DNA of 40,429 nt from Candidatus Gastranaerophilales bacterium (lineage in GTDB: Bacteria; Cyanobacteriota; Vampirovibrionia; Gastranaerophilales; Gastranaerophilaceae): assembly GCA_947624935.1 (NCBI GenBank), contig CANQML010000007.1, positions 1 to 40,429 on the forward strand, given 5' to 3'. The notes beneath the pieces were generated by a model, which worked only from the letters and a program-made list of their open reading frames with translations, was not told the DNA's origin and searched no databases. Positions 1 through 40,429 of this stretch are shown here, one piece after another. Position numbers and translations under genes: made by a program. The stretch's first letter is position 1; every line of letters starts with the position of its first letter.

Positions 1-1
1 T

Positions 2-934
2 TTGACCCCTCACCCCGTCGCTACGCTCCTCCCCTCTCCCGCAAGGGGCGAGGGGGCATGTTCCAAAAACAGTGGCATTCCAAAGAGCCTAATTAATGTA
101 AAGAACTTAAAGACTTGCGCGAGCGAGCTGAGGGCGAGGATTGACGGCGAAAATGACGCAGTCATTGCAGACGTCAACCGCAGACCCGTTAAACGCGAGC
201 GAGTAAGAAATCGTCTTAACGTCTTAACGACTTCAAAGAAAGTAGCTTTCACGCTCGCAGAGGTGCTAGTGACCCTTGCCGTCATCGGCATTGTTGCCGC
301 AATGACCATTCCTAACCTTGTTCAAAGTTACAAGAAAAAAGTTATTGAAACAAGATTGGTTAATTTTTATTCTACAATGAACCAAGCTATAAAGCTTTCA
401 GAAGTTGATAACGGCGACTTTAGCACTTGGGATAAAATGGGAACAACTTGTACTTTTGATGAAGAAACAGGAAAGTGTATAGACGGCACTGTAGAAGCGA
501 CTAACTGGTATAATAAATATCTAAAAGGGTATTTAAGGGTGTTAGAAGTAAGATCAGATAAATCACCGGATAGTGATAGAGTAAAATGTGTATTATATTT
601 TCCGGACGGAAGTGCTTTGATATTTAGCTCAACCGGCACAGGATTTTACCCTGTTGCCTCAGATTATGAAGAATATTATAATAATCCTAATGATAGAACT
701 TTTTTGTCAAGCAATACTACAGGGATAAAAAGCTTTACATTCAATTGGTATACGGATAATATACACAGTCCACTTGATGTATGGGATGCGCCTTCAAATG
801 TCAGTGATGAAGAAAAAATGGCAAATTGTGACAAAACAGGTGGTCCGGGAGGAATTGGTTTAGGAGCGTTTTGTACATATTTTATTAAGAAAAACGGTTG
901 GAAAATTCCTGAGGACTATCCTTTTAAGTTTTGA
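2..934 (+). CDS. Pseudopilin / type II secretion-type N-methylation protein, 5' end unresolved
   Basis: Secreted or surface pilin-like protein. The class-defining core FTLAEVLVTLAVIGIV begins near residue 83 of the open frame and continues into AAMTIPNL, the usual hydrophobic N-terminal helix with Glu at +5 of the mature form. A prepilin peptidase would cut after Ala (KKVA|FTLAE) instead of the commoner Gly. The mature part is about 228 residues, has few cysteines and no recognised catalytic motif. The roughly 82 residues ahead of the cut are translated repeat DNA that recurs elsewhere in the window (5-57 and 85-130), and no ATG with a ribosome site is visible, so the true start is either a TTG at position 2 or lies off the left edge. 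Pseudopilin class is secure from the core; its partners and substrate cannot be told. Two relatives lie at 23688 and 40139. Confidence 0.8.
   Translation: MTPHPVATLLPSPARGEGACSKNSGIPKSLINVKNLKTCASELRARIDGENDAVIADVNRRPVKRERVRNRLNVLTTSKKVAFTLAEVLVTLAVIGIVAAMTIPNLVQSYKKKVIETRLVNFYSTMNQAIKLSEVDNGDFSTWDKMGTTCTFDEETGKCIDGTVEATNWYNKYLKGYLRVLEVRSDKSPDSDRVKCVLYFPDGSALIFSSTGTGFYPVASDYEEYYNNPNDRTFLSSNTTGIKSFTFNWYTDNIHSPLDVWDAPSNVSDEEKMANCDKTGGPGGIGLGAFCTYFIKKNGWKIPEDYPFKF
5..57. repeat. Dispersed GC-rich repeat, copy 1
   Basis: A stretch with CCCCGTCGCTACGCTCCTCC followed by CTCTCCCGCAAGGGGCGAGG is nearly identical to 38329-38383. Here it is read in frame as the start of the pseudopilin leader (PHPVATLLPSPARGEG). 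GC content is far above the neighbouring genes. Confidence 0.8.
85..130 (+). repeat. Dispersed GAGCCTAATTAATGTAAAGAA repeat inside pseudopilin leader
   Basis: GAGCCTAATTAATGTAAAGA followed by ACTTAA recurs at 1289, at 24851 and, on the minus strand, in the leader of the 40139 pseudopilin (39939-39977). In this gene it encodes SLINVKNLK; in the other pseudopilin it encodes SLLNVKNLT, so the same frame is used. Confidence 0.8.
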
Positions 935-940
935 CAATTT

Positions 941-960
941 GTCGGATTAGTAAATCCGAC
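941..960 (+). repeat. Short hairpin repeat with AGTA loop, copy a
   Basis: GTCGGATTAGTAAATCCGAC is a perfect 8-bp stem with an AGTA loop, followed by CTAC. It sits seven bases after the pseudopilin stop codon, so it may protect or end that mRNA. Relatives with the same frame but different stem bases are at 37958, 37989, 40164 and 40200. Confidence 0.8.
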
Positions 961-1071
961 CTACAAATATGTCATTGCGAGCGGAGCGTCGCAATCGCAA
1001 GGTTTGTGAAATCCAACGACAATGCGATTACGACGTTGCTAACGCTCCTCGTAATGACAAAACATTCCCAC

Positions 1072-1157
1072 GTCATTGCGAGGAGGGCAAGCGTAGCGTA
1101 GCCCGACGAAGCAATCTATTGAGTGGATTGCTTCGTCACTTCGTTCCTCGCAATGAC
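1072..1157. repeat. 86-bp palindromic CATTGCGAG element, copy A
   Basis: GTCATTGCGAGGA at the left end is mirrored by TCCTCGCAATGAC at the right, with an internal GCAATC/GATTGC pair. Copies of identical length occur at 38074-38159 and 40005-40090, partial ones at 24698-24774 and 40231-40265. No transposase is present, so this is a non-autonomous REP- or MITE-like element. Confidence 0.85.
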
Positions 1158-1209
1158 GTTTGCTACTATGCAAAGTTTAATGTGGAAAGTGGCTTGCCAC
1201 CCCGCCCCT

Positions 1210-1248
1210 GCGGTTGTAACACTCGTAAACTCGTGAACAACCGCTTCC
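1210..1248. repeat. GCGGTTGTAACACTCG repeat, copy 1
   Basis: GCGGTTGT and ACAACCGC form inverted ends around a short loop containing ACTCGTAAACTCGTG. Near-identical copies lie at 23767-23805 (inside a pseudopilin leader) and 37828-37866. Confidence 0.8.
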
Positions 1249-1496
1249 CCGCCCTCAAGGGGTGGGGATTGTGTGGCGACAATTCGCAGAGCCTAATTAA
1301 TGTAAAGAACTTAACGTCCTAACGTCTTATCGTCTTAACGACTTTATGTAAAGTGCTTATTCGCCTATTTGCTTATTGGCTTATTCACTTTATTAACTAC
1401 CTTACTCACTCTACTCACCTTACTCACTTTGTAACCGACTTAACGTCTTAACGTCCTAACGACTTAACGACTTTACTTACTCACTTTTATTTATGC

Positions 1497-1502
1497 TAAA
1501 AT
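1497..1502 (+). promoter_or_regulatory. Extended -10 box of ruvC, predicted leaderless
   Basis: TATGCTAAAAT gives a TGN extension and the hexamer TAAAAT. Six bases separate it from the ATG at 1509, so transcription would begin at or next to the start codon. No Shine-Dalgarno sequence precedes the ATG. Confidence 0.6.
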
Positions 1503-1508
1503 AATCTT

Positions 1509-1979
1509 ATGAAGATATTAGGCATAGACCCGGGGATGGCGATTGTCGGTTACTCTCTGATTGATTTTGAAAACGATAATATCAAGCTTTTGCATTCGGG
1601 CTCAATACAAACTCAAAAGGGCGAAAGAGAATCAAAACGGTTATTGGAAATCTTTAACGACATGACTTTTTTGATTGAAAAATACAAACCCGATTGTGCG
1701 GCGATTGAAAAGTTATTTTACTTTAAAAACCAAACAACCGTAATGCCGGTCGCTCATGCAAGAGGGGTAATTCTTACCGTACTTGAAAAATTCAATATAC
1801 CGATTTTTGAATACACGCCGATTGAGGTCAAGCAGGTTTTAACGGGTTACGGGCGCGCCGATAAAAAAGAGGTGGAGCGTATGGTTAAATTGTCGCTTGA
1901 TACCGATACTTTGCCTAAACTTGACGATACGGTTGATTCAATCGCTATTGCAATTTGTCATACAAGGAGTAAATTATGA
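1509..1979 (+). CDS. ruvC: Crossover junction endodeoxyribonuclease RuvC
   Basis: Holliday-junction resolvase that cuts four-way DNA in concert with RuvAB in the cytoplasm. At 156 residues the length fits the family. The start MKILGIDPG is the usual first strand with catalytic Asp7, Glu67 sits in AAIEKLF, and Asp140 and Asp143 lie in LDDTVDSIAIAICH, so the full acidic tetrad is present. The motif YGRADKKEV is also typical. ATG 1509 is chosen because the RNase H-like strand begins immediately. A membrane protein gene overlaps its stop by ATGA, indicating translational coupling. ruvA and ruvB are not in the window. Expression is probably from a leaderless transcript. Confidence 0.97.
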   Translation: MKILGIDPGMAIVGYSLIDFENDNIKLLHSGSIQTQKGERESKRLLEIFNDMTFLIEKYKPDCAAIEKLFYFKNQTTVMPVAHARGVILTVLEKFNIPIFEYTPIEVKQVLTGYGRADKKEVERMVKLSLDTDTLPKLDDTVDSIAIAICHTRSKL

Positions 1980-2407
1980 TAAAAATATTATGTCTTTTAA
2001 GTTTACTGTTGGGTGCGGTGCTGGGAATTATAACGCTGATACCGTTTATCGGCGAAATCGCTTTTTGGATTTTGATGTGTTTTTCAGCGGTTTGCGTAAT
2101 TTTATTTATGACAAAATATAAAATTTTGGATATCCAATCGGTTCAACAAAGCGCCGTTGTCGGGGCTATTGTCGGATTTGTTTCGTTTATAGGGTTTTCG
2201 ATATTTTATATCCCGTCAATTATTATTTTGGCAAAGTTTTTCGGGATATACCCCAATTACGGAGTGTCGGTGTCGTTGGCTAACGCAAGTTTTGGGCTGA
2301 TAACGGTGCTTGTTATATTTATGGGCGTGTTGAGTGCCACGGTTAACGCTTTTTCAGGGTTTTTAACCTATTACGGTATGGAATTTTATAAGAATTATAT
2401 GAGGTAA
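1976..2407 (+). CDS. Small integral membrane protein, function unknown
   Basis: I do not recognise a family. The 143-residue protein is almost wholly hydrophobic, with about four membrane segments (near residues 4-26, 28-47, 60-88 and 100-132) and very few charged residues, ending in a short tail YGMEFYKNYMR. It starts with an ATG overlapping the ruvC stop and preceded by AAGGAG, and mtnA follows after three bases with GAGG just ahead of it, so ruvC, this gene and mtnA form one transcript. Position suggests nothing specific. It could be a small permease-like or scaffold protein, but no motif supports a transport class. Confidence 0.8.
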   Translation: MIKILCLLSLLLGAVLGIITLIPFIGEIAFWILMCFSAVCVILFMTKYKILDIQSVQQSAVVGAIVGFVSFIGFSIFYIPSIIILAKFFGIYPNYGVSVSLANASFGLITVLVIFMGVLSATVNAFSGFLTYYGMEFYKNYMR

Positions 2408-2410
2408 AAA

Positions 2411-3469
2411 ATGGAATTTAAGTCAAAAATCAGAACAATACAGTGGGTCGATACATATTCAAGAATGGTAAATCAGACGCTTTTTCCGTACGAATTTAAG
2501 TACGTTGATATAAAAGACGGTGAGAGTATGTATAGGGCGATTAAAGACATGATTGTTAGAGGTGCGCCGGCTATAGGGATTGCGGGCGCACATGGGGTTG
2601 TTTTGTACGCACAGGAACTTCAGAGTTTGCCTAAAGAAGAATTTATCCCAAAACTTCTTGAAAAAGCGGATTATATGGCATCATCAAGACCTACGGCGGT
2701 AAATTTGATGTGGGCGGTTAAAAAGCAAAAAGATATTATTTTAAATTCCAAATCGGATGTAAAAGGGATTGTGGAGGAATTAAAGCAAAACGCCATAAAG
2801 CTTGAAAACGAAGATATTGAAATAAACAAAAGGATAGGCGATTTTGGCGCACAGGTTGTTCCAAAAGGCGCAACGATACTTACGCACTGTAATGCGGGGG
2901 CGCTTGCAACGGTAGGATATGGAACGGCATTGGGCGTTGTCCGTTCGGCATTTGCAAACGACCCGACAATACAGGTTTTTGCGGACGAAACCCGCCCGAG
3001 ACAGCAAGGTGCAAGAATTACCACGCTTGAACTTACAATGGACGGCATTCCGACAACGCTTATAACTGACGGGATGTGCTCATATTTTATGAAAAAAGGG
3101 ATGATAGATATGGTTGTAGTCGGTGCTGACAGAATTGCCGCAAATGGTGACAGCGCAAACAAAATCGGAACTTATACCGTTGCAATTGCCGCAAAATACC
3201 ATAACATACCGTTTTATATCGCAGCACCGCTGTCAACTATTGATATCAGCATAAAATCAGGTGATGAAATTCCGATTGAGGAACGTTCGCACGATGAAGT
3301 GACGCACATAAACGGCAAAGCAATATGCGCCGACGGAGTAAATATTATAAATCCGGGGTTTGACGTGACGCCGCATGAGCTTATAACGGGCATCATAACC
3401 GAAAAAGGCATACTTAAACCCGATTATGAAAAGTCGATTTTGAACTGTTTTGAGAAACTTTCTTTATAA
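2411..3469 (+). CDS. mtnA: S-methyl-5-thioribose-1-phosphate isomerase
   Basis: Converts methylthioribose 1-phosphate to methylthioribulose 1-phosphate in methionine salvage. The 352-residue length is standard. RGAPAIGIAGAHG (50-62), THCNAGALATVGYGTALGV with the catalytic Cys160, and VVVGADRIAANGDSANKIGTY with the catalytic Asp240 match the MtnA family and exclude the related eIF2B alpha/beta subunits. It is the third gene of the ruvC transcript. The last codons lie in a 27-bp sequence (3414-3440) repeated at 4900-4926. Reading the second copy in the same frame would give an alternative tail, KPDYEKSISEIFTAP then stop, so the present C terminus may have been altered by an insertion. No other salvage gene is nearby. 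Confidence 0.96.
   Translation: MEFKSKIRTIQWVDTYSRMVNQTLFPYEFKYVDIKDGESMYRAIKDMIVRGAPAIGIAGAHGVVLYAQELQSLPKEEFIPKLLEKADYMASSRPTAVNLMWAVKKQKDIILNSKSDVKGIVEELKQNAIKLENEDIEINKRIGDFGAQVVPKGATILTHCNAGALATVGYGTALGVVRSAFANDPTIQVFADETRPRQQGARITTLELTMDGIPTTLITDGMCSYFMKKGMIDMVVVGADRIAANGDSANKIGTYTVAIAAKYHNIPFYIAAPLSTIDISIKSGDEIPIEERSHDEVTHINGKAICADGVNIINPGFDVTPHELITGIITEKGILKPDYEKSILNCFEKLSL
3414..3440. repeat. 27-bp direct repeat, left copy
   Basis: This stretch, which includes AAACCCGATTATGAAAAGTC, is identical to 4900-4926, 1486 bp away. The sequences beyond both ends of the two copies differ. The left copy encodes the mtnA residues LKPDYEKSI. Confidence 0.9.
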
Positions 3470-3647
3470 GCCGTATGCAAATTGATAAACCGATTTTAAA
3501 AAATTTATTATTTCATGCCGATTAAAATACCTAAATAAAATACTTGCCAAATTGTTAAAAAATATTAATAGTATTTTTAATAAAAAGCATTTTTTGAAAA
3601 TAAAAATACTTTATATAAATACACAGGGGAAATTTAATGGAGGAATT

Positions 3648-4871
3648 ATGAAAGTAAGATTACTGAACAAAGTTGCTAATGCTGTTTATAATGCGGCAAT
3701 TAAAGGGGATTTTGAATTAGCTTATGGTAGATTACTAAAAATAAATCCTAAACAGCAGCGTAAAGTTTTAAGTGTTTTTAATAGACAAGCATTTGAAAGA
3801 CTGGGGGTAGAAAACGGAGCAAATATAGTCGCAGATTTTGCCGGATATAGAGGGCTTCAATCAGGTTTGAAGCAAGTTGGCGGAACAAAGGGACTGTCAC
3901 AAAGTATTATTGATTCAATTGATCTTCATCTGACCGATACAATAAATATAGCCTCTAAACGGGTTATAGACGAATTGCCAAAGTCACAATCGGGTTGGGC
4001 AAAGCTAATGTTGAAAGATTCGTGGGTAGAAGCAAAAAGGATATGCAGAAAACCCGCTGATAAGGCTAAAAAATATATAAAAAATAAATTTGATTTATCA
4101 AAATCAAAAAATAAAACAAGCCCATTGATAAAGACCGCGAAACCTAAAAAAACAGCACTAATTACAAAAAATATACCGAATGAATATAAAACTATTTTTG
4201 CAAATTTAGAAGGCAAAACAGGGCAGGAGTTTGTTGATACCGCGTATGAAAATATGGTCAATCACATGAAACTCAATGGAATAGCACCTAAAAGTATAAG
4301 TATTACAGGTGCAGATGGTGTTATGTCTGTAAACGGTGGTTATGATTATGTTAGCAATACTATCAGATATTCACAAAGTTTTGTAGAAAAATGCGCACCA
4401 CAACAACAAATAAATTTATTATCTCATGAACTTAAGCATTGCGAACAATTTACTAATATCTTGAGAACAGAAAATATTGGGGTAAGCGAATATGCAAGAA
4501 CAATAGCCGAAAACAGTTTAAAACAATCATTAAGTAAATCCTCCTTTGATTTTATGCTGAAAAGCAGATATGAACAAGCATTAAAACAAGGGAAAGGAGA
4601 AGAATTTATCCAAAAAACAGTAGATAATTGGACTAAAGATCTTATTCCTCAAATTGAAACTAATTTTGCAGAAGTATTAAAATTACCTAAAATAAAAGCA
4701 AACTCACCGGAAGGAATTAAAGCGGTTCAAGATTTGAAAGCCATGAGAAATTATGAAGGACTTGATGCGTTTGGTTTTGGCTCAGAAACGTATAAAAATA
4801 ATCCTTTAGAAGTTGAAGCATATGCCTTTGGTGATAGTATAGAAAAAATATTTAAAGGTTTTATATCCTAA
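3648..4871 (+). CDS. Putative HExxH zinc metalloprotease, probable insertion cargo
   Basis: Predicted protein of 407 residues starting at ATG 3648, chosen because GGAGG lies five bases upstream; the open frame extends 32 codons further but lacks such a site. The only recognisable signature is INLLSHELKHCEQF near residues 256-269, an HExxH zinc site, with a likely third ligand in NPLEVEAYAFG near the C terminus (about 385-395), an arrangement seen in several zincin families. A lysine-rich segment (about 140-175) separates an N-terminal helical part from the protease part. No signal peptide is clear. Base composition is more AT-rich than mtnA or tsaC. The gene lies alone between two copies of a 27-bp repeat. 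A host-targeted or toxin role is possible but unproven. Confidence 0.7.
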   Translation: MKVRLLNKVANAVYNAAIKGDFELAYGRLLKINPKQQRKVLSVFNRQAFERLGVENGANIVADFAGYRGLQSGLKQVGGTKGLSQSIIDSIDLHLTDTINIASKRVIDELPKSQSGWAKLMLKDSWVEAKRICRKPADKAKKYIKNKFDLSKSKNKTSPLIKTAKPKKTALITKNIPNEYKTIFANLEGKTGQEFVDTAYENMVNHMKLNGIAPKSISITGADGVMSVNGGYDYVSNTIRYSQSFVEKCAPQQQINLLSHELKHCEQFTNILRTENIGVSEYARTIAENSLKQSLSKSSFDFMLKSRYEQALKQGKGEEFIQKTVDNWTKDLIPQIETNFAEVLKLPKIKANSPEGIKAVQDLKAMRNYEGLDAFGFGSETYKNNPLEVEAYAFGDSIEKIFKGFIS

Positions 4872-4899
4872 GTAGTATGAGTGAAACGATTGTGACTCA

Positions 4900-4926
4900 T
4901 TAAACCCGATTATGAAAAGTCGATTT
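4900..4926. repeat. 27-bp direct repeat, right copy, with leftover mtnA-like tail
   Basis: Identical to 3414-3440. In the mtnA frame it reads KPDYEKSI and continues through 4949 as SEIFTAP and a TGA. On the other strand the same bases encode the last residues of TsaC (IDFS and stop). The simplest reading is that mtnA and tsaC once overlapped tail to tail here. Confidence 0.8.
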
Positions 4927-5494
4927 CCGAGATATTTACGGCGCCTTGACGGAAAATTCGGACTTCATTCCCAAATACTCCGCAAACAGTGGATTCCAAA
5001 CCCTGACAACCACATCCGTAATCGGGTACGACGTAATCCGCAAGCCCGTTTGCCAAAGCCTGTTCGTAAGTCTTTGCGCTCGGCTGGTGTGAAAGGTTTG
5101 CGCTCGTTGTTGCAAGTACATGATTTGGGATTGCCTCGCAAATCTGTTTGAAAGTCTTGTTATCGGGAACTCTTATCCCGACAGTCGGCATGGAAGATGT
5201 TATAAAATCAGGTGTTTTATCGCTTTTTTCCGTTACGATTGTCAAAGCCCCGGGGAAATATTTTTTTATAAGCCGACACCCCTCTTTTGGTATGGGTTTT
5301 ACGTAATCCAACAGGTTATAAATCTCGTTTGACATTAAAATCAAAGGTTTTTGCGCCTCTCTGTGTTTTAATTCGTATATTTTTTTAACTGCTTTTTCGG
5401 ATGTCGGCAAGCACCCCAAACCCCAGACCGTATCCGTTACAAAGGCTATTACCCCATCATTTTCAAGCGTTTTTATGATTTTTTTTACTTGCAT
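4910..5494 (-). CDS. tsaC: L-threonylcarbamoyladenylate synthase (Sua5/YrdC/YwlC family)
   Basis: Makes threonylcarbamoyl-AMP from threonine, bicarbonate and ATP for the t6A37 modification of tRNAs reading ANN codons. The 194-residue protein is a single YrdC domain: TDTVWGLGC near residue 20, KHREAQKPL (nucleotide-binding KxR...K) near 43-51, FPGALTIV near 80-87 and TTSANLSHQPS near 129-139. There is no C-terminal Sua5 extension, so the short TsaC type fits better. The start overlaps the murJ stop by 10 bp and is preceded by GGAAAGG, making it the last gene of the spoIID-murJ-tsaC operon. Its final codons lie in the 27-bp repeat, so the C terminus could have been reshaped by the neighbouring insertion. 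Confidence 0.93.
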   Translation of the reverse strand: MQVKKIIKTLENDGVIAFVTDTVWGLGCLPTSEKAVKKIYELKHREAQKPLILMSNEIYNLLDYVKPIPKEGCRLIKKYFPGALTIVTEKSDKTPDFITSSMPTVGIRVPDNKTFKQICEAIPNHVLATTSANLSHQPSAKTYEQALANGLADYVVPDYGCGCQGLESTVCGVFGNEVRIFRQGAVNISEIDFS

Positions 5495-7053
5495 TTGAAC
5501 CTTTCCAGCAATTCTTTTGCATAATCCATTTTGAATATAATATTAAACCAAGTGTAAACCACAAGGCATAAAACGCCGATTGATGCGATTTTTGTCAACT
5601 CAAACACGTATTTTGGAAGCTCAACCGCCTTGTCAAACCACATTGAAACCGCAAAACAAATGACCAAAGTTATACCCCCTGCAACGCACATCTTAATGAG
5701 GTTTTTAAACAAAATCGCATAATCCATTTTGATTTTTTTGGAAATCAAAACGCCCAAAACAACCGCATTGAATAAAGTCACAAGCGAGGTGGAAAGCGTA
5801 ATTCCGCCTATTCCCATGTTCAGATATTTTATAAAAATCGAATTCAAAAGGACTTTTAAAATAATTGACGAAAACGCAACGGCAAAGGGGGTTGCGGAAT
5901 CGTTAAACGAATAGTAAACCCTTGTTATGCTATCTCTAAATACATAGGGGATAATTGAAAACGACAAGAACCACAAGGCTTCTGTTACCATAAATGTCGC
6001 GCGTTCATCAAAGACGCCGCGTTCAAATATTAATCTTATACCGTCCGAGCCGAGTACCAAAATCCCTATAATTATCGGTATTGCACCAAAAAACAGCATC
6101 CCGACCCCTTTATTGAAGTATGTTTTAATCCCTTGCATATCGCCTTTTGCAACAAGGGTTGAAAAAATCGGGAATAACGGCACCAAAAATGCCGTAACAA
6201 GTATTCCGACAGGGAATTGAAATACTCTGTTTGCATATCCGATTGACGTCCAAACCCCTTCACTTAAAGACGATGCAAAAAACATATCGACGTAAATATG
6301 GATTTGCCCCACAGTCGAGCTTAAAACGGCAGGGAAAAGCAGTTCTAAAATCTGATTGAAATTCCCGTTATTGAAAAAATCAAAATTCGGACGGATTTTA
6401 TAGCCTAAACTCCTTACGCGGGGGATTTGCAAAAGCAATTGGCACAAAGCTCCGACAACGGTCGCCGTTGCAAGCACAATGCCCGATTTGTCACCGCCCG
6501 TTATCAAAAGTGTTGATATGATTACAACACTTACAATTATTGGTGAAAGGCTTGGCAAAATAAATTCTTTATATGTTACCAAAATTCCGTAATAAATCCC
6601 GATTAATCCGCCGATTACAAGCGACGGGCACATGATTTTAAGGTGTGTGCTTGCAAGATTGATTAATTCGGGGTTACCGTCGGATATGATTATTGACATT
6701 ATTTGATGAGAGAAGAAAAAGCAAAGTAATGTCAAAATTGTGAAAAATATAAAACTTGAAGTTACGAAAGTGTTAAAGAGTTTTTCGGCGACTTCGGGCG
6801 GTTTTTCTTTCAAATTCGGGATGATTTTGGTAAAAACCGCAACAGCGGCGCTATGGAAAGGTCCGCCTATTCCGCCCAAAAGCGTTACGGCAAGCGCAGG
6901 GAACTGGTATGCGTAAAAATACGCATCAGACGCAAGCGATGCGCCGTAATAGTTTGCCACCACCATATCTCTTATAAATCCTGCAAGTTTGCTGATAACG
7001 GTTACAAACGCTATCAGCCATGCCGCTTTTAATACACTATCAGTCTTTGCCAT
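5485..7053 (-). CDS. murJ: Lipid II flippase MurJ (MviN)
   Basis: Polytopic inner-membrane protein that moves lipid II to the periplasmic face for peptidoglycan synthesis. At 522 residues with about 14 hydrophobic segments, it has the expected length and the family N terminus (SVLKAAWLIAFVTVISKLAGF, then IRDMVVANYYGASLASDAY) including conserved arginine and the DAYFYA motif. Other family-like segments are LGGIGGPFHSAA and FQFPVGILVTAFLVPLFP. The start lies inside the end of the SpoIID-like gene (14-bp overlap), and tsaC starts before its stop, so the three are translationally coupled. Placing a flippase next to a glycan-cleaving SpoIID-family enzyme makes a small cell-wall operon. Confidence 0.95.
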   Translation of the reverse strand: MAKTDSVLKAAWLIAFVTVISKLAGFIRDMVVANYYGASLASDAYFYAYQFPALAVTLLGGIGGPFHSAAVAVFTKIIPNLKEKPPEVAEKLFNTFVTSSFIFFTILTLLCFFFSHQIMSIIISDGNPELINLASTHLKIMCPSLVIGGLIGIYYGILVTYKEFILPSLSPIIVSVVIISTLLITGGDKSGIVLATATVVGALCQLLLQIPRVRSLGYKIRPNFDFFNNGNFNQILELLFPAVLSSTVGQIHIYVDMFFASSLSEGVWTSIGYANRVFQFPVGILVTAFLVPLFPIFSTLVAKGDMQGIKTYFNKGVGMLFFGAIPIIIGILVLGSDGIRLIFERGVFDERATFMVTEALWFLSFSIIPYVFRDSITRVYYSFNDSATPFAVAFSSIILKVLLNSIFIKYLNMGIGGITLSTSLVTLFNAVVLGVLISKKIKMDYAILFKNLIKMCVAGGITLVICFAVSMWFDKAVELPKYVFELTKIASIGVLCLVVYTWFNIIFKMDYAKELLERFKCK

Positions 7054-8659
7054 ACAATTCCACGTAAACTTTCAGCCCTTCTCCGTTTGTGAATACTATG
7101 TTATTTATACCATGTTTTATTGAAATATCAAACTCAGCCGCTCTGTAACGATAAAAAAGCTCTTTCGGGATTTGAAAATCGTGTTTTTTACCGTTAATTA
7201 CCGCGGAAAAATCCGCCCTGCCGCATCTGTTATCAACCTTGATTTTTGCTTTTTTTCGCTCGGAATAAAATTCGACCGAAACAGGGTCTTTGCCTAATAT
7301 AACAGGGTTTGTGCCAAGTGAAATGTCTGTGTAATAGTGTTTTAAAATTTTGTCAAAAGACATTTTAAGTTCACTGCCCATAAATCCTGCGCCGTACTGG
7401 CTCATTCCGACACCGTGCCCATACCCTGCGCCGTACGCTTTGACCTTTACAAGATTGCCGTTTTCGTCAAACTCCTGTTCAAAAGCTATGTTGGCACTTG
7501 GCAAAGCCTTGCCGTTATTTGTCAAAAGCCGTCTTATAACAAGCTCTTTGAAAACCTTATAGGTCTGTGATTTGGTTACGATATCCATTTCTATAATCTT
7601 GCCGGACTCTCCTCTGCGTTTAACTTCCAGCCGCTCAATTTCGTCAAGCTTACCGCTGAATGCGGGTTTTATAAACCCCGTTGCGGATTGTGCGGCAATA
7701 TTTTTTTGGATTTCTTTTTGAAGTTCGTCTTTTGTCCATTCTCTTTGCCATCTGAAATAAGGCGAGCGGACATCATACGAATCTTTTTGGGATTTAAAAT
7801 ATTCAAGCGCTTTTTCGTCCGTATTCAACGGCGTTTGGCTTAACATATCGGGTTTTGCAATCAAATATGGCTTGGATTCTGACGGAAATTGTTTGGTTTT
7901 TGGGTCGGAAAAAGCGTTTGAAAAGCTTTCGGTATAACCGCCCGCCGTTGAACAATACTGTGCAAGTATCAAATCCCAATTGTATAAAGCTACAATCCCT
8001 TTTGTTTCTTCAACGGCACGAGATGAAAGGTCTTTTTCCGTGTTTGCCCCAAAATACACCTGACTTGCAACGCTGTCTGATACGTCAAACGCTTCATACG
8101 CCTTAATTCTGGGGGATAAAACATAGTTTCTTGCCGCAACGCTTTGGGCTTTTAAGGCTTCAAGCCCAAACCTTACGGGCATTTCGTTTGGAACAACACC
8201 TTTTAAATATTCTTCAGTATCCAAAACATTTACTATGTGGAATTTGTTTTGTTTATATTTTACAAGTTCAATTTCGCCCCTGTATAAAGCCTGAGAACCT
8301 GCTCTTTTAAGGTTTTTAACCCCCACTCTTTCCGCTTTAAATCTCACGGGGCCATTCAATTGTTCAACAACTTTTTTATCAATCATCAACAAAAACATAT
8401 CCGACGATATTTTAACTTCAACGGGTTTGTTTGCAGGAATTTCCATGACAAATTTATCGTTGTCAAAAACTTGCATAACGTAAGGCGAAAAAATTTCCGT
8501 TGTGTCATAAACGTAACTTTTAAAGTTATTGTCGCCTATACCGACTCTTACCATGTGAGGTTTTACAAAACCTGCAATCTGCAAAGTGGTTTCGGGTATA
8601 TAAGCCCAAACGGAATTGTTCATAAACAGTAAAGCTAAAATCGCCAAAATTTTCTTCAT
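7040..8659 (-). CDS. SpoIID/LytB-domain protein, exported
   Basis: Cell-wall protein of 539 residues. ATG 8659 is preferred over further upstream starts because MKKILAILALLFMNNSVWA is a clean signal peptide and a TATAAT box ends six bases before it. After a beta-rich N-terminal part, the SpoIID domain shows GVVPNEMPVRFGLEALKAQ with the conserved Glu, SVAARNYVL, VYFGANTEKDL, YCSTAGGYTES and, near the end, GAGYGHGVGMSQYGAGFM. Bacillus SpoIID is a lytic transglycosylase acting on peptidoglycan stripped of stem peptides, while LytB proteins enhance amidases. This organism shows no sporulation genes here, so a role in glycan trimming during growth or division is more likely. It heads an operon with murJ and tsaC and is divergent from hemW. 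Confidence 0.88.
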   Translation of the reverse strand: MKKILAILALLFMNNSVWAYIPETTLQIAGFVKPHMVRVGIGDNNFKSYVYDTTEIFSPYVMQVFDNDKFVMEIPANKPVEVKISSDMFLLMIDKKVVEQLNGPVRFKAERVGVKNLKRAGSQALYRGEIELVKYKQNKFHIVNVLDTEEYLKGVVPNEMPVRFGLEALKAQSVAARNYVLSPRIKAYEAFDVSDSVASQVYFGANTEKDLSSRAVEETKGIVALYNWDLILAQYCSTAGGYTESFSNAFSDPKTKQFPSESKPYLIAKPDMLSQTPLNTDEKALEYFKSQKDSYDVRSPYFRWQREWTKDELQKEIQKNIAAQSATGFIKPAFSGKLDEIERLEVKRRGESGKIIEMDIVTKSQTYKVFKELVIRRLLTNNGKALPSANIAFEQEFDENGNLVKVKAYGAGYGHGVGMSQYGAGFMGSELKMSFDKILKHYYTDISLGTNPVILGKDPVSVEFYSERKKAKIKVDNRCGRADFSAVINGKKHDFQIPKELFYRYRAAEFDISIKHGINNIVFTNGEGLKVYVELYGKD

Positions 8660-8665
8660 AAATCC

Positions 8666-8671
8666 ATTATA
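8666..8671 (-). promoter_or_regulatory. -10 box of the spoIID-murJ-tsaC operon
   Basis: On the minus strand, TATAAT is followed by GGATTT and then the ATG at 8659. The geometry equals that of the divergent hemW box 14 bp away and predicts a leaderless mRNA. Confidence 0.6.
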
Positions 8672-8685
8672 TGACAAAAATGTTG

Positions 8686-8691
8686 TATAAT
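8686..8691 (+). promoter_or_regulatory. -10 box of hemW, predicted leaderless
   Basis: TATAAT, then six bases (AATTTT), then the ATG at 8699. No ribosome-binding site fits between box and start. Together with the spoIID box it forms a compact bidirectional promoter. Confidence 0.6.
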
Positions 8692-8698
8692 AATTTTT

Positions 8699-9751
8699 AT
8701 GAATACATATATTCACATTCCGTTTTGCAAACAAAAATGCAATTATTGTTCGTTTGTATCTTACCCTTTGTTGGAGAAAAAAACAGAATATCTTTGCGCT
8801 TTGAAAAAAGAAATAGAACATTATTATAAGGGCGAATACCTTGAAACAATTTATTTTGGCGGCGGAACGCCTTCACTTTTAACAGTTGATGAGATAAAAT
8901 CTTTGCTCTCGCGTTTTAATTTCGATAAAAATTCCGAAATAACACTTGAAATAAACCCCGAAACGGTAGATTTAGAGTATATGAAATCGCTTTATAAAAC
9001 GGGTGTCAACAGAGTAAGCATAGGCTGTCAAACTTTTGACGATGATATTTTAAAACTCATCGGCAGAAAACACAGCGCAAAAGATGTTGAAAATTGCGTC
9101 GATTATGCAAAAAAAGCGGGATTTAAAAACATAAGCCTTGATTTTATATACGGACTTCCAAATCAAACCGTCGAAAGCTTTGAAAAAGATTTGCGTCATG
9201 CAAAAACTTTGGGCGTAAATCACATATCGCTTTACGGGTTAAAAATTGACAAAGGTTGTTATTTTTACGATAACAGACCAAAAACCATTGCCGATGAAGA
9301 TTTGCAAGCGGATATGTACTTAAAAGCGGTTAAGATTTTGGACAACCATTATGAGATAAGCAACTTTGGAACCCCGTCACGTCACAATTTGAATTATTGG
9401 AACAACAAAAATTATTACGGTTTTGGCTGTGCGGCGCACGGGTACTTGAAAAATGTGAGATATTCCAATTTCGCGGATTTGGATAAATACATCAATAACC
9501 CTTTACGACACGAAAATGAAATTGAATTGACACAAAAAGAACAGCTTGAAGAAGAAATATTTTTGGGGCTCAGAAAACTTGACGGGATTGATGTTTTACA
9601 GATTAACAAAAAATTCGGCATTGATTTTGAAAAAAAATATGTACAAATTTTAAAAAAATACGAAAATTACTTTAAAAAGACAAAAAACGGGTATGCCCTC
9701 ACGGTGGAGGGCATACTCATAAGCAATAATATTTTATCTGAATTTATTTAA
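8699..9751 (+). CDS. hemW: Radical SAM heme chaperone HemW (HemN-like)
   Basis: Radical S-adenosylmethionine protein of 350 residues. YIHIPFCKQKCNYCSF carries the CxxxCxxC cluster ligands at Cys10, Cys14 and Cys17 followed by Phe; true HemN oxidases have a fourth cysteine there, so HemW, a heme-trafficking chaperone, is the better call. Further family marks are YFGGGTPSLL, EINPETVD, GVNRVSIGCQTFDD and HISLYGLKI, and the C-terminal HemW-type segment follows. Start 8699 is the first Met before the motif. The stop overlaps the convergent small gene by 4 bp. Older databases name such proteins coproporphyrinogen III oxidase; no other heme genes are visible here. Confidence 0.93.
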   Translation: MNTYIHIPFCKQKCNYCSFVSYPLLEKKTEYLCALKKEIEHYYKGEYLETIYFGGGTPSLLTVDEIKSLLSRFNFDKNSEITLEINPETVDLEYMKSLYKTGVNRVSIGCQTFDDDILKLIGRKHSAKDVENCVDYAKKAGFKNISLDFIYGLPNQTVESFEKDLRHAKTLGVNHISLYGLKIDKGCYFYDNRPKTIADEDLQADMYLKAVKILDNHYEISNFGTPSRHNLNYWNNKNYYGFGCAAHGYLKNVRYSNFADLDKYINNPLRHENEIELTQKEQLEEEIFLGLRKLDGIDVLQINKKFGIDFEKKYVQILKKYENYFKKTKNGYALTVEGILISNNILSEFI

Positions 9752-10089
9752 GCCGACTTTTTTGATGTGACCAAATTAGCCAATTTAGACCAAGCTTTAT
9801 CGTCAATCCATTCGCCTGCTTTGCCGAGATAATGACCGGCTTTTTCCATCAATTTTGCGTTTTCCAAATGAGGTAATACTTTGAATACACCTTTTTTGTA
9901 ACCTAACAACACGCCGCCGCCTACGACAATTGCCGCTGCAACGAATTTTGCAAGACCTTTCAAAAATCCGCCTTTTTTCTTGGGTTTATCAACCACCTGC
10001 GGTTTTGTAAAACTACCCGGTGCACTCAGACGTTCTTGTGCGTTTTGCGGATTTGCTTTGAAACTTACCGAAGATACAGAATTTATCAT
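9748..10089 (-). CDS. Small Gly-rich single-span protein with N-terminal VSFK motif
   Basis: A 113-residue protein of unknown function. ATG 10089 is preceded by AGGAGG. The N terminus MINSVSSVSFKANPQNAQE contains a VSFK-type motif also visible as VSFSGN in the protein at 38501. A lysine-rich stretch (KPKKKGGFLKG) is followed by a hydrophobic glycine-rich segment (AAAIVVGGGVLLGY, about 51-64) that could span a membrane, then a polar helix-forming tail. I believe this layout recurs in many small proteins of Gastranaerophilales genomes, but that is recollection. Convergent with hemW, overlapping by 4 bp. Confidence 0.75.
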   Translation of the reverse strand: MINSVSSVSFKANPQNAQERLSAPGSFTKPQVVDKPKKKGGFLKGLAKFVAAAIVVGGGVLLGYKKGVFKVLPHLENAKLMEKAGHYLGKAGEWIDDKAWSKLANLVTSKKSA

Positions 10090-10247
10090 GAGAACCTCCT
10101 ATCACAATTCTACCATAAATTTATAAACCTTGTGAATCTTTGAAATTGACTTTTTATATAATAATGGCAAAAAATCGTTACAAAAATTTACAAAAAAATT
10201 GGAATAATTTAGCACCTCATGTCATCTTATAGAGTGAGAGAGGTAAT

Positions 10248-12662
10248 ATGGAACAAATAATTTATATCGAAAACAATGACAAAAAAACAGCGGCACACGA
10301 AATTAAAAGAGCTTACGTAAACAAACTGGGCGCAGAAATCTGCAAAAAATATCTTGCGCAGGAAGATATCGACGTTTCAGGGATATATTCTTTGCATGAT
10401 ATTGACAAAATGCTTGAAAAATTTGATGTCGCAGATGTCATATTGAAAAATATTCATATTGATGTTCGTGTTGTATATGATGAAAATCTTATTTTTGTTC
10501 CGAAATCACACTTTGAATGGGGGCTTGTTCCCGATGTTTACTTTGTTTTGTTAATGAATGATACTTCGTGCATGAAATTTTTAGGATTTTTTGAACCACG
10601 ATTGATTAACAAAAATAACCAGAATAGTGATTATTATTTTATTGAAAAGGAAAAACTTTCATCGCCAGTGGATTTAAAACAGTACATTAAAGATTTTAAA
10701 GGCGATTATACGGAAAAATTATCTGACGATGAGCTTGAAAAATGCGAATTTTTGGCTGTTTCGTTTAATGATGATGATATAAGCGATTATGATGAAAAAT
10801 ATTTAATAAAAATGCTTGTTAAAAGCGCCGAATTGAGAAAAGTTTTGACAGAGTTCGGCAATTTTGAAAAAATCGCAATTCACACTGCAGCAAGTGACGT
10901 TTTAGACAATATAACGGAAGTGTGTACGGAAGCCGGAATCGGTGCAGAGCTGCCTGATATGGATGAGTTTTCTGTATTTAACGCATCTGATGTGGAGCTG
11001 GCGGACAATTTGACAAGTGCGTTACCGCAGGATGAAATTTTCTCTGATGAAGTTGATGAAGAACCTGCAATCCTTGAACCCGATGAAACTTTTGACGGTG
11101 AAATTTCCGGAGAAGAAAACGCTTTAACTGATGAAAAAAGTGATTATATAGATGAGATTTTTTCCGATATAGATTATGAGCGGGAAGTTGGGGATGACGA
11201 TGTAATGGAAGATTTTACGCAAGGCGATGAAAATCTTTCACAAGATACGATACCGGATGATATTTCAAACGAAACCACTGACGAAATCACCGATGAAGTC
11301 ACCGACGAAATCGTTGATGAAATCCCTGACGAAATTGATTTGGAAAATATCGGCGACAGCCCGCTTGAAACAATTGATGAAAACATTGATTTGAATGAAA
11401 CGCTTGATTTGGAAAATATTGATGCCGCCGGTGATTTAGCAATTCCCGACGAGACTTTTGAACAAAATCTTGAAAATTTTGACGAGGTAGAGCAGGTCGT
11501 AGACGACACAGAAAACCAAGATGATGAGCAAAATCTTGAAAGTTTTGACGAAGTAGAGCAGGTCGTAGATGATACAGAAAACAAAGAGGTTGAGCAAGAC
11601 CTTGAAAGTTTTGCTGAAGTAGAGCAGGTCGTAGATGATACAGAAAACCAAGAGGTTGAACAAAACCTTGAAAGTTTTGCTGAAGTAGAGCAGGTCGTAG
11701 ATGATACAGAAAATCAAGATGTTGAGCAAAACCTTGAAAACTTCGATGAAATACAAGTTATTGAACCTGATGAAAAACAAGAAACTCAAGAAAACTTTGA
11801 CACAGAAAACATTGAAAATACCAAAAACATTTCTTTTGACGATATTATGTTAGGAAATGCGGTACAAGAAATATCACAAGAAACATCAAAAGAAATTTTT
11901 GAAGATGAGTCTGCCGTATCTTACGAAAATTCTCAAGAAATTTCCAACGAAAACATGATCGAAGGCGAAATACAAATTGACATAAATGAGCCAAAAGAAG
12001 AAAAAGATTTAAAAGTTTTGTATAACAAAACCGATGATATTTTAACAAACAAAGAAATATACTTAAAACCTCAAGAATTGGGCAAAAAAGCTATTCTGGC
12101 GGCTTCGGTAATAATCGCTGCACTTGTCTCTTTGCTTATATTTGCGGCACTGCATAAAACCGAAAACAAAGCAGAACAACCTGCAAATGTATTGGAAAAG
12201 AATATTCCGCAAACGGAAGAACAGCCTGTTCCCGAGTTGCCGGAAGTTCTTCCTCCCACTCAGGAAACTGTAGCTGCGGTACAAAAACCCGCGCAAAATC
12301 CCGCTCAAAATCCGACCCCTTATACGGATGTTAAAAAACTCGGCTGGGCTGTACCCGATTACCTTTCATATAACGATGCGTTCAAAAATTATCTGCAAAC
12401 GGCAGGCAAAAGCTTAAGACTTACACTCTCAAGCGATTTGCTGCTTGCAACCGAATACGCTTATTCTCAAGAGATTGACGTAGATATAACCCTCACAAAA
12501 GAAGGTTCATTACAGAGTGCTAAAATACAAAAATCCAGCGGTTCAAAACAAATAGATGATATTGTGTTACAAACTGTTAATGAAACTTTAAAGGTTGTGA
12601 AAGCGCCTGCAGGTTTGATTGTTGGCGATACCGCACAAATGATACTAAAAATTTATTTGTAA
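10248..12662 (+). CDS. TonB-like envelope protein with large acidic cytoplasmic region
   Basis: 804 residues in four parts. Residues 1-230 look folded and mixed. Residues about 240-590 are extremely acidic and low in complexity, with a 22-residue repeat of the type NLESFAEVEQVVDDTENQ in four good copies and a decayed fifth (nucleotides 11459-11760). A single membrane helix (AILAASVIIAALVSLLIFAA, about 613-635) follows, then a Pro/Gln-rich linker and a C-terminal domain about 85 residues long in which VDVDITLTKEG-like strands, SSGSKQIDD and LQTVNETL resemble the TonB/TolA C-terminal fold. This predicts a cytoplasmic N terminus and a periplasmic end. ATG 10248 has GAGAGG upstream. The sigma factor gene follows after 30 bp. 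No TonB-dependent receptor or ExbBD gene is in view, so energy transduction is not established. Confidence 0.75.
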   Translation: MEQIIYIENNDKKTAAHEIKRAYVNKLGAEICKKYLAQEDIDVSGIYSLHDIDKMLEKFDVADVILKNIHIDVRVVYDENLIFVPKSHFEWGLVPDVYFVLLMNDTSCMKFLGFFEPRLINKNNQNSDYYFIEKEKLSSPVDLKQYIKDFKGDYTEKLSDDELEKCEFLAVSFNDDDISDYDEKYLIKMLVKSAELRKVLTEFGNFEKIAIHTAASDVLDNITEVCTEAGIGAELPDMDEFSVFNASDVELADNLTSALPQDEIFSDEVDEEPAILEPDETFDGEISGEENALTDEKSDYIDEIFSDIDYEREVGDDDVMEDFTQGDENLSQDTIPDDISNETTDEITDEVTDEIVDEIPDEIDLENIGDSPLETIDENIDLNETLDLENIDAAGDLAIPDETFEQNLENFDEVEQVVDDTENQDDEQNLESFDEVEQVVDDTENKEVEQDLESFAEVEQVVDDTENQEVEQNLESFAEVEQVVDDTENQDVEQNLENFDEIQVIEPDEKQETQENFDTENIENTKNISFDDIMLGNAVQEISQETSKEIFEDESAVSYENSQEISNENMIEGEIQIDINEPKEEKDLKVLYNKTDDILTNKEIYLKPQELGKKAILAASVIIAALVSLLIFAALHKTENKAEQPANVLEKNIPQTEEQPVPELPEVLPPTQETVAAVQKPAQNPAQNPTPYTDVKKLGWAVPDYLSYNDAFKNYLQTAGKSLRLTLSSDLLLATEYAYSQEIDVDITLTKEGSLQSAKIQKSSGSKQIDDIVLQTVNETLKVVKAPAGLIVGDTAQMILKIYL
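11459..11760 (+). repeat. 66-bp in-frame tandem repeat in the TonB-like gene
   Basis: Period 22 codons. Copies 2 to 4 share long identical stretches such as GAGCAGGTCGTAGATGATAC, indicating recent expansion; the first and last copies are more diverged. It changes the length of the acidic cytoplasmic region. Confidence 0.85.
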
Positions 12663-12692
12663 CTGTGTTATAATTTTTTACAGAGGTAAAAA

Positions 12693-13229
12693 GTGGAATT
12701 AACACAAGATAAATTAGATTTAATTGAAAAAATAATCAAAAATGACAGGAAGTTTTCCGATAATGAAGACCTGTATGAAGATTTTTTCAATGAAACATGC
12801 CAACGCTCAATGGCTGTTATCAAGGCAATAAGCTCTGATGCGTCTTTGGAGGCATATTTAAGAAAAATCGCCACCACCTCTATTATTAATGTTTTAAAAG
12901 CCTCAGGAAGAATAAAAAGATTAGGTTCAAGCTACCAACCGATACATTATCCCGATATTTCTTACGACAACTTTGCAACGGATGAAACACCGGAAGAAGA
13001 ACTGATTAAAAAAGATACTTACAAACAAATACTTAATCTTATCTTGGAAGCCGATAGGGAAGACCCCGAAAAAAATTATCTGCAAATTTACAAATTGCGC
13101 TACGATAAAGGCATGACACAAAAAGAAATCTCATCGGAAATAGGTTTGTCCCAATCTGAGATTTCCAAAAGGCTTTTTAAGTTAACAGAAAAGGTTAAGA
13201 AATCGTTAGATGATATGTCCGGTATGTAA
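12693..13229 (+). CDS. Sigma-70 family RNA polymerase sigma factor, ECF-like
   Basis: 178 residues starting at GTG 12693, with AGAGG about nine bases upstream and TATAAT at about 12668-12673. Residues about 20-80 (EDLYEDFFNETCQRSMAVIK, then LEAYLRKIATTSIINVLKA) fit a region-2 helical bundle. Residues about 125-172 (IYKLRYDKGMTQKEISSEIG then LSQSEISKRLFKL) form a region-4 helix-turn-helix that would read a -35 element. The pairing with a membrane-spanning TonB-like protein and a ribbon-ATPase suggests a signal-responsive regulator; no classical anti-sigma factor is adjacent. The downstream gene starts 20 bp before its stop. Could also be a divergent phage-type or sporulation-type sigma, but the short two-domain layout favours ECF. 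Confidence 0.82.
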   Translation: MELTQDKLDLIEKIIKNDRKFSDNEDLYEDFFNETCQRSMAVIKAISSDASLEAYLRKIATTSIINVLKASGRIKRLGSSYQPIHYPDISYDNFATDETPEEELIKKDTYKQILNLILEADREDPEKNYLQIYKLRYDKGMTQKEISSEIGLSQSEISKRLFKLTEKVKKSLDDMSGM

Positions 13230-16092
13230 AAAGCCCGTTGAGGGAAATACTTTAAGATGCCCGCATTGCAAAGCCGTAATAGGTTTGCTGTGCAAGAATT
13301 GTAATACTGTTAATCCGATACAAAATATGACTTGCAAAAACTGCGGCAAAGAGATTTTGAAGGTTTGCTCACATTGTGCAAGCATAAATTTTTTGGATGC
13401 AAAAAAATGCAGAAAGTGCTCCATGCCTTTTGTGGAAACCATTAATAACCAACAATCTCTCAAATACATTCCTACATTGATACCTCAAAAAGATGCGATA
13501 AAAAAACTTTCAAAAGGTATAACAGACGGCATAAAACTCATTTCAATCAGCGGTAAAAAAGGCATCGGCAAAAGTTATGTATTAAAAGAGACCGCAAAAA
13601 ACTTTACTGACACAATTTGGGTTTTTGGCAAATGCACACCTTTGACACAATTAACCCCCGGCGGCGTAATTCAAGATATGGTCTTGAATATATTTAACCT
13701 GCCGAATTTTTGCATGAATACTCCCGAATTTAAAAAAGATGCAATAAAATATTTTAAAAATGAGTTCCCTCAAATGTCTAATTCACAGTTGAATGACTTG
13801 TTGAATTTCTTGTATTCAGCACAGGAAGGCGAATTTGAAAACTTAAGCATAAACAAACACAAAACATTTGACATACTTTACAAAATTTTTGACAAAATAT
13901 CACATCTTGGCAAATTTGTAGTGGTAGTTGACAATTTTGACTACATTGACGGATTTTCATACGAATTTTTGCACAATCTTATATCAAAATACGATTTTAC
14001 GATGATATTAATGTATTGCAACCCGCGTCCTGTAAAAGGCATATTTTCCTGTGAGATTGAAAGCCTTGATATAAGCCTTGCGCCTTTAAAAGATGATGAA
14101 ATAAACACTTTAAACCTTGATGACTCCTATATTAACGAGGTCGAAAAAAGTGAAATCATTACAAAATCAAAAGGTCATCCCGCATATTTTGAACAGGCGG
14201 TAAGCCTTTGTTTTGATTGCCAAATCGCAGAAGAACCATTCCAGTTGCCTGCCACTTTTAAAGAAATTATAACCAAACGATTAAAATTACTGAAAGAATT
14301 AAATCCGCCGGCATACAAAATTTTGCTCGGTGCATCAATCATGGGTGACAAAATTAATCTTGCTCTGTTAAAGGAAATATTTAAAGAAGAAGATTGCGAC
14401 GGAGTTATAGATTATTTGCGGCAAATGAATTTTATAACGTTGATAAACGAGATATTTTTTGAATTTAAAAATATTTTGTTATGGGAAACGATTTTATCTG
14501 CGGCAAAAAATGACAAAGATTTTATTGAATTGAACACAAAAATAGCTCAAACTTTGAGTATGCTCATATTAAATTCCAATGCTGTAATGGGAATAATTGC
14601 GCAGAACCTCAAACAAACGCAAGCCGCACTTGATGTATGGACAAAAAATACAAAGCTTGCAGCATACGTAGGTGACACAAACCTCTATGTTATTTCGCAA
14701 AAACAGTGCCTTGCCTTAATAAATGAGCTTGATGAAAGTGAAACTTTAAAGATTAGATACAATATTGCAGAACGATTAGGCAAACTCCTGACCGATTACA
14801 ATCCCACGGAAGCCTTGGAATACTTACCCGATGCAATTTCAAATGCTAAAGCCTGCGGCAATACCCCCAAAGAAATTGAACTTTTGGGATATTTGTCTTA
14901 CTGCTGTCGTCAAACCAATAATTTCTATGGCAATATCGAATGTGTTGACAGCGTTTTGGAAAAAGTCCAAAGCGATGATAAGCTTAAAATCGCACTCTTG
15001 AAACTTTCAAAGCTCGAGTCAATTCTTGGAATAGGCAACTGCGGTGAAGTTATAACCACCATAGACAATGATATTATGCCGGTTTTGGATAAATTTTTGA
15101 CCAAACCTTACAAATGCGATTTTTCAATAGAATTTGTATATGAAACCTGGTTAAAAACATATTTGATGCTTGCAAATGCACTTATTATGCAAGGAAACGA
15201 CCGCTCTTTTGAAATTTTGACCATAATATTCGATATCATTGAAAGAAATAAAATTACCGATGAATTGTTTATAAGCAAATGTAAGCTTGCACTTGCGTTT
15301 GCAAATACTATTAAGGGCGATTTTAACACATCCGAAAATATACTTGATGATACATTAAATCTTTACAAAACCAGAATGGATAACAGCACCGTTTTGAAGT
15401 GGAATTTTATCAAGATATTGAACAACTTTTTCAGAAAACGCTATGAAGGTTTGCAAGAGGACTTGTTTGAAGTTGTAACTTTTGCGGATAACTGCAAAGA
15501 TGAATTTACCAAAAATATTTTAAAAACGCTTTTGGGAAAAATTTTCAAAGACAATGAGCAGGCAAAACAAGCAATGGAGATTTACAACAGCCAAATAACA
15601 TATTTTGCCAAAGAAAAGCTTGCAACCGGAGCGCTTTTAACATGGTATTTGATAGCTGATGCAACGCTTGTAACAGAAGGTCCGCATGCGGCAATTGAAA
15701 TAGCCGCTCAAGCACTTGATGTTGCCCAAAACCCAAAAATAAGCAATTATTTGTTTGTAATTTTATTGAAAATGATTATTGCAAAAGCAAGCATAGTAAT
15801 ATCCGATTATGAAACGGCCAAAATAAACATTGAAAACGCAATAATTTTGGCGGGCAAATTTAATATGAAGGATTTGCTTTCAAGGCTTTACCTTTTGTAC
15901 GGAAAGTATTTTCAGGAATTAGGGCTGTTAACGACAGACAAACAGAGTGAATATTTAAAAGGTGCATCAAAGATGTACGAGAAAGCAACCGAAATAGTAC
16001 AGCAAACACGAAACAATACCGTTCACATAGAAAACGAGAAAGCGAAGAAAGTTTTAAAGTCATTTTGCCTGTTGCATAATATAAAACTTTAA
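13210..16092 (+). CDS. Double zinc-ribbon, P-loop NTPase with helical TPR-like repeats
   Basis: 960 residues. The N terminus has successive zinc ribbons (CPVCKK, CPHC, CKNCNT, CKNCGK, CSHC, CRKC; residues 3-70). A STAND/AAA-like ATPase follows, with Walker A GKKGIGKS at 115-122 and Walker B FVVVVDNFD at about 236-244. From about residue 370 onward the protein is all helical with repeated 35-45-residue units, consistent with TPR-like scaffolding. The layout matches sensor ATPases that gate signalling partners through nucleotide-driven assembly; the effector is not obvious because no enzymatic domain follows. It overlaps the sigma gene by 20 bp, so the two are probably made in fixed ratio and may interact. 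It overlaps the convergent LysM gene by 4 bp. Predicted cytoplasmic. Confidence 0.8.
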   Translation: MICPVCKKPVEGNTLRCPHCKAVIGLLCKNCNTVNPIQNMTCKNCGKEILKVCSHCASINFLDAKKCRKCSMPFVETINNQQSLKYIPTLIPQKDAIKKLSKGITDGIKLISISGKKGIGKSYVLKETAKNFTDTIWVFGKCTPLTQLTPGGVIQDMVLNIFNLPNFCMNTPEFKKDAIKYFKNEFPQMSNSQLNDLLNFLYSAQEGEFENLSINKHKTFDILYKIFDKISHLGKFVVVVDNFDYIDGFSYEFLHNLISKYDFTMILMYCNPRPVKGIFSCEIESLDISLAPLKDDEINTLNLDDSYINEVEKSEIITKSKGHPAYFEQAVSLCFDCQIAEEPFQLPATFKEIITKRLKLLKELNPPAYKILLGASIMGDKINLALLKEIFKEEDCDGVIDYLRQMNFITLINEIFFEFKNILLWETILSAAKNDKDFIELNTKIAQTLSMLILNSNAVMGIIAQNLKQTQAALDVWTKNTKLAAYVGDTNLYVISQKQCLALINELDESETLKIRYNIAERLGKLLTDYNPTEALEYLPDAISNAKACGNTPKEIELLGYLSYCCRQTNNFYGNIECVDSVLEKVQSDDKLKIALLKLSKLESILGIGNCGEVITTIDNDIMPVLDKFLTKPYKCDFSIEFVYETWLKTYLMLANALIMQGNDRSFEILTIIFDIIERNKITDELFISKCKLALAFANTIKGDFNTSENILDDTLNLYKTRMDNSTVLKWNFIKILNNFFRKRYEGLQEDLFEVVTFADNCKDEFTKNILKTLLGKIFKDNEQAKQAMEIYNSQITYFAKEKLATGALLTWYLIADATLVTEGPHAAIEIAAQALDVAQNPKISNYLFVILLKMIIAKASIVISDYETAKINIENAIILAGKFNMKDLLSRLYLLYGKYFQELGLLTTDKQSEYLKGASKMYEKATEIVQQTRNNTVHIENEKAKKVLKSFCLLHNIKL

Positions 16093-16610
16093 TCCATTGG
16101 GATTGTAAGTTTTTGACCGATTTGAAGTCTGTTCAAGTTTTGTAAATTATTGGCGCTTTGAACGGCTTTTGCTTTTTCGGGGCTGTATGAGCCGTAAAAT
16201 CTAATCATAATGCTTTCAACGGTATCTCCGCTTTGAACGGTGTATGTTTCAACGCTTTTAGCGGCATCGCCTGCGGGCAAAAGGTTAACTTTTTGCGTTT
16301 TTGCGCTCTGTGCGGCAGGTACTTTTACACTGTTTGATTTAACCGAAAAACTGATAATCGTTGTCAGTAACAACATTGAAACGGCACCTGCGATAAATCC
16401 CGTTGCTAAATAGACGCTCGGTGATTTTTCCGATTTTTGGCTTATTTTAAAATTCTGCCATAAAAGGTCAAGCTCTTTTTCTTTGTTCGGACGAACGTAA
16501 ACATTTGGCGAATTATCATAAGATGATTCTTGTTTGTACTTTGAAAGCGCTTCAAGTACTGCCATTTTTTCTTTTGATAAATTTGATCTTCTTAATGTTG
16601 AGCTTTTCAT
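16089..16610 (-). CDS. LysM-domain single-span membrane protein
   Basis: 173 residues. The cytoplasmic N terminus is basic and polar. One membrane helix (YLATGFIAGAVSMLLLTTII) lies near residues 102-122 by position before the linker, and the C terminus is a LysM domain (ETYTVQSGDTVESIMIRFYG through QIGQKLTIPMD). LysM binds N-acetylglucosamine in peptidoglycan, so the protein would tether membrane to wall or anchor a partner. ATG 16610 is preceded by GAGG at good spacing. Its 3' end touches the ribbon-ATPase gene, and its promoter region is shared with the ROK kinase on the other strand. No catalytic domain is fused. Confidence 0.87.
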   Translation of the reverse strand: MKSSTLRRSNLSKEKMAVLEALSKYKQESSYDNSPNVYVRPNKEKELDLLWQNFKISQKSEKSPSVYLATGFIAGAVSMLLLTTIISFSVKSNSVKVPAAQSAKTQKVNLLPAGDAAKSVETYTVQSGDTVESIMIRFYGSYSPEKAKAVQSANNLQNLNRLQIGQKLTIPMD

Positions 16611-16709
16611 GGTTAAACCTCACTAAGTTGCTTGTAACAGAATGCTAACATAATAATTTTTTAAATTCAAGTCTTTGTAAATTTTTTGGTATAAAACCTG
16701 TTTTTACGT

Positions 16710-16715
16710 TATAAT
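16710..16715 (+). promoter_or_regulatory. -10 box of the ROK kinase gene, predicted leaderless
   Basis: TATAAT, then AACGGT, then ATG 16722. Same six-base gap as in seven other genes of this window. No Shine-Dalgarno is present upstream of the start. Confidence 0.6.
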
Positions 16716-16721
16716 AACGGT

Positions 16722-17666
16722 ATGGAATATTCTATCGGAATTGATTTAGGCGGAACGAAAATCCTGATTGGTCTTGTTGATAAAAAAACAGGTGAAGTTA
16801 TACATTACGTCAAAAAAAAGACTAAAAAAGACAAAGGCCCGAAAAACATTGTCAAGAAAATGCTTGACGGGATAGATGAGCTTTTAAAGGAATGCAAAAT
16901 TCCAGTAAAAGAGATTTCATCAATCGGGATTGGTGCGGCAGGTCAGGTGGATAGAGAAAACGGGATTATTATAGCCGCCGTAAACCTTGAATGTTACGAT
17001 TTGAATATAAGAGAAAAAATTAACGAGCGCTATGATATACCCGTTTATTTGGGAAATGATGTTGAAATAGCCGCAATGGGAGAATTAAAGTACGGTGCGG
17101 CAAAGGGTTATGACGATGTTGTTTGCATATTTGTCGGAACAGGAGTGGGTTCAGCCATAATAAAAGACGGTAAAATCATAAAAGGCGCAACGGGAACGGC
17201 TGGCGAAATTGGACACATGATAGTGGATTTAAACGGCAGACCTTGTGCATGCGGTGCCCATGGGTGTTTGGAGGCTTACGCGTCGCGCTCCGCTATTGAA
17301 AAACGCATTGAAGGCGCACTTAAAAAAGGCAGATATTCGGTTATTTTAGACACTATGGATAAATCCATAACTTCTCATATAATTCAAGATGCCATAGAAA
17401 AAAACGACGAGCTTGTAACACAATGCGTTGATGAGGCGGCAGAATATTTATCGGGCGGAATTGCAAGCATTATAAACTTTATAAACCCGAAACTTATCGT
17501 ACTTGGCGGCGGGTTGATTGAAGCGGTTGATTATTTTTACCAAAAAGTTACAAAAAAAGCCAAAGCAAAGTCACTGCCCGTTCCTACAACCAAAATAGAA
17601 TTTAAAAAAGCGGCACTGGGTGATTTTTCAGGTGTTGTGGGTGCGGCATTTTTAGAAGGAGAATAA
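16722..17666 (+). CDS. ROK-family sugar kinase, probable glucokinase
   Basis: Cytoplasmic kinase of 314 residues phosphorylating a hexose, most likely glucose. The phosphate-binding loop IGIDLGGTKILIGLVD opens the protein, GTGVGSAIIKDGKI is the second phosphate motif, and GTAGEIGHMIVDLNGRPCAC plus GAHGCLEAYAS provides the ROK signature with the zinc-binding cysteines CxCGxxGC and the substrate-contacting Glu and His. There is no DNA-binding N terminus, so it is an enzyme and not a repressor. The GT9 gene begins at the next base after the stop, suggesting cotranscription. N-acetylmannosamine or fructose kinase activity cannot be excluded by eye. Confidence 0.9.
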   Translation: MEYSIGIDLGGTKILIGLVDKKTGEVIHYVKKKTKKDKGPKNIVKKMLDGIDELLKECKIPVKEISSIGIGAAGQVDRENGIIIAAVNLECYDLNIREKINERYDIPVYLGNDVEIAAMGELKYGAAKGYDDVVCIFVGTGVGSAIIKDGKIIKGATGTAGEIGHMIVDLNGRPCACGAHGCLEAYASRSAIEKRIEGALKKGRYSVILDTMDKSITSHIIQDAIEKNDELVTQCVDEAAEYLSGGIASIINFINPKLIVLGGGLIEAVDYFYQKVTKKAKAKSLPVPTTKIEFKKAALGDFSGVVGAAFLEGE

Positions 17667-18689
17667 ATGAAAATTTTAATTATAAGACTATCGTCACTCG
17701 GTGATGTTATCCATACAATTCCGCTTGCAAATGCGCTCAAAGGTGCAGGGCACGAAGTTCATTGGCTTGTCGGCGAAAAAGGAATTGATGTGATTAAAGA
17801 TAATCCTTGCGTTGATAAAGTTTTTCTTGCACCGGTTGTATTGTGGAAAAAACGCGGTATGTGTTTCACAAATTTCAAAGAATATCGTGAGATTTTAAAA
17901 CGGTTAAGGGCTGAAAAATATGACGCGGCAATTGATGTTCAAATGATGTTAAAAAGCCTTTACTGGATGGCATTTTGCGGCGCAAAAAGAAGAATTATCT
18001 CAAAACAGGCAAGAGAATTGTCAATTCTTGGCGCAAACGAGGTTATTCCAAGATTGACAGAAGATTTTGAACATCCTGTTATAAGAAATTATATGAAATA
18101 CGCAGATTATTTGGGCATAGATACCAAAGAAATCAAAGTCACTTTGCCAGAATGTTCAAAGGATACAAAAGCGAAAGTTGATGAATTGCTAAAAGGGGTT
18201 AAAAAGCCGCTTGTTGTGATTGCACCCGCAACAACGTGGAGTAACAAGCACTGGAACAAAGACAATTGGAAAAAGGTCGTTGAAAAAATAAAAGATAAAT
18301 GCGATTTGGTTTTTACGGGCGGACCAAAAGACAGTGACTTAATTTCATACATATCGGGCGGTAAATTTTTATCGCTTGCGGGAAAAACGAACATACTTGA
18401 ATTGACGGAAGTGTTTTCAAGAGCAGATATCGTAATCGCTCCTGATTCGGGCAGTGCTCATCTTGCATGGGCTACCCAAAAACCCGATGTTATAACGATT
18501 TTCACATGCACGCCCTTAAAATATCTTGCACCGCCAAAGGGTTTTGCGCTCACGGGTAATCTTTCATGCCAGCCGTGCTTTAAAAGAAAATGCAGGCTTA
18601 AAACAAACGAATGCACGAATTATCCGTCGCCTGATGAAATTATAAGTATTGTAAACAAAGTGTTATTAAATAAAACTAATGTTGTATAA
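17667..18689 (+). CDS. Glycosyltransferase family 9, heptosyltransferase-like
   Basis: 340-residue GT-B enzyme of the WaaC/WaaF/WaaQ family that transfers heptose to the LPS inner core at the cytoplasmic face. MKILIIRLSSLGDVIHTIPL is the family N terminus. PLVVIAPATTWSNKHWNKDNW and VFTGGPKDSDLI lie in the nucleotide-sugar domain, and RADIVIAPDSGSAHLAWATQ is the conserved C-terminal donor loop. GPP-like motif and a cysteine-rich end (LSCQPCFKRKCRLKTNEC) are also usual in this family. AGGAG stands six bases before ATG 17667. A second GT9 gene is at 27818; the two may act in succession. The order of addition cannot be decided here. Confidence 0.9.
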   Translation: MKILIIRLSSLGDVIHTIPLANALKGAGHEVHWLVGEKGIDVIKDNPCVDKVFLAPVVLWKKRGMCFTNFKEYREILKRLRAEKYDAAIDVQMMLKSLYWMAFCGAKRRIISKQARELSILGANEVIPRLTEDFEHPVIRNYMKYADYLGIDTKEIKVTLPECSKDTKAKVDELLKGVKKPLVVIAPATTWSNKHWNKDNWKKVVEKIKDKCDLVFTGGPKDSDLISYISGGKFLSLAGKTNILELTEVFSRADIVIAPDSGSAHLAWATQKPDVITIFTCTPLKYLAPPKGFALTGNLSCQPCFKRKCRLKTNECTNYPSPDEIISIVNKVLLNKTNVV

Positions 18690-18690
18690 T
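18685..18690 (+). promoter_or_regulatory. -10 box for the GGDEF gene, inside the end of the GT9 gene
   Basis: TATAAT followed by GTGGTT and ATG 18697. The box overlaps the stop codon region of the upstream gene and makes the ATG at 18697 the likely start, six codons inside a slightly longer open frame. Confidence 0.55.
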
Positions 18691-18696
18691 GTGGTT

Positions 18697-20592
18697 ATGG
18701 GTTTCTTTGATAAGATAAAAGAATACAGAAAAATGGTTTCTCAGGTAGAACGCAGTATCTACGGGGAAAAACAGGACTATTTGGAAATTTATGAAAGAAA
18801 TCTCCAGCTTGAAAAAGAGATTGAAACCCGAACAAACGAGCTTAATGTGGCAAATAAGCGAATGCTGACTTTACAGCACATTTGGGATATGATGAATTCA
18901 TCAACTCCGTTGGAAAATGTTTTGGAAAAGGTTGTAAACAGCATTCACGGTGAACTCGGGTATGTGCATTGTGCGATTATAAGAAAATTAAAAGACGAAG
19001 ACGGTGATTATATGCAAGTTGCAGCTCAATCGCACGATTCTGCAATTGCAAGAGTAAATAAAATCATTGGTGCACCGCCTATTCAAACGCGAAGGCTGGC
19101 TTTTGACCCCGACGGGATTTACGCAGATACTATTAAAAACCGAAAAATCGTTCAAACTCACGATTTGGGCGGAACACTGAAATATGTAATTCCCGATTTA
19201 ACCGATAAACAGGCAAAAGATGCCGCTACAAATCAGCCGTGTAAATCGCTCATAATCATACCGCTTTGCCCTTTGAATAAGGAATTTGGTTGGCTTTGCG
19301 TATTTACATCAAGAGAAGAACTTGCGGATGCGGAAACGGATTTTCTCTCGCTTTTTGCACAGCAAATAGAAATGTCCATAACGATTACCGACCTGTTTTT
19401 AGCGGTAAAAGAGCAGGCGGTTACAGATAGCCTCACAGGGTTATATAACAGAAGATTTTTTGAAGAAAACCTTAAACGTGAAGTTACACGTGCAAAACGT
19501 CAAAATCAGCCGTTTTCAATCATCGGACTTGATTTGGATTTCTTGAAAAAAATCAACGATGAACACGGTCATGCCTACGGGGATTTAGCAATAAAAACCG
19601 TTGCCGATGTTTTAAAAAGCAACGCGCGTTCAATAGATTTGCCTGCAAGAATGGGCGGAGAAGAATTTAACGTACTTTTGCCGGGAATTGATTCAAAAGG
19701 TGCTATGATTGCGGCAGAAAGAATCAGAAAAGCGATTGAATCTCAAAAGCTTGATGTCGTCGGACAAATTACGGCAAGTGTAGGTGTTGCAACATTTTTT
19801 GAACACACCGACAACGTTGAGGAGCTTTTGGAATTGACCGATCAAGCCATGTACACCTCAAAACACAACGGCAGAAATCAAGTTACACTCGCAAAACCGA
19901 TTTCTGAAACCTCTTGGCAGGAAGTTGCAATAAACGCATTTTTAGAAATCCTTTCAAAACGCAAAATTCCGATACCGAAAGAAATATCAAAAGAATTAAA
20001 AGACAAACTGAAAAATACGGATGATATGTCAAAAGACACGCTCTATACAGTTGCGGACATTTTGACAAGCACATACAATCCCATGCACAATAACGGTGCT
20101 GTCAAGTCAAAAGTTCTTCTTGCGACAAGTCTTGCAAAGCGTTTTGACCTCCCCAAAAACGAAGTTGACAATCTGAGAATAGCGATTTTGCTCTATGATA
20201 TCGGAAATCTTATGCTTCCGCACGAACTTTTACAGAAAACTACTCCGCTAACGGAAAAAGAAAAATCTCACATAAAAGAACACCCGATAATTGCCGCAAG
20301 AGAAATATTAAAGCCTATTTCAAACATTCAAGACATAATCCCTATTATCGAAAACCACCATGAAAACTGGGACGGAACAGGTTATCCTAAAAACCTTTCA
20401 CAAGAGCAAATTCCTTTGACATCTCAAATTATTCTTATAATAGATACCTATTTTGCGCTCATTGAGCACAGACCCTACAGAGCAAAACTCTCACCGGAGG
20501 ATGCCGTAAAAGTGATACAAAACGACGCCGGCAAAAAATGGAATAAAACTCTCGTTCAAGAATTTATAACACTTTTGGATATTGTCCAATGA
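18697..20592 (+). CDS. GAF-GGDEF-HD(GYP-like) signalling protein, probable diguanylate cyclase
   Basis: 631 residues, no membrane helix. A coiled coil (about 15-60) leads into a GAF-like sensory domain (about 65-235). The GGDEF domain follows: DSLTGLYNRR at 244-253, an I-site RSID at 311-314 and the active motif GGEEF at 320-324, so cyclic-di-GMP synthesis with product inhibition is likely. The C terminus (about 455-631) resembles HD-GYP phosphodiesterases: ENHHENWDGTGYP and HRPYR are kept, but the metal HD pair is replaced by YD in LLYDIGNLMLP, so hydrolysis is doubtful and a sensory role is possible. ATG 18697 is favoured over 18679 by the promoter box. thiL overlaps its stop by 4 bp. Confidence 0.88.
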   Translation: MGFFDKIKEYRKMVSQVERSIYGEKQDYLEIYERNLQLEKEIETRTNELNVANKRMLTLQHIWDMMNSSTPLENVLEKVVNSIHGELGYVHCAIIRKLKDEDGDYMQVAAQSHDSAIARVNKIIGAPPIQTRRLAFDPDGIYADTIKNRKIVQTHDLGGTLKYVIPDLTDKQAKDAATNQPCKSLIIIPLCPLNKEFGWLCVFTSREELADAETDFLSLFAQQIEMSITITDLFLAVKEQAVTDSLTGLYNRRFFEENLKREVTRAKRQNQPFSIIGLDLDFLKKINDEHGHAYGDLAIKTVADVLKSNARSIDLPARMGGEEFNVLLPGIDSKGAMIAAERIRKAIESQKLDVVGQITASVGVATFFEHTDNVEELLELTDQAMYTSKHNGRNQVTLAKPISETSWQEVAINAFLEILSKRKIPIPKEISKELKDKLKNTDDMSKDTLYTVADILTSTYNPMHNNGAVKSKVLLATSLAKRFDLPKNEVDNLRIAILLYDIGNLMLPHELLQKTTPLTEKEKSHIKEHPIIAAREILKPISNIQDIIPIIENHHENWDGTGYPKNLSQEQIPLTSQIILIIDTYFALIEHRPYRAKLSPEDAVKVIQNDAGKKWNKTLVQEFITLLDIVQ

Positions 20593-21467
20593 AAGAGAAA
20601 GATTTTATAAATATAATAAAAGAAATAACGCAGTCACGATATATCGGCGACGATTGTGCATACCTTAAAGATTTGGGGATTGTTGTGACGCAGGACAATT
20701 TGGTTGAAGATGTTCATTTTTCGCTTGATTGGACAACTCCGTACAAATTGGGTTACAAATCCGCAATGGTGAATATTTCAGACATTTTAGCATCGGGCGG
20801 TGAGCCAAAATATTTAACGGTCGGGCTTTCCTTACCTAAAAACATTGATGAAAACTTTGTAAAAGAGTTTTATAAGGGAATAAAATCTGCAGGGATTGAG
20901 GTTGCAGGCGGCGATATAACAGGCGGTGATAAAGTTTTTATTTCAATTTGTGCAATAGGTGATACAAAAGGAAGAAAAATATCTTCAAGAGCGAATGCAA
21001 AAGTAGGATATAAAGTTATAACATCGGGTTTTCACGGTTCAAGCAGCGCAGGGTTGAAGTTATTACAAAACGGGGTTAAAGACCACAAATTTATTCAAAC
21101 TCATCTTATGCCGCAATCAAGAGAAGATTTTTCAAAGTATATTGCCCAAAATGCCGATTTTGATTATGCAATGACGGATTCTTCCGACGGACTTTTTGAT
21201 GCGCTTTTGCAAATCGCAGAAAAAAGCCACGTCAAACTTTTTATAAACTCAATCCCTTACGATAAAGAAATCGAGCAGTTTGAAAATTATATGGATTTGG
21301 TACTTTTTGGAGGCGAGGACTATGAACTTGTAGCATGTGTTCCAAAAGACTTTGAGGTGCCAAATTCTTACACAATCGGCGAAATAAAGAGTGGTGAAGG
21401 GGTTGAGATTTTTGGCAAAAAGACTGAATTTGAAGGAAAAATTTTTAATCACTGGAGTAAACAATGA
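20589..21467 (+). CDS. thiL: Thiamine-monophosphate kinase
   Basis: ATP-dependent conversion of thiamine phosphate to thiamine diphosphate, the last step of the pathway. The 292-residue protein carries the family motifs YIGDDCAYL, VVTQDNLVEDVHF (the metal-binding aspartates), GYKSAMVNISDILASGG, EVAGGDITGGDKVF and TDSSDGLFDALLQIA. The start overlaps the upstream stop in ATGA, with ispD starting before its own stop in the same way, so GGDEF-thiL-ispD is a coupled operon. The family also includes HypE and PurM, but the GGDEP-like SGGEPKYL motif and the N-terminal DD support ThiL. Slightly shorter than the E. coli enzyme, without an obvious missing part. Confidence 0.93.
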   Translation: MKEKDFINIIKEITQSRYIGDDCAYLKDLGIVVTQDNLVEDVHFSLDWTTPYKLGYKSAMVNISDILASGGEPKYLTVGLSLPKNIDENFVKEFYKGIKSAGIEVAGGDITGGDKVFISICAIGDTKGRKISSRANAKVGYKVITSGFHGSSSAGLKLLQNGVKDHKFIQTHLMPQSREDFSKYIAQNADFDYAMTDSSDGLFDALLQIAEKSHVKLFINSIPYDKEIEQFENYMDLVLFGGEDYELVACVPKDFEVPNSYTIGEIKSGEGVEIFGKKTEFEGKIFNHWSKQ

Positions 21468-22096
21468 AAACAAGCGTAATAATAACAGCAGGCGGAACAT
21501 CATCAAGGTATGGCGGCGCAAACAAACTTCTTGAAAAAATCAACGGCAAAGAAGTTATCAGATACACTGTAGAAGCCTTTGAAAGGTCGATTGCGGATGA
21601 AATAGTAATTTGCGCAAACAAATCCATAATGGATTATCTTAAGATAATTTTCCCACACAGGATTATAGAAGGCGGAAACACTCGCCAGCAGTCCGTTTAT
21701 AACGGTTTAAAAGCCGTCAAATGCGATTATGTAATAATTCACGACGGCGCAAGACCCGTTATTTCAACCGATATAATCAACAGAACAATTGATATGGTCA
21801 AAGAGCAAAAAGCCGTAACCGTTATGACAAAAACAATAGACACAATAAAGGAAGTTGAAAATGGTAAAATAATAAAAACAATCGACCGTTCAAAGTTGTA
21901 TAATACCCAAACTCCGCAGGCTTTTGAATACAACCTGATAAAAACCGCTCACGAAAAATTAAAAGATAAAAACTTTACCGATGACGCCGGCATGCTTGAA
22001 GCCTTAGGGTACGATGTATATGTCGTTGACGGTAGTTACAAAAATATAAAAATAACGACAAAAAGCGACATTGAGATTGCAAAAGCTTACCTGTAA
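21464..22096 (+). CDS. ispD: 2-C-methyl-D-erythritol 4-phosphate cytidylyltransferase
   Basis: Third step of the non-mevalonate isoprenoid pathway, joining CTP and methylerythritol phosphate. 210 residues, a little short of the E. coli protein. SVIITAGGTSSRYGGANKLL is the nucleotide-binding loop, GGNTRQQSVYNGL is the IspD signature, VIIHDGARPVI is conserved, and the dimerisation and substrate arm includes TQTPQAFEY. ATG 21464 follows GGAG at a normal distance and overlaps thiL by 4 bp. The stop is immediately followed by an A-run that belongs to the terminator of the opposite-strand gene. TarI-type ribitol cytidylyltransferases are related, but the RQ-SVYNGL and DDAGMLEALGY motifs favour IspD. 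Confidence 0.92.
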   Translation: MKTSVIITAGGTSSRYGGANKLLEKINGKEVIRYTVEAFERSIADEIVICANKSIMDYLKIIFPHRIIEGGNTRQQSVYNGLKAVKCDYVIIHDGARPVISTDIINRTIDMVKEQKAVTVMTKTIDTIKEVENGKIIKTIDRSKLYNTQTPQAFEYNLIKTAHEKLKDKNFTDDAGMLEALGYDVYVVDGSYKNIKITTKSDIEIAKAYL

Positions 22097-22123
22097 AAAA
22101 AAAGAGCCTCTTATTTGAGGCTC
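22095..22123 (-). terminator. Rho-independent terminator of the gene at 22160-23176
   Basis: On the minus strand GAGCCTC-AAATAA-GAGGCTC is followed by nine Ts. It abuts the ispD stop on the other strand. Confidence 0.88.
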
Positions 22124-22159
22124 CATCACAACTAACCTTTATACTAATATGAGGAATCT

Positions 22160-23176
22160 TTATTCTGCCGTTTGTGCTTGTTCCACTTTATTTTTCAATG
22201 CTATCATTGCTTTACATATTTTGTCATCATCTCTCCAGCCAATCCAATTTGATTTAAGGCTCAATCTTGCTTCTGAAACCTCTTTATCAGCATCTATTCC
22301 GAGTAAATATGCACGTTCTTCAAGCGCATCTATTAAATAAGTACTGATTTCTTCTTTTTGATCGCCTTCGCAATCATCCATCAAGGTTTCAATAAAGCCG
22401 AAGTCATCGCTTGCATATCTGCCTTGAGTGCCATAAGTATTATCCCATTGGTTCCAAACTTCGAGTACGCTTCCCGCATCAATTTGTTCCATCAAAGGTT
22501 TCAAACCGTTTTCATCAGAATCGTAGTTCGTACCCGGCCCATAAATTGCTTTGTCGAGTTTGTGAGTAAAATCTTTTAATGCAAGAGCGCTTGGAGCTTC
22601 CAAAGACGGCTCTTCCAAAGATGAATCTTCAGAGTCATCGGACTCTTGTGGAGTTTGCTCATCTTCACCACATTCCGCAAGAATTTTATCTGTTAAAGCT
22701 TGTGTTTTTTCTTTTAAACCGTTGAACTTGTTAATAATAACGTCCAAGCCTGCTTTGATTTGCTGTGTATTTGCTGACTGTTGAAGTTGTTTTAAATTTG
22801 TATATTCCTGTTCGATTTTTTCAACTTCTTTTATAGTTGCTTTTAATTGTTGTTTATATGTGTCAGCTATATCATTGGATTCAGAAGCTTCTTTAAGAGT
22901 AGCTTTGAAAGACGCGATATTTTTAGCGAAGTTTTCCATAGAAGCATTAACTCCGATTGCATTGCCGATTTCCTGACCCTGCAAATAAGCTGCTTGATTT
23001 AAGTAATTTTGAGCCGGATTTGATTGGCAGCAGCTGTTTAATGAGTAAAAGAACGGGTTTGTGACGTTTTGTACCGCAAATGCCTCATAAGGTGTGAAGT
23101 ATGAAGGCATTGAATTGATGTGAAAACATCCTCCGAAGTTAGTTGTAAATAAATATGGATTACATATTCCAAACAT
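22160..23176 (-). CDS. Unknown protein with coiled coil and a possible annexin-like repeat
   Basis: 338 residues, no named family that I can assign. The N terminus is rich in Phe, Asn, Tyr and Cys (MFGICNPYLFTTNFGGCFHI) without a normal signal peptide. Residues about 80-170 are helical and probably coiled coil. A short acidic linker follows (EDEQTPQESDDSEDSSLEE). Residues about 206-290 have the spacing of an annexin repeat: KAIYGPGT at 209-216, then a helical segment with LEVWNQWDNTYG and FIETLMDDCEGDQKEEISTY. In annexins, KGxGT and a downstream acidic residue bind calcium. ATG 23176 has AAGGGG upstream and the gene ends at a clear terminator, so it is a single-gene transcript. Confidence 0.7.
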   Translation of the reverse strand: MFGICNPYLFTTNFGGCFHINSMPSYFTPYEAFAVQNVTNPFFYSLNSCCQSNPAQNYLNQAAYLQGQEIGNAIGVNASMENFAKNIASFKATLKEASESNDIADTYKQQLKATIKEVEKIEQEYTNLKQLQQSANTQQIKAGLDVIINKFNGLKEKTQALTDKILAECGEDEQTPQESDDSEDSSLEEPSLEAPSALALKDFTHKLDKAIYGPGTNYDSDENGLKPLMEQIDAGSVLEVWNQWDNTYGTQGRYASDDFGFIETLMDDCEGDQKEEISTYLIDALEERAYLLGIDADKEVSEARLSLKSNWIGWRDDDKICKAMIALKNKVEQAQTAE

Positions 23177-23328
23177 TTTTTAATCCCCTTAATTCCCGTA
23201 CACTTATATAAAAAAATTTCGGGTTAAAAAATTGCGCAAGAGGCATGCTCCGTTAAAAAGCAAAATGCCTAAAAACTTGTCAGGATGTGAATTTATGCTT
23301 AATAAATTTATGTTAACATTTCTTAACA

Positions 23329-23556
23329 TTAGGGATTTTGTTCAATTTCTTTAAAAAAGTCATTGATGTCAACTCTAAGGATTTTAGACAATTTATAAAT
23401 CACCAAAGTACTTGGGATAATAGTACCCCGTTCGAGTTTTCCGACGTAATTAATGCTCATATCGAGCATTTCGGCGAGTTTTTCTTGTGTGTAATGCCGT
23501 CTTAATCTTTCTGCACGTATATTAGACCCTAAAACATATCCGAAATCATTTTCCAT
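23329..23556 (-). CDS. Xre-family helix-turn-helix regulator
   Basis: 75 residues, essentially one HTH_3 domain: GSNIRAERLRRHYTQEKLAE, MLDMSINYVGKLERGTIIPS and TLVIYKLSKILRVDINDFF cover the five helices of a lambda Cro/C1 fold. Such small solo regulators act as dimers on short palindromes. The gene is divergent from the pseudopilin at 23688, and the 130-bp gap holds two palindromes and a consensus promoter for the pseudopilin, so that gene is the obvious target, together with autoregulation. Start ATG 23556 has no Shine-Dalgarno but has TAAAAT ending six bases before it. It could instead be a remnant of a mobile element, but no integrase or toxin partner is nearby. Confidence 0.88.
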   Translation of the reverse strand: MENDFGYVLGSNIRAERLRRHYTQEKLAEMLDMSINYVGKLERGTIIPSTLVIYKLSKILRVDINDFFKEIEQNP

Positions 23557-23562
23557 AATTTT

Positions 23563-23568
23563 ATTTTA
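23563..23568 (-). promoter_or_regulatory. -10 box of the Xre gene, predicted leaderless
   Basis: On the minus strand TAAAAT, six bases, then ATG 23556. The region is a TAAAA-rich repeat, so several registers are possible and this one is weaker evidence than TATAAT boxes elsewhere. Confidence 0.4.
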
Positions 23569-23573
23569 TTTTA

Positions 23574-23602
23574 TTGACATATTAAGGCAAAGAGATTATA
23601 AT
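23574..23602 (+). promoter_or_regulatory. Consensus sigma-70 promoter of the pseudopilin at 23688
   Basis: TTGACA at 23574-23579, a 17-bp spacer and TATAAT at 23597-23602 match the vegetative consensus completely, the only such promoter noticed in the window. The start would be near 23609, giving a leader of about 80 bases. Confidence 0.8.
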
Positions 23603-23611
23603 AATTATAAT

Positions 23612-23627
23612 ATTTACTATAGTAAAT
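23612..23627. promoter_or_regulatory. Palindromic operator candidate for Xre
   Basis: ATTTACTATAGTAAAT is a perfect 16-bp palindrome placed just after the predicted start of transcription. A second inverted repeat, TTATAATAATTATAA, overlaps the -10 box (23596-23610). Bound repressor here would block initiation or escape. Confidence 0.6.
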
Positions 23628-23687
23628 AATTAAAGTATTATGATAAAGGAAAAAGCCCAACAGGATATAAAAGAAAGGATAAAAATT

Positions 23688-24620
23688 ATGACAAAAGAAT
23701 TAGTAAAAGAAAATGTAGCAAGACAAGACGGTAGTCGTGACGCAATCCAAAGAAGAGCCCTCACCAGCGGTTGTAACACTCGTGAACTCGTGAACAACCG
23801 CTTCCTCTCCAAATCAGGAGAGGAATTGTGCAACTCGTTCCCTCTCCTAGTGGAAAGCGTGAGGGTTTGTTACGATGACGAATGCTATTATGCAAAACCC
23901 AATGTGGAAAGTGGCTTGCCACCTCACTTTACTCACTTACGTAAATGCTACGCGTTTACATTGGCAGAAGTCCTTGTTACATTAGCCGTTATCGGCATTG
24001 TTGCCGCAATGACTATACCGACTTTGATTAACAATTACCGTGCCGCTGAAATGAAAACAAGATTGACAAAATCTTATTCGCTTATAAGTCAGGCATTTGA
24101 GCTTATGAAAATTGATAACGGCGGTTATGTTGACCAAAACAGTTATTCCAAACAAACATTTGCGCCTGTTTTCCAACGATATTTTAAAACTGTAAAGGCT
24201 AATGTAGGAAAAGTAAATAATGATATGCCGTTTTACAAAAATTTTGCGGGAAATGCAGATTTTAGCAGACAACTTCTTGATGACGGCACTTTGTACCTGC
24301 CTGATGGAACATTAATTTTTATCGAGGATCCTTCAATACCTGCAAATCATGTTTTTATTTTTGTGGACATTAATGGCGTTAAAAAGCCAAATGTGCTGGG
24401 AAAAGATTTATTTGGGTTTTATATTTCAGATAACAAACTCCTACCTATGGGAGCAAATGACAATGCCATAAAAAAAGACAGGATGTTTGGTGACAGTGTT
24501 CCTTCCGATGAAGAAGATGATTGGTGCAATGAAACAAGTAATTCTCTACGTAATGGATTAAGTTGTACTTATAAAGCACTCAATGATAAGGATTATTTTA
24601 AAAATATTTTTGCTAAATAA
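23688..24620 (+). CDS. Pseudopilin with 89-residue repeat-derived leader
   Basis: 310 residues from ATG 23688, chosen because AAAGGAT lies seven bases upstream and because the minus-strand relative at 40139 has the same leader (MTKELVKE here, MKKNLVDE there). Residues about 20-85 are the translation of dispersed repeats (for example SGCNTRELVNNRF from the GCGGTTGTAACACTCG element). The pilin core FTLAEVLVTLAVIGIV begins at Phe90 after Ala, followed by AAMTIPTLINNYR and a mature part of about 221 residues. Prepilin peptidase would remove the 89-residue leader. Expression comes from a consensus promoter with a palindrome likely bound by the adjacent Xre protein. A typical prepilin leader is under 30 residues, so this is unusual. 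Ligand and assembly system are unknown. Confidence 0.83.
   Translation: MTKELVKENVARQDGSRDAIQRRALTSGCNTRELVNNRFLSKSGEELCNSFPLLVESVRVCYDDECYYAKPNVESGLPPHFTHLRKCYAFTLAEVLVTLAVIGIVAAMTIPTLINNYRAAEMKTRLTKSYSLISQAFELMKIDNGGYVDQNSYSKQTFAPVFQRYFKTVKANVGKVNNDMPFYKNFAGNADFSRQLLDDGTLYLPDGTLIFIEDPSIPANHVFIFVDINGVKKPNVLGKDLFGFYISDNKLLPMGANDNAIKKDRMFGDSVPSDEEDDWCNETSNSLRNGLSCTYKALNDKDYFKNIFAK
23767..23805. repeat. GCGGTTGTAACACTCG repeat, copy 2, inside a coding region
   Basis: Same element as at 1210 and 37828, here read in frame as part of the pseudopilin leader (residues about 27-40). Confidence 0.8.
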
Positions 24621-24913
24621 GGGCTCTTTGCACGGTTTTGCGGGTTGGCATAACTGACGGATAATCTGATTTGCGGAGTGCCATGGCGGGTTATTTGTGG
24701 ATTGCCACGTCGGGCTGCGCATTAAACGGGCACGGCTTTGCCTCAGCCCTTTGGCTTGTCCTCCTCGCAATGACGTGTACCCACGATGCCCCCTTGCCCC
24801 TTGCTCCTCAGGTGGGGAGGGAACCGTGACGGTATCCGTGGCACTTCACAGAGCCTAATTTATGTAAAGAACTTAACGTCTTGCGCGAGCGAGTAATCGT
24901 CTTAACGACTATC
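24621..24913. other. Repeat block between pseudopilin and fabZ
   Basis: No gene. It has a degenerate copy of the CATTGCGAG palindrome (24698-24774), a GC-rich piece related to the 5-57 repeat, and the GAGCCTAATT element with its CTTAACG words (24851-24910) that runs up to the fabZ stop. Confidence 0.8.
24698..24774. repeat. Degenerate CATTGCGAG palindromic element, copy D
   Basis: It keeps GGATTGCCACGTCGGGCTGC and the right end TCCTCGCAATGAC of the 86-bp family but has lost the left arm and carries a replaced middle. Confidence 0.7.
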
Positions 24914-25354
24914 TTATTTAAGCGCAAAAGTCATATCAGCTTCTACAACTACTTTACCGTCGACTTTTCCGATACCGTGTGCTTTGCAGACAGGTCCTTT
25001 GATTTTTGTGAGTTCGATTTCCATCTCAAATCTGTCACCCGGTCTTACAATATTTTTAAATCTTGCGTTTTCAACCCCTGCATAAAGTGCGAGTTTGCCT
25101 TTAAATTCTGGCAGTTTCAACAAAATCGGTGCAGAGCATTGTGCCAGAGCTTCCAACTGCAATACACCGGGCATGATAGGATTGTTCGGGAAATGTCCTT
25201 GGAAAAACCCTTCGTTCATTGTCATGTTCTTGTAGCCTTTGGCATATTTGCCCGGAACACATTCCGTTATTCTGTCAACAAGCAAAAACGGATATCTGTG
25301 CGGAATCATTTCCATAATCTGCATAATGTCAAAACTTAATACTTCTTCTGTCAT
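24914..25354 (-). CDS. fabZ: 3-hydroxyacyl-ACP dehydratase FabZ
   Basis: Dehydrates beta-hydroxyacyl-ACP in fatty-acid elongation, competing with lipid A synthesis for the 3-hydroxyacyl pool. 146 residues, standard length. IPHRYPFLLVDRI near the start and GHFPNNPIMPGVLQLEALAQ carry the catalytic His54 and Glu68 of the hot-dog fold. ATG 25354 follows AAGGAG. It is the last gene of the hldE-lpxD-lpxC-fabZ operon, two bases after the lpxC stop. lpxC and fabZ are fused in Bacteroidetes, and here they are separate but adjacent. The downstream side is repeat DNA with no terminator hairpin seen. Confidence 0.95.
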   Translation of the reverse strand: MTEEVLSFDIMQIMEMIPHRYPFLLVDRITECVPGKYAKGYKNMTMNEGFFQGHFPNNPIMPGVLQLEALAQCSAPILLKLPEFKGKLALYAGVENARFKNIVRPGDRFEMEIELTKIKGPVCKAHGIGKVDGKVVVEADMTFALK

Positions 25355-25356
25355 AA

Positions 25357-26163
25357 TTATATCTCCTTAATTTTGTCTTTTAACATCTTGGCGGTTTTTA
25401 TATGAACCGCATGTCCTGCCTCTTTCACAAGAATTTGCGCCTTTAAATTCAGCGGATTAATCCCTGTCAAATACAAATCGCCGATTAAGTCCAAAATTTT
25501 GTGCTTAACGGGTTCATACTCCGAGCGCAATCTTGTTGTATACCCTTCATCGGTCAAACCGACCGTATTATCCTGAGTTACCCCTCTTGCAAACCCGAGC
25601 ATCTGAAATTTTTTCAAATCCTTATAAAACCCGAAAGTCCTTGCCTCAATAATTTCATCGTGGTTTTTGGGGTTAAAATTCACCCAGCGGGTTCTCAAAT
25701 CCTTGTGGTCGTAATTTACCGCATAGGATATAAAAAGCTCCTCATCAGGTAAAATCACCATGGAAGTTTTGCCGTTCAAATAATAAACGGGTTCGGTTAG
25801 GGTATAAAAAACGGGTTTGGATTTTTCGATACCGGTCGCTTTGAAAAGCTCAACCCAGGGTTTTGCGCTCCCGTCAAGTGCCGGAACTTCAAATTCATCC
25901 ATACAAATATCAACCGAATCAATTCCGCAGAAAGCCAAAGCCGCCGACAAGTGTTCTTCAAGCATTACTTTGGATTTTTTATTGCCCAAAGTTACGCAAT
26001 GGTCGGTCGAAATTACGTTATCGAGATTTGCCTCAAAAGCCTCTTCGCCTTTAACGAAATATCTTATTTTCCCCTCATTTGACGGGAAAAACGTAACTGT
26101 GCAGGGCTTATTTTTCATAAGTCCGTTACCTGATATGGAAGTTTCTTTTTTAAGCGTTGTCAC
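25357..26163 (-). CDS. lpxC: UDP-3-O-acyl-N-acetylglucosamine deacetylase LpxC
   Basis: Zinc amidase that commits UDP-acyl-GlcNAc to lipid A. GTG 26163 is chosen as start because [18 protein letters not shown] then aligns with the family N terminus and GAGGA lies eight bases upstream; this gives 268 residues, shorter than the usual 300 or so. The zinc ligands are present: EEHLSAAL with His71, and [12 protein letters not shown] with His221 and Asp225. The catalytic base lies in KEAGHAVH (about 251-254). The start codon lies inside the end of lpxD (14-bp overlap), so the two are coupled. The acyl-chain tunnel loop regions look abbreviated, which accounts for the length. Confidence 0.93.
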
Positions 26164-27247
26164 TGTGTTCTTCCTCAAAAGAATTGAGCATAGGTTCAAA
26201 TTTTCTGAATTTTGCTATAATTTCCTGCGCGTCTTTCATTGTCTTGAGCTGTTTTATGAAGTCTTTTCTCGGAACGGCAGGTATACCTACTATGATTGAG
26301 CGTTCGGGGAATGATTTTGTTACCCCTGCTTTTGCCGTAATAATCGTATCCGAGCCGATTTCGATATGATCCGCCAAGCCTGCCTGACCTGCAATTACCA
26401 CTCTGTCACCGATTACACAGCTCCCAGCTATACCGACTTGTGATATAATCAGGCAACCTTTGCCGATTTTACAATTGTGACCAATCATTACCAAATCGTC
26501 AATTTTGGTATCGTCACCGATTGTGGTGTTTTCAATCGTTCCTCTGTCAATTGCGGAATTTGCACCGATTTCGACGTTGTTTCCGATTACAACCGAACCG
26601 ATTGAAGGAATTTTATAAATAACATGTTTTGTGTCGCTTTCTTTGATTTCGCCGTCGCGTCTTGCCTGCTCGATGTTATCGGGATTTTCGGTTACAAAGC
26701 TGAAACCGTCTGCGCCGAGCGATACGCCGTGGTGGAGAATTACGTCGTTTCCGACTTGAACTCTGTCACCAATATTTACGTTCGGGTGGAAAAAGCAGTT
26801 TGCGCCAATTTTTACATCGCTTCCGATATAAGAATTTGCAAGAATTTTAGTGTTATCGCCGATTTGTGCATTAGCGCCGACAACGACATTTGGACCGATT
26901 GAAACATTTTGCCCCAGTTTTGCGGTAGAATCAACAACCGCTGTCGGGTGAACATCTTTATTAACCGTTGGCGGAACGTAGAATAAATTTAACAATTTCA
27001 TCATCGCAAGTCTGGGTCTTTCAACTTCAATCGTTGTTAAGCCGTCTATTTGAACCCCCAAAGGTACAAGAGCGGCTTTTGCTTTTGATTTTGCAAGGTT
27101 TGCAATTTCGTCTTCGCCAAGCGCCAGCGCCAAAGTGTTTTCATCTGCCAACAACGGCGGCGCAATATGTGTTATTTGTACCTCTTGAACTTTCGTTAAC
27201 ATCCCGTCAACTATCTTTGTTATCTCATCCGTTGAAAATGTTTTCAT
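26150..27247 (-). CDS. lpxD: UDP-3-O-(3-hydroxyacyl)glucosamine N-acyltransferase LpxD
   Basis: Adds the second hydroxyacyl chain to UDP-acyl-glucosamine in lipid A synthesis. The 365-residue protein has the N-terminal uridine-binding domain (to about residue 95) and then a left-handed beta helix of hexapeptides ([18 protein letters not shown] and so on). The catalytic histidine is His257 in [10 protein letters not shown]. The C-terminal helix ([18 protein letters not shown]) binds ACP. ATG 27247 follows AAGGAG, and the hldE-type gene stops 3 bases before it. It overlaps lpxC by 14 bp. lpxA, the related acyltransferase, is not in this window. Confidence 0.95.
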
Positions 27248-27250
27248 ATT

Positions 27251-27718
27251 CTACTCCTTAATTTTATTAATCGTATTTGTCGTTGATTTCCCTTCTACAA
27301 ACTCTATAAATTCAACTCTGGTGTTGTTTTTTTTCATTATGTCCGCCTCGGGAAGTGTTTGCATATTGTAATCCGCACCTTTTGTGTAAACATCGGGTTT
27401 GATTTCATCCAAAAGATTTTTCGGACTGTCCTCATCAAATAATACCACATAATCAACACAACTCAAAGCGCTTAATATTTCCGCTCTGTCATTTTCACTA
27501 TTAATTGGTCTGCCTTCGCCTTTGATTAGTTTGACTGATTTGTCGGAATTTAACAAAACAAGCAAATAATCCGCAAAAGACTTGCTTTTTTGAAGATATC
27601 TTACATGTCCGACATGAAGTATATCGAAACAGCCGTTTGTTGCCGCAACGGTTTTTCCGCTCTTTTGAAGATTACGGACAAATTCCGCAATATTTTCTCT
27701 TCTTAACACCTGTCCCAT
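27251..27718 (-). CDS. rfaE2: D-glycero-beta-D-manno-heptose 1-phosphate adenylyltransferase
   Basis: Stand-alone equivalent of the C-terminal half of HldE (also called hldC), making ADP-heptose for the LPS inner core. 155 residues. TNGCFDILHVGHVRYLQKSK contains the cytidylyltransferase-like HxGH site, LNSDKSVKLIKGEGRPI and ENDRAEILSAL bind nucleotide and heptose, and TKGADYN lies near the end. There is no kinase domain, so heptose 7-phosphate kinase must be encoded elsewhere. It starts the lpx operon, at ATG 27718. The GT9 heptosyltransferase at 27818 is divergent, which fits a shared role. A role in glycerol-3-phosphate cytidylylation is less likely given the context. Confidence 0.9.
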   Translation of the reverse strand: MGQVLRRENIAEFVRNLQKSGKTVAATNGCFDILHVGHVRYLQKSKSFADYLLVLLNSDKSVKLIKGEGRPINSENDRAEILSALSCVDYVVLFDEDSPKNLLDEIKPDVYTKGADYNMQTLPEADIMKKNNTRVEFIEFVEGKSTTNTINKIKE

Positions 27719-27724
27719 GCTTGA

Positions 27725-27730
27725 ATTTTA
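27725..27730 (-). promoter_or_regulatory. Extended -10 box of the rfaE2-lpx operon, predicted leaderless
   Basis: On the minus strand TGGTAAAAT is followed by TCAAGC and ATG 27718. It has the TGN extension and the same six-base gap as the other boxes. Confidence 0.58.
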
Positions 27731-27817
27731 CCAAAAAAAAGCTTTATTGTCACTTTTTTTACAAAATAGACACATGGCTAATATAATTTTTTTCATAAAA
27801 TGCTACGATTTAGCTGT

Positions 27818-28822
27818 ATGGACAAAATCCTTGTAATCAGATACGGAACAATAGGTGACAGCATTTTCGCCAGCGCGTTCTACCGAGAACTCAGACGCGC
27901 GCTGCCTTTTGCAAGAATTGACATTTTGATTGACGAAATATCCGAAGGCGTTATGAGAAACTGTCCTTATGTTGATAAAGTTTATTTTGTTGACGGCAAA
28001 TACAAAAATCTGCTCTCTTATATATCGTTATTTAGAAGATATGACACAGTGTATTTTTTGAAAAACGATAATTTTTTCACGAAAGTTGCGTTTTTAGCGC
28101 GAGTTAAAAAGCGTATCGGGTTTGATGTTAAACGCAACAAATTTTTAACGCACAAAAGCCCTTACACCGAAACCCGACACGAAATCGACTGCTATTTGGA
28201 CTTGTTAAGAATTTCAGGCATTGAACCTTATAGCGATAAAACAGAATTGTGGCTTGATGAAGTCAACAACTTAAAAGCGCACGAAATTGTGAGCTGTATA
28301 AGTAACAAAAAAGTCTTAATCCACGCATACAGCAGATTTGCTCAAAAAAATTGGCTTGATGAATATTGGATTGAAGTTATAACATATCTTTCAAACGAGC
28401 TTGGCGCACAGGTATTTTATGTCGGCGGGAAAAAAGATGATTACAGCAAAATATCCCGCGCCCTGAAAGACAAACTGGAGATAATCCCAATCAATATGTG
28501 CGGAAAACTTTCAATCCCCGAAACTATGTCTTTGATAAAGAATATGGATTTTGTTATAGGAATAGATTCAGGGCTGATACACATGGCGGCAGCTTTGGAT
28601 ATTTCATCAATATTGCTCCATGGCCCCACTTCCCTTGACAGGTGGAAACCCAGAAGTGATAAGTGCCTTATTTTAACAAGAAATTTTGCATGTTCGCCTT
28701 GTTGTCTGCAATCGGGTGCGCCTAAATATTGTAAGAACAAAACTTCAGATTGTATGGAATACCTTACGCCCGATATAGTCAAGAACGCGCTGTCGGATAG
28801 GTTAATAAGTCCATCTCGATGA
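27818..28822 (+). CDS. Glycosyltransferase family 9, heptosyltransferase-like
   Basis: Second GT9 enzyme of the window, 334 residues from ATG 27818, preferred over an ATG at 27800 because DKILVIRYGTIGDSIFASAF then begins the protein as in the family. KVLIHAYSRFAQKNWLDEYW and VFYVGGKKDDYSKI mark the C-terminal domain, with MDFVIGIDSGLIHMAAALDI as the donor-binding loop and a cysteine-rich end (CSPCCLQSGAPKYC). It likely adds heptose or another sugar to the lipid A-core, in line with the divergent ADP-heptose and lpx genes. Its last 44 bp overlap the asd 3' end on the other strand. The start has an approximate -10 (TACGAT) but no Shine-Dalgarno. Confidence 0.88.
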   Translation: MDKILVIRYGTIGDSIFASAFYRELRRALPFARIDILIDEISEGVMRNCPYVDKVYFVDGKYKNLLSYISLFRRYDTVYFLKNDNFFTKVAFLARVKKRIGFDVKRNKFLTHKSPYTETRHEIDCYLDLLRISGIEPYSDKTELWLDEVNNLKAHEIVSCISNKKVLIHAYSRFAQKNWLDEYWIEVITYLSNELGAQVFYVGGKKDDYSKISRALKDKLEIIPINMCGKLSIPETMSLIKNMDFVIGIDSGLIHMAAALDISSILLHGPTSLDRWKPRSDKCLILTRNFACSPCCLQSGAPKYCKNKTSDCMEYLTPDIVKNALSDRLISPSR

Positions 28823-29810
28823 TTTTTTTGCAAATCCGAACAGCATTCAGCGCCGCACCTATTCTAAGGTTATCCGCGACACACCAAAGTGAAATCCCGT
28901 TTTCAAATGCCAAATTCTTTCTTATCCGTCCGACAAAAACAGGGTCAACTCCCGTTGCATCACGTGTTGTCGGATATTCATAGTTTTCGGGATTGTCTAT
29001 AACCTTTATCCCGTAAGTGTTTTTCAAAATCTCTCTGACTTCATCAGGATTAATATTTTCTTCAAATTCAATATCGACGGCTTCGGAATGCCCGTTATAT
29101 ACCGGAACTCTTACGGCTGTACAGGATATCGGGGTTTGCGGGTCAAGATGAAGTATTTTTTTCGTTTCGTTAACCACTTTCATTTCTTCTTTTGTGTAAG
29201 CATTATCGCAAAATACGTCTATCTGCGGGATTACGTTGAATGAAATCGGTTTTTTGAAACAAACATTATTAAATTTTTCGCCGTTGAGATTTGCTTTCGT
29301 ATCAGCGGTAAGCTCGTTTATTGCGGCAAGCCCCGCACCTGATACCGCCTGATAGGTTGATACTATAAGCCTTTTTATCTTAGCTTTTTCATGCAAAGGC
29401 TTTAAAACAAGCATCAACTGTGAAGTTGAGCAATTGGGGTTTGCAATAATTCCTTTGTGATTTTTTAAATCCTCATCGTTAACATAAGCAATTACAAGCG
29501 GAACATCTTTTTCCATCCTAAATGCCGATGAATTGTCAATCAAAACCCCGCCCCGCTTAACGATTTCGGGCGCGAATTTTTTGGAAACATTTGCTCCTGC
29601 CGACGCTATTACAATATTTACGCCGTCAAAGCTTTCGGGTTTTGCTTCTTCAACCGTATATGTTTTACCTTGAAAATCGAGTTTCGACCCTGCGCTTTTT
29701 GCGCTTGATAAAAATTTTATCTCGTTATATTCAACTTTTAATTCATCAAGAATTTTTACTATCTCTCTTCCGACAACTCCCGTTGCGCCTAAAACTGCTA
29801 TATTTGCCAT
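28779..29810 (-). CDS. asd: Aspartate-semialdehyde dehydrogenase
   Basis: NADPH-dependent reduction of aspartyl phosphate, feeding lysine, diaminopimelate, threonine and methionine. 343 residues from ATG 29810. ANIAVLGATGVVGREIVKIL is the dinucleotide-binding start, NSSAFRMEKDVPLV is family-typical, and the nucleophile is Cys127 in ANPNCSTSQL. Later VSTYQAVSGAG and VPVYNGHSEAV, the latter containing the catalytic His, are conserved. An upstream TTG (29825) is possible, but AAAGGG sits at the right distance from 29810. A TATAAT box lies at 29831-29836 on the same strand. The 3' end overlaps the GT9 gene for 44 bp, an unusually long convergent overlap. Confidence 0.96.
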   Translation of the reverse strand: MANIAVLGATGVVGREIVKILDELKVEYNEIKFLSSAKSAGSKLDFQGKTYTVEEAKPESFDGVNIVIASAGANVSKKFAPEIVKRGGVLIDNSSAFRMEKDVPLVIAYVNDEDLKNHKGIIANPNCSTSQLMLVLKPLHEKAKIKRLIVSTYQAVSGAGLAAINELTADTKANLNGEKFNNVCFKKPISFNVIPQIDVFCDNAYTKEEMKVVNETKKILHLDPQTPISCTAVRVPVYNGHSEAVDIEFEENINPDEVREILKNTYGIKVIDNPENYEYPTTRDATGVDPVFVGRIRKNLAFENGISLWCVADNLRIGAALNAVRICKKIIEMDLLTYPTARS

Positions 29811-29854
29811 CCTATTCCCTTTCAAAATTTATTATAGCATAAATAATCTTCATT

Positions 29855-29886
29855 AAAAAAAAACGACTCTTTATTCAAAAGTCGTT
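29855..29886 (-). terminator. Rho-independent terminator of the gene at 29919-30932
   Basis: On the minus strand AACGACTTTT and AGAGTCGTT form a stem around a small loop, followed by nine Ts. It separates this gene from the asd promoter downstream. Confidence 0.82.
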
Positions 29887-29918
29887 GGAAAATCAATAGG
29901 AAAAAGGGAAAGGAAAAT

Positions 29919-30932
29919 TTATCCGAAGGTTTTGAAAGTGCTTTCGGTGTTCTTTTCAATAACCTTCTCAACCGCATCCATTTCGGTTGATACTGCGTCC
30001 TGTTCTGTGTCTAATTGTTTCAATCTTAATTCAAGGTTTTTGTCTTCTGCTTGTATAATTGCTATCTTAGCGTTTATATCCTGGATTGTTTGGTCGTATA
30101 AATATTTGTCATATTCATACTGGTTCATTGCGTCATTGTAAGCATCCTGATCGGTTACTGTTGATGTTGTAAGCGCATAGGTTACGTAGTTACCATCCTC
30201 ATCGGGTATACTTATGGATATATATCTTCCCGTAGAGTCTTTTTCGACCCGAACATTGTCAACGCCTTTAATTTCATTAGTGGTCGTTGCCGAACCTATC
30301 GTATAACAGCTTACATTTGAAATAATTTCGTTGTTTGGGCCTGTGACCGGTTTTTGTAAATCCGAACCTTTGTAAAAATACGGCTGCCATGTTCCTGTAG
30401 TTGTGTTTTCCACATAACGAACGTACCAAGTGTTATTGCCATATTTCGCATTCAACAATTGTGCATAATATTGTTCTTCTTGTTGTAATTGAGTTAATTG
30501 TTCTTTTGACAGAGTTGAAAGATAAGGGTCATTTTGAACATTGCCATTGGTTTGTCCCAATGTTCTCAAAGTTTGAGCGCCGACCGTGTAAGAGCCGCCA
30601 TCTTTGGTTACAACACTTGTTGCAGCAGAAACCACAGCAAAATCATCTTCCCATTGCGAAAGATAACTCAATTTATATTCTCCGTCACCTTTTGCAATCA
30701 ATGTCGTAATCGAATTTGTTAAAGCCCCATCATTAAACGTATAGACCGTTTTTGTATAATTATCTACAGACGGAGGAACGGGCACTGCCATCCCAAGCAA
30801 ATCATTATAATAATTTGCTGATTGGTTAGCCAATGTTGTACGTTGCTGGTTTATTTGTTGACCCTCAAACTCAATATTGGTTTTTCTTGCTGTCAAACCC
30901 AGAAATCGGGCTTGCGATGCCGCCATTCCCAT
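29919..30932 (-). CDS. Unknown protein with MGMAASQARFLGLTARK N terminus
   Basis: 337 residues, no recognised enzyme. The start MGMAASQARFLGLTARKTNI followed by EFEGQQINQQRTTLANQSANYYN is very distinctive and, as I recall, recurs in paralogs of Gastranaerophilales genomes; no function is known to me. The first 40 residues are amphipathic helix. The middle (about 60-250) is rich in Thr, Ser, Asn, Tyr and Gly and probably beta. The end (about 265-337) is strongly heptad-like (IQDINAKIAIIQAEDKNLEL), suggesting a coiled-coil, similar in layout to secreted filament or flagellin-like subunits. No signal peptide. ATG 30932 has AAAGGA upstream. A clear terminator ends the transcript. Confidence 0.72.
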   Translation of the reverse strand: MGMAASQARFLGLTARKTNIEFEGQQINQQRTTLANQSANYYNDLLGMAVPVPPSVDNYTKTVYTFNDGALTNSITTLIAKGDGEYKLSYLSQWEDDFAVVSAATSVVTKDGGSYTVGAQTLRTLGQTNGNVQNDPYLSTLSKEQLTQLQQEEQYYAQLLNAKYGNNTWYVRYVENTTTGTWQPYFYKGSDLQKPVTGPNNEIISNVSCYTIGSATTTNEIKGVDNVRVEKDSTGRYISISIPDEDGNYVTYALTTSTVTDQDAYNDAMNQYEYDKYLYDQTIQDINAKIAIIQAEDKNLELRLKQLDTEQDAVSTEMDAVEKVIEKNTESTFKTFG

Positions 30933-31021
30933 TGTGTCATGTCCTTTCTGTTACTAATCATGTCGGCACTTTAGCCAAAAACTTTAATTTTTTGCCCTGT
31001 TTTGTTACAAAAACTTTACAA

Positions 31022-31450
31022 TTATTTTCTAAATCGGTCTGAAATGTAGCTTAAAATAGCGCCGCCGATTTCTTCATTAGGGTCAAAAAATGGCGCAGGG
31101 TTTGGGTTATTAGAATTTTGGATAAGCATTTTTACTAACGGCCCAAATGCATCCGGTATTTGCAGCTTTCTGTAAATTCCTGCCAAAAAGGTCTGAATAT
31201 TGGGAGAATTTGTATTGTTAAACCGTGAAAGAACGGGGTACATCTTGTCAATATCTTTAACCCCGTTGTCAATCATTTTGTCAACTATATAAAGCGTTTC
31301 CGTTACTTGCGCTTCGTTATTTGAATGCGCTAATATGTCCGTTAAATAAGGAATGGAATTTTCACGACAGTGCACAAAGTGATTGACCTTATTTTGGTCA
31401 ACTATCGTGTAATTTCTGTTATAACTCGGTAAAATTGGTGCTATATACAT
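31022..31450 (-). CDS. Helical-repeat protein of unknown function
   Basis: 142 residues from ATG 31450, one base after the stop of the upstream gene; the open frame extends further upstream but that part only shadows the preceding gene. The sequence is largely helical with two or three 35-45-residue units (YLTDILAHSNNEAQVTETLY, then IDKMYPVLSRFNN, then FGPLVKMLIQN) that would suit a HEAT-like scaffold. No catalytic residue, signal peptide or membrane span is apparent. It is the last gene of the three-gene operon beginning at 33579 and may act with the two membrane or ribbon proteins. The gap to the next gene is 90 bp with no hairpin. Confidence 0.65.
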   Translation of the reverse strand: MYIAPILPSYNRNYTIVDQNKVNHFVHCRENSIPYLTDILAHSNNEAQVTETLYIVDKMIDNGVKDIDKMYPVLSRFNNTNSPNIQTFLAGIYRKLQIPDAFGPLVKMLIQNSNNPNPAPFFDPNEEIGGAILSYISDRFRK

Positions 31451-31451
31451 A

Positions 31452-32909
31452 TTATGAATATACAAACGGTGCGCCGTTTTTGATTTCAAACAAAATATTT
31501 TCTGCCATTGTTTTAAGTTCAGCTTTTGATTTTCCCGCATCGACCTGACGGTAAAATTCTTCAACCAAAGGTTGTATCGCCGAATCTTTTTTCGCCTTAA
31601 AATTCCTCAACTCTGTTGATACAAGCCTTTTTTGAAGCTCAAGCTCTGTTTCGGCATTTATTTTTTTCACCTGAACTTCTTTTATTGCATCACCCGCAAG
31701 CTTTCCGCCGTATCCTATAGCAGTTAATCCGGTTATCCCTAAAAATAACGCCCTAAACTGCTTGTTATCCGTGTCTAAAAGATAATTATAAAGAAACGCT
31801 CTGTAATCGTTTACGTGAGAATAAAACGTTGGTTTTGGAGTTTCCCCGCCGCCGCAGTTTGCATTAGCCTCCACCGTTGATTTTTTGTTATATTTGGAAA
31901 TCTTACTTATAAATTCTTCTTTGTCCGCCCAATCTAACGGCTTTAAAATTTTTCTCATATCTTCTTCATTCGCCTCAACCGTTTTGAACATGTTTTCCAA
32001 ATTCGCCATATCACTTTTTTTGGAGCTTGCAGTTGAATTTTTTACTATCGTATTAATTTCCTTATACGTATCTTTTACAAATTTTTCAATATGACCTTTG
32101 CTTTTTGTCAAATTTCTCAATGACAAAAATCCAAGCCCGACAATACTTGCAAAAGTAACTAAGCCGGTTAAAATATATCCCTCTTTCTTTTCGGGTTTTT
32201 TGGAGTTAGAGCCTTTAAACATGAGCGCTTTAAATGAATTTGTGCTGCTTGGTTCAATATTTAGATATTTGTTCAATTCAATCGCCTTTTGAGAAAGCAT
32301 GCTTCTTATAATCTGCATTTTCCCCGAGAAAGACTGTGTTTCAACAGCAACAAGGTTTTCTTGAAGGTTCTTTTGAATATCTGCTTCCCTTTTCTTTACC
32401 CAAACATCTTTAAACCCGTCAAAAAACGTTTTGCCCATAAATGCCATAGCAGTCATGGCAAACACTCCGACTCCCGCCTGAATTGTTTTGTAATTAGGAC
32501 ATTCCACAATCCTGTACCATGCCTGATCAATCTCGTCGTTGAGCGCAACATTTCTTATGGTACCTGAAAGCCGCTTAAGAGAATCTATATTAAGATTTAT
32601 CTTTGAACTGTGCCTTATAAGTGCACTAATTCCGGTAATCGCACCCATTACACCAACGGCTACACCTGCAATCGGAAATAAACTTTTTTCCTTTTTCGTT
32701 TCTCTTTCATAAAGCTTTTCGGGCATACGGCTTTTCTCGGATATAACCATCGCATCCATAGTATCGTTAAGATTAAAACTATCGCACTGCGGGCAGATAA
32801 GACTGTTTACCAACACGCCCTCACGTGTTTGTGCGTTTGAACGCTTTTGAGTATTTGTCAAATTCTTTTGCTGACGAACCATTTCGGCATCGTGTATAGG
32901 ATTAATCAT
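31452..32909 (-). CDS. Multi-span membrane protein of unknown function
   Basis: 485 residues. A soluble N terminus carries a CPQC pair (LICPQCDSFNLN, residues about 38-49), possibly the half of a zinc site. Membrane segments lie near residues 78-98 (FPIAGVAVGVMGAITGISAL), 143-160, 250-270 and 390-412 (ALFLGITGLTAIGYGGKLAG), separated by long charged loops with helical repeats such as VKKREADIQKNLQENLVAVE and VKKINAETELELQKRLVSTE, which look like internal duplication: two membrane-plus-helix units. ATG 32909 overlaps the upstream stop by 8 bp. No transport or enzyme motif is seen. I take it as a lineage-specific envelope protein. Confidence 0.7.
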   Translation of the reverse strand: MINPIHDAEMVRQQKNLTNTQKRSNAQTREGVLVNSLICPQCDSFNLNDTMDAMVISEKSRMPEKLYERETKKEKSLFPIAGVAVGVMGAITGISALIRHSSKINLNIDSLKRLSGTIRNVALNDEIDQAWYRIVECPNYKTIQAGVGVFAMTAMAFMGKTFFDGFKDVWVKKREADIQKNLQENLVAVETQSFSGKMQIIRSMLSQKAIELNKYLNIEPSSTNSFKALMFKGSNSKKPEKKEGYILTGLVTFASIVGLGFLSLRNLTKSKGHIEKFVKDTYKEINTIVKNSTASSKKSDMANLENMFKTVEANEEDMRKILKPLDWADKEEFISKISKYNKKSTVEANANCGGGETPKPTFYSHVNDYRAFLYNYLLDTDNKQFRALFLGITGLTAIGYGGKLAGDAIKEVQVKKINAETELELQKRLVSTELRNFKAKKDSAIQPLVEEFYRQVDAGKSKAELKTMAENILFEIKNGAPFVYS

Positions 32910-33579
32910 TATCGTTTCCTCTTAATTTTCTATATATTTTGTGTAAAAAAGTTTTTAATTCGTACATGCGTTTGGCTTCATCAACTTTTTTGTCATCGTC
33001 TTTTGTATCAAGCGGCTCAAATATCGCAAAAATCGATTTGATTTTTTTCTTTAAACCTGACAAAAATTCGGACACTTTTTTTTCTGCTGCGGCTTTAAAT
33101 TCACCAATCATAGCGGTTAATTTATCCGAAATATCCGCTAACTTTTGGCTAACATTTTGCATAAAGTTTGAAACCGATACGGTTACGTTTTTTAATATGT
33201 TCAAACCGTTTGCAACGATATTGTTTGCAATAAACGCAACAGGTTTTGAAATTATTGCGGGAAGTGAGGAATTTTGAACAAGCTGCGCGAACTGAACGGC
33301 ACGCATGGCAGCATTAGCCATTACGTTTTGAAATTTTTGCAAGCTTAAGACATGCGCTTGAAAATCTGCGTTTTTGGCTTGTTGAGCTGCTTTTTGGGCT
33401 TTTAAAAACGCACCGATTGCGGCACACTCATTCCAGCTCATTTCACCGGGTTTTGCCGAAAAATCTGCCTTTCTTACACCGCCGCCTCCCATCATGCCGT
33501 TACATATCGGGCATGCTCCTATCGGAAGCCCGTGCGGACAAGTCCCTATTCTTGAATGTTGCGCGTGTACCAATTGCAT
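32902..33579 (-). CDS. Zinc-ribbon-like protein with CPHG...CPIC motif and helical tail
   Basis: 225 residues from ATG 33579, chosen for the GAGG sequence about seven bases upstream. The N terminus HSRIGTCPHGLPIGACPICN supplies Cys, His, Cys and Cys in zinc-ribbon spacing, followed by MMGGGGVRKADF. Residues about 60-140 are Ala- and Gln-rich helix (LKAQKAAQQAKNADFQAHVL), and the rest is helical with hydrophobic stretches (LPAIISKPVAFIANNIVANG) and a basic tail. It heads a three-gene operon and is preceded by a hairpin that covers the ribosome site. Function unknown. I recall the CPHG...CPIC pattern from this bacterial order but cannot name a family. Confidence 0.68.
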   Translation of the reverse strand: MQLVHAQHSRIGTCPHGLPIGACPICNGMMGGGGVRKADFSAKPGEMSWNECAAIGAFLKAQKAAQQAKNADFQAHVLSLQKFQNVMANAAMRAVQFAQLVQNSSLPAIISKPVAFIANNIVANGLNILKNVTVSVSNFMQNVSQKLADISDKLTAMIGEFKAAAEKKVSEFLSGLKKKIKSIFAIFEPLDTKDDDKKVDEAKRMYELKTFLHKIYRKLRGNDND

Positions 33580-33585
33580 TAAAAA

Positions 33586-33605
33586 GTCCTCTTTTACAAG
33601 AGGAC
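33586..33605 (-). promoter_or_regulatory. Leader hairpin masking the ribosome site, attenuator-like
   Basis: On the minus strand GTCCTCTT-GTAA-AAGAGGAC is a perfect 8-bp stem closed by a GNRA-type GUAA loop, followed by TTTTT and the ATG at 33579. The 3' arm contains the GAGG ribosome site. The hairpin plus T-run could equally act as a terminator, so the operon may be controlled at transcription or translation. Confidence 0.6.
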
Positions 33606-33762
33606 ACCTGTTTTTTAACATTCCCAAACTGAGCGTAGGATATGTTAACGAGTGTTCCGACTTTTACGGCTGCGCCAACAGTTGAAGATATCCACTTCAT
33701 TTCCTCTTGTATAAAAATTCTAAAATAACCGTTTTTTCATGTCAAACATTTATGTTGAATTG

Positions 33763-34341
33763 TTAACGAACTTTGTTTTCTTCGCCTTTGATAAGCCTTT
33801 TAATATTTTCGCGGTGAAGATAAACAATATACAAAGCCCCGAGCGCACAGTAAATAACGTATGCGACAGGCTGTTTTAAATACCACATTAAAAACGGAGA
33901 AATTATTAAAGCAATAATTGAACCTACCGAAACGTATTTTGTAAAATATGTGATTACCGCCCAAATACCTGCAATCACAAGTCCTGCAATCCAATTTAGC
34001 GCAAAGATTGTTCCGACGCCTGATGCAACGGATTTTCCGCCCGTAAATTTTAAGAAAATAGATTTGCTGTGACCGATTAGAACACCGACCGCCGCCAAAA
34101 CTGCCGCAAGCCCGTATTCATCGGGTAAAAATGTTTTTGCAAGCAAAACAGGTATTGCACCCTTTATCGCATCCAAAAGCATTACGGTAAAAAACCATTT
34201 TTTACCCATTACACGCTTAACATTTGTGGCACCCGTTGACCCCGAACCGATTGTTCTTATGTCTTGCCCAGTAAATACCTTTACTATAATGTATCCCGTC
34301 GGAATTGAACCTATTAAATAAGCCAAAACAAATTCAATCAT
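33763..34341 (-). CDS. plsY: Glycerol-3-phosphate acyltransferase PlsY
   Basis: Inner-membrane enzyme that acylates glycerol 3-phosphate with acyl phosphate, starting phospholipid synthesis; its PlsX partner is not in the window. 192 residues with about five spans. The family's three loops are visible: AYLIGSIPTGYIIVK, IGSGSTGATNVKRVMGKKW with the conserved Ser, Gly and Asn, and KFTGGKSVASGVGT. ATG 34341 has AAGGGG upstream and a TATAAT box at 34353-34358. The gene is a separate transcript following the terminator of the GGGtGRT gene. Acyl transfer to produce phosphatidate is completed by PlsC-type enzymes such as the one at 36746. Confidence 0.96.
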   Translation of the reverse strand: MIEFVLAYLIGSIPTGYIIVKVFTGQDIRTIGSGSTGATNVKRVMGKKWFFTVMLLDAIKGAIPVLLAKTFLPDEYGLAAVLAAVGVLIGHSKSIFLKFTGGKSVASGVGTIFALNWIAGLVIAGIWAVITYFTKYVSVGSIIALIISPFLMWYLKQPVAYVIYCALGALYIVYLHRENIKRLIKGEENKVR

Positions 34342-34384
34342 ATTTTCCCCTTATTATATCACAGCAATACTTTAATCCTTTGAT

Positions 34385-34419
34385 AAAAAACAATAAGGGC
34401 ATTTTAGCCCTTATTGTTT
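34385..34419 (-). terminator. Rho-independent terminator of the GGGtGRT operon
   Basis: On the minus strand AACAATAAGGGC and GCCCTTATTGTT form a 12-13 bp perfect stem around a short loop, followed by six Ts. It is the strongest hairpin terminator in the window. Confidence 0.92.
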
Positions 34420-34427
34420 AACCTAAA

Positions 34428-35429
34428 TTAAGCCATAGCTTTTTCAACGGCAACTGCAACCGCAACGGTAGCACCTACCATCGGGTTGTTACCCATACCG
34501 ATAACACCCATCATCTCAACGTGTGCGGGAACTGACGATGAACCTGCAAACTGTGCATCGCCGTGCATTCTGCCCATAGTATCGGTCATACCGTAAGATG
34601 CCGGCCCTGCCGCAACGTTATCGGGGTGAAGTGTTCTGCCCGTTCCGCCGCCTGATGCAACAGAGAAGTATTTTCTGCCGTTTTCCCAGCACCATTTTTT
34701 GTAAGTGCCTGCAACGGGGTGTTGAAATCTTGTCGGGTTGGTTGAATTACCCGTAATAGATACGTCAACGCCTTCTTTTATCATAATTGCAACACCTTCT
34801 GATACATCATCGGCGCCGTAGCATTTAACTTTTGCTCTTTCGCCGTCAGAAAACGGAGTTTCCTTAACGACTTTCAACTCGCCTGTTTTGTAATCGTAAG
34901 CTGTTTCAACATGCGTAAAGCCGTTAATTCTTGCAATAACGTACGCCGCATCTTTTCCCAAACCGTTCAAGATAACTCTCAAAGGTTCTTTTCTTACCTT
35001 GTTGGCATTTCTTGCAATACCGATAGCGCCTTCAGCCGCAGCAAAAGATTCGTGACCTGCCAAAAAGCAGAAACATTTTGTTTCTTCTCTCAAAAGCATA
35101 GCCGCCAAATTCCCGTGACCTAAGCCGACTTTTCTACTGTCGCCGACTGAACCCGGAACCGCAAATGCCTGCAAGCCCAAACCAATCGCTTCTGCCGCTT
35201 CTGCTGCGGTTTTAATTCCTTTTTTAAGCGCTATTGCACAACCTAAAGTATATGCCCAGGATGCGTTGTCAAATGCAATCGGCTGAATGCCTTTTACAAT
35301 TGCATCAACGTTTATTCCTTTTGATAAGCATAATTCACGGGCATCTTCCAATGATTTGAAACCGTATTCGGGCAAAACTTTTTTTAAAGTTGCCTCACGT
35401 CTGTCTTGTCCTTCAAATTTTACTGTCAT
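34428..35429 (-). CDS. GGGtGRT-family protein
   Basis: 333 residues belonging to the uncharacterised family named for its motif, here SGGGTGRTLHPDNVAAGPAS followed by YGMTDTMGRMHGDAQFAGSS. Database entries know the name but no activity is established. The pattern of conserved glycine, His and Asp residues suggests an enzyme; ASWAYTLGCAIALKKG and GHGNLAAMLLREETKCFCFL are further conserved blocks. No membrane span or signal. ATG 35429 has GAGGA upstream. It lies 27 bp after the Fe-S scaffold-like gene on the same strand, an adjacency I recall from many anaerobes, so the two probably cooperate, perhaps in delivering an iron-sulfur cluster. A strong terminator follows. Confidence 0.85.
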   Translation of the reverse strand: MTVKFEGQDRREATLKKVLPEYGFKSLEDARELCLSKGINVDAIVKGIQPIAFDNASWAYTLGCAIALKKGIKTAAEAAEAIGLGLQAFAVPGSVGDSRKVGLGHGNLAAMLLREETKCFCFLAGHESFAAAEGAIGIARNANKVRKEPLRVILNGLGKDAAYVIARINGFTHVETAYDYKTGELKVVKETPFSDGERAKVKCYGADDVSEGVAIMIKEGVDVSITGNSTNPTRFQHPVAGTYKKWCWENGRKYFSVASGGGTGRTLHPDNVAAGPASYGMTDTMGRMHGDAQFAGSSSVPAHVEMMGVIGMGNNPMVGATVAVAVAVEKAMA

Positions 35430-35456
35430 TTTTATTTCCTCTTAATTTTCTAACAC

Positions 35457-36158
35457 TTATTCCTTACGCGGGTCGATGTACTTAACCGCATCGGCAAACC
35501 TTCCGTAAGTTCCTATATTCTTTTCAAAAGCTTCTTTCGGGTCAACACCGCTTTTGATTGCATCCATAACTTTGCCTAAGTTTACGAACTGATAGCCGAT
35601 GACTTCATCGTTTTTGTCAAGTCCGAGTTTGAGGATGTAACCTTCGGTCAACGAAAGATATCTTACGCCTTTTTGTTTTGTTGAGTGGATTGTGCCGACC
35701 ATTGAGCAAAGCCCTTTGCCCAAATCTTCAAGCCCCGCACCGACAGGCAATCCGTTATCGGAAAATGCCGATTGCGTTCTTCCGTAAACGATTTGCAGGA
35801 ACAATTCTCTCATTGCAACGTTAATTGCATCGCATACCAAATCGGTATTTAAAGCTTCGAGAATAGTTTTCCCGGGAAGAATTTCACCTGCCATAGCAGC
35901 AGAATGCGTCATACCGGAGCACCCGATTGTTTCAACAAGTGCTTCTTGTATAACACCTTCTTTAACGTTTAATGTAAGTTTACAAGTACCTTGCTGCGGT
36001 GCACAGCATCCGCAACCATGTGTAAGTCCCGAAATGTCTTTGATTTCTTTGCATTTCGTCCATTCACCTTCCTGCGGGATAGGCGCAGGCTCGCCTTTTA
36101 CGCCGCGTCTTACGCAGCATTGATTTTCAATTTCTTTTGTGATTTCTATTTTGCCCAT
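35457..36158 (-). CDS. Iron-sulfur cluster assembly scaffold-like protein (IscU/NifU-N type)
   Basis: 233 residues. The protein aligns by eye with the NifU N-terminal/IscU fold: HGCGCCAPQQGTC, VETIGCSGMTHSAAMAGEIL and LVCDAINVAMRELFLQIVYG contain several conserved cysteines able to hold a cluster. It is longer than plain IscU and has extra cysteines at the N terminus (CCVRRGVKG), which is the pattern of the subfamily found next to GGGtGRT proteins. ATG 36158 follows a strong AAGGAGG, and a TATAAT box is at 36181-36186 on the same strand. No cysteine desulfurase is adjacent. A role in building or transferring a cluster for its neighbour is inferred from context. Confidence 0.85.
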   Translation of the reverse strand: MGKIEITKEIENQCCVRRGVKGEPAPIPQEGEWTKCKEIKDISGLTHGCGCCAPQQGTCKLTLNVKEGVIQEALVETIGCSGMTHSAAMAGEILPGKTILEALNTDLVCDAINVAMRELFLQIVYGRTQSAFSDNGLPVGAGLEDLGKGLCSMVGTIHSTKQKGVRYLSLTEGYILKLGLDKNDEVIGYQFVNLGKVMDAIKSGVDPKEAFEKNIGTYGRFADAVKYIDPRKE

Positions 36159-36205
36159 TTGGCCTCCTTATTTTAAGAAAATTATACTATAAAAGTTTTT
36201 ATATA

Positions 36206-36211
36206 TATAAT
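36206..36211 (+). promoter_or_regulatory. -10 box of mpg, predicted leaderless
   Basis: TATAAT, six bases (ATTAAC), ATG 36218. The divergent scaffold gene has its TATAAT about 25 bp away but with a normal leader, so leader type differs within one intergenic region. Confidence 0.6.
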
Positions 36212-36217
36212 ATTAAC

Positions 36218-36769
36218 ATGACAATATTGAAAAAGGAATTTTATGCAAAACCGACGCCTGAGGTTGCCAAAAACCTGCTTGGCAAGGTGCTTTGCAGAAA
36301 AGTTGACGGTAAGATTTTAAAAGGAAAAATTGTAGAAACAGAAAGCTACACGCAAGACGACAAGGCATGCCATGCCTACGGCGGACGGCGGACAAAAAGG
36401 TGCGAAAGCCTTTTTGCCGAACCCGGAACGGCTTACGTTTATTTTACATACGGCATGTATTTTTGCATGAATATTTCAACCGAGCGCAAAGACTATGGCG
36501 CGGGGGTTTTGATAAGAGCGCTTGAACCTTTACAAAATCTCGATAACACAAACGGCCCCGCAAAGCTTTGCAGAGAAATGAAAATAGACAAATCCCTTGA
36601 CGGGGTCGACGTCAAGACTCGCAAATCAAATTTGTGGATTGAGAACGGTGAAGATGTAAAAGATATCGTTCAAACGTCAAGAATAGGGATTAAAGAGGGG
36701 CTTGAACTTCCGTGGCGGTTTTATATTAAAGGTAACAAATGGGTATCAAACGTCCGCAACGTCAGGTAA
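36218..36769 (+). CDS. mpg: 3-methyladenine DNA glycosylase (AAG/MPG family)
   Basis: Base-excision enzyme that releases alkylated purines and hypoxanthine. 183 residues, typical of bacterial AAG. AKNLLGKVLCRKVDG, KIVETESYTQDDKACHAYGG with the catalytic Glu and conserved His, RCESLFAEPGTAYVYFTYGM with the intercalating Tyr and the ring of NISTER, and RALEPL with the Arg are in the family order. ATG 36218 is the first Met of the family N terminus and is directly preceded by its -10 box. The last 24 bp overlap the convergent acyltransferase gene. It is a solitary transcript. Confidence 0.95.
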   Translation: MTILKKEFYAKPTPEVAKNLLGKVLCRKVDGKILKGKIVETESYTQDDKACHAYGGRRTKRCESLFAEPGTAYVYFTYGMYFCMNISTERKDYGAGVLIRALEPLQNLDNTNGPAKLCREMKIDKSLDGVDVKTRKSNLWIENGEDVKDIVQTSRIGIKEGLELPWRFYIKGNKWVSNVRNVR

Positions 36770-37561
36770 ATCAATGCTTTTTAACCGCTGTTCTATTCTT
36801 CTGTACCATTTTAAATGTTGTTTAAATACAATTTTGTAATCTTCGACATTACCTTTGGCGATTTCGTTCATCTGGTGGTCGCAAACTTCCTGCAAAGATT
36901 TTTCAAGCACGTGCGTGTATTCTTTTCTGTCGACTTTCGGGTCGGTCAATTCAATACGTTTGCCAAATTCCACCAAAACTTCGGGGCGGTTGTCGCGAAG
37001 GAAAGTGTATTCGATTGATACAGGGATTAAATTAACTTTACCGTATTTTTGAGCGGCTTTTTGTGCGATGTAGGTCAAGCCCGTTTGAAATTCGATTGGT
37101 CTATAGTGCGGCGGTCTTATAATTCCTTGCGGGAAGATGCAGAGCTGATTTCTCAAATCACCGACAACATCAACCGAATATTGTAAAGCTTTCATAGCGG
37201 ATTGCGGTGATTTTTTGCAGACCGAATACCCGCCGCCGCGTCTTAATAGCGGAAATCTGTTCAGTTCTTCAATCATCAGCCGAATTTCTTTGCGGCAAAT
37301 TCTGTGCGCTATGTTATACAGAACGATACCGTCCCACCAGTTGCAATGCGGTGCAAAAAGGATTGTGGGGTATTTGCTTTCGCGTTGAAAGTAGTTTTCG
37401 TCGCCCGTATATCTCATTGCATAGAACCTGTTTTGAAGCATGTTAAAGAAAAAAAGACTTGCAATAGTCAGCCAAAACTTACTTGTTTTAGCGGGTTTAA
37501 ATTCTTCATCTTTGCCTCTTAGCTTAGTTGGCGGGATATCAGAATATAAATGTTCCGTCAT
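36746..37561 (-). CDS. 1-acyl-sn-glycerol-3-phosphate acyltransferase-like protein (PlsC family)
   Basis: 271 residues from ATG 37561, with AAGGAG six bases upstream; a TTG at 37564 is less likely. The acyltransferase motifs are APHCNWWDGIVLY (HxxxxD), FPQGIIRPPHYRPIEFQTGL (the second catalytic block, with FPQG in place of FPEG) and VNLIPVSIEYTF. A hydrophobic stretch near residues 28-47 (FWLTIASLFFFNMLQNRFYA) would anchor it in the membrane. Phosphatidate production together with PlsY is plausible, but the Glu-to-Gln change in FPEG and the loose similarity allow another acyl acceptor, for example a lipid or glycolipid. The 3' end overlaps mpg by 24 bp. The upstream side is repeat DNA. Confidence 0.82.
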   Translation of the reverse strand: MTEHLYSDIPPTKLRGKDEEFKPAKTSKFWLTIASLFFFNMLQNRFYAMRYTGDENYFQRESKYPTILFAPHCNWWDGIVLYNIAHRICRKEIRLMIEELNRFPLLRRGGGYSVCKKSPQSAMKALQYSVDVVGDLRNQLCIFPQGIIRPPHYRPIEFQTGLTYIAQKAAQKYGKVNLIPVSIEYTFLRDNRPEVLVEFGKRIELTDPKVDRKEYTHVLEKSLQEVCDHQMNEIAKGNVEDYKIVFKQHLKWYRRIEQRLKSIDLPDVADV

Positions 37562-37827
37562 CAATAACTCCTTAAACCTATTCTACCGCCATAGTAAAAT
37601 TTTTGCAAGAGGGGTGAAAGTAAAGTCGTTAAGACGTTAGGACGTTAAGACGTTAAGTCGGTTAATAAGTGAGTAAAGTGAGTGAGGTGAGTAGAGTGAG
37701 TAAAGTGGTTACTATTAATTAGGCTTTGTGGAGTGCGACTGTTCTCGTCAAAATCCCCTCCCGCCCTCGAGGGGGAGGGTTAGGGTGGGGGGATTTTACT
37801 GTCAATGTTTGAATTACCCCCTCACCT

Positions 37828-37866
37828 GCGGTTGTAACACTCGTAAACTCGTGCACAACCGCTTCC
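37828..37866. repeat. GCGGTTGTAACACTCG repeat, copy 3
   Basis: Same element as at 1210 and 23767, with GTGCACAACCGC in the right arm in place of GTGAACAACCGC. Confidence 0.78.
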
Positions 37867-37957
37867 TCTCCAAATAGGGAGAGGAAAATGCGACTGGTTC
37901 CCTCTCCTGCTGGAGAGGGTTAGGGAGAGGGGTAGCAAGCCACAAAAATATATGTAG

Positions 37958-37977
37958 GTTGGCATTACTATGCCAAC
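37958..37977. repeat. Short hairpin repeat with AGTA loop, copy c
   Basis: GTTGGCATTACTATGCCAAC is the reverse complement of the unit at 40200; the stem is 8 bp, the loop 4 bases, flanked by GTAG on the left (CTAC on the other strand). Confidence 0.82.
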
Positions 37978-37988
37978 AATTAAAATTT

Positions 37989-38008
37989 GTCGGATTGGTA
38001 AATCCGAC
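37989..38008 (+). repeat. Short hairpin repeat with GGTA loop, copy b
   Basis: GTCGGATTGGTAAATCCGAC, 8-bp stem, followed by CTAC. Identical stem to copy a at 941 but one loop base differs. Confidence 0.8.
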
Positions 38009-38073
38009 CTACATGCTGGAGAGGGTTAGAGAGAGGGGCAGCAAGCCACATTGGGCTTTGCATAATAGCCTTC

Positions 38074-38159
38074 GTCATTGCGAGGAGGACAAGCGTAGCG
38101 CAGTCCGACGCGGCAATCTATTGAATGGATTGCTTCGTCACTTCGTTCCTCGCAATGAC
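38074..38159. repeat. 86-bp palindromic CATTGCGAG element, copy B
   Basis: Full-length copy, same length as 1072-1157 and 40005-40090, with ends GTCATTGCGAGGA and TCCTCGCAATGAC. Confidence 0.85.
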
Positions 38160-38328
38160 GAGAAACGCAACGACAATGCGATTACTACGTCGCTATCGCT
38201 CCTCGTAATGACAGTGACACAATCCCCACCCCGCCGAATTGACCTTCGTGCGGCGGGGAAGCAGTTGTGCGAGCGTAGCGAGCTACAAATGCAGGGGCGG
38301 GGTTCGTACCAGCATTGACTGTTTAAAA

Positions 38329-38383
38329 CCCCCACACCCCCGTCGCTACGCTCCTCCCCCTCTCCCGCAAGGGGCGAGGGGGA
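38329..38383. repeat. Dispersed GC-rich repeat, copy 2
   Basis: Matches 5-57 (CGTCGCTACGCTCCTCC and CTCTCCCGCAAGGGGCGAGG). Here it is non-coding; there it is in the pseudopilin leader. Confidence 0.78.
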
Positions 38384-38465
38384 TGTCACAATAACCGTAA
38401 CATTCCACAATAAATAAATTATTGATGGGTGGAATGACAATTGTTCCACCCATCCTACAAGCTTT

Positions 38466-38492
38466 AATGGAGGCTAAAGCCTCCATTTTTTT
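38466..38492 (+). terminator. Terminator-like hairpin with plus-strand T-run
   Basis: AATGGAGGC-TAAA-GCCTCCATT followed by seven Ts on the plus strand. The only plus-strand sequence upstream is the repeat block, and on the minus strand the hairpin lacks a T-run, although it sits just after the gene at 38501. Confidence 0.7.
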
Positions 38493-38500
38493 ATGCCAAT

Positions 38501-39016
38501 TTATAAATCGATTTTCTCAGGATTGACAGCGTTATTATAAAGCCAAGCCGCCACACCACCGCCACCGGGTAACAATGCACCAGGTAATGTCCAAAGTGTT
38601 TGTTGTGATTTAATTTCTTTTATCAATTTTTTATCTTTTTCCGCATCAAGGTTATATTTTTTTGCTATTTTTTCATCGGATCTTAATCCGTAATAAGCTG
38701 TTGAAAATATCCCGCCGAAAATTGACCAACCCGAAGCTTTGCATCTTGCTTTTGCAATTAATTCTTTTTTCTCTGAATCGGTTAATTCACTATTTCCGCT
38801 AAAAGAAACCGTATCTTTTTTCGGGGTTCTTTCAAGCTGAACTTTTTGTTGGTCTTTAAGAAAAGCTGTCATAAATTCATCAACCGGCATTTGACGGACG
38901 CCGTTTTTATCGCCCTGTATGGTAACAATTCCGTCTTTTTTTGTCGCCGTGCAATTTTCACCGTAACTTGTTGTATATTTTATCACTTGAAACGGTTGAA
39001 TGGTATTTTCTGCCAT
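38501..39016 (-). CDS. Small VSFS-motif protein with Gly-rich hydrophobic segment
   Basis: 171 residues from ATG 39016, which has AAGGAG six bases upstream. A polar N-terminal domain (about 1-55, FQVIKYTTSYGENCTATKKD) is followed by the VSFSGN motif (about residues 70-75) that echoes VSFKAN in the protein at 9748. Next come a charged helix (ELTDSEKKELIAKARCKASG), and two weakly hydrophobic glycine-rich stretches, SIFGGIFSTAYYG and LPGALLPGGGGVAAWLYN. No enzyme or transport signature. It resembles small lineage-specific proteins of unknown function in Gastranaerophilales. Neighbours are repeats on one side and the pseudopilin on the other. Confidence 0.7.
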   Translation of the reverse strand: MAENTIQPFQVIKYTTSYGENCTATKKDGIVTIQGDKNGVRQMPVDEFMTAFLKDQQKVQLERTPKKDTVSFSGNSELTDSEKKELIAKARCKASGWSIFGGIFSTAYYGLRSDEKIAKKYNLDAEKDKKLIKEIKSQQTLWTLPGALLPGGGGVAAWLYNNAVNPEKIDL

Positions 39017-39182
39017 AATAGCTCCTTTCACAAATATCTACACAATTTAATAAAAACACAAACGTGAAAAAATTTGCTACAGGTACACTACGGACATGAC
39101 ATAACATACAGCATTATACTTGAGTTTCAGCCGTTTTGAAAAAGTTTTTACATTTTGTTACATTTTAATAAATTTGACGGTC

Positions 39183-40139
39183 TTAGTCGGAACATTTATG
39201 TTTACCGTCCCAGCTTAGGTCATCACAGTGCAAATAGTCCATGTTACCGTTTTCAATCACCCATGCGGTACAACCGTAACCGTTCAAGTTGCTTTTTTGG
39301 CTCAAATTACAATCCGAAGCGAATGTACGCAACCTTGTTTGATATTTACTTCCCATTGGAATAATACCGTATTTCGTATAATAAAATAAAAATACATCTT
39401 TTCCGGTAGCATTTGGCGGATTAACACCGTTTAAATCCACACCTATCTCGCCGCATACATTATTTAATAAAAGATTATTACCGAAATTTTCGCTACAATT
39501 GCTACTTATTACGGTACTAAGCACTATATATACCCCGTCAGGTAATACAGCATATCTCTTAAAATAACCAAATTCTGTTCCGTCCATTGAGAAACGCGGA
39601 TAATCTATCACATTATCAACTAAGTCTGTTTTAAGATACGGTAAAATATATGTAAGCGGTTTAGTTGCATTTTTGAAATATTCCGACAACTTTTCTTCAT
39701 AATCTTCATCATCCGGTGAACCACCTACTGAAATAGCATTACTCAAACCCCATTGCGTAGGATCTCCGTTTTCTTGTATTGCCATTGAATAAGCCTGATT
39801 TAATACGGAATAAACTTTTTTAAGTTTAGTTACGGTAACTTTTTCCTGATAATTACTTATTAAAGTCGGGATAGTCATCGCAGCAACTATGCCGATGACG
39901 GCTAACGTGATGAGGACTTCAGCGAGGGTGAAGGCGGCTTCGTTAAGACGATAGGACGTTAAGTTCTTTACATTAAGCAGGCTCTGTGGAGTGCTACTGA
40001 TACCGTCATTGCGAGGAACGAAGTGACGAAGCAATCCATTCAATAGATTGCCGCGTCGGGCTGCGCTATGCTTGCCCTCCTCGCAATGACGTGTGACATC
40101 ATGCCTTGTTGCTTTTTCATCAACCAAATTTTTTTTCAT
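39183..40139 (-). CDS. Pseudopilin with 69-residue repeat-derived leader
   Basis: 318 residues from ATG 40139, chosen because AAAGGAT lies seven bases upstream and the sequence around it matches the leader of the gene at 23688. Residues about 16-46 (RHCEEGKHSAARRGNLLNGL onward) are the translation of the 86-bp palindromic element (40005-40090), and SLLNVKNL comes from the GAGCCTAATT element. The core FTLAEVLITLAVIGIV starts at Phe70 after Ala, then AAMTIPTLISNYQEK. The mature protein is about 249 residues with four or more cysteines near the C terminus (SSNCSENFG, NNVCGEIGV, ASDCNLSQ, GYGCTAWV), so disulfides are likely. Partner secretion genes are absent. It resembles secretion-type pseudopilins more than fibre pilins, but this cannot be settled here. 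Confidence 0.83.
   Translation of the reverse strand: MKKNLVDEKATRHDVTRHCEEGKHSAARRGNLLNGLLRHFVPRNDGISSTPQSLLNVKNLTSYRLNEAAFTLAEVLITLAVIGIVAAMTIPTLISNYQEKVTVTKLKKVYSVLNQAYSMAIQENGDPTQWGLSNAISVGGSPDDEDYEEKLSEYFKNATKPLTYILPYLKTDLVDNVIDYPRFSMDGTEFGYFKRYAVLPDGVYIVLSTVISSNCSENFGNNLLLNNVCGEIGVDLNGVNPPNATGKDVFLFYYTKYGIIPMGSKYQTRLRTFASDCNLSQKSNLNGYGCTAWVIENGNMDYLHCDDLSWDGKHKCSD
39939..39977 (-). repeat. GAGCCT..TTAATGTAAAGAA repeat in a pseudopilin leader
   Basis: Minus-strand copy of the element at 85, 1289 and 24851. It ends next to the codons for the pilin core, as in the pseudopilin at the left end of the window. Confidence 0.75.
40005..40090. repeat. 86-bp palindromic CATTGCGAG element, copy C, inside a coding region
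   Basis: Full-length copy read in frame by the 40139 pseudopilin. Its length of 86 does not divide by three, so frame was restored by the flanks. Confidence 0.85.
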
Positions 40140-40163
40140 GATTTTTATCCTTTCTTTTTTCCT

Positions 40164-40182
40164 GTTGGGCTGAAAGCCCAAC
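40164..40182 (+). repeat. Short hairpin repeat, copy e
   Basis: GTTGGGCTGAAAGCCCAAC, 8-bp stem with a three-base loop, followed by CTAC. It abuts the leader of the 40139 pseudopilin, and a half copy (AGCCCAACAGGA) precedes the leader of the 23688 pseudopilin. Confidence 0.75.
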
Positions 40183-40199
40183 CTACTACCAATTTTTCT

Positions 40200-40219
40200 G
40201 TTGGCATAGTAATGCCAAC
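40200..40219 (+). repeat. Short hairpin repeat with AGTA loop, copy d
   Basis: GTTGGCATAGTAATGCCAAC, 8-bp stem and AGTA loop, followed by CTAC. Reverse complement of copy c at 37958. Confidence 0.82.
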
Positions 40220-40230
40220 CTACATTTTTT

Positions 40231-40265
40231 ATGGATTGCTTCGTCACTTCGTTCCTCGCAATGAC
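40231..40265. repeat. Half copy of the 86-bp palindromic element, copy E
   Basis: It starts at ATGGATTGCTTCGTCACTTC and ends in TCCTCGCAATGAC, lacking the left arm. It adjoins copy d. Confidence 0.72.
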
Positions 40266-40429
40266 GAATGCTATTTTGCAGCACAAATTGTGCCTTCGGC
40301 ACATTAAACACTTCACTCACCTTACTCACTCTACTCACTTCACTCACTTTAAAGCCACTCTTGACACAAGCGTCAAAAGCATGCATAATCTCCCCAAAAC
40401 CTAAGCTATGAGCGCAAGAACGGGGGGGG

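What the first reader, a model, noticed from the sequence alone, without database searches (positions are those of the whole stretch)
22160..23176. Bacterial protein with a possible annexin-like repeat
DKAIYGPGTNYDS followed by a helical segment with LEVWNQWDNTYG and FIETLMDDCEGDQKEEISTY has the spacing of a eukaryotic annexin repeat, including GxGT and nearby acidic residues that could bind calcium. Bacterial annexin-like proteins are few. Here it sits beyond a coiled coil in a strongly expressed-looking single gene with a clear terminator.
Basis: inference. Interest (0 to 1): 0.52.

Follow-up and report, generated by a model that had tools for sequence, protein, structure and literature searches.

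The report
Single-repeat annexin domain in gut bacterium
A gut bacterium from the non-photosynthetic relatives of cyanobacteria carries a protein ending in one divergent annexin repeat, a building block best known from the calcium-triggered membrane-binding proteins of animals and plants.

Summary
A 338-aa gene lies at 22160-23176 on the minus strand, and its last 140 residues form a divergent annexin repeat followed by two extra helices. Alone, the window protein hits no annexin model. Four lines of evidence still show the relationship. (1) Profiles of its relatives hit annexins first in the PDB (E 3e-20, 2.9e-13, 1.1e-6). (2) Comparison with 12 Pfam-recognised annexin repeats from the same order gives probability 98% over the whole repeat; the protein's own N-terminal region gives 2.6%. 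(3) A relative with the same architecture passes Pfam's annexin cut-off. (4) The model (pLDDT 93) matches one annexin repeat in its 37 best structural rows, though only at Z 6.8-8.4, and Foldseek is not significant. The loop's G[T/S] is kept in 27 of 29 relatives, an acid aligned with annexin's D/E-turn ligand in 29 of 29. The domain occurs in 98 of 292 sampled genomes of the phylum. Bacterial annexins were described in 2014, not from this lineage (PMC3894181). Calcium and membrane binding are inferred, not shown.

The parts
22160..23176 (-). whole gene, 338-aa annexin-repeat protein
22952..23176 (-). residues 1-75: N-terminal region, aromatic/Gly/Asn-rich, with a predicted beta hairpin at 9-22; conserved in relatives; no evident signal peptide or membrane span (max Kyte-Doolittle over 19 residues 0.7)
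22670..22954 (-). residues 75-169: predicted antiparallel three-helix coiled-coil bundle
22589..22669 (-). residues 170-196: acidic, low-confidence (disordered) linker
22301..22588 (-). residues 197-292: annexin-repeat domain
22529..22540 (-). residues 213-216, GPGT: counterpart of the annexin GxGT A-B calcium loop
22373..22375 (-). Asp268: acid aligned with the annexin D/E-turn acid (D or E in 29 of 29 relatives)
22166..22288 (-). residues 297-337: two extra helices after the annexin repeat
22103..22124 (-). terminator-like hairpin between this gene and the convergent ispD

Best explanation
The gene encodes a soluble protein with an N-terminal aromatic/Gly-rich segment, a three-helix coiled-coil bundle, a flexible acidic linker and one divergent annexin repeat capped by two extra helices. 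Shown by computation: the domain is homologous to annexin repeats (my confidence about 0.93) and belongs to a family spread through this lineage. Inferred: the GPGT loop and Asp268 hold a calcium ion that bridges the domain to acidic lipid headgroups, so the protein docks reversibly on a membrane when calcium is high, while the helical bundle and N-terminus provide oligomerisation or a partner site (about 0.45). The confidence below is for the whole statement.
For: Relatives: 16 of 16 genomes of the genus, window's own included; domain profile A3 in 62 of 146 relatives; A4 in 98 of 292 phylum genomes, every listed match in the window's own family. PDB profile searches: A4 best annexin VI 3e-20, 57 of 60 shown rows annexins or annexin fusions; A2 2.9e-13, 58 of 60; A1, the less selected set, 1.1e-6 with annexins as the top 12 of 24. 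hhalign against Pfam-recognised annexin repeats: probability 98.0, E 1.9e-13, 76 columns; 97.6 for A3; control with the N-terminal region 2.6, whose PDB hits are coiled coils and other helical proteins (60 of 73 shown, none an annexin). L125, with the same N-terminus (E 9.5e-9) and domain (E 6.8e-35), scores 25.7 bits against Pfam's annexin cut-off of 25. Model: pLDDT 93.2, pTM 0.89; VIA-align ranks 1-37 annexins or fusions, rmsd 1.8-3.5. Site: G215 in 28 of 29, T or S216 in 28 of 29, D/E268 in 29 of 29. Lineage relatives combine annexin repeats with EF-hand matches (L106, L117).
Against: The window protein alone has no Pfam annexin match at E 10 and no annexin hit in the PDB. Foldseek: no match with E <= 0.001, best annexin E 0.97. 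Z 6.8-8.4 falls in the range the tool warns can be a common helical arrangement; the first non-annexin (a designed repeat) scores 6.7. Designed helical proteins also hit the profile at 1e-5 to 1e-4. Spacing from GxGT to the acid is 43-56 residues, longer than in classical annexins (39 recalled). 8 of 29 relatives have S for T. Annexins usually act as four-repeat cores; here there is one repeat. Nothing shows calcium or lipid binding, expression or location.
Confidence: 0.6

Rival explanations
1. An annexin-repeat homologue that has lost or changed the calcium function: the module is now a calcium-independent protein-protein or structural domain, with the extra helices closing the surface where neighbouring repeats would pack.
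For: Single repeat, altered loop spacing, S for T in 8 of 29, extra helices F and G, no EF-hand in this protein.
Against: The acid is kept in 29 of 29 and G215 in 28 of 29, more than a purely structural role would seem to need.
Confidence: 0.3
2. Unrelated helical bundle with a chance GxGT: the annexin similarity is convergence.
For: No hit for the single sequence; Foldseek not significant; middling Z.
Against: Profile hits with annexins on top for three alignments, hhalign over the whole repeat with a clean control, a same-architecture relative over the Pfam threshold.
Confidence: 0.06
3. Exported adhesin or effector: like large lineage relatives fused to LysM, amidase, lysozyme, lipase or Zeta-toxin domains, it is delivered outside the cell by a route without Sec signal, and the annexin module docks it on a target membrane.
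For: Large relatives carry LysM, Amidase_3, Phage_lysozyme, Lipase_3 or Zeta_toxin domains together with an annexin-like domain, and their printed N-termini show no obvious signal peptide (by eye). Kodavali 2014 reported toxin and lipase fusions (PMC3894181, section 10 read).
Against: The window protein has no enzymatic domain. In many relatives the gene sits among housekeeping genes. No secretion system was looked for.
Confidence: 0.15

Closest known systems
Bacterial annexins of Kodavali et al. 2014 (PMC3894181; abstract, sections 6, 7, 10 and search passages read)
   Same: Single or few annexin domains in bacterial proteins, GxGTD mostly conserved, often Trp or another hydrophobic residue at the x position, some fused to toxin or lipase domains.
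   Different: Their 34 proteins from 17 species lie in Bacteroidetes/Chlorobi, Gemmatimonadetes, Proteobacteria and Actinobacteria; the word cyanobacter does not occur in the text. The present family lies in Gastranaerophilales, has two extra C-terminal helices, a longer GxGT-to-acid spacing and an N-terminal helical bundle.
Eukaryotic annexins (Pfam PF00191; annexin A5, A4, VI)
   Same: Five-helix repeat, GxGT A-B loop, acid at the D/E turn by profile alignment.
   Different: Four or eight repeats in eukaryotes against one here; the window sequence is below Pfam detection.
   Same: Same family of genomes; its repeats align with the window domain profile.
   Different: Four Pfam-grade repeats (E 5.7e-56), other N-terminus, not an orthologue.

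Membership tests
Annexin-repeat domain superfamily (PF00191 fold and sequence) | Significant profile similarity to annexin repeats over the whole repeat | tested here: met
   control
Annexin-repeat domain superfamily (PF00191 fold and sequence) | Five-helix annexin-repeat fold | tested here: met
   Predicted model only; Foldseek alone not significant
Annexin-repeat domain superfamily (PF00191 fold and sequence) | GxGT loop with a downstream D/E-turn acid (type II calcium site) | tested here: inconclusive
   Residues conserved, spacing longer than classical, geometry not measurable here
Annexin-repeat domain superfamily (PF00191 fold and sequence) | Recognised by the Pfam model above the curated cut-off (a detection threshold, not a biological feature) | tested here: not met
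   Window protein: no match; the same-architecture relative L125 passes, 25.7 against 25 bits
Classical (eukaryotic-type) annexin | Core of four or eight annexin repeats | tested here: not met
   One repeat; not filed as a classical annexin
Classical (eukaryotic-type) annexin | Calcium-dependent binding to acidic phospholipids | not testable with these tools
   Needs biochemistry

The most novel reading that the evidence does not exclude
The gut sister lineage of cyanobacteria (Gastranaerophilales) has its own old, diversified annexin toolkit, from single-repeat proteins like this one to four-repeat, EF-hand-linked and cell-wall-enzyme-linked forms, used as calcium switches for membrane or envelope attachment. 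It could help decide whether annexins arose in bacteria before eukaryotes.
Probability: 0.3. Interest if true: 0.75.

Novelty: new variant of a known kind. Interest (0 to 1): 0.52.

Why it matters
Bacterial annexins were thought few and patchy, which left open whether eukaryotic annexins have a bacterial root. A lineage in which the domain is common, with a single-repeat gene present in every sampled genome of one genus and a true four-repeat form in another genus, offers a sample on which that question can be tested. If the domain binds calcium and membrane, it is a minimal annexin for biochemistry and a lead to calcium responses in a little-studied gut group.

Tried and rejected
Single-sequence searches of Pfam, NCBIfam and PDB found only coiled-coil noise. 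The Pfam annexin model on the own genome gave one sub-threshold hit elsewhere (E 0.217); the same search rang at that loose limit in 7 of 14 control genomes, so I ignored it. Viral contigs: no relative; viral fold library: nothing with E <= 0.001. Plasmids: no match. Phages: one match (E 2e-3) lies antisense to an annotated tape measure gene, so it was taken as chance. The N-terminal segment was tested as a shared export signal: 17 of 30 genomes give a solid hit (E <= 3.8e-7), all at the annexin-domain gene; two further hits at E > 0.003 lie in frames broken by stops. A match of a 1706-aa protein (L099) was not reproduced by default hmmsearch, and L103 gave none, so both were dropped. Recent transfer from an animal host: L105 matches animal annexins only distantly (best single stretch of the best chain 33 bits); no tree was built, so transfer is not excluded. 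Fold rows other than annexins (designed repeats, focal-adhesion bundles) were treated as common helical arrangements.

Selection caveats: A2 and A3 were hand-picked from 29 relatives for clear GxGT-like forms (13 and 14 of 29); A1 took 21 of 29 including S forms. The 28 loci in A4 were fetched by a pattern that itself requires the E and the D/E of the D/E turn, so the 29 of 29 acid count is by construction; the count I rely on is (29 proteins found by full-length search; L029, a second match to the same ORF as L008, left out). In one search nine large proteins were given; L113 went.

Full report
Where and what. The gene is on the minus strand at 22160-23176 and encodes 338 aa.

The protein alone is silent. 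phmmer against the PDB and hmmscan against Pfam and NCBIfam give only coiled-coil noise.

Relatives. A full-length search of 99 related genomes finds matches in 27, including all 16 genomes of the genus, own included. Their C-terminal domains show the pattern helix A - GxG[T/S] - helix B - helix C with a conserved Trp - FIE.xM[D/N/W][D/E] - helix E. A domain profile (A3) matches 62 of 146 relatives. A4 matches 98 of 292 genomes drawn from the phylum, every listed match in the window's own family; at least 20 genomes of that family have none, and 174 genomes without a match are not listed. The own genome has one copy. Stand-alone short forms (open frames of 150-222 aa) and long forms (to over 2000 aa) exist too.

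Homology to annexins. hmmsearch of the PDB with A2 (13 sequences), A1 (21) and A4 (29) puts annexins first every time: 2.9e-13, 1.1e-6 and 3e-20. These sum weak repeat matches, so I sought independent tests. The Pfam annexin model, run on the same 146 relatives, passes its cut-off in 12, with 0 of 14 control genomes ringing; several of these places coincide with the domain-profile hits (G045:C23, G117:C24, G047:C2, G107:C140, G068:C146, G070:C3, G017:C14). In the phylum sample the Pfam model passes in 7 of 292. One protein (L105) has four annexin repeats (E 5.7e-56). Twelve such repeats (A5), compared with A4 by hhalign, give probability 98.0 and E 1.9e-13 over 76 columns; the N-terminal region of the same proteins gives 2.6. 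L125, a relative with the same N-terminal motif, linker and domain, passes the Pfam cut-off on its own at 25.7 against 25 bits. Of single domain members, 4 of 13 and 4 of 29 hit PF00191 at E <= 1, best 2.1e-4 and 2.9e-3.

Structure. AlphaFold2 with A4 gives pLDDT 93.2 and pTM 0.89. In VIA-align the 37 best rows are annexins, annexin-A2 fusion chains or alpha-14 giardin, Z 6.8-8.4, 73-94 residues aligned, rmsd 1.8-3.5, covering model residues 1 to about 90-119; the next row is a designed repeat at 6.7. Foldseek itself is not significant. The fold evidence is therefore supportive through its uniformity, not its size. The full-length model adds a beta hairpin, a confident three-helix bundle at 75-169 and a disordered acidic linker; its annexin rows recur at residues 190-303. 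Two helices after the repeat (protein residues 297-307 and 317-337) are an addition to the annexin repeat.

The calcium site. hhalign places the family's FMxD against annexin IxGDFSG, so Asp268 corresponds to the D/E-turn acid. In 29 relatives found without motif selection, G215 is kept in 28, position 216 is T in 20, S in 8 and E in 1 (G[T/S] together in 27), and position 268 is D or E in 29. The A4 count for the acid is biased by how its loci were fetched. The distance from T to the acid is 43-56 residues (52 in the window) against 39 in annexin A5 (recalled), so the geometry is not assured. Residues 196-338 are very acidic (net -15).

Setting. In 13 of 29 loci (window included) a lipoate-protein ligase gene is nearby, in 9 a thiL-like and in 7 an ispD gene; 8 have a small gene beside it that I recognise from memory as ribosomal protein S15. 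This steady, housekeeping-like setting argues for an inherited cellular gene. In the window an HTH gene lies upstream on the same strand and ispD is convergent.

Wider lineage. Large relatives combine an annexin-like domain with LysM, Amidase_3 and Phage_lysozyme (L113, L114), EF-hand matches mostly below cut-off (L098, L101, L102, L106, L117), Lipase_3 (L100), Zeta_toxin (L098) or a marginal calpain match (L112). The lipase and toxin fusions echo those reported in other bacteria (PMC3894181, section 10).

Literature. Searches for bacterial annexin / annexin repeat (119 papers, 25 listed), annexin + Melainabacteria (4), annexin + Gastranaerophil (8), and two broader ones showed no listed paper on annexins of this lineage; I judged all but PMC3894181 by their listings. 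Only open-licence papers are held.

Verdict. The window gene carries a divergent, single annexin repeat, a new variant of the known bacterial annexins. Calcium-dependent membrane docking is the likeliest mode of action and is untested.

Noticed in passing
L113, L114: Cell-wall enzymes with LysM, Amidase_3 and Phage_lysozyme domains and an annexin-like domain, without an obvious signal peptide at the printed N-terminus.
   Followed up: partly
L098, L100, L112: Large proteins pairing an annexin-like domain with Zeta_toxin, Lipase_3 or a marginal calpain match; they look like polymorphic effectors.
   Followed up: partly
   Followed up: partly
window 23574-23602: Perfect sigma-70 consensus (TTGACA, 17, TATAAT; 12 of 12) on the + strand just upstream of a pilin-like gene (23640-24620).
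   Followed up: no
G250: One genome of the family has seven places matching the annexin-like domain profile, a local expansion.
   Followed up: no
L005, L012, L017, L022, L028: Several relatives carry a further conserved C-terminal domain after the annexin-like domain (motif around GKDYFGKDYL), absent in the window protein.
   Followed up: no
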